Below, in pieces: positions 1 to 39,748 of a DNA stretch of 39,748 nucleotides. The DNA comes from Bacteroidota bacterium. Its GTDB lineage: Bacteria > Bacteroidota > Bacteroidia > B-17B0 > Aurantibacillaceae. Made by a program: the position numbers and the translations under genes. The notes below the pieces were generated by a model. The model worked only from the letters and a program-made list of their open reading frames with translations. It was not told where the DNA came from and made no database searches. How positions within the stretch are numbered: position 1 is the first letter of the stretch; every line of letters begins with the position of its first letter. The DNA is taken from the NCBI GenBank assembly GCA_013816615.1, contig JACDED010000024.1:1-39748 (forward strand), written 5' to 3'.

Positions 1-36
1 GGCAATTTGTTCTGGACTGAATCGTTTTTTCTTCAT
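1..36 (-). CDS. IS3-family transposase OrfA, N-terminal fragment (partial)
   Basis: An ATG at 36-34 opens a minus-strand frame reading MKKKRFSPEQIA up to the window edge. Short basic starts of the type MKK.RF(S/T).EQI are typical of IS3-family OrfA proteins, which carry a helix-turn-helix DNA-binding domain and act with OrfB (the DDE integrase) through programmed frameshifting. Only 12 residues are visible, so the assignment rests on this motif plus the terminal-repeat-like sequence just upstream at 81-104. The rest of the gene is beyond the left edge. Confidence 0.65.
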   Translation of the reverse strand, partial: MKKKRFSPEQIA

Positions 37-104
37 TTTTGATTAGGTTAATTTATTAGTTTTTTTTCTACTAACAAATAGTCCTAATTTTGGGGGAGCT
101 TACA
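1..104 (-). mobile_element. IS3-family insertion sequence, one end (cut by window edge)
   Basis: Read on the minus strand, positions 104-81 start with TGTAAGCTCCCCC and end in GGAC. This is the usual look of an IS3-family terminal inverted repeat, which begins with TG and has a C-rich block followed by an AT-rich part and a GAC. About 45 bases further in is a start codon for a peptide like the N-terminus of IS3-family OrfA. The outer boundary is therefore placed at 104. The other end, the OrfB transposase and any 3-4 bp target duplication lie outside the window, so intactness cannot be judged. Family assignment is by recognition of the motif and the OrfA start only. Confidence 0.7.
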
Positions 105-187
105 GTTTCTTTTTTCAAAAAAATATTTAAAATAAAACATAAAATAAATATGATCGCCGAACCCAGTGCAATATACTTTCTTCTCAT
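105..187 (-). pseudogene. 5' end of a small membrane-protein gene, apparently interrupted by the IS
   Basis: An ATG at 187-185 opens a minus-strand frame whose first 27 codons read MRRKYIALGSAIIFILCF followed by ILNIFLKKE. This is a basic N-terminus followed by one hydrophobic segment, as in a signal anchor or first membrane helix. The frame then runs into the IS end at 104 and stops inside it at 73-71. The simplest reading is that the IS inserted into the start of a gene whose remainder lies beyond the IS. The family is not recognised. Caution: the ATG is only 18 bases past the operon terminator, so expression would need readthrough, and an AT-rich stretch can give a hydrophobic peptide by chance. 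Confidence 0.35.
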
Positions 188-200
188 TAAGTAAATATAT

Positions 201-230
201 AAACAAAGCCCGAACATTTGTCCGGGCTTC
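201..230 (-). terminator. Intrinsic terminator of the polysaccharide operon
   Basis: A perfect 7-bp stem (AAGCCCG at 206-212 pairing with CGGGCTT at 223-229) encloses a 10-base loop. In the minus-strand direction it is followed by a T-rich tail (TTTGTTTATATATTT). It lies 27 bases after the wzc stop codon, the right place to end the operon transcript. Confidence 0.8.
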
Positions 231-256
231 AAAATTTATTTGTACGCAAATGTTAT

Positions 257-2650
257 TTAAATGGCATCTTTTTTTGTTAAAAATCTTTTCCATTTAGGTT
301 CTGGTTTTTCCTGACCATAACCATAACCCCCATAACCGTAACCATAGCCATAACCATAACCGTAACCGTAGCCTTTTTTGTAATCAGAACCATTGATAAG
401 CACCGCCATATTTGGAAGACGTTTTTCTTTATTCAAAGATTCGGCAATACGCAATAATCGTTTATCAAGATAATTTGCACGTGCAACAAACACAGTACAA
501 TCCGCATACATATTAATTAAAAGTGTATCTGCAACCAAACCAACCGGTGCAGTATCTACAATAATATAATCATAAATATTTTTTACAAGTTCAAACATTT
601 CTTTAATACGTGGGTGCATTAAAAGTTCGGCAGGATTTGGGGGGATTGGACCAGAAGGCAATATGTCAAAATTAGTAACATTCGGCGCATTAAATATCAC
701 TTCATTTAATTTTATATCCACATCTGTGATGTAATTAGTCAAACCTTTTTTATCGCCTAAACCAAGGTACGTTAATATCTTAGGGGCCCGCAGATCCGTC
801 CCAATTAATAAGGTTTTTTTACCGGAAAGCGCAAAACTTGCAGCAAGATTTAAAGCAATATAGGATTTCCCTTCCTTTCCGATAGTAGATGTAACAAATA
901 TTGTTTTACTTGCTTGTTTGTGATTGCTTATAATAAACTCAACATTTGTTCGCAAAAGTCTGAAAGCTTCTGCAATGTTAGATTTGTTGTTTGCAATAAC
1001 AACCAATCTTTCTTTAGAAGAGGATTGAGGAATATCTCCTAAAAAAGGAATATTTACTTTATCTGTATCTTTTTTTCCGTGTACTTTTGTATCTAATAAT
1101 TCCAAAATATAGAATATTATTATTGGGAAAATTAATCCTATTAAAAAGGTTGATAAGTAAATAATTTGCTTTTTCGGCGCTACCATTGCTCCATTGCTGT
1201 ATGCCTTATCAATTATTTTTGCGTTAGCAACAGTTACCGCCAAAGCAATATTTGTTTCTTCGCGTTTTTGTAAAAGATATAAATAAAGAGTTTCTTTAAT
1301 TTGTTGCTGACGTTGGATGGTACGGTATTCACGTTCATATTTTGGAACGGTTCCGATTTTTGAATTTATTTCATTTTCTTTTTTAGCAATCTCTGTAGCT
1401 TTGATCATTAAAGTATTTTGCAGATTGATCAAACTTTCTTTTATAGAACTTCGAATGCCGGTAATTTGATTGTCTAAATTTTCAACCATCGGATTTTTTT
1501 CGCCTGCATTCTTTAACATCCGATTGCGTTCTAAAACCAATTTATTATACTCATTAATCTGTGCCGAAAGTGGGGCGTCGCTTAAGCCCACGTTAGCCGG
1601 AATCAAATCATCCGGATTACTATGCTTTTTTATATAAGCATTCATAAATTCGGCAATTTTCACCTGCGTTGTAGCATCCAATTGATTCATTTCGCTTTGG
1701 CTGCCGGTTTGTAAAAACAGCTTAGCTTCAGATTCTACATCCGTTAATTTATATTTTACCTTAAAGTTTTCTGCTTCTCCTTCTACATCAGAAAGTTCGT
1801 TAGTAATATATTTGATCCTTTCATTAATAAAATCGGCCGTATTTTTACTCACCTGATTTTTGTCAGCAATAGCATCAAAATTGTGTTGCTTAATTAGATT
1901 ATCAACAACATCAGCACACTTATCTGGTAAAGGACCTTTTAAACTTATAGTAATTGCATTAGATGTTTTATTAACAGGATTTACTTTGATGGCAGCCAGG
2001 TACTCATCTACTACTGCATCCATTGGACTAATAACAACTCTAAAATTTCTGTTGAGATAACTGTCAGAATAAAAATTTGTGGTAGTAAAAATTATTTTTC
2101 CTGATTCGAGAGTTATAGCTTCACCAAAATTGTATTTACCTATTAATTCATTATTTAAGCCGTTTTTTAAGGTAAATGTTTTGTTTGATTCAGGTATTAC
2201 GACCCAATTTCCCTGGATCATACTTAGAGAATCTTTAATTATATAATTAATTATGATCGGTGTATCTGAATAACGTTCGTGTTCAATTGGCCTACCATAT
2301 GAGTAATAAGCAATATTTAATTTAAGCTCTTCAACAACCATCGTCATTAATGATCTTGATTTAAGGATCTCTATTTCGTTATCTATATTTTTGTTGTTCT
2401 TAAATAGTCCCAGATCTTCAAAGGCCGATAATTCAGATGAGATCTCACCGTTTTTATCATCCTGGATTAAAATAGTTGCATTTACTTCATACAACGGCGT
2501 TTGATATCGAAGATATACAAAACCTAAGATCAAACTAACAACGAGGCTTAATACAAACCATTTCCAATTATAAAGATATTTTATTAAAATATCCTTTAAA
2601 GAATGTTCCTGTACCTCTTCTACTGAAAAATTATATTGTTCTAATTCCAT
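257..2650 (-). CDS. wzc: Wzc-type polysaccharide co-polymerase and BY-family tyrosine kinase
   Basis: This 797-aa inner-membrane protein is expected to control polymer length and to work with the Wza-type export lipoprotein encoded just upstream. A short cytoplasmic N-terminus leads to a membrane helix near 30-48. A long periplasmic Wzz-like region with coiled-coil stretches follows (about 50-490), then a second helix (about 496-517). The cytoplasmic ATPase has a Walker A (TIGKEGKS, 589-596), a Walker A' (LLIGTDLRAP, 614-623) and a Walker B (YDYIIVDTAP, 693-702). The first Asp of the classic DxDxR Walker A' is Gly here, a variant I recall as common in Bacteroidota. The tail at 757-778 has ten tyrosines, nine in Tyr-Gly repeats, a fitting autophosphorylation cluster. 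Its ATG overlaps the wza stop by one base (TAATG). Confidence 0.95.
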   Translation of the reverse strand: MELEQYNFSVEEVQEHSLKDILIKYLYNWKWFVLSLVVSLILGFVYLRYQTPLYEVNATILIQDDKNGEISSELSAFEDLGLFKNNKNIDNEIEILKSRSLMTMVVEELKLNIAYYSYGRPIEHERYSDTPIIINYIIKDSLSMIQGNWVVIPESNKTFTLKNGLNNELIGKYNFGEAITLESGKIIFTTTNFYSDSYLNRNFRVVISPMDAVVDEYLAAIKVNPVNKTSNAITISLKGPLPDKCADVVDNLIKQHNFDAIADKNQVSKNTADFINERIKYITNELSDVEGEAENFKVKYKLTDVESEAKLFLQTGSQSEMNQLDATTQVKIAEFMNAYIKKHSNPDDLIPANVGLSDAPLSAQINEYNKLVLERNRMLKNAGEKNPMVENLDNQITGIRSSIKESLINLQNTLMIKATEIAKKENEINSKIGTVPKYEREYRTIQRQQQIKETLYLYLLQKREETNIALAVTVANAKIIDKAYSNGAMVAPKKQIIYLSTFLIGLIFPIIIFYILELLDTKVHGKKDTDKVNIPFLGDIPQSSSKERLVVIANNKSNIAEAFRLLRTNVEFIISNHKQASKTIFVTSTIGKEGKSYIALNLAASFALSGKKTLLIGTDLRAPKILTYLGLGDKKGLTNYITDVDIKLNEVIFNAPNVTNFDILPSGPIPPNPAELLMHPRIKEMFELVKNIYDYIIVDTAPVGLVADTLLINMYADCTVFVARANYLDKRLLRIAESLNKEKRLPNMAVLINGSDYKKGYGYGYGYGYGYGYGGYGYGQEKPEPKWKRFLTKKDAI
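314..372 (-). repeat. TAYGGN hexamer tandem repeat coding the Tyr-Gly tail of Wzc
   Basis: Minus-strand TAT/TAC codons alternate with GGN codons (the plus strand shows CCATAA / CCGTAA units) across the C-terminal tail of Wzc, residues about 761-778. Unit length is 6 bases, so gain or loss of a unit keeps the frame and changes the number of tyrosines by one. Confidence 0.8.
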
Positions 2651-3450
2651 TATTTTTGACTTGAAAATAGCACCGCCATTGTTACTAATAGTGAAATAAC
2701 GGATACTACAAGACTAATATTGGTGGTATTGACAACCGACGAATTGATCTTTGCGCGATTTGGCGAAACATATACAAGGTCGTTCTGGCTTAAATAATAA
2801 ACGGGCGATGAGAATAGTTCTTTAGAAGTTAGGTTAACCATAGTCTCGGTTCTTTTACCATCAATCTCACGAATAACAAGTACATTCTTTCTAACACCGG
2901 TAATTAAAAGATCTCCGGCAATGCCAAGGGCTTCAGGTAAAGTAATTCGCTCATTAGGAATTGTAAATGTTCCCGGATTACGAACTTCTCCTAAAACGGT
3001 GATCTTATAATTTAAGATCCTCAACAAAATTGTAGGGTTATTTAAATATGGCACTAATTTCTTTTTTAAGGAATCAATGGCTGCGCTTCTGCTTAAGCCC
3101 GCAAGTTTTATTTTACCTATTACCGGAAATTCAATATTCCCTTCACTATCTATCAAATATCCTGGGGGAGTTGGTGTTCCCTGGCTATAACCACCAACAT
3201 TCTGGCTAATATTAGCTAAGGGGATATTAAAAGGCTTTACTGCTTCCGCTTCAAGCCCCATAATGGTAATAGATAAAACATCATCTATTTTTAACACAGG
3301 ATTGTATGTTTTATTTGCATCGGATTGACTTAAATTACCCTGAAAATAAATTAGTTTTTTTTTGTCTGTACAAGATGTAATGAAAATACCACTAATTAGC
3401 ACTATTAAAAAAAATCTAAAATTGAATTTAAACATATTGAATACTGGCAT
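2650..3450 (-). CDS. wza: Wza-type polysaccharide export lipoprotein (Poly_export + SLBB)
   Basis: Outer-membrane export protein of a Wzx/Wzy system, 266 aa, partner of the neighbouring Wzc. The N-terminus is a lipoprotein signal with lipobox ITSC (Cys27). A poly-export domain follows (about 46-145, with KIDDVLSITI), then a SLBB-type domain (about 149-200, with VLGEVRNPGTFTIP). A hydrophobic segment near 244-262 ends the protein. In E. coli Wza the C-terminal helix crosses the outer membrane; whether this segment does the same is inference. At 266 aa it is shorter than enterobacterial Wza (about 380 aa), as is usual in Bacteroidota. An in-frame ATG at 3435 (Met6) also gives a good signal peptide and may be the true start. 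Its stop shares a base with the wzc start. Confidence 0.92.
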   Translation of the reverse strand: MPVFNMFKFNFRFFLIVLISGIFITSCTDKKKLIYFQGNLSQSDANKTYNPVLKIDDVLSITIMGLEAEAVKPFNIPLANISQNVGGYSQGTPTPPGYLIDSEGNIEFPVIGKIKLAGLSRSAAIDSLKKKLVPYLNNPTILLRILNYKITVLGEVRNPGTFTIPNERITLPEALGIAGDLLITGVRKNVLVIREIDGKRTETMVNLTSKELFSSPVYYLSQNDLVYVSPNRAKINSSVVNTTNISLVVSVISLLVTMAVLFSSQK

Positions 3451-3486
3451 TTTGGTTCGTTAAAGGTAAGTAAATTTTGTTAATCA

Positions 3487-4521
3487 TTATGCACTGCGCT
3501 TACGTCTGAAAATAATATTAAACAACCCTTTAAAAAAATACTTCACATCTGTAGTAAAGGGATTTTTTATCTTTTCTACCAGGTATTCTCGTTCAGCTTG
3601 AAGGACAGCCTCCACATTTCCTTTTCGATCTAATGATACATATGGTGGTATACAGCCTGGCTTTTGCTTTAGCCTCATTTCTTGTAGGTCTTTGGGTATA
3701 TCCTGAAAATAGCGTTCACTTATTGGTCTCACACCTACCAGTTTTAATTCACCTTTTAACACGTTAATTATCTGAGGTAATTCATCCAGCCAATAACGGC
3801 GCAAAAAACGACCCCAGGGTGTTAGACGAAAATCATTTTTTGGTTTTCCACTTTCGGCGTAACCATTTTGTTTTAATACATAGTCCTGTAAATACTCCGC
3901 ATACGGGTGCATTGTACGGAATTTATATACGCCAATTATCTTGCCGTTTTTACCCATTCGTGGCATTTTAAAAATAGGGCCATAACTTACATTCATATTA
4001 AAGGCGGGCGATTTTATTTTTTTGCAAACAACATAAGTTAAACCTTTGTGCGCCTCAACCTCTTTTATTTCAAAGCCGCAACTTACCAAACGACCCAGTC
4101 CTTCTGCCTTTGAAAGCAGACGATTGCGCCCACGTGTTAATAAAAAATAAATTTTTTTAAAGCCTTTTAATTTTGGAAACACTCTTAACAAAATAAATTC
4201 AAATACAAAATATATATTTTTAATTACAGGAATGTTTCCAATCCGGTGTCTTTCCTTGCGTGCTTTTATTGTTTCAAAACAGCATATAAATGTATCGCCA
4301 TTTTGTATCTTACTATTAACTTTTTCGAAAAATTTATTGATGTAACGAATGTTATTGATCTTACTTAAATTAATAATGCAATTAAAATCGTTAGGGTTAT
4401 TAATGATATTAAATTCATTTGTTGTAGACACAACAAGTGTTTCTTTTGACTCAACATCTGCATGTTTGCTAAAAAAATCATACGTTTCTTCGCCAGCTTT
4501 TTCAACAATTACTTGCTTCAT
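3487..4521 (-). CDS. Phosphoglycosyl transferase (bacterial sugar transferase) with atypical N-terminal domain
   Basis: The C-terminal part (about 175-344) is a bacterial sugar transferase domain of the PglC/WbaP superfamily, which loads the first sugar phosphate onto undecaprenyl phosphate. Visible motifs are YKFRTMHPYAE (199-209), the catalytic Asp246-Glu247 in WLDELPQIINVLKGE, LVGVRP (261-266) and KPGCIPPYVSLD (287-298). The last differs from the common KPGITGWAQV. The N-terminal half is not the multi-helix domain of WbaP. It has an alpha/beta look, a hydrophobic stretch near 97-128, and ends in GLGRLVSCGFEIKEVE. This end resembles the tail of a Rossmann-fold methyltransferase-like domain; that comparison is inference. 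Its substrate is unknown; UDP-linked sugars made by this operon are candidates. Confidence 0.88.
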   Translation of the reverse strand: MKQVIVEKAGEETYDFFSKHADVESKETLVVSTTNEFNIINNPNDFNCIINLSKINNIRYINKFFEKVNSKIQNGDTFICCFETIKARKERHRIGNIPVIKNIYFVFEFILLRVFPKLKGFKKIYFLLTRGRNRLLSKAEGLGRLVSCGFEIKEVEAHKGLTYVVCKKIKSPAFNMNVSYGPIFKMPRMGKNGKIIGVYKFRTMHPYAEYLQDYVLKQNGYAESGKPKNDFRLTPWGRFLRRYWLDELPQIINVLKGELKLVGVRPISERYFQDIPKDLQEMRLKQKPGCIPPYVSLDRKGNVEAVLQAEREYLVEKIKNPFTTDVKYFFKGLFNIIFRRKRSA

Positions 4522-4573
4522 AATACTGTTAAGAGTTTTTTATGAACTAATAATATTGTTTGGATCGGGCTCA

Positions 4574-6571
4574 TTAATTTTTTTCAGAATACAGCTTTGG
4601 TATTTTATTTATAGTCTCAATAACCTCTTTAAAATCGAGATTTAATATTTCGATATACCACCTTAGTGTCTCGTAACGCACTTGATTTTCGGCCTGAACT
4701 TTTTGCAAAGCTTCCTGCCTGGTAATCATACCTTCTCTAATTTGATTGCTCCTAAAAGTATCATTTTCTGTAAATCCTGCTACTGTGTAATAAATATAAT
4801 TATAAAAACTAACCGTACCATCTCCAATTCGCCAGGTAGAATCTGTGTCAATTGCTTTTTCCCAATTATATTCTTTTATTACTGATTCAATTTCGGTTTC
4901 ACTCCATTTATAATAATCAAATAAATGAAAATAATCTTTTTTAGATGAAAGATACCTTACTGCAAAAGAGCCAAGGCTATCAATCAAAGATTGGTTTAAA
5001 TAGCCCGGGCTTTTAATAAGATTTTTACCTACAAAACCAAAGAGCTTTAACTGGTTGAGACGGCTAAGTGAATAAATTGTTTTTTTATCAAATTGAGGTG
5101 GCAAACCTGCAAAACCTGTTTTAAAATTGGTATTTTCCAGATTATTAATTCCCCATAAATTTAAATCAATACCGGTTTGTTTTTTTACTTCATTGCAGTA
5201 ATAAAAAAAGTATTTATCACCAGCCATAAATAAAGGGATCATACCTAATTCAGGTGCTTTAAGCCATGCAATTATATTTTTTTTTATGTTTTCACGTTTC
5301 CATTTAATATCTGCAGAAACAATAATGTTCTCAACTCCAAGTTTACCACAAACACGTGCAATATTTCTCCTGGCAAGATCAGTAACCATACCCCAATCAT
5401 AAGTAAATGCAATTGGGTTTAATCCTAGTTCTTTTTTTGCTACATGAAGTGTAAAAGTGCTATCTCTTCCGCCACTAAAAGGAATAATACAATCGGGTGT
5501 GCCATTTTTATTTTTATAAGGCTCAACCAGTTTTTTTAAATTATCAAAAGTTTGAATTTGTTTTTGATTTTTATGATTTTTACAAAAATTACACTCACCC
5601 GTATCATCAAATTCTATAAACGGAAAAGTTTCAGGTAAAACACATCTATTACAACGTTTTAAATTATTAATAACAAGATCATTATTTTCGAGAAGGTTGT
5701 AAAGATGTTCTTCTTTGTTTTTATTAATAAATATCATCGGGTCAATAACAATTTCCTTATCGAAATTTCCCTTTAAACAAGTGCTTATTATTTTATATGT
5801 TTTATGTGAATTGGCATTTTCTTCATAGGCTGTTAAATTATTTTTAAAAGTAATAGTATTTAAAACAAAAATCTCTAAAGGTTTAAGATGTTTTATTATC
5901 ACTTGCTTTGATTCTTTCTTAAAGATCTGTTTCAAAAAATACTCTTCAGAAGCAAATATCAAAAAATCATCTTCTAAAACATAGTATAATGAGCCATTAT
6001 TAGTAAAAAGAGCCAACTCATTTCTGTAATCAAATAATATGGCGCAAGAGGCAGTACCTTCAATTTGATCTAATGAATTAGTGATAGCTGATAATAAATT
6101 TTCTTTTTTAGTTTGTTTTACAATAAGACTTAAAAGAACTTCAGTATCAATATCATACTCTTTTATAAGGTCGGGGTTTGCTTTCCATAGTTCTTCGTGA
6201 TTAACAATTATCCCATTATGAATACCAATTATTCCATCTTTTATTACAGGCTGGTTGTTAATTTCCTTAAGCTGCGATCCATTAGTTACTAATCTTGCAT
6301 GCCCTATTGCCTGAAAAGGCTGTCCGTTTTTATAAAGCTCAATAGCTTCGTTAATACTATTTTTATATTCTTTGCTTTTAAACAAAGTTGTAACAGGTAC
6401 ATCGCCTTTAATTAATTTAAGTTCTTCTGTTATGGTATTTTTAAAAATAATTCCCGACGAATCCTGTCCTCTAACAATCGAAGCCAGAGCAATATCTTTT
6501 AAACGCTTTTCAATAAAAGCCGGTGGGTAATTTGTTTTCTCCTTAATAATTATGCCAAAAATCCCACACAT
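4574..6571 (-). CDS. Fusion: GlmS-like class II glutaminase + WbpG-type N-acetyl sugar amidotransferase
   Basis: 665 aa. Residues 1 to about 220 form an Ntn-type glutaminase: nucleophile Cys2 (MCGIFGI), RGQDSSGI (34-41), GHARLVTNG (90-98, with Arg93), HNG (118-120, oxyanion hole) and Asp142 in DTEV. Compared with GlmS GHTRWATHG, the Trp and His are Leu94 and Asn97. Residues about 300-665 match the WbpG/PseA amidotransferase family: a zinc-ribbon-like Cys set (C307, C310, C327, C330) and a PP-loop SGGRDS (366-371). Family members amidate or amidinate sugars using ammonia, and WbpG normally receives it from HisH/HisF-like partners. Here the glutaminase is built in, so the protein should make its own ammonia from glutamine (inference). 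The ATG shares a base with the wecG stop (TAATG). The sugar substrate is not known. Confidence 0.85.
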   Translation of the reverse strand: MCGIFGIIIKEKTNYPPAFIEKRLKDIALASIVRGQDSSGIIFKNTITEELKLIKGDVPVTTLFKSKEYKNSINEAIELYKNGQPFQAIGHARLVTNGSQLKEINNQPVIKDGIIGIHNGIIVNHEELWKANPDLIKEYDIDTEVLLSLIVKQTKKENLLSAITNSLDQIEGTASCAILFDYRNELALFTNNGSLYYVLEDDFLIFASEEYFLKQIFKKESKQVIIKHLKPLEIFVLNTITFKNNLTAYEENANSHKTYKIISTCLKGNFDKEIVIDPMIFINKNKEEHLYNLLENNDLVINNLKRCNRCVLPETFPFIEFDDTGECNFCKNHKNQKQIQTFDNLKKLVEPYKNKNGTPDCIIPFSGGRDSTFTLHVAKKELGLNPIAFTYDWGMVTDLARRNIARVCGKLGVENIIVSADIKWKRENIKKNIIAWLKAPELGMIPLFMAGDKYFFYYCNEVKKQTGIDLNLWGINNLENTNFKTGFAGLPPQFDKKTIYSLSRLNQLKLFGFVGKNLIKSPGYLNQSLIDSLGSFAVRYLSSKKDYFHLFDYYKWSETEIESVIKEYNWEKAIDTDSTWRIGDGTVSFYNYIYYTVAGFTENDTFRSNQIREGMITRQEALQKVQAENQVRYETLRWYIEILNLDFKEVIETINKIPKLYSEKN

Positions 6572-7362
6572 TATTTATTAATATATTTTAAAATAATATT
6601 AAAATCTTTTTTTCTTAGTAACACCCTGTTAAAAAAGGTAATTGGTAATATTTTGAAAAAAATATCCAAAACCATTTTTGTGTGTGGAAGAAAAAGTCGT
6701 TTTGGCTCCTGCATTATTCTATACGGAGTTGCAAGACCAAGTTTTTTTATCCATGCAGGACTCTGTTTTGTATACCCTGAATAAACATCAATCATTCCAC
6801 CACAAGGTATAATAATATTTGAGTTTAACTTGGCTTTATGCTTGTAAACAAAATTTTCTTTTATTGGTGTTGAAATACCAATTAAAAGAATATGTGGCTT
6901 TTGATCTTGTATCTGCTTTACTATATCCAATTCGTTATTGTGATCATAATACCCATTTATACCTTGAAGCATTTTAATATTTGGATACTTTTTTTGCAGG
7001 TTTTCTGTTGCTTTTTTATTTATTTCTTCTTTAGCGCCAAATAACAGTACTTTTAAATGGTTATTATTTGCATACTCGAGGGTAAAATTTGCAATGTTTG
7101 GTATTGATATTACAGTTTTCAATTTAAACCCATTTATTAAACAATACCAGTTAAACTGAGTTCCATCGCAAACCATCAGATCAAACGAATTTATTATCGG
7201 ATATAGATCGGGATATTTTTTAAAAAGTGTGATATACCCTAATGAGTGTCCAAAAAGAACAATACTTTTGTGTTGTTCAATTGTTGAAGAGAACAAATGC
7301 TCTACCTCAGGTAAACTGAAGTTGCTTACTTTTAAACCATATACATTAATCTGTTCGATCAT
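6571..7362 (-). CDS. wecG: WecG/TagA/CpsF-family glycosyltransferase (GT26)
   Basis: 263 aa, the usual size for this family, which adds a HexNAc-type sugar to a lipid-linked intermediate at the inner face of the membrane. Visible features are CDGTQF (65-70) with the likely catalytic Asp66, the LLFGAKEEINKKA segment, IGISTPIKENF (the family's GxPxQE region), and the C-terminal GGMIDVYSGY...SPAWIKKLGL..PYRIMQEPKR, where the family contacts membrane and acceptor. It sits between the epimerase and the amidotransferase fusion and is coupled to both by TAATG junctions. Adding a sugar product of the upstream wecB/cap genes is possible but unproven. Confidence 0.9.
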   Translation of the reverse strand: MIEQINVYGLKVSNFSLPEVEHLFSSTIEQHKSIVLFGHSLGYITLFKKYPDLYPIINSFDLMVCDGTQFNWYCLINGFKLKTVISIPNIANFTLEYANNNHLKVLLFGAKEEINKKATENLQKKYPNIKMLQGINGYYDHNNELDIVKQIQDQKPHILLIGISTPIKENFVYKHKAKLNSNIIIPCGGMIDVYSGYTKQSPAWIKKLGLATPYRIMQEPKRLFLPHTKMVLDIFFKILPITFFNRVLLRKKDFNIILKYINK

Positions 7363-8495
7363 TATTTAATTCCGTGCCAGAGATTACTTAACCCGGCATT
7401 ACCCATTAATAATTTTAAAACTCTCCAGGAAGTATTTTCAATTGTATAGTCTTCTGCAATTTTTTTATACTTCTTATTATTTTCAAATTCACTAACAACA
7501 AGATTAACCGAATCCATTACCGTTTGCGGATCGAAACCCGATAATATAATAGTACCTGCATCTTGCGCTTCCGGTCTTTCCATAGATTGACGTAAAGAAA
7601 TAGCCGGAAAATTTAATATAGAAGACTCTTCGCTTATTGTACCTGAGTCTGAAAGCGTACATAAAGCATTCATTTGAAGGTATACATAATCTAAAAACCC
7701 AAATGGCTTCATGAAATTTACCAATGGGTTCATTTTAATATCCGTTATCTCTTCTAAACGTTTTCTTGTTCTTGGATGAGTAGAAACTACCACCGGGATC
7801 TTATAATTATCTGCCAGTTGATTTAAAACCGTCATTATCTTTCTTAAATTTTGGGGGTTATCCACATTCTCTTCGCGGTGGGTTGAAATAATAAAATATT
7901 TTTTTTCTTTTAAGTTTAGAGTTTCAAGTGCTTTGGATTTATTTATTTTTGGCAAGTAATAACTCAAAACTTCTTTCATTGGGCTTCCTGTAAGATAAAT
8001 TCTTCTGTGTGGTATGCCTTCAGCTAATAAATGTCTTCTTGCATGCTCTGTATAAACAAGGTTAAAATCTGAAATATGATCCACCACACGGCGATTGGTT
8101 TCTTCAGGAACATTAAAATCAAAACAACGGTTGCCGGCTTCCATATGAAAAATAGGAATATGCAAACGTTTAGCAATATATGCTGCGAGGCAGGAATTAG
8201 TGTCTCCTAATACTAAAAAAGCATCCGGCTTCTCGATTTTCAGGATCTCCTCGGTCTTACGCATAATGTCTCCTATTGATGCGCCTAACGAAGAAGTATC
8301 CACATTCATAAAATGGTCCGGTTTTCTGATCTCCAATTCATCAAAAAAAACCTGGTTTAACTCATAGTCATAATTTTGTCCTGTATGAACAATTACGTGG
8401 TTAACATGCTGGTCTAACAAACCCATTACACGCGATAAACGTATTATTTCAGGGCGTGTTCCAACAACGGTTAAAACTTTTAATTTTGCTTTCAT
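7362..8495 (-). CDS. wecB: UDP-HexNAc 2-epimerase, non-hydrolysing (WecB/CapG type)
   Basis: 377 aa, normal family length. Conserved blocks are GTRPEIIRLS (12-21), HTGQNYD (37-43), GDTNSC (97-102), HMEAGNR (117-123), PEETNRR (130-136), THREENV (205-211) and SDSGTISEESS (282-292), all typical of the GT-B-fold C2 epimerases. Its position straight after capF and near capE suggests it is the CapG-type enzyme. That enzyme inverts C2 in the last step to UDP-L-FucNAc, by analogy with Staphylococcus aureus CapE-CapF-CapG. A role as UDP-GlcNAc to UDP-ManNAc epimerase feeding the adjacent WecG-like transferase is the main alternative. Confidence 0.92.
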   Translation of the reverse strand: MKAKLKVLTVVGTRPEIIRLSRVMGLLDQHVNHVIVHTGQNYDYELNQVFFDELEIRKPDHFMNVDTSSLGASIGDIMRKTEEILKIEKPDAFLVLGDTNSCLAAYIAKRLHIPIFHMEAGNRCFDFNVPEETNRRVVDHISDFNLVYTEHARRHLLAEGIPHRRIYLTGSPMKEVLSYYLPKINKSKALETLNLKEKKYFIISTHREENVDNPQNLRKIMTVLNQLADNYKIPVVVSTHPRTRKRLEEITDIKMNPLVNFMKPFGFLDYVYLQMNALCTLSDSGTISEESSILNFPAISLRQSMERPEAQDAGTIILSGFDPQTVMDSVNLVVSEFENNKKYKKIAEDYTIENTSWRVLKLLMGNAGLSNLWHGIK

Positions 8496-8510
8496 GGTTA
8501 TCTTAAACTA

Positions 8511-9632
8511 TTAAACTGTTACAAAAAAAGTGTCAGGATCGTTCTGATCATAAAATTCGTTGATCCAGAAGATCGTATATAACTCTTCGTCTCCTGTGTT
8601 TTTTATATTATGCGTATACCAAACCGGCATATCTACAAATGAAGGACTATTACCATCCAATTCAAAAGATAAAACCTCATCAGTTCCTATTTTTCTTAAT
8701 TCAATTAAAGCTTTTCCTTTTATAACGGCAAAACGCTCTGCCTTACGCGTATGAAAATGATTTCCACGCGTAATACCGGGAACCGTTGTTGAAAAAGAAA
8801 CTTGCCCACCACTATTTAATTTTACAGTTTCAACAAATGAGCCTCTTGGGTCGGTATTTTTAGTAAGATGAAACGGAAAAAAAGTTTTATGATCAATATA
8901 ACATAAAAATGTAATAAATAAATTTCTATCAAAAGGCGAATCGAGATCTGGAAAAACACCTTTTTCAAAATAATTACTCTTAAGCTCATTAAGCTTTTGA
9001 AGCAAGGTTGAAACTTTTATTATTGATGTATGTGCTATGATTTTTTGACTAACGGTTGCATCTGAATCATTTATGGCATTAATAAATTCTTTTACCAATT
9101 CTGCAACGTAAATTAGTTTTATTTCACCATCTACTTCTATTTTTGGTGTTTCGTTATGAGTTAATTGATGGCAAAAAGTGGCAACAACTGAGTTGTAATA
9201 CGGATGCCCGAATGGCCCAAAAACATTTGGTATTATAAGGCCGGTGAATTTGGCCTTATTTTGGGAAGCCCATTTTTCAAAAAGCAAGCGGCCTTCTTTC
9301 TTTGATTTTCCATAAGGATTATCTCTTTCTTCCTGCGAAGAAGATGAGAAGAGAACATGAGGTGATGAGTTTGTTTTTTCTAATGCCGAAATTAATTTTT
9401 TTACCAGTTCAATATTTGTGTCATAAATTACTTTAGGATCGTTATGCCTGTTCATTGCCGCTAAATGAATTATTACATCACAGTCTGAAACGAATATTTT
9501 TAACTGTTCTTCATCTTCAAAAATTTCTTTTTTAAAAGGCACGCACTGAAACTGCTCTGTTAATAAACCAAATGTATTATAAAGATGGTATCCTATAAAT
9601 CCTTTTTGTCCTGTTATTCCAATTCTTATCAT
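8511..9632 (-). CDS. capF: CapF-type bifunctional SDR reductase with C-terminal cupin
   Basis: 373 aa, matching CapF. The N-terminal short-chain dehydrogenase has the glycine motif GQKGFIG (8-14) and Tyr107xxxLys111 (YGKSK). The C-terminal cupin (about 255-373) carries GNHFHTRKAERF (290-301), whose His292, His294 and Glu299 are the expected metal ligands. In S. aureus CapF the cupin epimerises C3 of the CapE product and the SDR part reduces C4 with NADPH, giving UDP-6-deoxy-L-talNAc, the precursor of UDP-L-FucNAc. It lies between wecB (15 bp away) and a small cupin gene (6 bp away). Confidence 0.92.
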   Translation of the reverse strand: MIRIGITGQKGFIGYHLYNTFGLLTEQFQCVPFKKEIFEDEEQLKIFVSDCDVIIHLAAMNRHNDPKVIYDTNIELVKKLISALEKTNSSPHVLFSSSSQEERDNPYGKSKKEGRLLFEKWASQNKAKFTGLIIPNVFGPFGHPYYNSVVATFCHQLTHNETPKIEVDGEIKLIYVAELVKEFINAINDSDATVSQKIIAHTSIIKVSTLLQKLNELKSNYFEKGVFPDLDSPFDRNLFITFLCYIDHKTFFPFHLTKNTDPRGSFVETVKLNSGGQVSFSTTVPGITRGNHFHTRKAERFAVIKGKALIELRKIGTDEVLSFELDGNSPSFVDMPVWYTHNIKNTGDEELYTIFWINEFYDQNDPDTFFVTV

Positions 9633-9638
9633 ATATAC

Positions 9639-10052
9639 TTAATTAAAGTTCCAGGTTTCCCTTTCAAACCTATACATATCTTTTGCCGATTCGTCTAAAG
9701 TAAGATCAGAAAAAACAATTACAGTTGAATCCGGCTCCAACGCTTTAAAACCGTTCGCACATCCTGCAACGATCGTTAATACGGCAGGCTTGTCAGATGT
9801 AAGAACCTGCCTGTTAACATCCAGCGCTGTTGACGGATGATCCCAATCATCAATTTTAACCCAATTAAAAAGGAAAGAGCCTTTAGTTACAAAAAAATGT
9901 TTGTTTTCAATTTTATGTCCTTGCCAGGCACGAATAATATTAATATCAGGATGTGTAATAGTATAAAAACGTCTGATGTTTTGCAGATCTAAATCATTTA
10001 CAAAACAAAGTTTTCCTCTTTCGTCCGAATGTGTATTTCCGTTAATCAGCAT
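9639..10052 (-). CDS. Small cupin sugar epimerase (RmlC/FdtA-like)
   Basis: 137 aa, a single cupin-like beta-barrel domain. It begins HSDERGKLCFVNDLD, the pattern seen at the start of RmlC-like sugar 3,5-epimerases and FdtA/WxcM-type isomerases. It also has GHKIENKHFFVTKG (where the first cupin metal or substrate histidines would sit) and VAGCANGFKAL. A gene of this kind is often found between capE and capF in Bacteroidota sugar clusters, so a role in processing the 4-keto intermediate is likely. The exact reaction cannot be told from the sequence, since CapF already has its own cupin domain. Confidence 0.75.
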   Translation of the reverse strand: MLINGNTHSDERGKLCFVNDLDLQNIRRFYTITHPDINIIRAWQGHKIENKHFFVTKGSFLFNWVKIDDWDHPSTALDVNRQVLTSDKPAVLTIVAGCANGFKALEPDSTVIVFSDLTLDESAKDMYRFERETWNFN

Positions 10053-10069
10053 TTAAGTCAGTAAGATTA

Positions 10070-11083
10070 TTATTTACCTATATCGCTACGAATCATTTCA
10101 AGCTTCATTAAAAGGATTTTAGTACCTTCTATATCCAAACGTTTTGTATTGTGCGAATGGTATTCTTCTATTTTAGATATATCTTTTAGTCCTTCAGAAA
10201 AATAACTTTCGTAATTAAGGTCGCGATTATCTGCTGGAATACGATAATAATTCCCCATGTCTTCAGCCTTCACCATATCTTCGCGATTAACAAGGGTTTC
10301 ATACAATTTTTCACCATGTCTTGTTCCGATCACTTTTATTTCATTATTGGCTTTATATAATTCAAGCAAGGCCTTTGCTAATGTTTCAATAGTAGCAGCA
10401 GGTGCTTTTTGTACAAATATATCTCCGGGTTTTCCATGTTCAAATGCATATAATACAAGGTCTACGGCGTCTTCGAGGGTCATCATAAACCTTGTCATGC
10501 CAGGATCGGTAATTGTTAAGGGCTTTCCTGCTTTTATCTGATCAACAAAAAGAGGAATAACCGAGCCTCTTGAAGCCATTACATTTCCATAACGTGTACC
10601 GCAAAAAACAGTTTTTGCAGCGTCAAGATTGCGTGATTTTGCTACCATTACTTTTTCCATTAAAGCTTTTGACATTCCCATAGCATTAATGGGATACGCA
10701 GCCTTATCAGTACTTAATACTACTACATTTTTAACATTATATTTTTCTGCGGCGTTCAAAACATTTTCTGCGCCAATTATATTGGTCTTAACAGCTTCCA
10801 TCGGAAAAAATTCGCAAGACGGGACCTGTTTCAGAGCAGCCGCATGAAAAATATAATCAACTCCCTTAACTACATTATCAACTGCCTGAGCATCTCTTAC
10901 ATCACCAATATAAAATTTTACTTTATCATTATTTAAAATTTTACGCATATCGTCCTGCTTCTTTTCATCGCGACTATATATCCGAATTTCCTTAAATGCA
11001 TCTGTATCTAAAAATCGTTTTAGAACTGTGTAACCGAACGATCCTGTTCCCCCGGTTATTAAAAGAATTTTTCCTTTACTCAT
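10070..11083 (-). CDS. capE: CapE-type UDP-GlcNAc 4,6-dehydratase / 5-epimerase
   Basis: 337 aa SDR-superfamily protein. The cofactor motif GGTGSFG is at 11-17, and YSRDEKKQDDMR (36-47) is typical of the polysaccharide dehydratase branch. Catalytic residues are STDK (124-127) and Met135xxxLys139 in NAMGMSK. The Met in place of the usual SDR Tyr is characteristic of CapE-like enzymes. It takes UDP-GlcNAc to a UDP-4-keto-6-deoxy-hexosamine with inversion at C5, the first step to UDP-L-FucNAc. With the cupin, capF and wecB downstream it forms the standard set. Its start overlaps the end of the upstream glycosyltransferase gene by 8 bp. Confidence 0.92.
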   Translation of the reverse strand: MSKGKILLITGGTGSFGYTVLKRFLDTDAFKEIRIYSRDEKKQDDMRKILNNDKVKFYIGDVRDAQAVDNVVKGVDYIFHAAALKQVPSCEFFPMEAVKTNIIGAENVLNAAEKYNVKNVVVLSTDKAAYPINAMGMSKALMEKVMVAKSRNLDAAKTVFCGTRYGNVMASRGSVIPLFVDQIKAGKPLTITDPGMTRFMMTLEDAVDLVLYAFEHGKPGDIFVQKAPAATIETLAKALLELYKANNEIKVIGTRHGEKLYETLVNREDMVKAEDMGNYYRIPADNRDLNYESYFSEGLKDISKIEEYHSHNTKRLDIEGTKILLMKLEMIRSDIGK

Positions 11084-12182
11084 TTTCTATTTTATTTATT
11101 ACTTCATCAAAAACGTTCTTTATGTTTTTTTCAAAGTGTTCGTTCGTATATGTATTTAAAAATATTTCCCTTCCGTTCACTCCCATCAGTTTCGCCGCTT
11201 CCCTGTTATTAATTAAGAATTCCATTTTATCCGCCAGCATTGCTACATCTCCCTTGTTATATGTAAAACCATTCTTTCCGTCCTTTACAATATCAGGAAT
11301 TGCCCCTTCGCTTGTTGCTATAACTGGTAATGAAAACTGCATAGCTTCTAAAACTACTAAACCAAAAGCTTCATTTTTTGTAGGAAAAATAAATGCGTGC
11401 GCCCTGTTAAAGTACTCGTTTTTTTCATCATTATATTTAGCGCCATGTACAAACACTGTATCATTAAGTTTATTATTTTGTATGTATGTGTTTAATTCTT
11501 TAATTGTAACATCGCCCTCACTTCCCACAACATTTACGATGAAATTTTGATTGGCCGTTTTAAGCTTTATAGCAGCTTCTAAAAGATCGTAAATGCCTTT
11601 GCTTTTTAAAAGGTTTGATAAAAACAAAAAAACAAATGCTGTCTCGTTTTTATGAATAGGGTTTTTGTTTACTATAATGGGTATACCATTTGGAACTACA
11701 AAAATTTGTTTTGGTTTCGCAAAAGCAATATCGCTTTTCTGGCTTTTTGATAAAACGATCACAAATTGTTTAGATAACCCGAGTTTATATAAAAAATAAC
11801 TGAATTTTGATTTTTCGGCAATTTGAGCAATACCTTTACCGTGTAAATGCAATAAAAATTTAATTCCAAAGGATCGTCCAACCAAAATATAAATAAGATC
11901 ACGATAATACGTTAAACCAATAATAGAAGGCTGAAAATAAATGAATTTTGGGCGATCACTAATAATTTTAAACAATAAACTAAAAAAAGTCTTAATAAAT
12001 ATTAAACCTTTACTAATTCTAAAAGATCCAAGATCGTTAACCGAACGCGCATAACTTACGCCTATCTTTTTCAATTTATATGTATTATCTAAAAGTATGC
12101 TATTAAAAACAAACGTATTCATAAGAGTAGCGCCCGTTAAAGGAGGCGGCAACTTAACCACCATGAGTATTTTCTTATTCAT
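11076..12182 (-). CDS. Glycosyltransferase, GT4 family
   Basis: 368 aa GT-B fold transferase. The N-terminus MNKKILMVVKLPPPLTGAT has the glycine-containing loop of the donor/acceptor cleft. VVPNGIPI (162-169) precedes the C-terminal Rossmann domain, and the EX7E motif is Glu271/Glu279 in EAFGLVVLEA, followed by LPVIATSEGAIPDIV. These retaining transferases act at the inner face of the membrane on lipid-linked sugars. Neither donor nor acceptor can be read from the sequence. It directly abuts the GT2 gene (TAAATG) and overlaps capE by 8 bp. Confidence 0.9.
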   Translation of the reverse strand: MNKKILMVVKLPPPLTGATLMNTFVFNSILLDNTYKLKKIGVSYARSVNDLGSFRISKGLIFIKTFFSLLFKIISDRPKFIYFQPSIIGLTYYRDLIYILVGRSFGIKFLLHLHGKGIAQIAEKSKFSYFLYKLGLSKQFVIVLSKSQKSDIAFAKPKQIFVVPNGIPIIVNKNPIHKNETAFVFLFLSNLLKSKGIYDLLEAAIKLKTANQNFIVNVVGSEGDVTIKELNTYIQNNKLNDTVFVHGAKYNDEKNEYFNRAHAFIFPTKNEAFGLVVLEAMQFSLPVIATSEGAIPDIVKDGKNGFTYNKGDVAMLADKMEFLINNREAAKLMGVNGREIFLNTYTNEHFEKNIKNVFDEVINKIENE

Positions 12183-12998
12183 TTAATTAAAATAATGGCC
12201 AAACATTAATTTTAAACCATGTCTTTTAATTTTAAAATATACACGAAGTATTTTTTTTGAGACATTACTTTCGATTCCGGTATTTTTTAATGCATTCGAA
12301 TAAACAAATTGATCTTCTTTGGTCGAGTCTAAATAAGCCTTACTATCTTTCTCCAATCTTATAATCGTTTTTGCTTTTTCGTGATAACGGAAACCGGCAA
12401 AATAAAAATTAACATGCCTTACCTTTTTATTTAACAACAAACGCGACCAATAATCAGAATCCATTGCATAATGAAGTGCGTTATTGAATAAAACCTTTGG
12501 ATCATTAAATGTGAGATTTCTTTTCCAAAAAATTGCATTTGACGGAACTATTTTTCCAAATCCATTAAAAACTCCAGATCCGTAATCAAAAGGAAGATAT
12601 TTTACATTCTTTATTTTTTTACCCTCACTATCAATAATAATAATATTTCCAAAAACAGCATCCTGTTCGGGCTTTGATCTAAAACCTGCAATCACTTTTT
12701 CAAAAGCCCCGGGAAGAAAAATATCATCTGAGTTTAACCAACAAATTATATCTCCACTAGTATTTTCTAAAGCTACATTTAAAGCTTTTGACTGACCACT
12801 ATTTGATTGAGTGATAAGTTTGATTTTACCGGGGTATTTTGTTACATATTGTTGAATTACATCTACCGAATTATCGGTTGAACCATCATCGACTATGACA
12901 TGCTCAATATTGGTATAACCCTGAAATAATATACTTTCAATAGTTTTTCCGATAAAAGAAGCGTAATTATAATTTGGTGTGATTATTGAAATTTTCAT
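12183..12998 (-). CDS. Glycosyltransferase, GT2 family
   Basis: 271 aa GT-A fold transferase: SIITPNYNYASFIGKTIES at the N-terminus, VIVDDGSTDNS (Asp37-Asp38) for nucleotide binding, and the DxD-type motif WLNSDD (87-92) for the metal and donor phosphate. Inverting transfer of a sugar to the growing lipid-linked repeat is expected, with unknown specificity. Its ATG overlaps by four bases (ATGA) the stop of the broken MBOAT fragment upstream. Translation may once have been coupled to that gene. Confidence 0.9.
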   Translation of the reverse strand: MKISIITPNYNYASFIGKTIESILFQGYTNIEHVIVDDGSTDNSVDVIQQYVTKYPGKIKLITQSNSGQSKALNVALENTSGDIICWLNSDDIFLPGAFEKVIAGFRSKPEQDAVFGNIIIIDSEGKKIKNVKYLPFDYGSGVFNGFGKIVPSNAIFWKRNLTFNDPKVLFNNALHYAMDSDYWSRLLLNKKVRHVNFYFAGFRYHEKAKTIIRLEKDSKAYLDSTKEDQFVYSNALKNTGIESNVSKKILRVYFKIKRHGLKLMFGHYFN

Positions 12999-13206
12999 TC
13001 TATATATCTTTTTAACCTTTCCAGTGATATACCAACATTATACTCTACAACTATTGTAAACCCCAGAATAAGAATATAAACAGGAATAAATGCCATATAA
13101 AAATAGCAGCTTGAGATCAATAATAAAGCCCACCTGAACTTATGAGGAATAGTAAAATAAAACCAGTTACTAATATAAAAAAGAAATGGATAGAATTAAA
13201 TAACAT
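12995..13206 (-). pseudogene. N-terminal remnant of an MBOAT-family O-acyltransferase, frame-broken
   Basis: An ATG at 13206-13204, three bases after the wzy stop, starts MLFNSIHFFF, a classic MBOAT (AlgI/DltB-like) N-terminus. After an A6 run at 13177-13182 (T6 in the gene) the frame must shift by one base. It then continues as WFYFTIPHKFRW, ALLLISSCYFYMAF and IPVYILILGFTIVVEY, also clearly MBOAT-like, and stops at 12997-12995. One extra T in the run would give an unbroken 70-aa product. Full MBOAT proteins are roughly 450-500 aa, so most of the gene, including the catalytic His region, is missing whatever the frame. Such enzymes O-acetylate polysaccharides in the periplasm. The fit to the operon spacing suggests an internal deletion of a former member. 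The one-base gap could also be a sequencing error. Confidence 0.7.
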
Positions 13207-13209
13207 TTG

Positions 13210-14478
13210 TTAACCCAAAGATTTTATATTTTTATTGGCCCTAACAGTAACTTTTTTTGTTATAAGATCAAAGCCGGCATATACCATTGTTAAATACACT
13301 ACCGAATAAAAAGGGTTTTGCCCCATTGCAATAGCAAAAATAGAAAGGAAAAAAAATAGTGGATATAATCTATTACTATTTAGCTTTCCCTGGTTCATTA
13401 ATGCATAATAGCGATACAAAAATTTCAACAAAAGATACATATAAAAAAACCAAAGTATTAAGCCGTATCTTGAAGCTAAACCAACTATTCCTAAATAACT
13501 GTTGCTATATCCTATCTCACGTTCTTCTTCATTTAAATATCTCACCTCGTTATATATCCCTCTGCCTGTTAAAGGATTATCTTTAATAATATCAAGATCA
13601 ACACGCGCGCCAAGAAATCTTCCTTTACGGGCAGGATTCTTTGTTGAATTATAAACGTTCATTTCATCAGTGTAGGATTTATTTACTTTATCAAACATAA
13701 ACGGCAATTCTTTAACAACATATATACCCATAACTATTATTAAGGGTAATAAAATAATTGCCACAACTTTACTTTTCATATTTAATACGGCAAATAGCAA
13801 AAAGATCAATAATGCTGCATAGCCAGCTGTAGAGGAAGTTGTAATAATAGCTAATATTAATACTATATTAATTTTGGTCCATAATTTAAAATTACGAATG
13901 TTATTTAAATATAAAGCCGGAATAAGAAAGGTGCAAAACAGCCCTCCTTCTGCTGTAAATCCTGAATTTTTTATAAACCCTAAAGATGATTTACCTAACT
14001 CTACATTGTAAACAATAACGCTTTCATTACTTCCAGGGTCAAGGCGAAGGGCTCTTGAAACAGATTGAAGGACTGTTCCAAAACCGGGCCAAATATTTAT
14101 AGCTGCCCAAAAAAATAAAGATATAAAAGCTAAAACATAAATAATTTTTACAAAGTATTGAAAGTAACCTAAACCAATAGTTTTATAGGCGAAATAAGGA
14201 ATTAAAAAAATTAAAAAAATGCCTCCGAAATTATATAAATTATATGTTTGAAAAACGAATGTCTGGCCAAGCCCAATAAATAATAATAATAGTACAATGC
14301 AAAAAAATAAAGTATCTAACTTACCAATATTTGATAAATAATAATGGGCTGCTAAAAGCGCAAAAATAACATTGAAGACACTATATGTTGCAAATGTAAC
14401 ATTTGAAAGAGCTATAGAAAATATAGCAAGTGCTATTTTTACCTTTGGATTACTACTATGACTATAAAACTGGCCCAA
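13210..14478 (-). CDS. wzy: Wzy-type O-antigen/polysaccharide polymerase
   Basis: 422 aa, strongly hydrophobic, with about 10-12 membrane segments. A larger extracytoplasmic loop lies between them (near GSNESVIVYNVELGKSSLGFIKNSGFTAEGG). A second polar part reads NPARKGRFLGARVDLDIIKDNPLTGRGIYNEV, of the R...I...P..G.G type seen in the O-antigen ligase/polymerase (Wzy_C-like) family. It would join repeat units in the periplasm after flipping by Wzx. The start codon used here is TTG (14478), since no ATG lies near the expected N-terminus. Sequence divergence is normal for this family, so the call leans on topology and context. Confidence 0.85.
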   Translation of the reverse strand: MGQFYSHSSNPKVKIALAIFSIALSNVTFATYSVFNVIFALLAAHYYLSNIGKLDTLFFCIVLLLLFIGLGQTFVFQTYNLYNFGGIFLIFLIPYFAYKTIGLGYFQYFVKIIYVLAFISLFFWAAINIWPGFGTVLQSVSRALRLDPGSNESVIVYNVELGKSSLGFIKNSGFTAEGGLFCTFLIPALYLNNIRNFKLWTKINIVLILAIITTSSTAGYAALLIFLLFAVLNMKSKVVAIILLPLIIVMGIYVVKELPFMFDKVNKSYTDEMNVYNSTKNPARKGRFLGARVDLDIIKDNPLTGRGIYNEVRYLNEEEREIGYSNSYLGIVGLASRYGLILWFFYMYLLLKFLYRYYALMNQGKLNSNRLYPLFFFLSIFAIAMGQNPFYSVVYLTMVYAGFDLITKKVTVRANKNIKSLG

Positions 14479-14482
14479 GTTT

Positions 14483-15634
14483 TTATAAATATATTTTCAT
14501 GAGTTGCAAACTATAATCGATCATATTACATTTTTCTACAGCCAGCTTGTATCCATTATTTCCCATACGTTCACGAAGCTCTTTATCTGCAATCAATTTT
14601 AAAATACGCCCTGCCAATTGCTCAGCATTACCAGGCTCAATTAAAAATCCATTGCTGTTTTCAACAATATAAAAGTCAGAGGTGCCGGTTGCTATTATTG
14701 GTTTTTTTAGCGCCATAGCTTCGATAATATCGCGACCCCAAGGATTACCCGAAAGATCGGGTCTTATATAAATATCCAGCTTATTAATTTCTTTTAGTGG
14801 TTCAAAAGTAAATGGTACAAGTTTAAGATTTGTAATACTGAATTTATTAATAAGTGTATCAACCTGCCTTTTATAGCTTTTACTAATAAACCATTTTATT
14901 AAACCTCTTAAAGAATTCTCTTTTTTAGGATAACCAATTATTCTAAATTCAACTGCTTTGTTTTCTGTTTTTGCATTTATAAGCTTAATAGCTTTTATAA
15001 ATACTAAATGACCTTTAATTGGGATAAAATTAGCGCACATGCCTATTCTAATGACCTTATGCTCTTCGTCTTCATTTATAAATGCGTCTGTAACAGAAAA
15101 ATCGTGAGGATTTGGCAGAACATATGTTTTTTCGACGCTTTTAAAAACCTTTAACTCATTGGGCGAAATAGCAATAATTTTATCCGCATATTTTAATGTG
15201 TTTTCTATAATATATGCATCTATTTTATTCTCCATTCCATATGGAAGCATTTCTCTTACATGTACAACAATTTTGCATTTCGTTTTTTCTTTTATCGCTT
15301 TTAAGATATGTGAAAAAACACTTGAGTTTATATGTAAAATATCAATTTTATTTTCCTTTATAAAATCAATGATCTCATGCGGGTAATAGCCTTTATTTTT
15401 CTCGAATTGATTTAAAGATATTGTACCTTCTGAATAACTATAGATCATTGGAATATCAATTTCTTTGATCTCTTTTGAGTAAATAAATTCTTTAGATAGG
15501 ACCTTATTTATTCTTTTGTTTCTTTTAATGATAGTATATATTTCGGCGCGGGGATACAAAGCCTGTTGCATAATAAACATGCTTTTAGTAGCTCCGCCAT
15601 AACCCAAACCATGTTGTAAAAAGAGCACCCTCAT
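14483..15634 (-). CDS. Glycosyltransferase, GT4 family
   Basis: 383 aa GT-B transferase. The N-terminal loop HGLGYGGATKSMFIM is typical of GT4 enzymes. Other features are VHVREMLPYGMENK and a basic membrane-facing patch around LRGLIKWFISKSYKR. The C-terminal donor site reads RPDLSGNPWGRDIIEAMALKKPIIAT, where the first Glu of EX7E is replaced within the NPWGRDIIE variant. It follows wzx and the stand-alone amidotransferase in the operon and overlaps the latter by four bases (ATGA). Sugar specificity cannot be read. Confidence 0.88.
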   Translation of the reverse strand: MRVLFLQHGLGYGGATKSMFIMQQALYPRAEIYTIIKRNKRINKVLSKEFIYSKEIKEIDIPMIYSYSEGTISLNQFEKNKGYYPHEIIDFIKENKIDILHINSSVFSHILKAIKEKTKCKIVVHVREMLPYGMENKIDAYIIENTLKYADKIIAISPNELKVFKSVEKTYVLPNPHDFSVTDAFINEDEEHKVIRIGMCANFIPIKGHLVFIKAIKLINAKTENKAVEFRIIGYPKKENSLRGLIKWFISKSYKRQVDTLINKFSITNLKLVPFTFEPLKEINKLDIYIRPDLSGNPWGRDIIEAMALKKPIIATGTSDFYIVENSNGFLIEPGNAEQLAGRILKLIADKELRERMGNNGYKLAVEKCNMIDYSLQLMKIYL

Positions 15635-16767
15635 TTAAAAATAGCTCTATACAGCTTTCCTATTTTAAATTTTCTTTTGGCAAAAGATCTATAATCCCAG
15701 TGCAGTCTTGGCTTGGTATCCATTATCGTTTGAAACTCACCTTCTGAAATATTTAGCTTCTTTAAAAAGTAACTTAAATTGTTTTTGTAGTCTTGTTGCG
15801 AAAGTAATTCCTTCTGCATTTCTTCCAGACCCTCGTCTCTGGTCATTTGCCCTGAACAGATCAAACTGGAATAATGCGCCCGGCGTTTATCAATTTTAAA
15901 TTTTTGCGGTAAGATAACATCCTGGTAAAATTTAGTAAATATGGATTCATCATGTTTATTACCATAGTTTCTCCAGTTCAATTGAGTTTCTATTATTTTT
16001 AACGCTTCTTTTTTATTGTAATCCAGGTAATTTAAAATAGGAATCAATGCCATACTATTTTTACCAAATGTGAGGTACTGATAAAAATTTAGAAGCTTAA
16101 ATGTTTTTAGTTTTAACCCGCCATCACCTTCTTTTTTATAAATATCCTTAATGTTAAGACTATCCATTTTGTATGGATACAACCATTTGGCCGGCATAAC
16201 TGATTCGGACTGGTAATTGTATCCCGATAAGAAATATTTAATATTGTACTTTTTACTAACTTCATATAAAGCAACACCTATAGCGTGATCTGTAAGCATT
16301 TCTATATCGATAACTGACGCCCGCAGAAAAGCTTTTTGAAGTGCTTTAAATTCTTCCCAATTTAAAACATGAGTATAAAGGTCAATATTTAAACTATTGA
16401 CAATGTTTTTTATATTTTCAACTGCCAGCTCCGAATTCCAGCCATTATCCAAGTGTACAGCTAAAGGCCTTAATCCAAATTGTTTAACTGCGACGTATGC
16501 TAAGTAAGAGCTATCAACACCACCACTTAATCCTATCAAACAATCATATTTATTATTTACGCCATCTTGTTTAATGTTATTGATCAATTTATCAAGATTA
16601 TGTTTTTTAATAATTGGGTCAATAAAAATTTCTTTGTTTAATCTAATAATTGAATTTGTGCAATGATTACAAGATCCATTAGCATCGAATACAATGTCAG
16701 GGTCGCTTGTATCCATAATGCATTGTTTACAGATCTGATATTCTTTTGAGTTTTTTGTTTCGGTCAT
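15631..16767 (-). CDS. WbpG/PseA-type N-acetyl sugar amidotransferase, stand-alone
   Basis: 378 aa, the usual length of the family. The zinc-ribbon-like start has Cys13, Cys16, Cys33 and Cys36 (ICKQC...CNHC). The PP-loop is SGGVDSSY (81-88), and DNGW (107-110) follows the second nucleotide-binding strand. WbpG of Pseudomonas forms an amidine on a HexNAc uronic acid with ammonia from HisH2/HisF2, and PseA-type relatives modify nonulosonic acids. No glutaminase or HisF-like gene adjoins it here. Ammonia may come from the fused glutaminase enzyme encoded at 4574-6571, from HisH/HisF genes elsewhere, or from free ammonia. Which one applies is unknown. Confidence 0.9.
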   Translation of the reverse strand: MTETKNSKEYQICKQCIMDTSDPDIVFDANGSCNHCTNSIIRLNKEIFIDPIIKKHNLDKLINNIKQDGVNNKYDCLIGLSGGVDSSYLAYVAVKQFGLRPLAVHLDNGWNSELAVENIKNIVNSLNIDLYTHVLNWEEFKALQKAFLRASVIDIEMLTDHAIGVALYEVSKKYNIKYFLSGYNYQSESVMPAKWLYPYKMDSLNIKDIYKKEGDGGLKLKTFKLLNFYQYLTFGKNSMALIPILNYLDYNKKEALKIIETQLNWRNYGNKHDESIFTKFYQDVILPQKFKIDKRRAHYSSLICSGQMTRDEGLEEMQKELLSQQDYKNNLSYFLKKLNISEGEFQTIMDTKPRLHWDYRSFAKRKFKIGKLYRAIFK

Positions 16768-16782
16768 TTAAATTTACTTACT

Positions 16783-17898
16783 TCAATTTAGTATCTGAAG
16801 CACTTCGTTTAATCTTGATTTACTTGAAAAATTATTAATAGCTATAGGAATATTTACTTTAGAACTTTCTTTTTCAGATGTATAATTAGCAAGTATTTTA
16901 GCTAATGTTGAGGATAAATTATCAAAATCCACCTTATGGTAATAAAACTTAAAATCATCCCAATAAGAATAAGGTAGCCAATTAGCAACGATCATAATAT
17001 TGCCTGTAGCTAAGTATTCCACTAACGATCCTGAGGCCTGATCAGAAACCTGCATGTTAATTACTATATCTGAATTTGCCCGCATTTCTGCAACACCGAG
17101 TTCCGATAATTTTTCTTCATAAAAGATCGCATTAATATTTAATTGAGCTATTTTATTTTTTAAACTATTTAAATATTCTGCATTACCGGCGTAGGTAAAA
17201 GGAAATATAAATTCTAAATTATATTTTTTATCCATGCTAATTTTTGCAATTGTTTCAATTATTTTTATGTGTTGCTGGCTATCTGAACCATTATAACCAA
17301 TAGTGATTCTTATTGCTTTTGAAGGGATAGTTTTGATCTTTTCTTTATTCTGAATTAAACAATCAATAATATTCAAGCCAAAATGATTTACACTAAACTT
17401 TTGGGCATAATTTTTATAAAAATTTGTAAGATCCTTTGCCATACCCGGATTTGTAAAAACAATCTTGCTGCAAGCATCAAGCAAAAGTTTATTGCTCATA
17501 AGATCTTTATTTGATGCACGATAAAAATCAGAGCCCGCATAAATTATTACAATTTTTTTTGTTTTTGCTTTTAGCAGATCAATATATTTATTTAAAAAAC
17601 TACTGTGGTAAAAAACAATAATTGCATAATACTCATCTAATACTTGTAGTTGTTTTTTAAAATAATATGGAAATAAATAATTTTGAATTATTCTAAATAT
17701 CTTAAATACACCATTTCCTTTAATTTTATTGAAGTATTTTTTTTTATTTTGTTTTTTATAATTAAAAAACTCATGATCGTTGTAATCAAGCACATCAGTA
17801 TCATACCCATTATTGTTATAAATATCCGGTAGTTTATCTGAAAAAGGCCACATGCCTTTAAAATTAGTAACCAGTAAAATCTTTTTTTGAACGCTCAC
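16783..17898 (-). CDS. Probable glycosyltransferase, GT-B fold
   Basis: 371 aa. Features consistent with a GT-B enzyme are an N-terminal Rossmann-like start (KILLVTNFKGMWPFSD), a second-domain entry IRITIGYNGSDSQQHIKIIETI, and a late donor-site region SDIVINMQVSDQASGSLVEYLATG. The GYNGSDSQQH segment recalls GT56 (WecF-like) enzymes, which have a similar glycine-rich entry to domain two. This similarity is by eye only. The start codon is GTG at 17898. It sits 5 bp after wzx and 15 bp before the amidotransferase, so a role in building the repeat unit is the reasonable inference. Confidence 0.7.
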   Translation of the reverse strand: MSVQKKILLVTNFKGMWPFSDKLPDIYNNNGYDTDVLDYNDHEFFNYKKQNKKKYFNKIKGNGVFKIFRIIQNYLFPYYFKKQLQVLDEYYAIIVFYHSSFLNKYIDLLKAKTKKIVIIYAGSDFYRASNKDLMSNKLLLDACSKIVFTNPGMAKDLTNFYKNYAQKFSVNHFGLNIIDCLIQNKEKIKTIPSKAIRITIGYNGSDSQQHIKIIETIAKISMDKKYNLEFIFPFTYAGNAEYLNSLKNKIAQLNINAIFYEEKLSELGVAEMRANSDIVINMQVSDQASGSLVEYLATGNIMIVANWLPYSYWDDFKFYYHKVDFDNLSSTLAKILANYTSEKESSKVNIPIAINNFSSKSRLNEVLQILN

Positions 17899-17903
17899 TT
17901 AAA

Positions 17904-19214
17904 TTAACTGCTTATTGGAAGCGGAACACAAACCTTCTTGATTATTAAATCTATCCACTTTATAAAAACGATAATAAAAAAAATATTTGTTAAAGCATAC
18001 ATGATCATAGAGGTTTCAATATTATAACCCGTTTTTCCAAGAAAATAAAATAAACCCGTTGGAACCGCAGCTGTTAACACTGAAAAAATAAAAAATTGTC
18101 TTTGCTTTTTTAATATAATTGGAACAAAGCCAAGTGGAGACGCTATAAAATTTAACAGTAACCAAAAGATAAGGATCTTTGAAAATTTACCGGCTTCTAC
18201 CCAAGTTTGTCCCCAGATTATAGTAAAAATACTTTCGCCCCATAAAAAAATAACAATAGCAAAAGGAAAGCCTATTAAAAATAATCCAATAACTGTTTTT
18301 TTCGAAATCTTATAAATATCATTTGTTTCATGATATACTTTACTTGCTTTTTGAAAGAAAACATTTCCAACAGAATTACCTATAACCTGCAATGGCCTCA
18401 TCAATATATTTTTTGCAAAAGAAAAAGAACCCAACGCTGTTGCACCAAAAAAAAATGAAATAACCCAGATCAAACCGCTTTCTCTTAAACCATCTAAAAA
18501 ACCCTGCGGCATATTGTAAATAGGAAAATGTTTATGCATTTTGGCTGATCGCCAGATTAAAGGCCAGGAAATAAAATGAAACATTTCTTTATCGTTTCTA
18601 ATTGTTTGGATCAACAATAAAATAAAACTTATTGCCTGTCCAATAATTAAACTTAAGATCAATCCTTTGCCTGCAAAACCTAAATACCCAAAATATAAAG
18701 TTGCGGACGTGGTGATCAGTGTCATAATAATTCTATTGGAAGCCATCCGTTTATATCTTCCTTTTCTATTATTCCAAACATTTAATGTTTGATAAAAACC
18801 ATGAAAAAGAATTGTTATTGGTGCTAAAAAAATCCAAAAACCAAGATCATCACTTCCTATCCATCTCGTAACTGATCTCCCATACAACAAAAAGAAAATT
18901 GCAGATATGATCGTAACTAAAAATGTGATAAGTATTGCAAAAGACCCTGTATTTATTGCCTCGCTGTCTTCTTTATCGATCATTAAAGCAGAATCGTACA
19001 TACCGGTTGCAATGATGGTTAAAATAACAGTTATGGATGAGTACGCCGCAACAAGTGCATAATCCTGCGGACTATATATTCTTGAAATTATGGGAGAAAA
19101 AAGAATAGGTATTATCTGGGATATTATAGTACCTGTTGCAAGTGTTGCAACACTCTTTGAAAATTCATGTTGCTTGAATTTATTAAATGAAGTGCTAATT
19201 AATTTTTTCACCAA
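17904..19214 (-). CDS. wzx: Wzx-type lipid-linked oligosaccharide flippase
   Basis: 436 aa with about 12 hydrophobic segments. It starts with the typical SVATLATGTIISQIIPILFSPIISRIYSPQDYALVAAYSS of polysaccharide-transport (PST/MOP) flippases, with the PxxxRxYxPxDYG-like block. It moves the undecaprenyl-linked repeat unit across the inner membrane for Wzy. No ATG is near the start: the codon at 19214 is TTG and the next, at 19211, is GTG. The GTG may be the true start. Exactly one flippase and one polymerase occur in the operon, as expected for one polymer. Confidence 0.92.
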   Translation of the reverse strand: MVKKLISTSFNKFKQHEFSKSVATLATGTIISQIIPILFSPIISRIYSPQDYALVAAYSSITVILTIIATGMYDSALMIDKEDSEAINTGSFAILITFLVTIISAIFFLLYGRSVTRWIGSDDLGFWIFLAPITILFHGFYQTLNVWNNRKGRYKRMASNRIIMTLITTSATLYFGYLGFAGKGLILSLIIGQAISFILLLIQTIRNDKEMFHFISWPLIWRSAKMHKHFPIYNMPQGFLDGLRESGLIWVISFFFGATALGSFSFAKNILMRPLQVIGNSVGNVFFQKASKVYHETNDIYKISKKTVIGLFLIGFPFAIVIFLWGESIFTIIWGQTWVEAGKFSKILIFWLLLNFIASPLGFVPIILKKQRQFFIFSVLTAAVPTGLFYFLGKTGYNIETSMIMYALTNIFFIIVFIKWIDLIIKKVCVPLPISS

Positions 19215-19235
19215 CAGCTTTACAAAATAACTTTG

Positions 19236-20291
19236 TTAATCAACAACATTATTATAATATTTTTTTATTTCTTCCCAGCTTCCAACATCTGTCCATGATT
19301 TTTCACTTACAGGAAATACACCTACTTTTCCTGTTCTGCTTTTAACTTTTTCTATTAAATCTGTAATATGAAATATCTTATTCTCAGGAATCTCATTTAA
19401 AAGATGTGGCTCTAAAATATACATACCGCTATTGATCTTAAATGTAAGCTCTGGTTTTTCCTTTAGCGTTAGTAATTCACCATTAATACCAGAATCAATC
19501 GTACCGTAAGGTATTGAATAACTCTTTAAAGCCGCCACTAACGTTATCTCATTTTTATTTTCCTGGTGATAGCTTAATATTTCAGAATAATCCTGATCAA
19601 TTAAAATATCACAGTTATTAATAAAAAAAGTTTGATCTATTTTACCTTTTAATAAAGAAAGACTGCCAGCGGTACCCATTGGCTTATCTTCTTTAAAATA
19701 ATTTATTTTATGGGGTAGATTTAAGTTATTTAAATAAAATTCAATTAACTCTGCTTTGTAATTTACTGAAATAAAATATTTATCACATCCATGTTTTCCA
19801 AAACGATCAAAGATCTCTTCAAGCATTGTTTTTTCACCGATAGGAATTAAAGGCTTCGGCAAAACATTTGTAAGCGGCCTAAGCCTTGTGCCAAAACCAC
19901 CAGCCATAATAACAACCGGTAAATTAAACTTATTTACTACCTGTCTTTTTTTATCGCTAAAAACATCTTCCCAAAAATATATATTTATAACTTCGTTGTT
20001 ACCGTTAACAACCGGACAAAATTCCATCCTAAATTCAAGCATCATGTTTTTAATGGTTTCCAAAGAATCACTTTCTTTACCTACACGAATGTTTTTGCGG
20101 AGAATATTGTCAATAGTAACATCCAGACCTGTATTTTTAATAATAGCTCGTTGAATGTCTCCTGCGCTTAATAAACCAATAAATTTTTCCTGATCCATAA
20201 CGATCAAAAGTTTTTTGTCTAACGAATCCATTTTTTTTAATGCTTCAATTAAACTTGATGATGGCTTGATATCTCGATTTTTATATTGCAT
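19236..20291 (-). CDS. CBS-domain-linked nucleotidyltransferase (PtmE-like)
   Basis: 351 aa. Two CBS domains (about 8-60 and 66-115) precede a nucleotidyltransferase domain with the signature MAGGFGTRLRPLT (129-141) and PKPLIPIG (145-152), then GTAGSL and a late DVGSWEE. This layout matches PtmE-type enzymes of legionaminate clusters, where Campylobacter PtmE makes GDP-GlcN from GlcN-1-P. It is also used for other sugar-1-phosphate activations. Standing next to neuD, legC and legB supports a nonulosonate or related N-acylated-sugar pathway. The CBS pair probably senses an adenine nucleotide, which is family knowledge and not visible here. Confidence 0.85.
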   Translation of the reverse strand: MQYKNRDIKPSSSLIEALKKMDSLDKKLLIVMDQEKFIGLLSAGDIQRAIIKNTGLDVTIDNILRKNIRVGKESDSLETIKNMMLEFRMEFCPVVNGNNEVINIYFWEDVFSDKKRQVVNKFNLPVVIMAGGFGTRLRPLTNVLPKPLIPIGEKTMLEEIFDRFGKHGCDKYFISVNYKAELIEFYLNNLNLPHKINYFKEDKPMGTAGSLSLLKGKIDQTFFINNCDILIDQDYSEILSYHQENKNEITLVAALKSYSIPYGTIDSGINGELLTLKEKPELTFKINSGMYILEPHLLNEIPENKIFHITDLIEKVKSRTGKVGVFPVSEKSWTDVGSWEEIKKYYNNVVD

Positions 20292-20309
20292 AAGATCTTT
20301 TACTAAGTA

Positions 20310-20981
20310 TTAATGTCTTTCACTTCTCGAAATGCTTTTGGTGGGTGTTCCTTTATGCAATACTTTTGCCGGTACACCTGCAACAACACTATACTCTTCA
20401 ACTGTTTTAATTACGCAAGAACTGGCTCCTACAGTTGAATAATCCCCAATAAACACATCCTTAATAAAAGCATTCGCACCAATTTGACATGCTTTTCCAA
20501 TTTTTCCACCACCATTAATTGTTACATTAGGGCTAATAATTGAAAATTTATCGACCTCAACCTCATGGCCCAACACTACATGAATATTAATATATACAAA
20601 ATCATTAATAGTGCAATTAACGGTAAGATCTGCATTACGTCCAATTACAACACCTTTTCCTATCTTATTAGATTTGTGTATTCTGACCGTTGGCGAAATT
20701 AATGTAGCCCAGTTTAGATTTTCCCCATTTATTTCGTTATAAATTTTTTCAGTCAACCTCGGATCACCAAAACCAAGTATGAAGCTAGCATCTTTAAAAT
20801 TGGCTACATCTTTAAAAGAACCAATACAAGGATAACCAAGAATGGTTTTTTTTGTACTAAAAGCAAAATCATCTAAAAACCCCAAGATATTCCATTGCAC
20901 GCTTTTTTCGTTTATTTCTTCTATCAACCATGCTACTTCTTGTCCGAGAGCTCCAGCTCCAATAATTACGATATCTTTCAT
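20310..20981 (-). CDS. neuD: NeuD/PglD-family sugar O- or N-acetyltransferase
   Basis: 223 aa. The N-terminus is a Rossmann-like UDP-sugar-binding domain (KDIVIIGAGALGQEVAWLIEE). The second half is a left-handed beta-helix of hexapeptide repeats (about 95-205: GKGVVIGRNADL, GKACQIGANAFI, GDYSTVGASSCVI) ending VVAGVPAKVLHKG. His in VLGHEVEV is a good catalytic base candidate. The family acetylates the C4 amine of UDP-4-amino sugars (PglD, LegH) or sialic acid (NeuD). Directly after an aminotransferase gene, with a 4-bp ATGA overlap, N-acetylation of the LegC product is the more likely role (inference). Confidence 0.88.
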   Translation of the reverse strand: MKDIVIIGAGALGQEVAWLIEEINEKSVQWNILGFLDDFAFSTKKTILGYPCIGSFKDVANFKDASFILGFGDPRLTEKIYNEINGENLNWATLISPTVRIHKSNKIGKGVVIGRNADLTVNCTINDFVYINIHVVLGHEVEVDKFSIISPNVTINGGGKIGKACQIGANAFIKDVFIGDYSTVGASSCVIKTVEEYSVVAGVPAKVLHKGTPTKSISRSERH

Positions 20982-22147
20982 AACTTAAAATTATTTATTC
21001 TTACACTACTTGGAATATTTACTAATCTCTCTTCTATAAATTCGCTTATTTCTAAATCTGTGTGCTGGCAATTTATAAACATTGGCAACTTATTCATTAA
21101 TTTCCAAATAGGGCGCGTCATTACTCCATTTTCATTTGTTGCTTGTAAAAAATTCTCTCTTTGTGTTTTATTTTCAAGCAAAATACAATTAAGCCAATAA
21201 TTAGATTCTGAATTTGAAGGTTCTTTTATAAATTCAATTGTCTTGCATTTTTCAAAATGTTTTTCATACAGCAAAGACAATTCTCTTTTTTTACTTACAA
21301 AATCTTTTAATTGTTCCAATTGTGCACAAGCCATAGCCGCATTTAAATTTGGCATACGGTAATTGTAACCAATATGATCGTGCGCAAATTCCCAGGCATG
21401 TGGCACTTTTGCCTGTGTGGTTAAATGTTTTGCAAGTTTTGCAATAGCTTCATTATTTGTAACCACCGCACCACCACCACCACATGTTATTGTTTTATTA
21501 CCATTAAAACTAAATGTACCCATTAAGCCAAAACTTCCGGTATGCTTTCCTTTGTAATAACTACCTATTGATTCGGCAGCATCTTCAATTAAACTAATAT
21601 TCCATTTTTCACAAATAGAAACCAGTTCATCTATCTTACATGGAAAGCCAAACGTGTGCATAGGCACGCATGCTTTTATTCTTTTACCTGAAAATTTATT
21701 GTAGGTAAAACCATCATTTCTTTTCTCTCCGAATTTTTCTAAGAAGTCGGAAAGACTTTTTGGCGACATCCCTAACGTTTCTTTATCCACATCAATAAAA
21801 ACCGGCAGTGCGCCAATATAAGAAATAGCATTAGCCGTTGCAATAAAAGTAAGCGCCTGCGTTAACACTTCATCCTGTGCATTAACGTCGGCAAGAATTA
21901 ATGAGATATGAAGTGCTGCGGTGCCGTTAACAATAGCAACTGCATATTTGGTTCCTGCAACTTTTGCCATCATTTTTTCAAAACGATTAACATATTCTCC
22001 TACTGAAGAAACAAATGTAGATTCAATAGCATCTAACACATATTTGCGTTCGTTACCAATAAACAATGGTTCATGTAATGGAATAAAATCTTTTGGATAT
22101 AATTTTTTAATAAATGATATGGTTTCTTTAAACTCTTCCAAAATCAC
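20978..22147 (-). CDS. legC: LegC-type PLP sugar aminotransferase (DegT/DnrJ/EryC1)
   Basis: 389 aa. Motifs of the sugar aminotransferase family are NGTAALH (74-80), QALTFIATANAI (97-108), EDAAES (188-193, Asp189 to the PLP nitrogen) and TFSFNGNKTITCGGGG (211-226), with Lys218 the likely Schiff-base lysine. Together with LegB it turns UDP-GlcNAc into a UDP-4-amino-4,6-dideoxy-GlcNAc. The start codon is GTG (22147-22145), inside a GTGA overlap with the legB stop, which supports this start. Its end overlaps neuD by four bases. In known legionaminate clusters NeuC and NeuB genes usually follow. Here they are absent. Confidence 0.9.
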   Translation of the reverse strand: MILEEFKETISFIKKLYPKDFIPLHEPLFIGNERKYVLDAIESTFVSSVGEYVNRFEKMMAKVAGTKYAVAIVNGTAALHISLILADVNAQDEVLTQALTFIATANAISYIGALPVFIDVDKETLGMSPKSLSDFLEKFGEKRNDGFTYNKFSGKRIKACVPMHTFGFPCKIDELVSICEKWNISLIEDAAESIGSYYKGKHTGSFGLMGTFSFNGNKTITCGGGGAVVTNNEAIAKLAKHLTTQAKVPHAWEFAHDHIGYNYRMPNLNAAMACAQLEQLKDFVSKKRELSLLYEKHFEKCKTIEFIKEPSNSESNYWLNCILLENKTQRENFLQATNENGVMTRPIWKLMNKLPMFINCQHTDLEISEFIEERLVNIPSSVRINNFKL

Positions 22148-23331
22148 ATTTTTGCATCCAGATATTTACCGGTTTCTTTATGGCCAAAGCCAGGTATCAT
22201 TTGATTAAAAAGATCGAGTAGATTTTCTTTGGTCCATTGCTGACCTTGTTTTAATTGCGAAATACTATTTGAGAAATGATTCAACTTATTGTCATCAAAG
22301 ATCAATTCGTTTTTTATAATTCCTAAATTTCCAAAGCGTACGAGGTCCAATGTTTCTTTATCTGTAAAAAATTCTTCAAAATCCTTTTCCCCTGTAGTAT
22401 CACTTTCGGAAAATAAACATGGCCATTGTTTTTTCTGTGGCAATGTTTTTGATAATTGCCTTGCCTCATTTTCATCTTTGCAAATAAAAGGTTCGTAACC
22501 AATATTATTTAAATACTTAATGGCTATATCAGCAAAAGAAATAAGGTGAAGACTTTCGTTTAGTTTTGGAAAAAATATATCACGGTTCTCTCCGAATATG
22601 CAAGACATTAAACAAAGCTCTCCTGATTCCTGCGGTGTAACAAAATATCGCTTTACATCATTAGGCGCAACAATGGGCTGTTGTTTTTGAATACGTTGAT
22701 TAAAGCCATGAAGCAAAGATCCATCAGAAAAAGCCACATTTGCAAAACGCGCAGTAGAAATGTTTATTTGTTTGCTTTTGCGCATTAAAAACATTTCCAT
22801 AATTCTTTTTGAAGCGCCCATCATATTAACTGGGTTTGCTGCTTTATCAGTTGATACACAAAAATATTTTTTTGTACCCTTATCAATTGATTGCTGCAAA
22901 GTTTTTTCTGTATTAAAAATATTTACATCGATCAGTCGCATTAACGTAAATGGATCTTTTTCGCTGCGCACATGTTTTAATGCAGATAAATTAAGAACAT
23001 AATCAAATTTTCCATCAGAATTTATAAAAGCATCGTATTCTATTGATCCAATATCGAGTGCAAAAGTTTGAAAATCTCCATTGATATATCCGTAAGAACT
23101 TCTTATATCTCTCACCAATTCTACCATGTTATTTTCACTAATATCAACAACATGCAATTTTTTTGGATTACGTTTAAATATTTCTTTTGTAACGGCTTGT
23201 CCTATAGAACCCGCGCCGCCAATTACCAAAAAAGAAGATGATGAAATTATCTTAGACAATTCTACTTCATTTTTTTTGATGTCCTGATCAAACAGCTCTT
23301 TATTTCTGCCTATTAAATTTAAAATATCCAT
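22144..23331 (-). CDS. legB: LegB-type UDP-GlcNAc 4,6-dehydratase
   Basis: About 395 aa from the start chosen here. Cofactor motif GGAGSIG (38-44), STDK (160-163) and Met171xxxLys175 (MGASK) mark a SDR dehydratase of the PglF/FlaA1/LegB group. The roughly 400-aa length with a C-terminal extension (about 285-395) is typical of LegB. The start at 23331 is preferred because it forms the TAATG junction with the wbpP stop, as at three other junctions in this operon. A start at 23358 would add 9 residues and overlap wbpP by 28 bp. It supplies the 4-keto-6-deoxy sugar to LegC. Confidence 0.9.
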   Translation of the reverse strand: MDILNLIGRNKELFDQDIKKNEVELSKIISSSSFLVIGGAGSIGQAVTKEIFKRNPKKLHVVDISENNMVELVRDIRSSYGYINGDFQTFALDIGSIEYDAFINSDGKFDYVLNLSALKHVRSEKDPFTLMRLIDVNIFNTEKTLQQSIDKGTKKYFCVSTDKAANPVNMMGASKRIMEMFLMRKSKQINISTARFANVAFSDGSLLHGFNQRIQKQQPIVAPNDVKRYFVTPQESGELCLMSCIFGENRDIFFPKLNESLHLISFADIAIKYLNNIGYEPFICKDENEARQLSKTLPQKKQWPCLFSESDTTGEKDFEEFFTDKETLDLVRFGNLGIIKNELIFDDNKLNHFSNSISQLKQGQQWTKENLLDLFNQMIPGFGHKETGKYLDAKM

Positions 23332-24323
23332 TAGCTTCTTAAATTTTTCCAATACCAATCCACTGCTTCTTTTAAACCGTTCTCTAAAGTATGGGTTGGT
23401 TTATAGCCTAAAAGCGTTTCTGCTTTTTCGATTGATGCTAATGAGTGTGGAATATCGCCTAAACGATCAATACCATGAACGGTTTGTATTTTTGAGATCT
23501 CAGGATCGTATTCGCTTAAATATTTTTTTAATAAAAAAATTATCCAGTTAAGATCGGCACGCTCACCTACTGCTGTGTTAAATATTTGCCCACGCGCATC
23601 AGTATTGGTTGTAAGTGCTGCAAGGTGATTCATCTGGATAACATTATCGATATAAGTAAAGTCTCGGGAATGTGTTCCGTCGCCGAATACATGCGGTGAT
23701 TGATGCGCCATTAATTGTGTGCAGAATTTTGGAATTGCCGCAGCATAAGCTCCATCAGGGTTTTGCCTACGGCCATAGACGTTAAAGTAACGTAGGCCTA
23801 TACAATCTAAACCATAATTTAATCCAAATACATGCGCGTATAATTCATTAACGTATTTTGTTACCGCATACGGCGATAATGGCTTACCGATTATCTCTTC
23901 TCTTTTTGGAAGCGTTTCTGAATCGCCGTACGTGCTGGAGCTTGCCGCATATACAACACGTTTAACGTTTGCATCGCGTGCTGCAACCAAAATATTTAAA
24001 AAGCCACCAACATTTACTTCATTAGTAGTAACTGGATCATTCAAACTTCTTGGCACAGAACCTAAAGCTGCTTGCTGTAAAACTATCTCCACGCCATCCA
24101 TTGCTTTTTTGCAATCATTGGGATTGCGAATGTCCGCTTCAATTAATGTAAAATTTTTATTTTTTAAAAAAGGCTCTACATTTTCGCGTCTACCTGTAGA
24201 AAAATTATCTAAACAAATAACTTCGTTTGATTGTTGCAAAAGATGCTCGCATAAATTAGAACCTATAAACCCGGCACCACCGGTTACTAGCAATCTTGAA
24301 TTAGTAATTTTGGTATACGACAT
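23331..24323 (-). CDS. wbpP: WbpP/TviC-type UDP-GlcNAc 4-epimerase
   Basis: 330 aa, first gene of the operon. The NAD motif GGAGFIG is at 15-21 and the catalytic Tyr152xxxLys156 is in SPYAVTKYVNE. The family fingerprint ALGSVPRS (86-93), AASSSTYGD (126-134), GLRYFNVYGRRQNPDGAYAA and SRDFTYIDNVIQMN matches WbpP and Vi-antigen TviC proteins closely. These interconvert UDP-GlcNAc and UDP-GalNAc. No WbpO/TviB-type 6-dehydrogenase is in the window. UDP-GalNAc may therefore be used directly, or the uronic acid is made by a gene elsewhere. Confidence 0.93.
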   Translation of the reverse strand: MSYTKITNSRLLVTGGAGFIGSNLCEHLLQQSNEVICLDNFSTGRRENVEPFLKNKNFTLIEADIRNPNDCKKAMDGVEIVLQQAALGSVPRSLNDPVTTNEVNVGGFLNILVAARDANVKRVVYAASSSTYGDSETLPKREEIIGKPLSPYAVTKYVNELYAHVFGLNYGLDCIGLRYFNVYGRRQNPDGAYAAAIPKFCTQLMAHQSPHVFGDGTHSRDFTYIDNVIQMNHLAALTTNTDARGQIFNTAVGERADLNWIIFLLKKYLSEYDPEISKIQTVHGIDRLGDIPHSLASIEKAETLLGYKPTHTLENGLKEAVDWYWKNLRS

Positions 24324-24445
24324 AAATTAAAGCAAATTAATCACTGAAAACGGTGAGATGGTTAAAAAACAACTTGCTTGTTTTTCCAATTTAGCTACAT
24401 TAAACAAATGATTATCAATTAGTTAAAATTATTATAATAGCTTCG

Positions 24446-24474
24446 CCTCCTCAGTCACGATGTATCTGAGAAGG
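24446..24474. repeat. GC-richer imperfect hairpin in the operon leader region
   Basis: CCTCCTCAG (24446-24454) pairs with CTGAGAAGG (24466-24474) with one mismatch around an 11-base loop. No T-tract follows on either strand, so it is not an intrinsic terminator. It stands out by GC content from the surrounding AT-rich DNA. It may be a structured leader element or a remnant of a dispersed repeat. Confidence 0.4.
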
Positions 24475-24680
24475 TAATTTGGCCGAAAACGTGAAATTAG
24501 CATAATTTTAAGAAGTTTTTGGGCTATTTTTCACTAAAATCAGGGTTTTATTAAAAAAAATAGTTCATAACATTAAAAACCGGGTCAGTTAAAAATGTTA
24601 AAAAACAGTTGCTTTTTGGCGCCGCTTAATGCTTTAAAAACGTATTTAAACGGATAAAGTTTAGTGTTTTTATGCTCTGT

Positions 24681-24711
24681 TTTTAAAAGATCACGTGCCC
24701 CTCTTTTAAAA
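24681..24711. promoter_or_regulatory. Perfect 10-bp inverted repeat, possible operator
   Basis: TTTTAAAAGA (24681-24690) is repeated in inverted form at 24702-24711 with an 11-base spacer that contains the small palindrome CACGTG. It is centred about 157 bases before the ClC start. Dyads of this size can be regulator sites, but half of this one is low-complexity A/T. It carries no strong terminator tail. Confidence 0.3.
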
Positions 24712-24852
24712 TTCCGTCATACTGCAAACCGTTATGTTTTGCCAAATTCTATTAAAAGAAAATGTTAAAAATTTGAAAGGTTATGCTAACAATTGCATGC
24801 AAACTGTTTATCCTACACTTTTCTTTAAATCTTTTCAGTAAATTTAGACTCA

Positions 24853-26634
24853 ATGAAATTCTTATTAAATATTCTTTTTACAGGTAATAAGCTTATCATT
24901 CTTATTCAGCAAAAACTAAGTCCTAAACAATTTGTTATTTTTGGCGCCATACTTATAGGTTTAACAGCAGGCTTGGCAGCAGTGTTGTTAAAACTTTTTG
25001 TTCATTGGTTATTAGGTGGTATTAGCACGATCTCTTCCGGCAACCAATACATTGTTGCCGCTTTCCCAATAGTTGGCATTGTATTATGTACTTTGTTTAT
25101 TCACTATTTAAACGGCAATAAACTTGGCAAAGGCCTGGCTAATATTATTTATGCAATCGCAAAAAAATCAAGCATCCTGCCAAAAGATCAAACGTATAGT
25201 CATGTTATAACAAGTGGTTTAACAGTTGGCTTTGGTGGTTCAGGGGGCTTAGAATCACCAATTGTTACTACAGGCTCGGCTATTGGTTCTAATTTTGGAC
25301 GTACCTATAAATTAACCTATAAAGAACGCACTTTACTTTTAGCATGTGGTGCCGCCGCCGGCATTGCCGGGGCTTTTAACACACCTATTGCCGGTGTTTT
25401 GTTTGCCCTGGAAGTGCTTTTGGTAGAGGCAAATATTTCTGCTTTTATTCCTATTTTAATTGCGTCAGCCTCGGGAGCGTTATGCTCTAAAATAATTTTA
25501 CAAGAAGACCTTCTGCTTCAGTTTAAACTACAAGAAGTTTTTAATTATTATAATGTGCCATTTTACATTCTACTTGGTTGCCTTTCAGGAGTTGTATCCT
25601 ACTATTATTCGCGGGTTTTTATGGCTACCGAAGATTATTTTAAAAAGTACGAAAATAAAAAAATAATGCGTTTAGTGGTTGGTGGCATTGGTTTATATGT
25701 GCTTATTTTATTAGTTCCGCCTTTATTTGGCGAAGGATACAACAATATTAAATTTCTTTCTAACATAAATACCGACGCTGTTTTTAATCGTTCGGCCTTT
25801 TATTTTGGTGCCATGTCAAAACCTCTTATATATCTTAGTTTAGTGGTGGTTATTTTATTAAAACCTGTAGCAGCGGCATTTACAGTTGGCAGTGGCGGTA
25901 ACAGCGGTAACTTTGCTCCATCTTTATTTGTTGGTGCTTTTGTTGGTTTTCTTTTTTCATCCGTTGTATCTGACCTTGGTATTAAATTACCTGTAAGCAA
26001 TTTTACTATTGTAGCCATGGCAGGTGTATTAAGTGGTATTTTTCACGCGCCCTTAACAGGCATTTTTATTATTGCAGAAATTACCGGTGGTTATGAATTA
26101 ATTATTCCGTTAATGATCGTTTCTGCATTAAGCTATGCAGTATCAAAATATTTTATGCCTTTAAATATTGATATGCTTAAATTATCAAGAAAAGAAAAAA
26201 TAATCTTAACAAATACGGACTCTTATCTATTAAGCAATATTGAGATCTCTAAATTAGTAGAGCATGATTTTTCACAGATCCCAAGTGATGTAAAACTTAG
26301 AAAATTAGTAGAATTGATAGCGACCTCTAAACGCAATATATTTCCGGTTATTGATAAAAAAGGGCGTTTAAAAGGTTTAATAACGATTGATGATATACGC
26401 GAGATCATGTTTAAACAGGAATTATACGATACCATAACCGTAAAAGAATTAATGCAGGCACCAACAAATATTATTACTGATAAAGATGACATTACCTCAG
26501 CAATGAAACGGTTTGATGAATCGCACTTGTGGAATATTCCTGTAGTTTTTCATGGAAAATATGAAGGCTTTATTTCAAAATCATCTATCCTCGAAAAATA
26601 CCGTGAGGTGCTTATTCAAAGTTCAATTGAGTAA
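24853..26634 (+). CDS. ClC-family chloride channel / H+-Cl- antiporter with C-terminal CBS pair
   Basis: 593 aa inner-membrane protein, the only plus-strand gene of size here. The membrane part (about 25-440) has the ClC ion-path motifs SGGLESP (130-136; Glu134 matches the gating glutamate of GREGP), AGIAGAFNTPIAGVLFALE and GSGGNSGNFAPSLFVGAFVG (GxFxP motif), then a late HAPLTGIFIIAE. A pair of CBS domains follows (about 450-590), with LKGLITIDDIRE and YEGFISKS as core strands; these bind nucleotides and regulate gating in the family. Whether it is a channel or antiporter is not settled. It faces away from the operon and looks independently transcribed. Confidence 0.93.
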   Translation: MKFLLNILFTGNKLIILIQQKLSPKQFVIFGAILIGLTAGLAAVLLKLFVHWLLGGISTISSGNQYIVAAFPIVGIVLCTLFIHYLNGNKLGKGLANIIYAIAKKSSILPKDQTYSHVITSGLTVGFGGSGGLESPIVTTGSAIGSNFGRTYKLTYKERTLLLACGAAAGIAGAFNTPIAGVLFALEVLLVEANISAFIPILIASASGALCSKIILQEDLLLQFKLQEVFNYYNVPFYILLGCLSGVVSYYYSRVFMATEDYFKKYENKKIMRLVVGGIGLYVLILLVPPLFGEGYNNIKFLSNINTDAVFNRSAFYFGAMSKPLIYLSLVVVILLKPVAAAFTVGSGGNSGNFAPSLFVGAFVGFLFSSVVSDLGIKLPVSNFTIVAMAGVLSGIFHAPLTGIFIIAEITGGYELIIPLMIVSALSYAVSKYFMPLNIDMLKLSRKEKIILTNTDSYLLSNIEISKLVEHDFSQIPSDVKLRKLVELIATSKRNIFPVIDKKGRLKGLITIDDIREIMFKQELYDTITVKELMQAPTNIITDKDDITSAMKRFDESHLWNIPVVFHGKYEGFISKSSILEKYREVLIQSSIE

Positions 26635-26660
26635 AAACTAACTATGTGTGGTGGACTTGA

Positions 26661-26713
26661 AGTGAAAGCCCGACCCTCTTCGTCAGGCTCAGCACAAGCT
26701 GCGGGGTACGCCC
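26661..26713. other. GC-rich, repeat-like intergenic island
   Basis: Between the ClC stop and the two-way terminator lies a block rich in G and C (AGCCCGACCC..., CAGGCTCAGCACAAGCT, GCGGGGTACGCCC) in otherwise AT-rich DNA. The phrase around CAGGCTCAGCACAAGCT resembles short dispersed intergenic repeats found in many environmental genomes. I see no gene in it. Only a genome-wide search would show if it is repeated. Confidence 0.35.
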
Positions 26714-26772
26714 AAAAAACAAAAATGAATTTTTTATTTACACCGTTTTCTAAACACTTAAACTGGTAGCAT

Positions 26773-26814
26773 AAAAAAATCCGCGCTGCTGATAAAGCAA
26801 CGCGGTTTTTTTTT
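26773..26814. terminator. Two-way intrinsic terminator between convergent genes
   Basis: CCGCGCTGC (26781-26789) pairs with GCAACGCGG (26797-26805) with one mismatch and a 7-base loop. An A-tract lies to the left (26773-26779) and nine T's to the right (26806-26814). It can stop ClC transcription from the left and T9SS-cargo transcription from the right. Confidence 0.85.
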
Positions 26815-26828
26815 AATAATTGATATTA

Positions 26829-28994
26829 TTATTGAACTATTAGTTTTTTAGTACTGCTTGCCGAGCCAACTTTTACATCTACCATGTAAATACCACTTGA
26901 TAAGCCTGAAAGATCTATATTAATTTTATTTTCACCCGCCTGTCCCGGAACTTTATTTGTTTTAACTATTTGCCCGATCATATTCATAACCGTAACATCT
27001 ACGTTAGAATTATCTTTAAGATCAATTGCTAACGTAGCGTTGTTAGAAGCAGGATTAGGATAAACATTGCTGTTTGCAGCGCTGCTTTGAGCTGTTCCAT
27101 CCAAATTTGTAATTGGCCCCGATAATGTATAAGATAGTTTCCCGGCCTGATACCATGTAATATTATTTGTTGATGGATCCATCGGATTACTATTTGTTAC
27201 GGTTATTGGCGTATAAATATCTACTACGTTGCCAAAAACTGCAGCAGCGCCAGTAGTTGGAGACATATAGTGCATTGTAGCGCGGTTGGCTACATTAAAA
27301 TTATTTGTACCCGTACCAGGAGCAACTTTACTTACATTAATTTCTGTTGTTGCAACCGGATATGATGGAAAGCTAACACCCATACAACGCGCTTTGATAT
27401 TGGGCAAGCTATTATACTTCCTCCCTCCATTTGTAAAGTTAGTATCCGATTCTGAAAATGTAAAAGTAATGAACTGGCCATTCGGGGTGCGGCCTAACTG
27501 TAGTCTTGATTCTACACTGGCTACTTTAACAGGTTCTGATGTGGCGGTAGCCGCCCATGGATTATCATTAAATCCATCACCGCCTGTTGTGCCGCTTGCG
27601 GCTTCACTTGATAAGGAGTCAACTGTTTTTGCCATCCATGCAGATGTGCCATCACCAATAAAATCATATAAGTAAGGGCGGTTTCCCGGAGTATGTGCCC
27701 AATCATAAGTTTCTCCCGGATTTACAGATATTGAGTATTGCGAAAAATAATTTAATGAATCAACATGATTTGAAGCGCCTGTTTTAAAAATAGCTCCAAT
27801 ATGTAACATGCCATAAGCATCAACTGCTAAGTCAAACTCATTAAAGAAAGGTATTGTGATATTTGTATTTGAGTTTATCGAAGCAATATGATCTAAAAGA
27901 GGTGCCATAGCAGGGCTATTAAAATCTATACCCGGTAATAAGCTCCAGCTTATTCCGCTGTTTGTAGTTTTATAAATAATAGGTTGATAACCACCTTTAT
28001 TGTTATTAGTTGCGCTTGGCAATGCTCCCATCACAACCACATAACCAAGAGTACCACTTTCATTCCACGCCATTTGTGTTAAGGGTTGCAATACTTTTGA
28101 TCCATCGCTTTTTATAAGTGTACTGGGCACAATAGAATCTGTGGTCCAGGTAAAAGCGCCTGCATTAAATACTCCTTTTACAATTGACACACCACGTATT
28201 GTTGCAAGGCCTGTAGGATCATTTTCTATTAAAGCCAATGAACGTACAACCCCGTCATCTGTAGAGCTAAAACCCTGGCGTGACCAGGCATGAGGCCCTT
28301 GATTGGGCGGATAACTTGGTAAACTAAACGACAAAAATTGTTGTGCGTTGGGTGCAGCGCTTGCAACATTGTTAAACGTGTTTAATTGTTTACTAGCATA
28401 AAAATTTCCTGAAAAAGCAGCGCCTCCAACTGTGGGACCTGAGCCAACAATATAGGCATTGGCAATGTTTGTATTACCAACAGGATTATAAATGCCTCCT
28501 TGTGGGTAACGGCCCCAATTCGTTGCGTTAGACCAGATGCAAGTACTATCGAATGTTGCACCCCAGTTAGTGCTTACTTCAGCTACAATTACACCACTTT
28601 GTGCAGTAGCCGGAATAGCTGGACTGGGCTGATATGTTGCACTTTTTCTATGAACAAACGAAACTGCATTAACGTCATCGTTGTATTGCAAAGGGCGGGA
28701 GTTGGATAATAACATCCCTACAATATTCATTGAGCCGCATAACATTTTCCAATTAATAGTAGATGGAGGCATGGCAACCGCTGATTGCTGCGGTTCGTAA
28801 GACTCCGGGTTTTGAACTAAGTTAACTGACTGTTTTGCCGACGTACCAGAAATTACGCCCGGATCATTAATAAAGGTACCCGCTATTTTTTGGGATGCGC
28901 TGACAATACGGACTGGTTTTATTTTTGTGCTGTTTTGTGAAATTGCACTCAGTGCTCCCAAAAGAGCTGATGCAATTAGTAGGTTTTTTTTCAT
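26829..28994 (-). CDS. Secreted Asp-box protein with T9SS type A sorting domain, paralogue 1
   Basis: 721 aa. The signal peptide is MKKNLLIASALLGALSAISQ (about 1-20). A large beta-rich region contains Asp-box (BNR-like) motifs such as STNWGATF (141-148) and TTNSGISW, suggesting a beta-propeller. It also has blocks shared by all four tandem paralogues: NWGRYPQGGIYNPVGNTNIANAY, DFIGDGTSAW, LGRTPNGQ and SESDTNFTNGGRKYN. Residues 643-721 are a T9SS type A sorting domain (NVYPNPASN...GLSSGIYMVDVKV...KKLIVQ), so it should be exported and anchored or released at the cell surface. The function of the passenger is not known. Its signal-peptide coding DNA is diverged from that of the other three. It ends by the two-way terminator. 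Confidence 0.88.
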   Translation of the reverse strand: MKKNLLIASALLGALSAISQNSTKIKPVRIVSASQKIAGTFINDPGVISGTSAKQSVNLVQNPESYEPQQSAVAMPPSTINWKMLCGSMNIVGMLLSNSRPLQYNDDVNAVSFVHRKSATYQPSPAIPATAQSGVIVAEVSTNWGATFDSTCIWSNATNWGRYPQGGIYNPVGNTNIANAYIVGSGPTVGGAAFSGNFYASKQLNTFNNVASAAPNAQQFLSFSLPSYPPNQGPHAWSRQGFSSTDDGVVRSLALIENDPTGLATIRGVSIVKGVFNAGAFTWTTDSIVPSTLIKSDGSKVLQPLTQMAWNESGTLGYVVVMGALPSATNNNKGGYQPIIYKTTNSGISWSLLPGIDFNSPAMAPLLDHIASINSNTNITIPFFNEFDLAVDAYGMLHIGAIFKTGASNHVDSLNYFSQYSISVNPGETYDWAHTPGNRPYLYDFIGDGTSAWMAKTVDSLSSEAASGTTGGDGFNDNPWAATATSEPVKVASVESRLQLGRTPNGQFITFTFSESDTNFTNGGRKYNSLPNIKARCMGVSFPSYPVATTEINVSKVAPGTGTNNFNVANRATMHYMSPTTGAAAVFGNVVDIYTPITVTNSNPMDPSTNNITWYQAGKLSYTLSGPITNLDGTAQSSAANSNVYPNPASNNATLAIDLKDNSNVDVTVMNMIGQIVKTNKVPGQAGENKINIDLSGLSSGIYMVDVKVGSASSTKKLIVQ

Positions 28995-29117
28995 ATTGTT
29001 TTTTTTAAATTAATATTTAATGGAGTTATACTTGCAATAAATCCTTACAAAGGTTTTAAATAGAGAGTTGTTTAGTTTGAGATTTTGGGGCTAAATAAAA
29101 TAAATCTTAAATTTTAA

Positions 29118-29150
29118 TTTAAAGCCACCTTAAAAAAAGGTGGCTTTAAA
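29118..29150 (-). terminator. Intrinsic terminator after T9SS paralogue 2
   Basis: A perfect 14-bp stem (29118-29131 with 29137-29150; core AAAGCCACCTT) encloses a 5-base A loop. It lies 14 bases after the stop codon of the gene ending at 29165, and AT-rich sequence follows in the minus direction. Confidence 0.85.
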
Positions 29151-29164
29151 ATTATAAAATAAAC

Positions 29165-31279
29165 TTATTGAACAATTAATTTTTTAGTACTGCTTGCGGC
29201 GCCAACTTTTACATTTACCATGTAAATACCGCTTGCTAAACCTGTAATATCAATATTAATATTATTTTCTCCTACCTGGCCCTGCGCTTTATTTGTTTTA
29301 ACAACCTGGCCAACCATATTCATAACTGCAACATCTACATTAGAATTATCTTTTAGATCAATTGCTAATGTAGCATTGTTTGAAGCTGGGTTAGGATAAA
29401 TAAAACTATTGCCTGCGCTATTCAATGCGTTTTCTTCTATACCTACGACACCAAAGTTAAGATCGGCAGACATGTACCAATGAAAAGGCGCAGTTTGTGT
29501 ATAAGGATTACCGTTTGTAACGGTTACCGGCATGATCATTCTTGGTTGATTTACAGTTCCGCTGTTTGTGCTTGTTGTTACAGAAGCAAAATGATACATA
29601 GCGCGGTTTGTTACATTTGGATTACCGCCTGCCTGTGGTTTAGTAATATTAATTTCTACCGGGTGCATTGCTGCAGATGGCACTATATAACAACGTGCTT
29701 TAAGATTTGGAATGTTATTCCATTTTATCGGGCTCCCATTTGCAATATCAGTAAAGTTTGTATCAGATTCTGCCCATGTATAAATAATATGCTTACCATT
29801 TGGTGTGCGGCTTAATTGCAAACGCGCATCGATTCTGCATTTGTTACCACTTGCGTCAAGGTCCCAAGGGTTATATTGAAAACCCTGACCTGTTGACAGA
29901 CCCGCAGGGCCTTCGCTCGACATTGAATCAACAGTAATATGTGTCCATGCGCTCGTTCCATCACCAATAAAATCATAAAGGTAAGGGCGGAAACCCGGCG
30001 AATGAGGCCATTTATATTGTTGGCCATCCACATTTGTAAATACGCTATAATAAGCAAGCGAATCAAGATGATCTGATGCTGAACCGATTATTGTAGAAAA
30101 AATATGCACCTTGTCCAATGAGTCTACTGCCATGTCCATGCCTTCTATCCAGTTAAAGAAAGGAATTTCGACCGTACCTGTTCCTGCAGTAACAATAGAT
30201 CTTTTTACATCGGCAAATGCTGTGCTATTAAAATCAATAGCAGGCAATAAGCCCCATGAAACACCGCTGTTTGTAGTTTTGTAAACCAATGGTTGGTAAC
30301 CAATGTTTGAGCCTGTTGCACCAACTCTAGAACCAATTACCGCTGCATAACCAACAGTACCGGATTCGTTCCAAGCCATCATTGGTCTTGAAGTCCACGT
30401 ATCTGTTCCATCAGAGCCGATAAGTGTTGGAGGGTTAATTCTTGTTCCCGTCCAATTAAAAACACCAGCATTAAAGCTTCCTGTAACGATCATAATAGCT
30501 GTATCTGATGCTGCCGCTTCATCAGTTACACCACCAATAGTTCTCACTTTTCCATCATCAGTAGCGCTAAAACCATATGCCGCAAAATCATGTCTTTCTA
30601 ACCCTGTAGGATAGGGTCCGGTTTTAGAGAACCATTGCATTTCATTTGTAACAGTGCTAATGGCGTTGGTATAAGTTCCTGCGCCAATTTTTCTGCTTGC
30701 GTAAAAATTTCCTAACCAACCAGTGGCCCCACCTGTTGTTGGGCCTTGCGCAACAATATAGGCATTAGCAATATTTGTATTTCCAGGAGGATTATAGATT
30801 GCTCCCTGCGGATAACGACCCCATTCAGAATTATTTGACCAGAGCACTGTACTATCCCAGGTATTACCCCAGTTACTGGTTACCATGCCTACAATTACAC
30901 CACTTGCTGCCGCTGCTGCAGGGGTTGGCGTTGCATTATATGTGGCAGATTTTCTATGAATAAAACTTACGGTATTTAACTGATCGTTATACTGTAAGGG
31001 ATTTGCATAACTAATAGTTGAGTTTAAAATATTCATTGAGCCCGAGATCTTTTGCCATGTATTGATAGCAGAAGTTTTTGAATTTGATTCTACAGGAATC
31101 TCGGTGTTTTGACTTGCAGCATTTTTTGATGGTGCAGGTGCCTGCTCGCTAAATTTTAATTCTGCAATTATATTAGCATTGTATATCCCCGAGGGTTTTG
31201 GCTTTACGATTTTACCGTTTTGCGGAAAAGCACCTATTACTGCTAATAAGGCCGAACCAAGTAGTAATTGTTTTTTCAT
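29165..31279 (-). CDS. Secreted Asp-box protein with T9SS type A sorting domain, paralogue 2
   Basis: 704 aa, the most divergent of the four paralogues. The signal peptide is MKKQLLLGSALLAVIGAFPQ (1-20). Asp-box motifs TSNWGNTW (134-141) and TTNSGVSW are present, as are the shared blocks WGRYPQGAIYNPPGNTNIANAY and DFIGDGTSAW. It lacks the PPSTINW segment that precedes the conserved GSMNI block in the other three, having NTWQKISGSMNI instead. The last 80 or so residues are the T9SS sorting domain (FIYPNPASN...LASGIYMVNVKV...KKLIVQ), very close to that of paralogue 1. Terminators on both sides make it a single-gene transcript. The passenger function is unknown. Confidence 0.88.
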   Translation of the reverse strand: MKKQLLLGSALLAVIGAFPQNGKIVKPKPSGIYNANIIAELKFSEQAPAPSKNAASQNTEIPVESNSKTSAINTWQKISGSMNILNSTISYANPLQYNDQLNTVSFIHRKSATYNATPTPAAAAASGVIVGMVTSNWGNTWDSTVLWSNNSEWGRYPQGAIYNPPGNTNIANAYIVAQGPTTGGATGWLGNFYASRKIGAGTYTNAISTVTNEMQWFSKTGPYPTGLERHDFAAYGFSATDDGKVRTIGGVTDEAAASDTAIMIVTGSFNAGVFNWTGTRINPPTLIGSDGTDTWTSRPMMAWNESGTVGYAAVIGSRVGATGSNIGYQPLVYKTTNSGVSWGLLPAIDFNSTAFADVKRSIVTAGTGTVEIPFFNWIEGMDMAVDSLDKVHIFSTIIGSASDHLDSLAYYSVFTNVDGQQYKWPHSPGFRPYLYDFIGDGTSAWTHITVDSMSSEGPAGLSTGQGFQYNPWDLDASGNKCRIDARLQLSRTPNGKHIIYTWAESDTNFTDIANGSPIKWNNIPNLKARCYIVPSAAMHPVEINITKPQAGGNPNVTNRAMYHFASVTTSTNSGTVNQPRMIMPVTVTNGNPYTQTAPFHWYMSADLNFGVVGIEENALNSAGNSFIYPNPASNNATLAIDLKDNSNVDVAVMNMVGQVVKTNKAQGQVGENNINIDITGLASGIYMVNVKVGAASSTKKLIVQ
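31214..31279 (-). repeat. Direct repeat of signal-peptide coding DNA, copy A
   Basis: The first 66 bases of paralogue 2 differ at about five positions from the same stretch in paralogues 3 and 4 (33626-33692, 35970-36036). Confidence 0.8.
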
Positions 31280-31451
31280 GGTATTTGATTTATGTTATTT
31301 AGGATTAAATTATATTTTTAAATACAATAGTTAATTTAATAAATTAAAAATAATTTATTAAATATATTGACAAGAAAATAAAAATAGGGTTTTGTTTAAT
31401 CGGAGATAAAGCTAAGGTATAAAATAAATCTTATAAAAACAAACCTAAATA

Positions 31452-31485
31452 AAAAAGCCGCTTCATTTTATTGAAACGGCTTTTT
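31452..31485 (-). terminator. Intrinsic terminator after T9SS paralogue 3
   Basis: A 14-bp stem with one mismatch (31452-31465 with 31472-31485; core AAAAAGCCG/CGGCTTTTT) and a 6-base loop lies 20 bases past the stop of the gene ending at 31506. In the minus direction the stem ends in a T-run. Confidence 0.88.
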
Positions 31486-31505
31486 AAAGAGGTGTGAAAA
31501 ATTAT

Positions 31506-33692
31506 TTATTGTACAATTAATTTTTTAGTGCTTGTAGCATTCCCTACTTTTACATTTACTATATAAATACCAGTTGATAAACCATTAAGATCGATATTAA
31601 TTTGATTTGATCCTGTTTGCGCATTTGCTTTTGTAGTTTTCACCACTTGGCCAAGAGCGTTCATTACGTTAACATCAACGCTTGAATTATCTTTAAGATC
31701 GATTGCTAATACTGCATTGTTAGATGCAGGGTTAGGATAAATAACACTGCTGCTTGCACTATTTTGCGAATTTTCCGCAACTCCATTAATTGGAAGAAAT
31801 ACATAAGACAGTTTACCGGTTTGGTACCATGTTGTATTATTTAAAATCGGATCTAAAGGATTACTGTTAGTGACAGTCATAGGTGTGTAAACATCTACAT
31901 TTGTTGTAGTACCAACAGTGCTTATTGTTGCTGAACCTGTTTTAGGAGAAAGATAATGTAAAGTACCGCGGCTTGATACACTTGGATTATTAGTTCCGGT
32001 ACCTACAGCAACTTTTGTAGCATTAATTTCAGTGGGAGAAACCTCATAAGGGCTTAAACCCGCAACACGCATTAAACGTGTTTTTACGTTTGGCAAGCTG
32101 TTATATTTTCTTCCACCGTTAGTAAAGTTTGTATCCGACTCAGAGAATGAAAAAGTAACATATTGTCCATCAGGAGTACGGCCTAATTGAATACGTGAAT
32201 CAACGTTATCAGTTTTTGAACCTGCACTTCCTGTTGCAGCCCAAGGATTATCGTTAACACCGTCATCTCCTGCAGCAACACCTGCTTCTTCAGTAGATAA
32301 TGAATCAATTGTTTTTACTGTCCATGCAGCAGTTCCATCGCCAATAAAATCATATAAATAAGGATGTTGACCAGGCGTGTGGGGCCAAGAATAGTTTTCA
32401 CCAGGATTAATAGAAACTGTGAATTGTCCCGAGAAAGCCAACGAATCAACATGATTAGAAAAACCTGTTTTAAATGTTGCGCCAATATGTAATTTATTGT
32501 TTGCATCTACAACCATGTCAGCATCATTAAAGAATGGAATAGCTAAAGCTGTATTAGAAGATATACTAGAGATATGATCTAATAATGGAGCCATTGCAGC
32601 GCTATTAAAATCTATACCGGGTAATTGAGCCCAGCTTGTACCACTGTTTGTTGTTTTGTAAATAATGGGCTGGAAAGCACCTTTGTTTGACCCTGTTGCA
32701 CCCGAAGCTGCACCCATAACCATAACATAACCAACAGTTCCGGATTCATTCCATGCCATGTTTGACATTTGGGTGAAAATATTTCTAGTTCCGTCTTGTT
32801 TAAGAATAACAGCGGGAACAATTGAATCGTTTGTCCAATTAAAAGCACCGGCGTTAAATGAACCTTTAACAACTGAAAGACCTCTCATCCCTGTAAGGGC
32901 AGAAGGGTCATCCATGATCCAACCCATTGAACGCACAACACCATCATCAGTTGCAGAAAAGCCGTAACGTCCAAATGCAAAAGGGCCTGTGTTTGGAGCA
33001 TAGCTAGCAAGATTTGATGCTAAATATTGTTGAGCGTTTGGTGTAGTACTTAAAGTATTAGTAAATGCGTTTAGCTGTCTGCTTGCAGCCCAGTTACCTA
33101 CCCAACCTGCGGCTGGCGGAGTTACAGGACCCATACCAACTACATAAGCATTTGAAATGTTTGTATTACCTACTGGATTATAAATACCACCTTGTGGGTA
33201 ACGGCCCCAATTGGTAGCATCTGCCCATATTACAGTACTATCCCAGGTATTACCCCAATTTGAAGTTATCTCAGCAACGATAACACCACTTTGTGCGTTT
33301 GCTGGTATAGCCGGGTAAGCAGTATAGCTTAAACTTTTTCTATGAATAAAAGAAACTGCATTTAATTCATCATTATAATTTAATGGTTGAGATTGGCTCA
33401 CTAACATACCAACAATGTTTATCGAACCACAAATTGGTTTCCAGTTAATGGTTGATGGCGGCATACTTACCGCAGAAGAAGATTGCTCAGGTTCTACATT
33501 TGGATTTTGAACCGGATTAACCTGCTTTGCATTTGGCGTTGGAGTAACCTCAATAGATTCAGTAGCAAATCTTGCAGCAATGATCTTAGACATATCTTTC
33601 ATGCCTGAAGGGCTTGCTTTAATACGACCGTTTTGCGGATAGACACTTATTGCTGCTAATAAGGCCGAACCAAGTAGTAATTGTTTTTTCAT
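31506..33692 (-). CDS. Secreted Asp-box protein with T9SS type A sorting domain, paralogue 3
   Basis: 728 aa. The signal peptide is MKKQLLLGSALLAAISVYPQ (1-20). A low-complexity linker follows (about 45-78, rich in Pro, Asn and Gln), then PPSTINW (78-84). Asp-box motifs are TSNWGNTW (143-150) and TTNSGTSW, with the shared blocks WGRYPQGGIYNPVGNTNISNAY, DFIGDGTAAW, LGRTPDGQ and SESDTNFTNGGRKYN. The C-terminal T9SS domain ends GIYIVNVKVGNATSTKKLIVQ. It is closest to paralogue 4 in signal-peptide DNA and in a stretch coding for the early sorting domain (around the plus-strand word GATCGATTGCTAATACTGCA). A -7-like TAATTTTG lies at 33772-33765, without a clear -33 box. The passenger function is unknown. 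Confidence 0.88.
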   Translation of the reverse strand: MKKQLLLGSALLAAISVYPQNGRIKASPSGMKDMSKIIAARFATESIEVTPTPNAKQVNPVQNPNVEPEQSSSAVSMPPSTINWKPICGSINIVGMLVSQSQPLNYNDELNAVSFIHRKSLSYTAYPAIPANAQSGVIVAEITSNWGNTWDSTVIWADATNWGRYPQGGIYNPVGNTNISNAYVVGMGPVTPPAAGWVGNWAASRQLNAFTNTLSTTPNAQQYLASNLASYAPNTGPFAFGRYGFSATDDGVVRSMGWIMDDPSALTGMRGLSVVKGSFNAGAFNWTNDSIVPAVILKQDGTRNIFTQMSNMAWNESGTVGYVMVMGAASGATGSNKGAFQPIIYKTTNSGTSWAQLPGIDFNSAAMAPLLDHISSISSNTALAIPFFNDADMVVDANNKLHIGATFKTGFSNHVDSLAFSGQFTVSINPGENYSWPHTPGQHPYLYDFIGDGTAAWTVKTIDSLSTEEAGVAAGDDGVNDNPWAATGSAGSKTDNVDSRIQLGRTPDGQYVTFSFSESDTNFTNGGRKYNSLPNVKTRLMRVAGLSPYEVSPTEINATKVAVGTGTNNPSVSSRGTLHYLSPKTGSATISTVGTTTNVDVYTPMTVTNSNPLDPILNNTTWYQTGKLSYVFLPINGVAENSQNSASSSVIYPNPASNNAVLAIDLKDNSSVDVNVMNALGQVVKTTKANAQTGSNQINIDLNGLSTGIYIVNVKVGNATSTKKLIVQ
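33626..33692 (-). repeat. Direct repeat of signal-peptide coding DNA, copy B
   Basis: 67 bases at the start of paralogue 3 match 35970-36036 (paralogue 4) with only two differences. Similarity drops abruptly past the signal-peptide codons. Confidence 0.85.
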
Positions 33693-33841
33693 GTTTTTTT
33701 GTTTAGATATTTATTCTTATTTAATTTTTATTTCAAATACAGTGCGCAATTTACTTAATTAAAACAAAATTAAGTAAGTAAAGTTTATAGTAGTAGCTAA
33801 TTTATAAAATTCTTATCGAATGCGCAAGTTTTAAAAGCAAA

Positions 33842-33870
33842 AGAGCCATTTCGTAATACGAAACGGCTCT
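33842..33870 (-). terminator. Intrinsic terminator after T9SS paralogue 4
   Basis: A 13-bp stem with one mismatch (33842-33854 with 33858-33870; core AGAGCC/GGCTCT) and a 3-base loop lies 24 bases past the stop of the gene ending at 33895. It is followed in the minus direction by TTTTGCTTTT. Confidence 0.82.
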
Positions 33871-33894
33871 AGGCTTACTTAAAATTAACAAAAA

Positions 33895-36036
33895 TTATTC
33901 TACAATTAATTTTTTGGTACTTGTAGCGTTATCAACTTTTACATTTACCATGTAAATACCAGCAGATAATCCTTTAAGATCAATATTGATATTATTTAAT
34001 CCTGTTTGTCCCTGAACTTTAGTAGTTTTTACTAATTGTCCAACTGTATTCATAACATTAACATCAACATTTGAATTATCTTTAAGATCGATTGCTAATA
34101 CTGCATTGTTAGATGCAGGGTTAGGGTAGATAATACTGTTGCTTGTGCTGTTTTTAGAATTCTCAGAAACACCATTAACCGTAGTGGTAATAGATGAAAA
34201 TACGTAAGACAATTTACCGTTTTGATACCAGGTAGTATTGTTTGTTAATTGCGAGAATGGATTGCTATTTGTAACCACCAATGGCGTTCTAATATCCACT
34301 GTGGTACCAGAAACTGCAGCAGATCCGGTAACTGGAGACATATAGTGCATTGTAGCACGGCTAGCAACGTTTGTGTTTACTGTACCAGTTCCGGCAGCAA
34401 CTTTTGTTACGTTAAGTTCTGTAGGTGAAACCTGATACATATTTGTTCCTGAACCAATAGACATACAACGTGTTTTAATATTTGGGATACTGTTGTATTT
34501 TCTTCCACCATTTGTAAAGTTAGTGTCAGATTCTACCCATGCAAAAGTAAGGAATTGTCCATCAGGTGTACGACCTAATTGAATACGGTGATCAACATTA
34601 TTGGTTTTACCCGGTGCTACATCATCCCATGGGTTTTCATTAAAACCAGGATCTCCTGAAGTAGCGCCTGCTTGTTCTGAAGAAATAGAATCTACCGTTA
34701 CATAAGTCCATGCAGCAGTTCCATCACCAATAAAATCATATAAATATGGACGATTACCCGGAGTATGACCCCAACGGTAAAGTTCGCCACCGTTATCCCA
34801 TTGTTGTAAAAAGTTTAAAGAGTCAGCGTGAATTGAAGAGTGACTGAACATAACTGCCCCTAAGTGTAATTTGTTGTTTGCATCCACCGTAATATCCCAA
34901 TCAGAAAAGAATGGAGAAGCAAGAAGTGTATTTGCGTTTGTTGTAGCTAAATGATCTAAAATTGGTTGCATCGCAGTGCTGTTAAAATCAATACCTGATA
35001 ATAATGACCAGCTTGTACCGCTATTTGTAGTTTTATAAATAATAGGTTGTTGACCAATGTTTGAATTAACCGCAGAGTTTAATGCACCAAGGGTAACAAA
35101 ATAACCTACAGTTCCTGATTCATTCCAAGCCATTTGAGGAGCAAAACCTAAAACTTTATCACCTGTTGCTGGCTCAACCAATGCTGGAGGAATAATAGTA
35201 TCGGTTGACCATGTAAATGTTCCGCCTGTGAAAACTCCTTTTGCAATTGCATAACCTCTTAAAGCTGCAAGTGTAGTGTTATCTGCCTGAAGTAATCCAG
35301 CTGAACGCATAACACCATCATCTGTTGAACTAAAAGAACAACGAGACCAACCGTGGTTGGTAACTGATCCTGTTTGAGCAAAAGGAAAGAATTGTTGGGC
35401 GTTTGGCGCAGTGCTTGCTACATTATTAAATACATTTAATTGTTTACTGGCATAAAAATTTCCAGAGAAAGAGCCTGCCACTGTAGGGCCTGATCCAACA
35501 ACATAAGCGTTAGCGATGTTTGTATTTCCAGTCGGGTTATAAATAGCTCCCTGTGGGTAACGTCCCCAATTAGTTGCATCAGACCAAAGACAAGTACTAT
35601 CAAAGGTTGAGCCCCAGTTAGTACTGATCATAGCTACTATCACACCTGATAATGCTGAAGCAGGAAGTACAGGGCTTGGAGTATACGTTGCACTCTTTCT
35701 GTGGATGTATGAAACTGCATTTACATTATCATTGTATTGCAATGGTTGTGTTTCGCTTAATAACATACCATAAATATTCATTGAACCTGTTAATAAATTC
35801 CAATTAATGGTAGAGGGAGGTAAACTTGCAGATCTTTCTGACTCAGTTGGATTTAAAATTGGACCAGTTACCTCCTTTAATTTTGTTACAGCATTAGCCG
35901 GTTCCATTGCAAACTTAGCTGCAATTTGGTTGGCAATATTACCAACACTTACGGGCCTTTGTTTGATGTGACCGTTTTGCGGAAAGACACTTATTGCTGC
36001 TAATAAGGCCGAACCAAGTAGTAGTTGTTTTTTCAT
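33895..36036 (-). CDS. Secreted Asp-box protein with T9SS type A sorting domain, paralogue 4
   Basis: 713 aa. The signal peptide is MKKQLLLGSALLAAISVFPQ (1-20). PPSTINW (73-79) precedes the conserved GSMNIYGMLL block. Asp-box motifs are STNWGSTF (138-145) and TTNSGTSW, with shared blocks WGRYPQGAIYNPTGNTNIANAY, DFIGDGTAAW, LGRTPDGQ and VESDTNFTNGGRKYN. The T9SS type A sorting domain (IIYPNPASN...GLSAGIYMVNVKV...KKLIVE) closes the protein. It is first in transcription order in the tandem array but has its own terminator. A TAAATTTG -7-like box lies at 36118-36111, about 75 bases before the start, with no -33 box at the right distance. The passenger function is unknown. Confidence 0.88.
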   Translation of the reverse strand: MKKQLLLGSALLAAISVFPQNGHIKQRPVSVGNIANQIAAKFAMEPANAVTKLKEVTGPILNPTESERSASLPPSTINWNLLTGSMNIYGMLLSETQPLQYNDNVNAVSYIHRKSATYTPSPVLPASALSGVIVAMISTNWGSTFDSTCLWSDATNWGRYPQGAIYNPTGNTNIANAYVVGSGPTVAGSFSGNFYASKQLNVFNNVASTAPNAQQFFPFAQTGSVTNHGWSRCSFSSTDDGVMRSAGLLQADNTTLAALRGYAIAKGVFTGGTFTWSTDTIIPPALVEPATGDKVLGFAPQMAWNESGTVGYFVTLGALNSAVNSNIGQQPIIYKTTNSGTSWSLLSGIDFNSTAMQPILDHLATTNANTLLASPFFSDWDITVDANNKLHLGAVMFSHSSIHADSLNFLQQWDNGGELYRWGHTPGNRPYLYDFIGDGTAAWTYVTVDSISSEQAGATSGDPGFNENPWDDVAPGKTNNVDHRIQLGRTPDGQFLTFAWVESDTNFTNGGRKYNSIPNIKTRCMSIGSGTNMYQVSPTELNVTKVAAGTGTVNTNVASRATMHYMSPVTGSAAVSGTTVDIRTPLVVTNSNPFSQLTNNTTWYQNGKLSYVFSSITTTVNGVSENSKNSTSNSIIYPNPASNNAVLAIDLKDNSNVDVNVMNTVGQLVKTTKVQGQTGLNNINIDLKGLSAGIYMVNVKVDNATSTKKLIVE
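35970..36036 (-). repeat. Direct repeat of signal-peptide coding DNA, copy C
   Basis: The 67-base 5' end of paralogue 4 matches 33626-33692 with two differences and 31214-31279 with about five. Confidence 0.85.
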
Positions 36037-36218
36037 GTTATTTGGTTTTTAGATATTACTTTTTAAATTAGTATTCAGATGGCTAAAATAGGAAAATCAT
36101 TAGTTTAAACCAAATTTAATGTGAGCAAATGGCTAAATTTAACACTGTAAAAACAGGTGCAAATTAATGATCACCATATACTTGTTTTTCGATGACATTT
36201 AAGTGACAAAAGCGCAAA

Positions 36219-36248
36219 AAAAAGCTGCTAATTTCTTAGCAGCTTTTT
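36219..36248 (-). terminator. Intrinsic terminator after the HU gene
   Basis: A perfect 12-bp stem (AAAAAGCTGCTA at 36219-36230 with TAGCAGCTTTTT at 36237-36248) encloses a 6-base loop. It lies 18 bases past the stop of the HU gene and is followed by T's in the minus direction. Confidence 0.9.
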
Positions 36249-36266
36249 GTTTAATTGACAAAGCAA

Positions 36267-36548
36267 TTATTTTCCTTTGTTAACTGAACCAGCTAGATCT
36301 GAACCAGCTTTAAATTTTACTACTTTTTTAGCAGCAATTTTAATTTCTTTACCAGTTTGAGGATTACGACCAGTACGAGCAGCACGTTTAGCTACTGAGA
36401 AAGAACCGAAACCTACTAAACCAATACGATCACCTTTTTTTAAAGCTTTGTGAATCGCTTCGATTGTTGAATCTAAAGCACGACCAGCGTCTGCTTTTGT
36501 TAATTTTGAACCTGATGCAATTGCATCAATTAATTCTGCTTTGTTCAT
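36267..36548 (-). CDS. hup: HU-family DNA-binding protein
   Basis: 93 aa, normal HU size. The helical N-terminus is [56 protein letters not shown] is the classic HU core and DNA-binding arm, with the Pro of RNPQTG being the residue that wedges into DNA. The C-terminus is [18 protein letters not shown]. As a histone-like nucleoid protein it bends and compacts DNA as a dimer. A promoter-like sequence upstream and a strong hairpin downstream indicate a single-gene transcript. Confidence 0.96.
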
Positions 36549-36591
36549 TTTTTTGTTTTTTAGGGTTAAACAATTAATTAAAATTATAATA

Positions 36592-36622
36592 CAAATTTAT
36601 ACGCTTAACCCTATTTGTCAAG
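36592..36622 (-). promoter_or_regulatory. Bacteroidota-type promoter of the HU gene
   Basis: On the minus strand TAAATTTG (36599-36592) fits the Bacteroidota -7 consensus TAnnTTTG. CTTG (36622-36619), containing the TTG core of the -33 box, lies 19 bases upstream of it. Transcription would start about 35-40 bases before the HU start codon. Confidence 0.5.
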
Positions 36623-36793
36623 TGTTTTGATAAAAAAAACGTCTGTTTTGTTGATAAATTGGCATTTTGTTAATAAGTATGCTCTGAAAGAGGCTTTAAC
36701 AAAGGGTTTCTGGGCTTATTATCTTTTTTTTTGTTGTTTGATAAGGCTTAAAAGACTAACACAGGCTGCATTTTATACTATATAGTCATTTGA

Positions 36794-37750
36794 TCAGATA
36801 AATTGCGCGTCATCCTTTATAGTAAAGCCTCTCAAAAATTCGGGAACCAGCATTTTTTTCTTTCCCTGTAATTGAATTTCTGTTATCTCGATCAAACCAT
36901 CCTCACAATACACTTTCAAAAAATTTTTATTGTCGGTAAGCAGCGAACCGTTAGGTTGAAAAACATTATCCAATTCATATTTTGAATTAAATATTTTTAG
37001 TGTTTGTAAATTACCATCGCCATTCCTAAAATGCGCGTATGCTGTGGGATAGGGCGACAACCCTTTTATACGATTATTTATTTCTATAGCTGTTTTACTC
37101 CAGTCAATTAAACAATCTTCTTTAAAGATCTTTGGCGCATGACAAACTTCTTCTTCTTTCTGTAATAAAAAATCAGGTTCATTGCCGCTCTCAAAACTTT
37201 TATTAATTTCTTTTGCAGTTTTTAAAATCAGATCGGCGCCTGTTATCATTAATTTATCATGTAACTCACCGGCCGTTGTTCCATTTTCAATATTTACTTT
37301 TTGTTGAAACAAAATATTTCCTGTATCAATTTCATGTTTTAATTTAAAGGTAGTAACACCGCTTTCTTTCTCACCGTTAATTATAGCCCAATTTATTGGC
37401 GCTGCACCCCTGTATTTTGGCAATAAAGATGCATGTAAATTATATGTACCCATTTTTGGCATATTCCAAACAACTTCGGGCAACATTCTAAAAGCTACTA
37501 CAAACTGAAGATCGGCTTTAAGTTCTTCTAATTCTGCAATAAAATTTTCGTCCTTTAATTTTTCGGGCTGCAATAATTTTAAATTATTTTCAAGTGCATA
37601 TTTTTTAATGGCCGATTGCTGAATTTGTTGTCCCCTGCCTGCAGGCTTATCAGGAACGGTTACTACGCCTACCACATTATAATTATTTTTAATTAAGGTG
37701 TTAAGGCTTTCTACCGCAAACTCAGGTGTACCCATAAAAATAATACGCAT
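36794..37750 (-). CDS. fmt: Methionyl-tRNA formyltransferase
   Basis: About 318 aa from the chosen start. It formylates initiator Met-tRNA with 10-formyl-tetrahydrofolate. The N-terminus is MRIIFMGTPEFAV, the family start. The catalytic block NLHASLLPKYRGAAPINWAI contains the HxSLLPxYRG signature, followed by ETGVTTF-like GVTTFKLKHEIDTGNI. A C-terminal OB-like domain covers the last 100 residues. The start at 37750 is preferred over 37756 and 37792. It begins exactly at the conserved family N-terminus and an AGAAG stretch sits 9 bases upstream. The extra residues from 37792 (FVTFTSNKKKK) have no family counterpart. Confidence 0.95.
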   Translation of the reverse strand: MRIIFMGTPEFAVESLNTLIKNNYNVVGVVTVPDKPAGRGQQIQQSAIKKYALENNLKLLQPEKLKDENFIAELEELKADLQFVVAFRMLPEVVWNMPKMGTYNLHASLLPKYRGAAPINWAIINGEKESGVTTFKLKHEIDTGNILFQQKVNIENGTTAGELHDKLMITGADLILKTAKEINKSFESGNEPDFLLQKEEEVCHAPKIFKEDCLIDWSKTAIEINNRIKGLSPYPTAYAHFRNGDGNLQTLKIFNSKYELDNVFQPNGSLLTDNKNFLKVYCEDGLIEITEIQLQGKKKMLVPEFLRGFTIKDDAQFI

Positions 37751-37845
37751 GCTCATTTTCTTCTTTTTATTGCTTGTAAAAGTAACAAACATTACCGGGT
37801 TTGGTTTTGATATTTACAGTTTGTAAAAACAAATTTTTAAGCATA

Positions 37846-37876
37846 AAAAAGGCCTCACAAAACGTGAAGCCTTTTT
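37846..37876 (-). terminator. Intrinsic terminator after the PKD/T9SS gene
   Basis: A 13-bp stem with one mismatch (37846-37858 with 37864-37876; core AAAAAGGC/GCCTTTTT) and a 5-base loop lies 20 bases past the stop at 37897. A T-run follows in the minus direction. Confidence 0.88.
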
Positions 37877-37896
37877 ATTAATTAAGGATTAAAAAA

Positions 37897-39748
37897 TTAT
37901 TCAATCACAATCTTTTTGCTCATTTTACTTCCATTGTTTTCGAATGTAATAAAATAGATACCTTTTGAAATACTCGATAAATCAATGTTTTTAGCACTTG
38001 TAAATTTACCGTTAGCAATTACCGAACCAAGAATATTTGTTACAGAGTAATTAATAACATCGCTGTTTAATGAATTAGCGATGCTAAATACACCATTACT
38101 TGGATTTGGGAAAATACTAATAGCAGTTAATACTTTATAGTTCTCGTTAAGTCCTGTGCAATCAGAAACACTGATAGTTTGAGTTGTAGAAGATGATCCA
38201 GAAGGATTACCAGCATTTAATGTTATAGTATAAATACCAGTTGCTGTAAATGTAGCTTGTGGATTTGGAGCTGTAGCATTAGAGAATGGCGCTGTACCAC
38301 CTGGATTTGAAGACCAAGTATAAGTAAGCGGTGTGAATGAAGATGTTGAAGTGTTGCTTAAACTTACAGTACTACCTGTACAAGTTGTAGCAGCAACCGT
38401 AAACGCAACTGTTGGAGGGCAAGGATTAACAGTAACTGTTTGAACAGCTGTGTTTGATCCTGAAGCATTTGAAGCCACTAAACTAATTGTATAAACACCG
38501 GCAGCGCCAAATGTAAATGTTGGAGCAGAAGATGAAGTATTCGAGATAGTAACACTTCCACTTGGACTAGTCGACCAGCTATAAGTTGGTGAAGGAGAAC
38601 CTGTAGATGTGTTAGAAACTGTATAGGTTATTTTAGCGCAGGCCGTTGCATTACCGTTAAATGCTGCAGTTGGAGCTGTACAAGTCTGAACAACCACTAC
38701 TTGTGTAGCTGAAGCTGTTCCTGTAGCGTTACCTGCAATTAAAGTTAAAGTATAAGTACCCGCAGTTGCAAAAGCTACAGTTGGGCTAGACGCTGAAGTG
38801 CTTGAAAAAACAGCTGAAGGAGAAGAACTCCAGGTAAATGTCGGAGCAGGACTTCCTGTAGATGTATTATTCAATACAGTAGTAGAAGCAGGAGATGCTA
38901 AACATAATGTTGGAGGCGCGTTAAATGCTGCTGTTGGAGCAACCGGAGTTACAATTGCAGCACCAGTATATTTATAGATACCACCAACACCAACTGTAGT
39001 AGGATCACTAAAACCACCAGCCCAGCCAGTTGTATTATTAGCGAAATCAACAGTTAAATATTGAATCCCTACTGAACCCCAATCAGTCCATGTAACACCA
39101 CCATCTGTTGAATACGAAATGATATTGTTGCTTGCACCTGCACCGCAAGATGCAAGATAAGATGTGCCGGGAATTGCACCCATATTGTTTAATCCTAAAT
39201 CCGGATCAAGAGCAGGGATCAATGTCCAGTTCACACCACCATCTGTTGTTTTGTAAGTTGCTAAGCTTTGTGAAGCATCAAACAACCAGCAATAACCATT
39301 ATTTGGAGTTGTAAAAGCAATTTCATTTATACCAACAGAGTTAGGATCTAATGTGCTTACATTCCATGTTAAACCCGCATCAGTTGAACGGAAAATACGG
39401 CCTTCGTTAGTACCAAACCAAATATTGCTTGAACCTAATTTTGTATAAACACCTGTTAAACCAAATTCGTTAGCAGATGAAGGATTAGGAATATTAGCAC
39501 CCGGAATTTTTGTCCAGTTGTTACCGCCATCAGTCGTTCTCCAGATCTCATATTCATTTCCTGTACCATTAGGATCACCCATAGTGATACCAATTTGAGG
39601 CGTAACAAACGTTACAATGTTACAGAATGATGCTGCATTAGTATACATACCAGCTGCAGTCATATTTTGCCATGTAACACCACCATTAGTAGTTCTGTGA
39701 ATAGCACCTTTGTTTTGACCTACTTTTAAATATGAAGCAACCCAGGCC
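37897..39748 (-). CDS. Large T9SS cargo with Asp-box repeats and three PKD-like domains (5' end outside window)
   Basis: The frame stays open to the right edge, so the gene is cut. Codons upstream of the Met at 39663 read on in frame with another Asp-box (TTNGGVTW), so that Met is internal. The visible part has Asp-box units (TTDGGNNWTKI, STDAGLTWNVS, TTDGGVNWTLI, STDGGVTWTDW) as in BNR/photosystem-stability-factor-like propellers. Three tandem PKD-like beta domains, each about 80-85 aa, follow (APTAAFN..., TAPTAAFN..., PPTVAFT...). The last 75 or so residues are a T9SS type A sorting domain (ISIFPNPSNGVF...SISKGIYFITF...SKKIVIE). It is an extracellular or surface-bound protein; its ligand and function are unknown. 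Confidence 0.88.
   Translation of the reverse strand, partial: AWVASYLKVGQNKGAIHRTTNGGVTWQNMTAAGMYTNAASFCNIVTFVTPQIGITMGDPNGTGNEYEIWRTTDGGNNWTKIPGANIPNPSSANEFGLTGVYTKLGSSNIWFGTNEGRIFRSTDAGLTWNVSTLDPNSVGINEIAFTTPNNGYCWLFDASQSLATYKTTDGGVNWTLIPALDPDLGLNNMGAIPGTSYLASCGAGASNNIISYSTDGGVTWTDWGSVGIQYLTVDFANNTTGWAGGFSDPTTVGVGGIYKYTGAAIVTPVAPTAAFNAPPTLCLASPASTTVLNNTSTGSPAPTFTWSSSPSAVFSSTSASSPTVAFATAGTYTLTLIAGNATGTASATQVVVVQTCTAPTAAFNGNATACAKITYTVSNTSTGSPSPTYSWSTSPSGSVTISNTSSSAPTFTFGAAGVYTISLVASNASGSNTAVQTVTVNPCPPTVAFTVAATTCTGSTVSLSNTSTSSFTPLTYTWSSNPGGTAPFSNATAPNPQATFTATGIYTITLNAGNPSGSSSTTQTISVSDCTGLNENYKVLTAISIFPNPSNGVFSIANSLNSDVINYSVTNILGSVIANGKFTSAKNIDLSSISKGIYFITFENNGSKMSKKIVIE

Follow-up and report, generated by a model that had tools for sequence, protein, structure and literature searches.

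A 665-residue protein encoded by a Bacteroidota bacterium joins, in one chain, a class II glutaminase and a PP-loop synthetase domain of the NASAT (WbpG/WbuX) type, and represents a rare, real and unnamed protein family in which known domains are newly combined. NASAT enzymes are poorly understood and have been regarded as dependent on a HisF-like partner and a class I glutaminase. We propose, with a probability of about 0.6, that the fusion is a synthase of N-acetyl sugar amidines, self-contained and dependent on glutamine, that serves the making of a surface polysaccharide. The fuller form of this proposal, a single-chain sugar amidine synthase whose class II domain takes on the work of HisH and HisF and which occurs across phyla beside the WbuX-HisH2-HisF2 trio, acting on another sugar, we hold to be slightly better than an even bet. 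The gene lies in the window, the 39,748-nucleotide stretch of DNA analyzed here (contig JACDED010000024.1 of assembly GCA_013816615.1); its parts and neighbors are given in Table 1.

Table 1. The fusion gene, its domains and motifs, and neighboring genes, in window positions
Feature	Position	Strand	Details
Fusion gene, class II glutaminase and NASAT-like PP-loop synthetase	4574..6571	-	665 aa, begins MCGIFGI
Glutaminase domain	5876..6571	-	residues 1-232; alignment of 16 homologs, fold match to PurF/GlmS, Z ~23
Variable linker	5675..5875	-	residues 233-299; 41-75 residues long among homologs
NASAT domain	4577..5674	-	residues 300-665; TIGR03573, 8WEX profile and fold matches
Tetracysteine motif C307-x2-C310...G325-x-C327-x2-C330	5582..5653	-	zinc site by homology to LpNASAT
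PP-loop SGGRDS	5459..5476	-	residues 366-371
WecG/TagA-type glycosyltransferase	6571..7362	-	stop overlaps fusion start by one base (TAATG)
UDP-HexNAc 2-epimerase (WecB/FnlC-like)	7362..8495	-	Pfam/NCBIfam
FnlB/WbcJ-like reductase	8511..9632	-	NCBIfam
FnlA-like 4,6-dehydratase/5-epimerase	10070..11083	-	NCBIfam
Phosphoglycosyl transferase (Bac_transf)	3487..4521	-	next after fusion; Pfam; order kept in L006-L010
Wza-like export protein and Wzc-like tyrosine autokinase	257..3450	-	Pfam/NCBIfam
Standalone WbuX-type NASAT	15631..16767	-	281 bits (above cut-off)

Domains and active sites of the fusion protein

The preliminary description of this sequence had placed a GlmS-like class II glutaminase ahead of a WbpG-type domain on one polypeptide, and both the domains and their union were borne out. 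The domain search that it had suggested gave Pfam matches to GATase_7 (4e-10) and GATase_6 (2e-9), both above gathering cut-offs, and to no other Pfam family; in NCBIfam, the WbuX model TIGR03573 matched residues 305-649 (8.7e-44, 150 bits), which is far beyond chance though below the curated cut-off of 203 bits. The first 220 residues, for which a lack of any class II profile match had been allowed, thus match two such families. It had also been considered that the protein might prove to be a long-known AsnB-type enzyme. The NCBIfam models of GlmS, PurF and AsnB, however, cover residues 1-217 only. We rejected an AsnB identity because TIGR01536 matches only residues 2-217 and no Asn_synthase Pfam match was obtained, and a GlmS identity because the protein lacks the SIS domain and the GlmS models stop at residue 217. 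The fusion is no assembly artefact, as the same two domains occur together at 15 other loci, with 131 invariant residues and every protein starting M-C. No enzyme with this layout is known to have been characterized, and our searches found the pairing neither among solved structures nor in the open-access literature.

The motifs first read from the sequence, Cys2, RGQDSSGI (residues 34-41), HNG (118-120) and DTEV (142-145), followed by the CxxC pairs and SGGRDS, are all present, as is HARLVTNG (91-98). Residue 2 is Cys in all 16 aligned homologs, and Arg34, Gly35, Arg93, Leu94, Asn119, Gly120 and Asp142 are likewise invariant; the class II (Ntn) glutamine site, which comprises a Cys immediately behind Met together with the Arg, the Asn-Gly pair and the Asp, is complete. 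A profile of the 16 glutaminase domains matched GlmS best and PurF second. The full-length model (pTM 0.46), built from 8 sequences, was good over the glutaminase and poor over the rest of the chain, and its residues 2-247 gave the match to PurF and GlmS. Residues 1 to ~232 are therefore a class II (Ntn) glutaminase of the GlmS/PurF type with every catalytic residue in place. Leu94 and Asn97 had been called unusual, but the former is invariant and the latter occurs in 15 of the 16 aligned fusions. In AsnB a Leu follows the Arg, and in GltB an Asn follows the Thr. An altered glutaminase signalled by odd residues was rejected, since Leu94, Asn97 and SGGRDS are signatures of the clade.

The C-terminal domain contains CNRC (307-310), GECNFC (325-330) and SGGRDS, in agreement with the tetracysteine motif CxxC...[GN]xCxxC defined for NASAT and with the PP-loop SGGXDS as the authors of the LpNASAT study define it (PMC10607449). 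The four cysteines and SGGRDS are among the invariant residues of the 16 aligned fusions. The PP-loop had also been thought unusual, a view that did not hold, as SGGRDS is shared by all members of the clade and also occurs in two standalone NASATs. A sequence search with the fusion gave 8WEX (LpNASAT) as the best solved structure, and 8WEX was the sole match of a profile of the C-terminal domains (4.9e-18). Modeled alone, this domain reached pTM 0.78 and matched 8WEX over 312 residues (Z 22.6, rmsd 4.7), giving the LpNASAT fold across the whole domain. Residues 300-665 are thus a zinc-tetracysteine PP-loop domain of the NASAT (WbpG/WbuX) type. Since the domain lies far from WbuX, with a stem of ~2 changes per column and a score below the cut-off, its acceptor or chemistry may differ.

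Gene neighborhood and ammonia supply

The fusion gene comes after the WecG-type glycosyltransferase and FnlABC-like genes and before the phosphoglycosyl transferase, Wza and Wzc. The order FnlA-FnlB-FnlC-WecG-fusion-phosphoglycosyl transferase recurs at L006-L008, and at L009 and L010 the fusion is likewise accompanied by the phosphoglycosyl transferase, Wza and Wzc, but FnlABC is missing. Further genes of the cluster encode a LegC-type aminotransferase, a NeuD-type acetyltransferase, a nucleotidyltransferase, Wzx and Wzy. A 371-aa protein encoded between WbuX and Wzx (16783-17898) has no Pfam or NCBIfam match. No HisH or HisF gene occurs in the window; the standalone WbuX has neither in its cluster, as at L007 and L008, and L006 has both. 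This WbuX is probably served in trans. An anti-phage defence role was rejected, as no PADLOC match was obtained.

The genome as a whole carries two fusions, the second (C118:1408-3234) 44% identical to the first, together with two WbuX and one HisH2/HisF2 pair; the classic trio of WbuX with HisH2/HisF2 is located at C118, outside the window. The preliminary description saw a class II glutaminase that had replaced the class I partner. Its idea of a built-in ammonia source is supported, but simple replacement is not, because the genome keeps HisH2/HisF2 and two WbuX, the second in the same cluster as the fusion. The fusion has not displaced the older system, and the presence of both in one genome suggests that it likely modifies a second sugar. 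A HisH-HisF2-WbuX trio and a fusion share one cluster at L012, L048 and L063, where the two probably act on different sugars.

HisH counts across genomes bear on the source of ammonia. Nine of the 10 genomes with a fusion and a standalone WbuX above cut-off have at least two HisH, and the tenth (G397) has one, adjoining a WbuX. All five genomes with a fusion and no WbuX above cut-off have one HisH, none having two or more, and in three of them (G051, G242, G702) it lies within the his operon. The association of HisH count with standalone WbuX gave a Fisher p of 0.002 in a sample of 15 genomes that are partly related, were not planned as a set beforehand and include an incomplete one (G400). 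Surplus HisH thus tracks the standalone WbuX rather than the fusion, which supports the built-in ammonia source of the preliminary description and suggests that the ammonia used by the fusion probably comes from its own glutaminase. Judged by genome content, the fusion does not share the need of the WbuXYZ-type system for a HisH/HisF2 partner.

Distribution and origin of the family

No fewer than 18 other distinct full-length fusions were found; they come from Bacteroidota, Alpha- and Betaproteobacteria, a desulfovibrio and IMG/VR contigs. Carriers include Bacteroidia MAGs, a MAG labelled Chryseobacterium gleum, Mesopusillimonas, and plasmids of Solidesulfovibrio and Agrobacterium; the same fusion gene is present on two IMG/VR contigs. 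The plasmid copies are named 7-cyano-7-deazaguanine synthase, glucosamine 6-phosphate synthetase or hypothetical protein, and the names of the annotated copies mislead. TIGR03573 scores of all fusions fall between 106 and 163 bits, below the WbuX cut-off. Among 395 Bacteroidota genomes, their phylum inferred from named relatives, 61 have a TIGR03573-like gene (54 above cut-off) and five have an intact fusion, this genome not counted; two of 398 genomes from the phylum of Mesopusillimonas do, the seed genome not counted. The fusion is therefore rare, at ~1-2% of sampled Bacteroidota genomes. A search of phage records gave no match.

In a tree of NASAT domains, a single clade (support 100/99) unites all fusions with one standalone from IMG/VR. 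This clade on its long stem indicates that the fusion event most likely happened once, and the position of the standalone suggests a later loss of the glutaminase. The standalone gene (L077:5022-6134; IMG/VR 3300035698_007036, 119.5 kb, classed viral) sits among WecB-like, FnlA-like and SDR genes, with no convincing glutaminase remnant found nearby. Another putatively viral contig (IMG/VR 3300032032_000031) carries a complete fusion (L076:5001-6827), whose neighbors are a gene for a DMFA2_C protein and two open frames, of 671 and 538 aa, that match no PHROG or Pfam family. A gene in G035 (L052:9845-10729) encodes the C-terminal part alone, corresponding to residues 426-662 of the query at 65% identity; it has neither glutaminase nor PP-loop, and no convincing remnant was detected nearby. 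NASAT-like PP-loop regions also occur within a large NRPS gene on a Roseovarius pelagicus plasmid (L073:3415-11463) and within a 1347-aa open frame (G203:C77:9001-9954).

Proposed chemistry, alternatives and closest known systems

We infer the following course of catalysis. Once Met is removed, Cys2 would hydrolyse glutamine, and the ammonia set free would reach the NASAT domain without leaving the protein. In that domain, SGGRDS would be the site where ATP is cleaved to AMP and PPi, activating the acetamido oxygen of a HexNAc that is linked to a nucleotide or a lipid; ammonia would then take the place of this oxygen, yielding an N-acetimidoyl (acetamidino) sugar. The adjacent FnlABC-like genes make a UDP-L-FucNAc-type sugar our best guess for the substrate at this locus, with L-FucNAm as the product; in Aeromonas and E. 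coli O145, the route accepted for UDP-L-FucNAm combines FnlABC with WbuX (PMC6124807, PMC10607449). L-FucNAc was rejected as a universal substrate, as FnlABC is absent beside the close relatives L009 and L010 and others. In Tannerella, a 605-aa AsnB has been proposed for an acetamidino group (PMC6120980). Counting against a self-contained amidine synthase is the clade member without a glutaminase on the IMG/VR contig.

The best surviving alternative, which we consider unlikely, is that the fusion forms amides on a NASAT-derived scaffold, converting a carboxylate, that of a uronic acid for instance, to the carboxamide. Amide formation is typical of PP-loop enzymes that carry a class II glutaminase, AsnB being the established case, and AsnB-like WbpS-type proteins are thought to turn carboxylates into carboxamides; the divergence of the NASAT subfamily in the fusions would also fit. 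However, separate AsnB-like genes are present in some of the same clusters (L009, L010, L024 and C118 of this genome), none of the genes annotated in the window cluster was identified as a uronate-forming dehydrogenase, and the tetracysteine motif and full-domain LpNASAT match fit NASAT. It is improbable that the standalone WbuX is a further, or even the main, recipient of ammonia from the glutaminase of the fusion: such a role would suit the clusters of the window, L007 and L008, but this genome has its HisH2/HisF2 pair elsewhere, every WbuX genome examined has a HisH near a WbuX or surplus to the his operon, and four genomes (G051, G132, G242, G702) have a fusion without any WbuX. Formation of another nitrogen bond by the NASAT part, such as a nitrile as in QueC/ArtA, or amidation of a non-sugar lipid-linked intermediate, is a little less probable still. 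In its favor, the nitrile synthetase ArtA is the second structural match of the C-terminal model (Z 13.1) and one homolog is annotated 7-cyano-7-deazaguanine synthase, but LpNASAT scores nearly 10 Z units higher, QueC covers only ~60 residues around the PP-loop and the clusters encode sugar polymers.

If the fusion is indeed a sugar amidine synthase, it would be a second evolutionary answer to ammonia supply for NASAT chemistry, and its single chain would be the simplest starting point for proving in vitro that sugar amidines are formed and with what ATP chemistry. The misleading database names would be corrected, and amidinated sugars would become predictable from clusters without HisH/HisF.

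The fusion shares with WbpG, WbuX and LpNASAT the tetracysteine motif, SGGXDS PP-loop, whole-domain fold and polysaccharide cluster. Unlike them, it has its own class II glutaminase, forms a separate clade, scores below the family cut-off and, by genome content, needs no surplus HisH. With the glutaminase domains of GlmS and PurF it has in common the N-terminal Cys nucleophile, the Arg, Asn-Gly and Asp of the glutamine site and the fold, but the acceptor domain is another, and Leu94 and Asn97 stand where GlmS has Trp and His. AsnB and AsnB-like sugar amidases have the same overall plan, with a PP-loop synthetase behind a class II glutaminase; in the fusion, by contrast, the synthetase is a NASAT with zinc cysteines that does not match the AsnB synthetase domain. 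The WbuX-WbuY-WbuZ (WbpG-HisH2-HisF2) trio has the same proposed chemistry and pathway slot, but divides the work among three proteins, a class I glutaminase and a conduit resembling HisF among them, where the fusion is one protein with a class II glutaminase.
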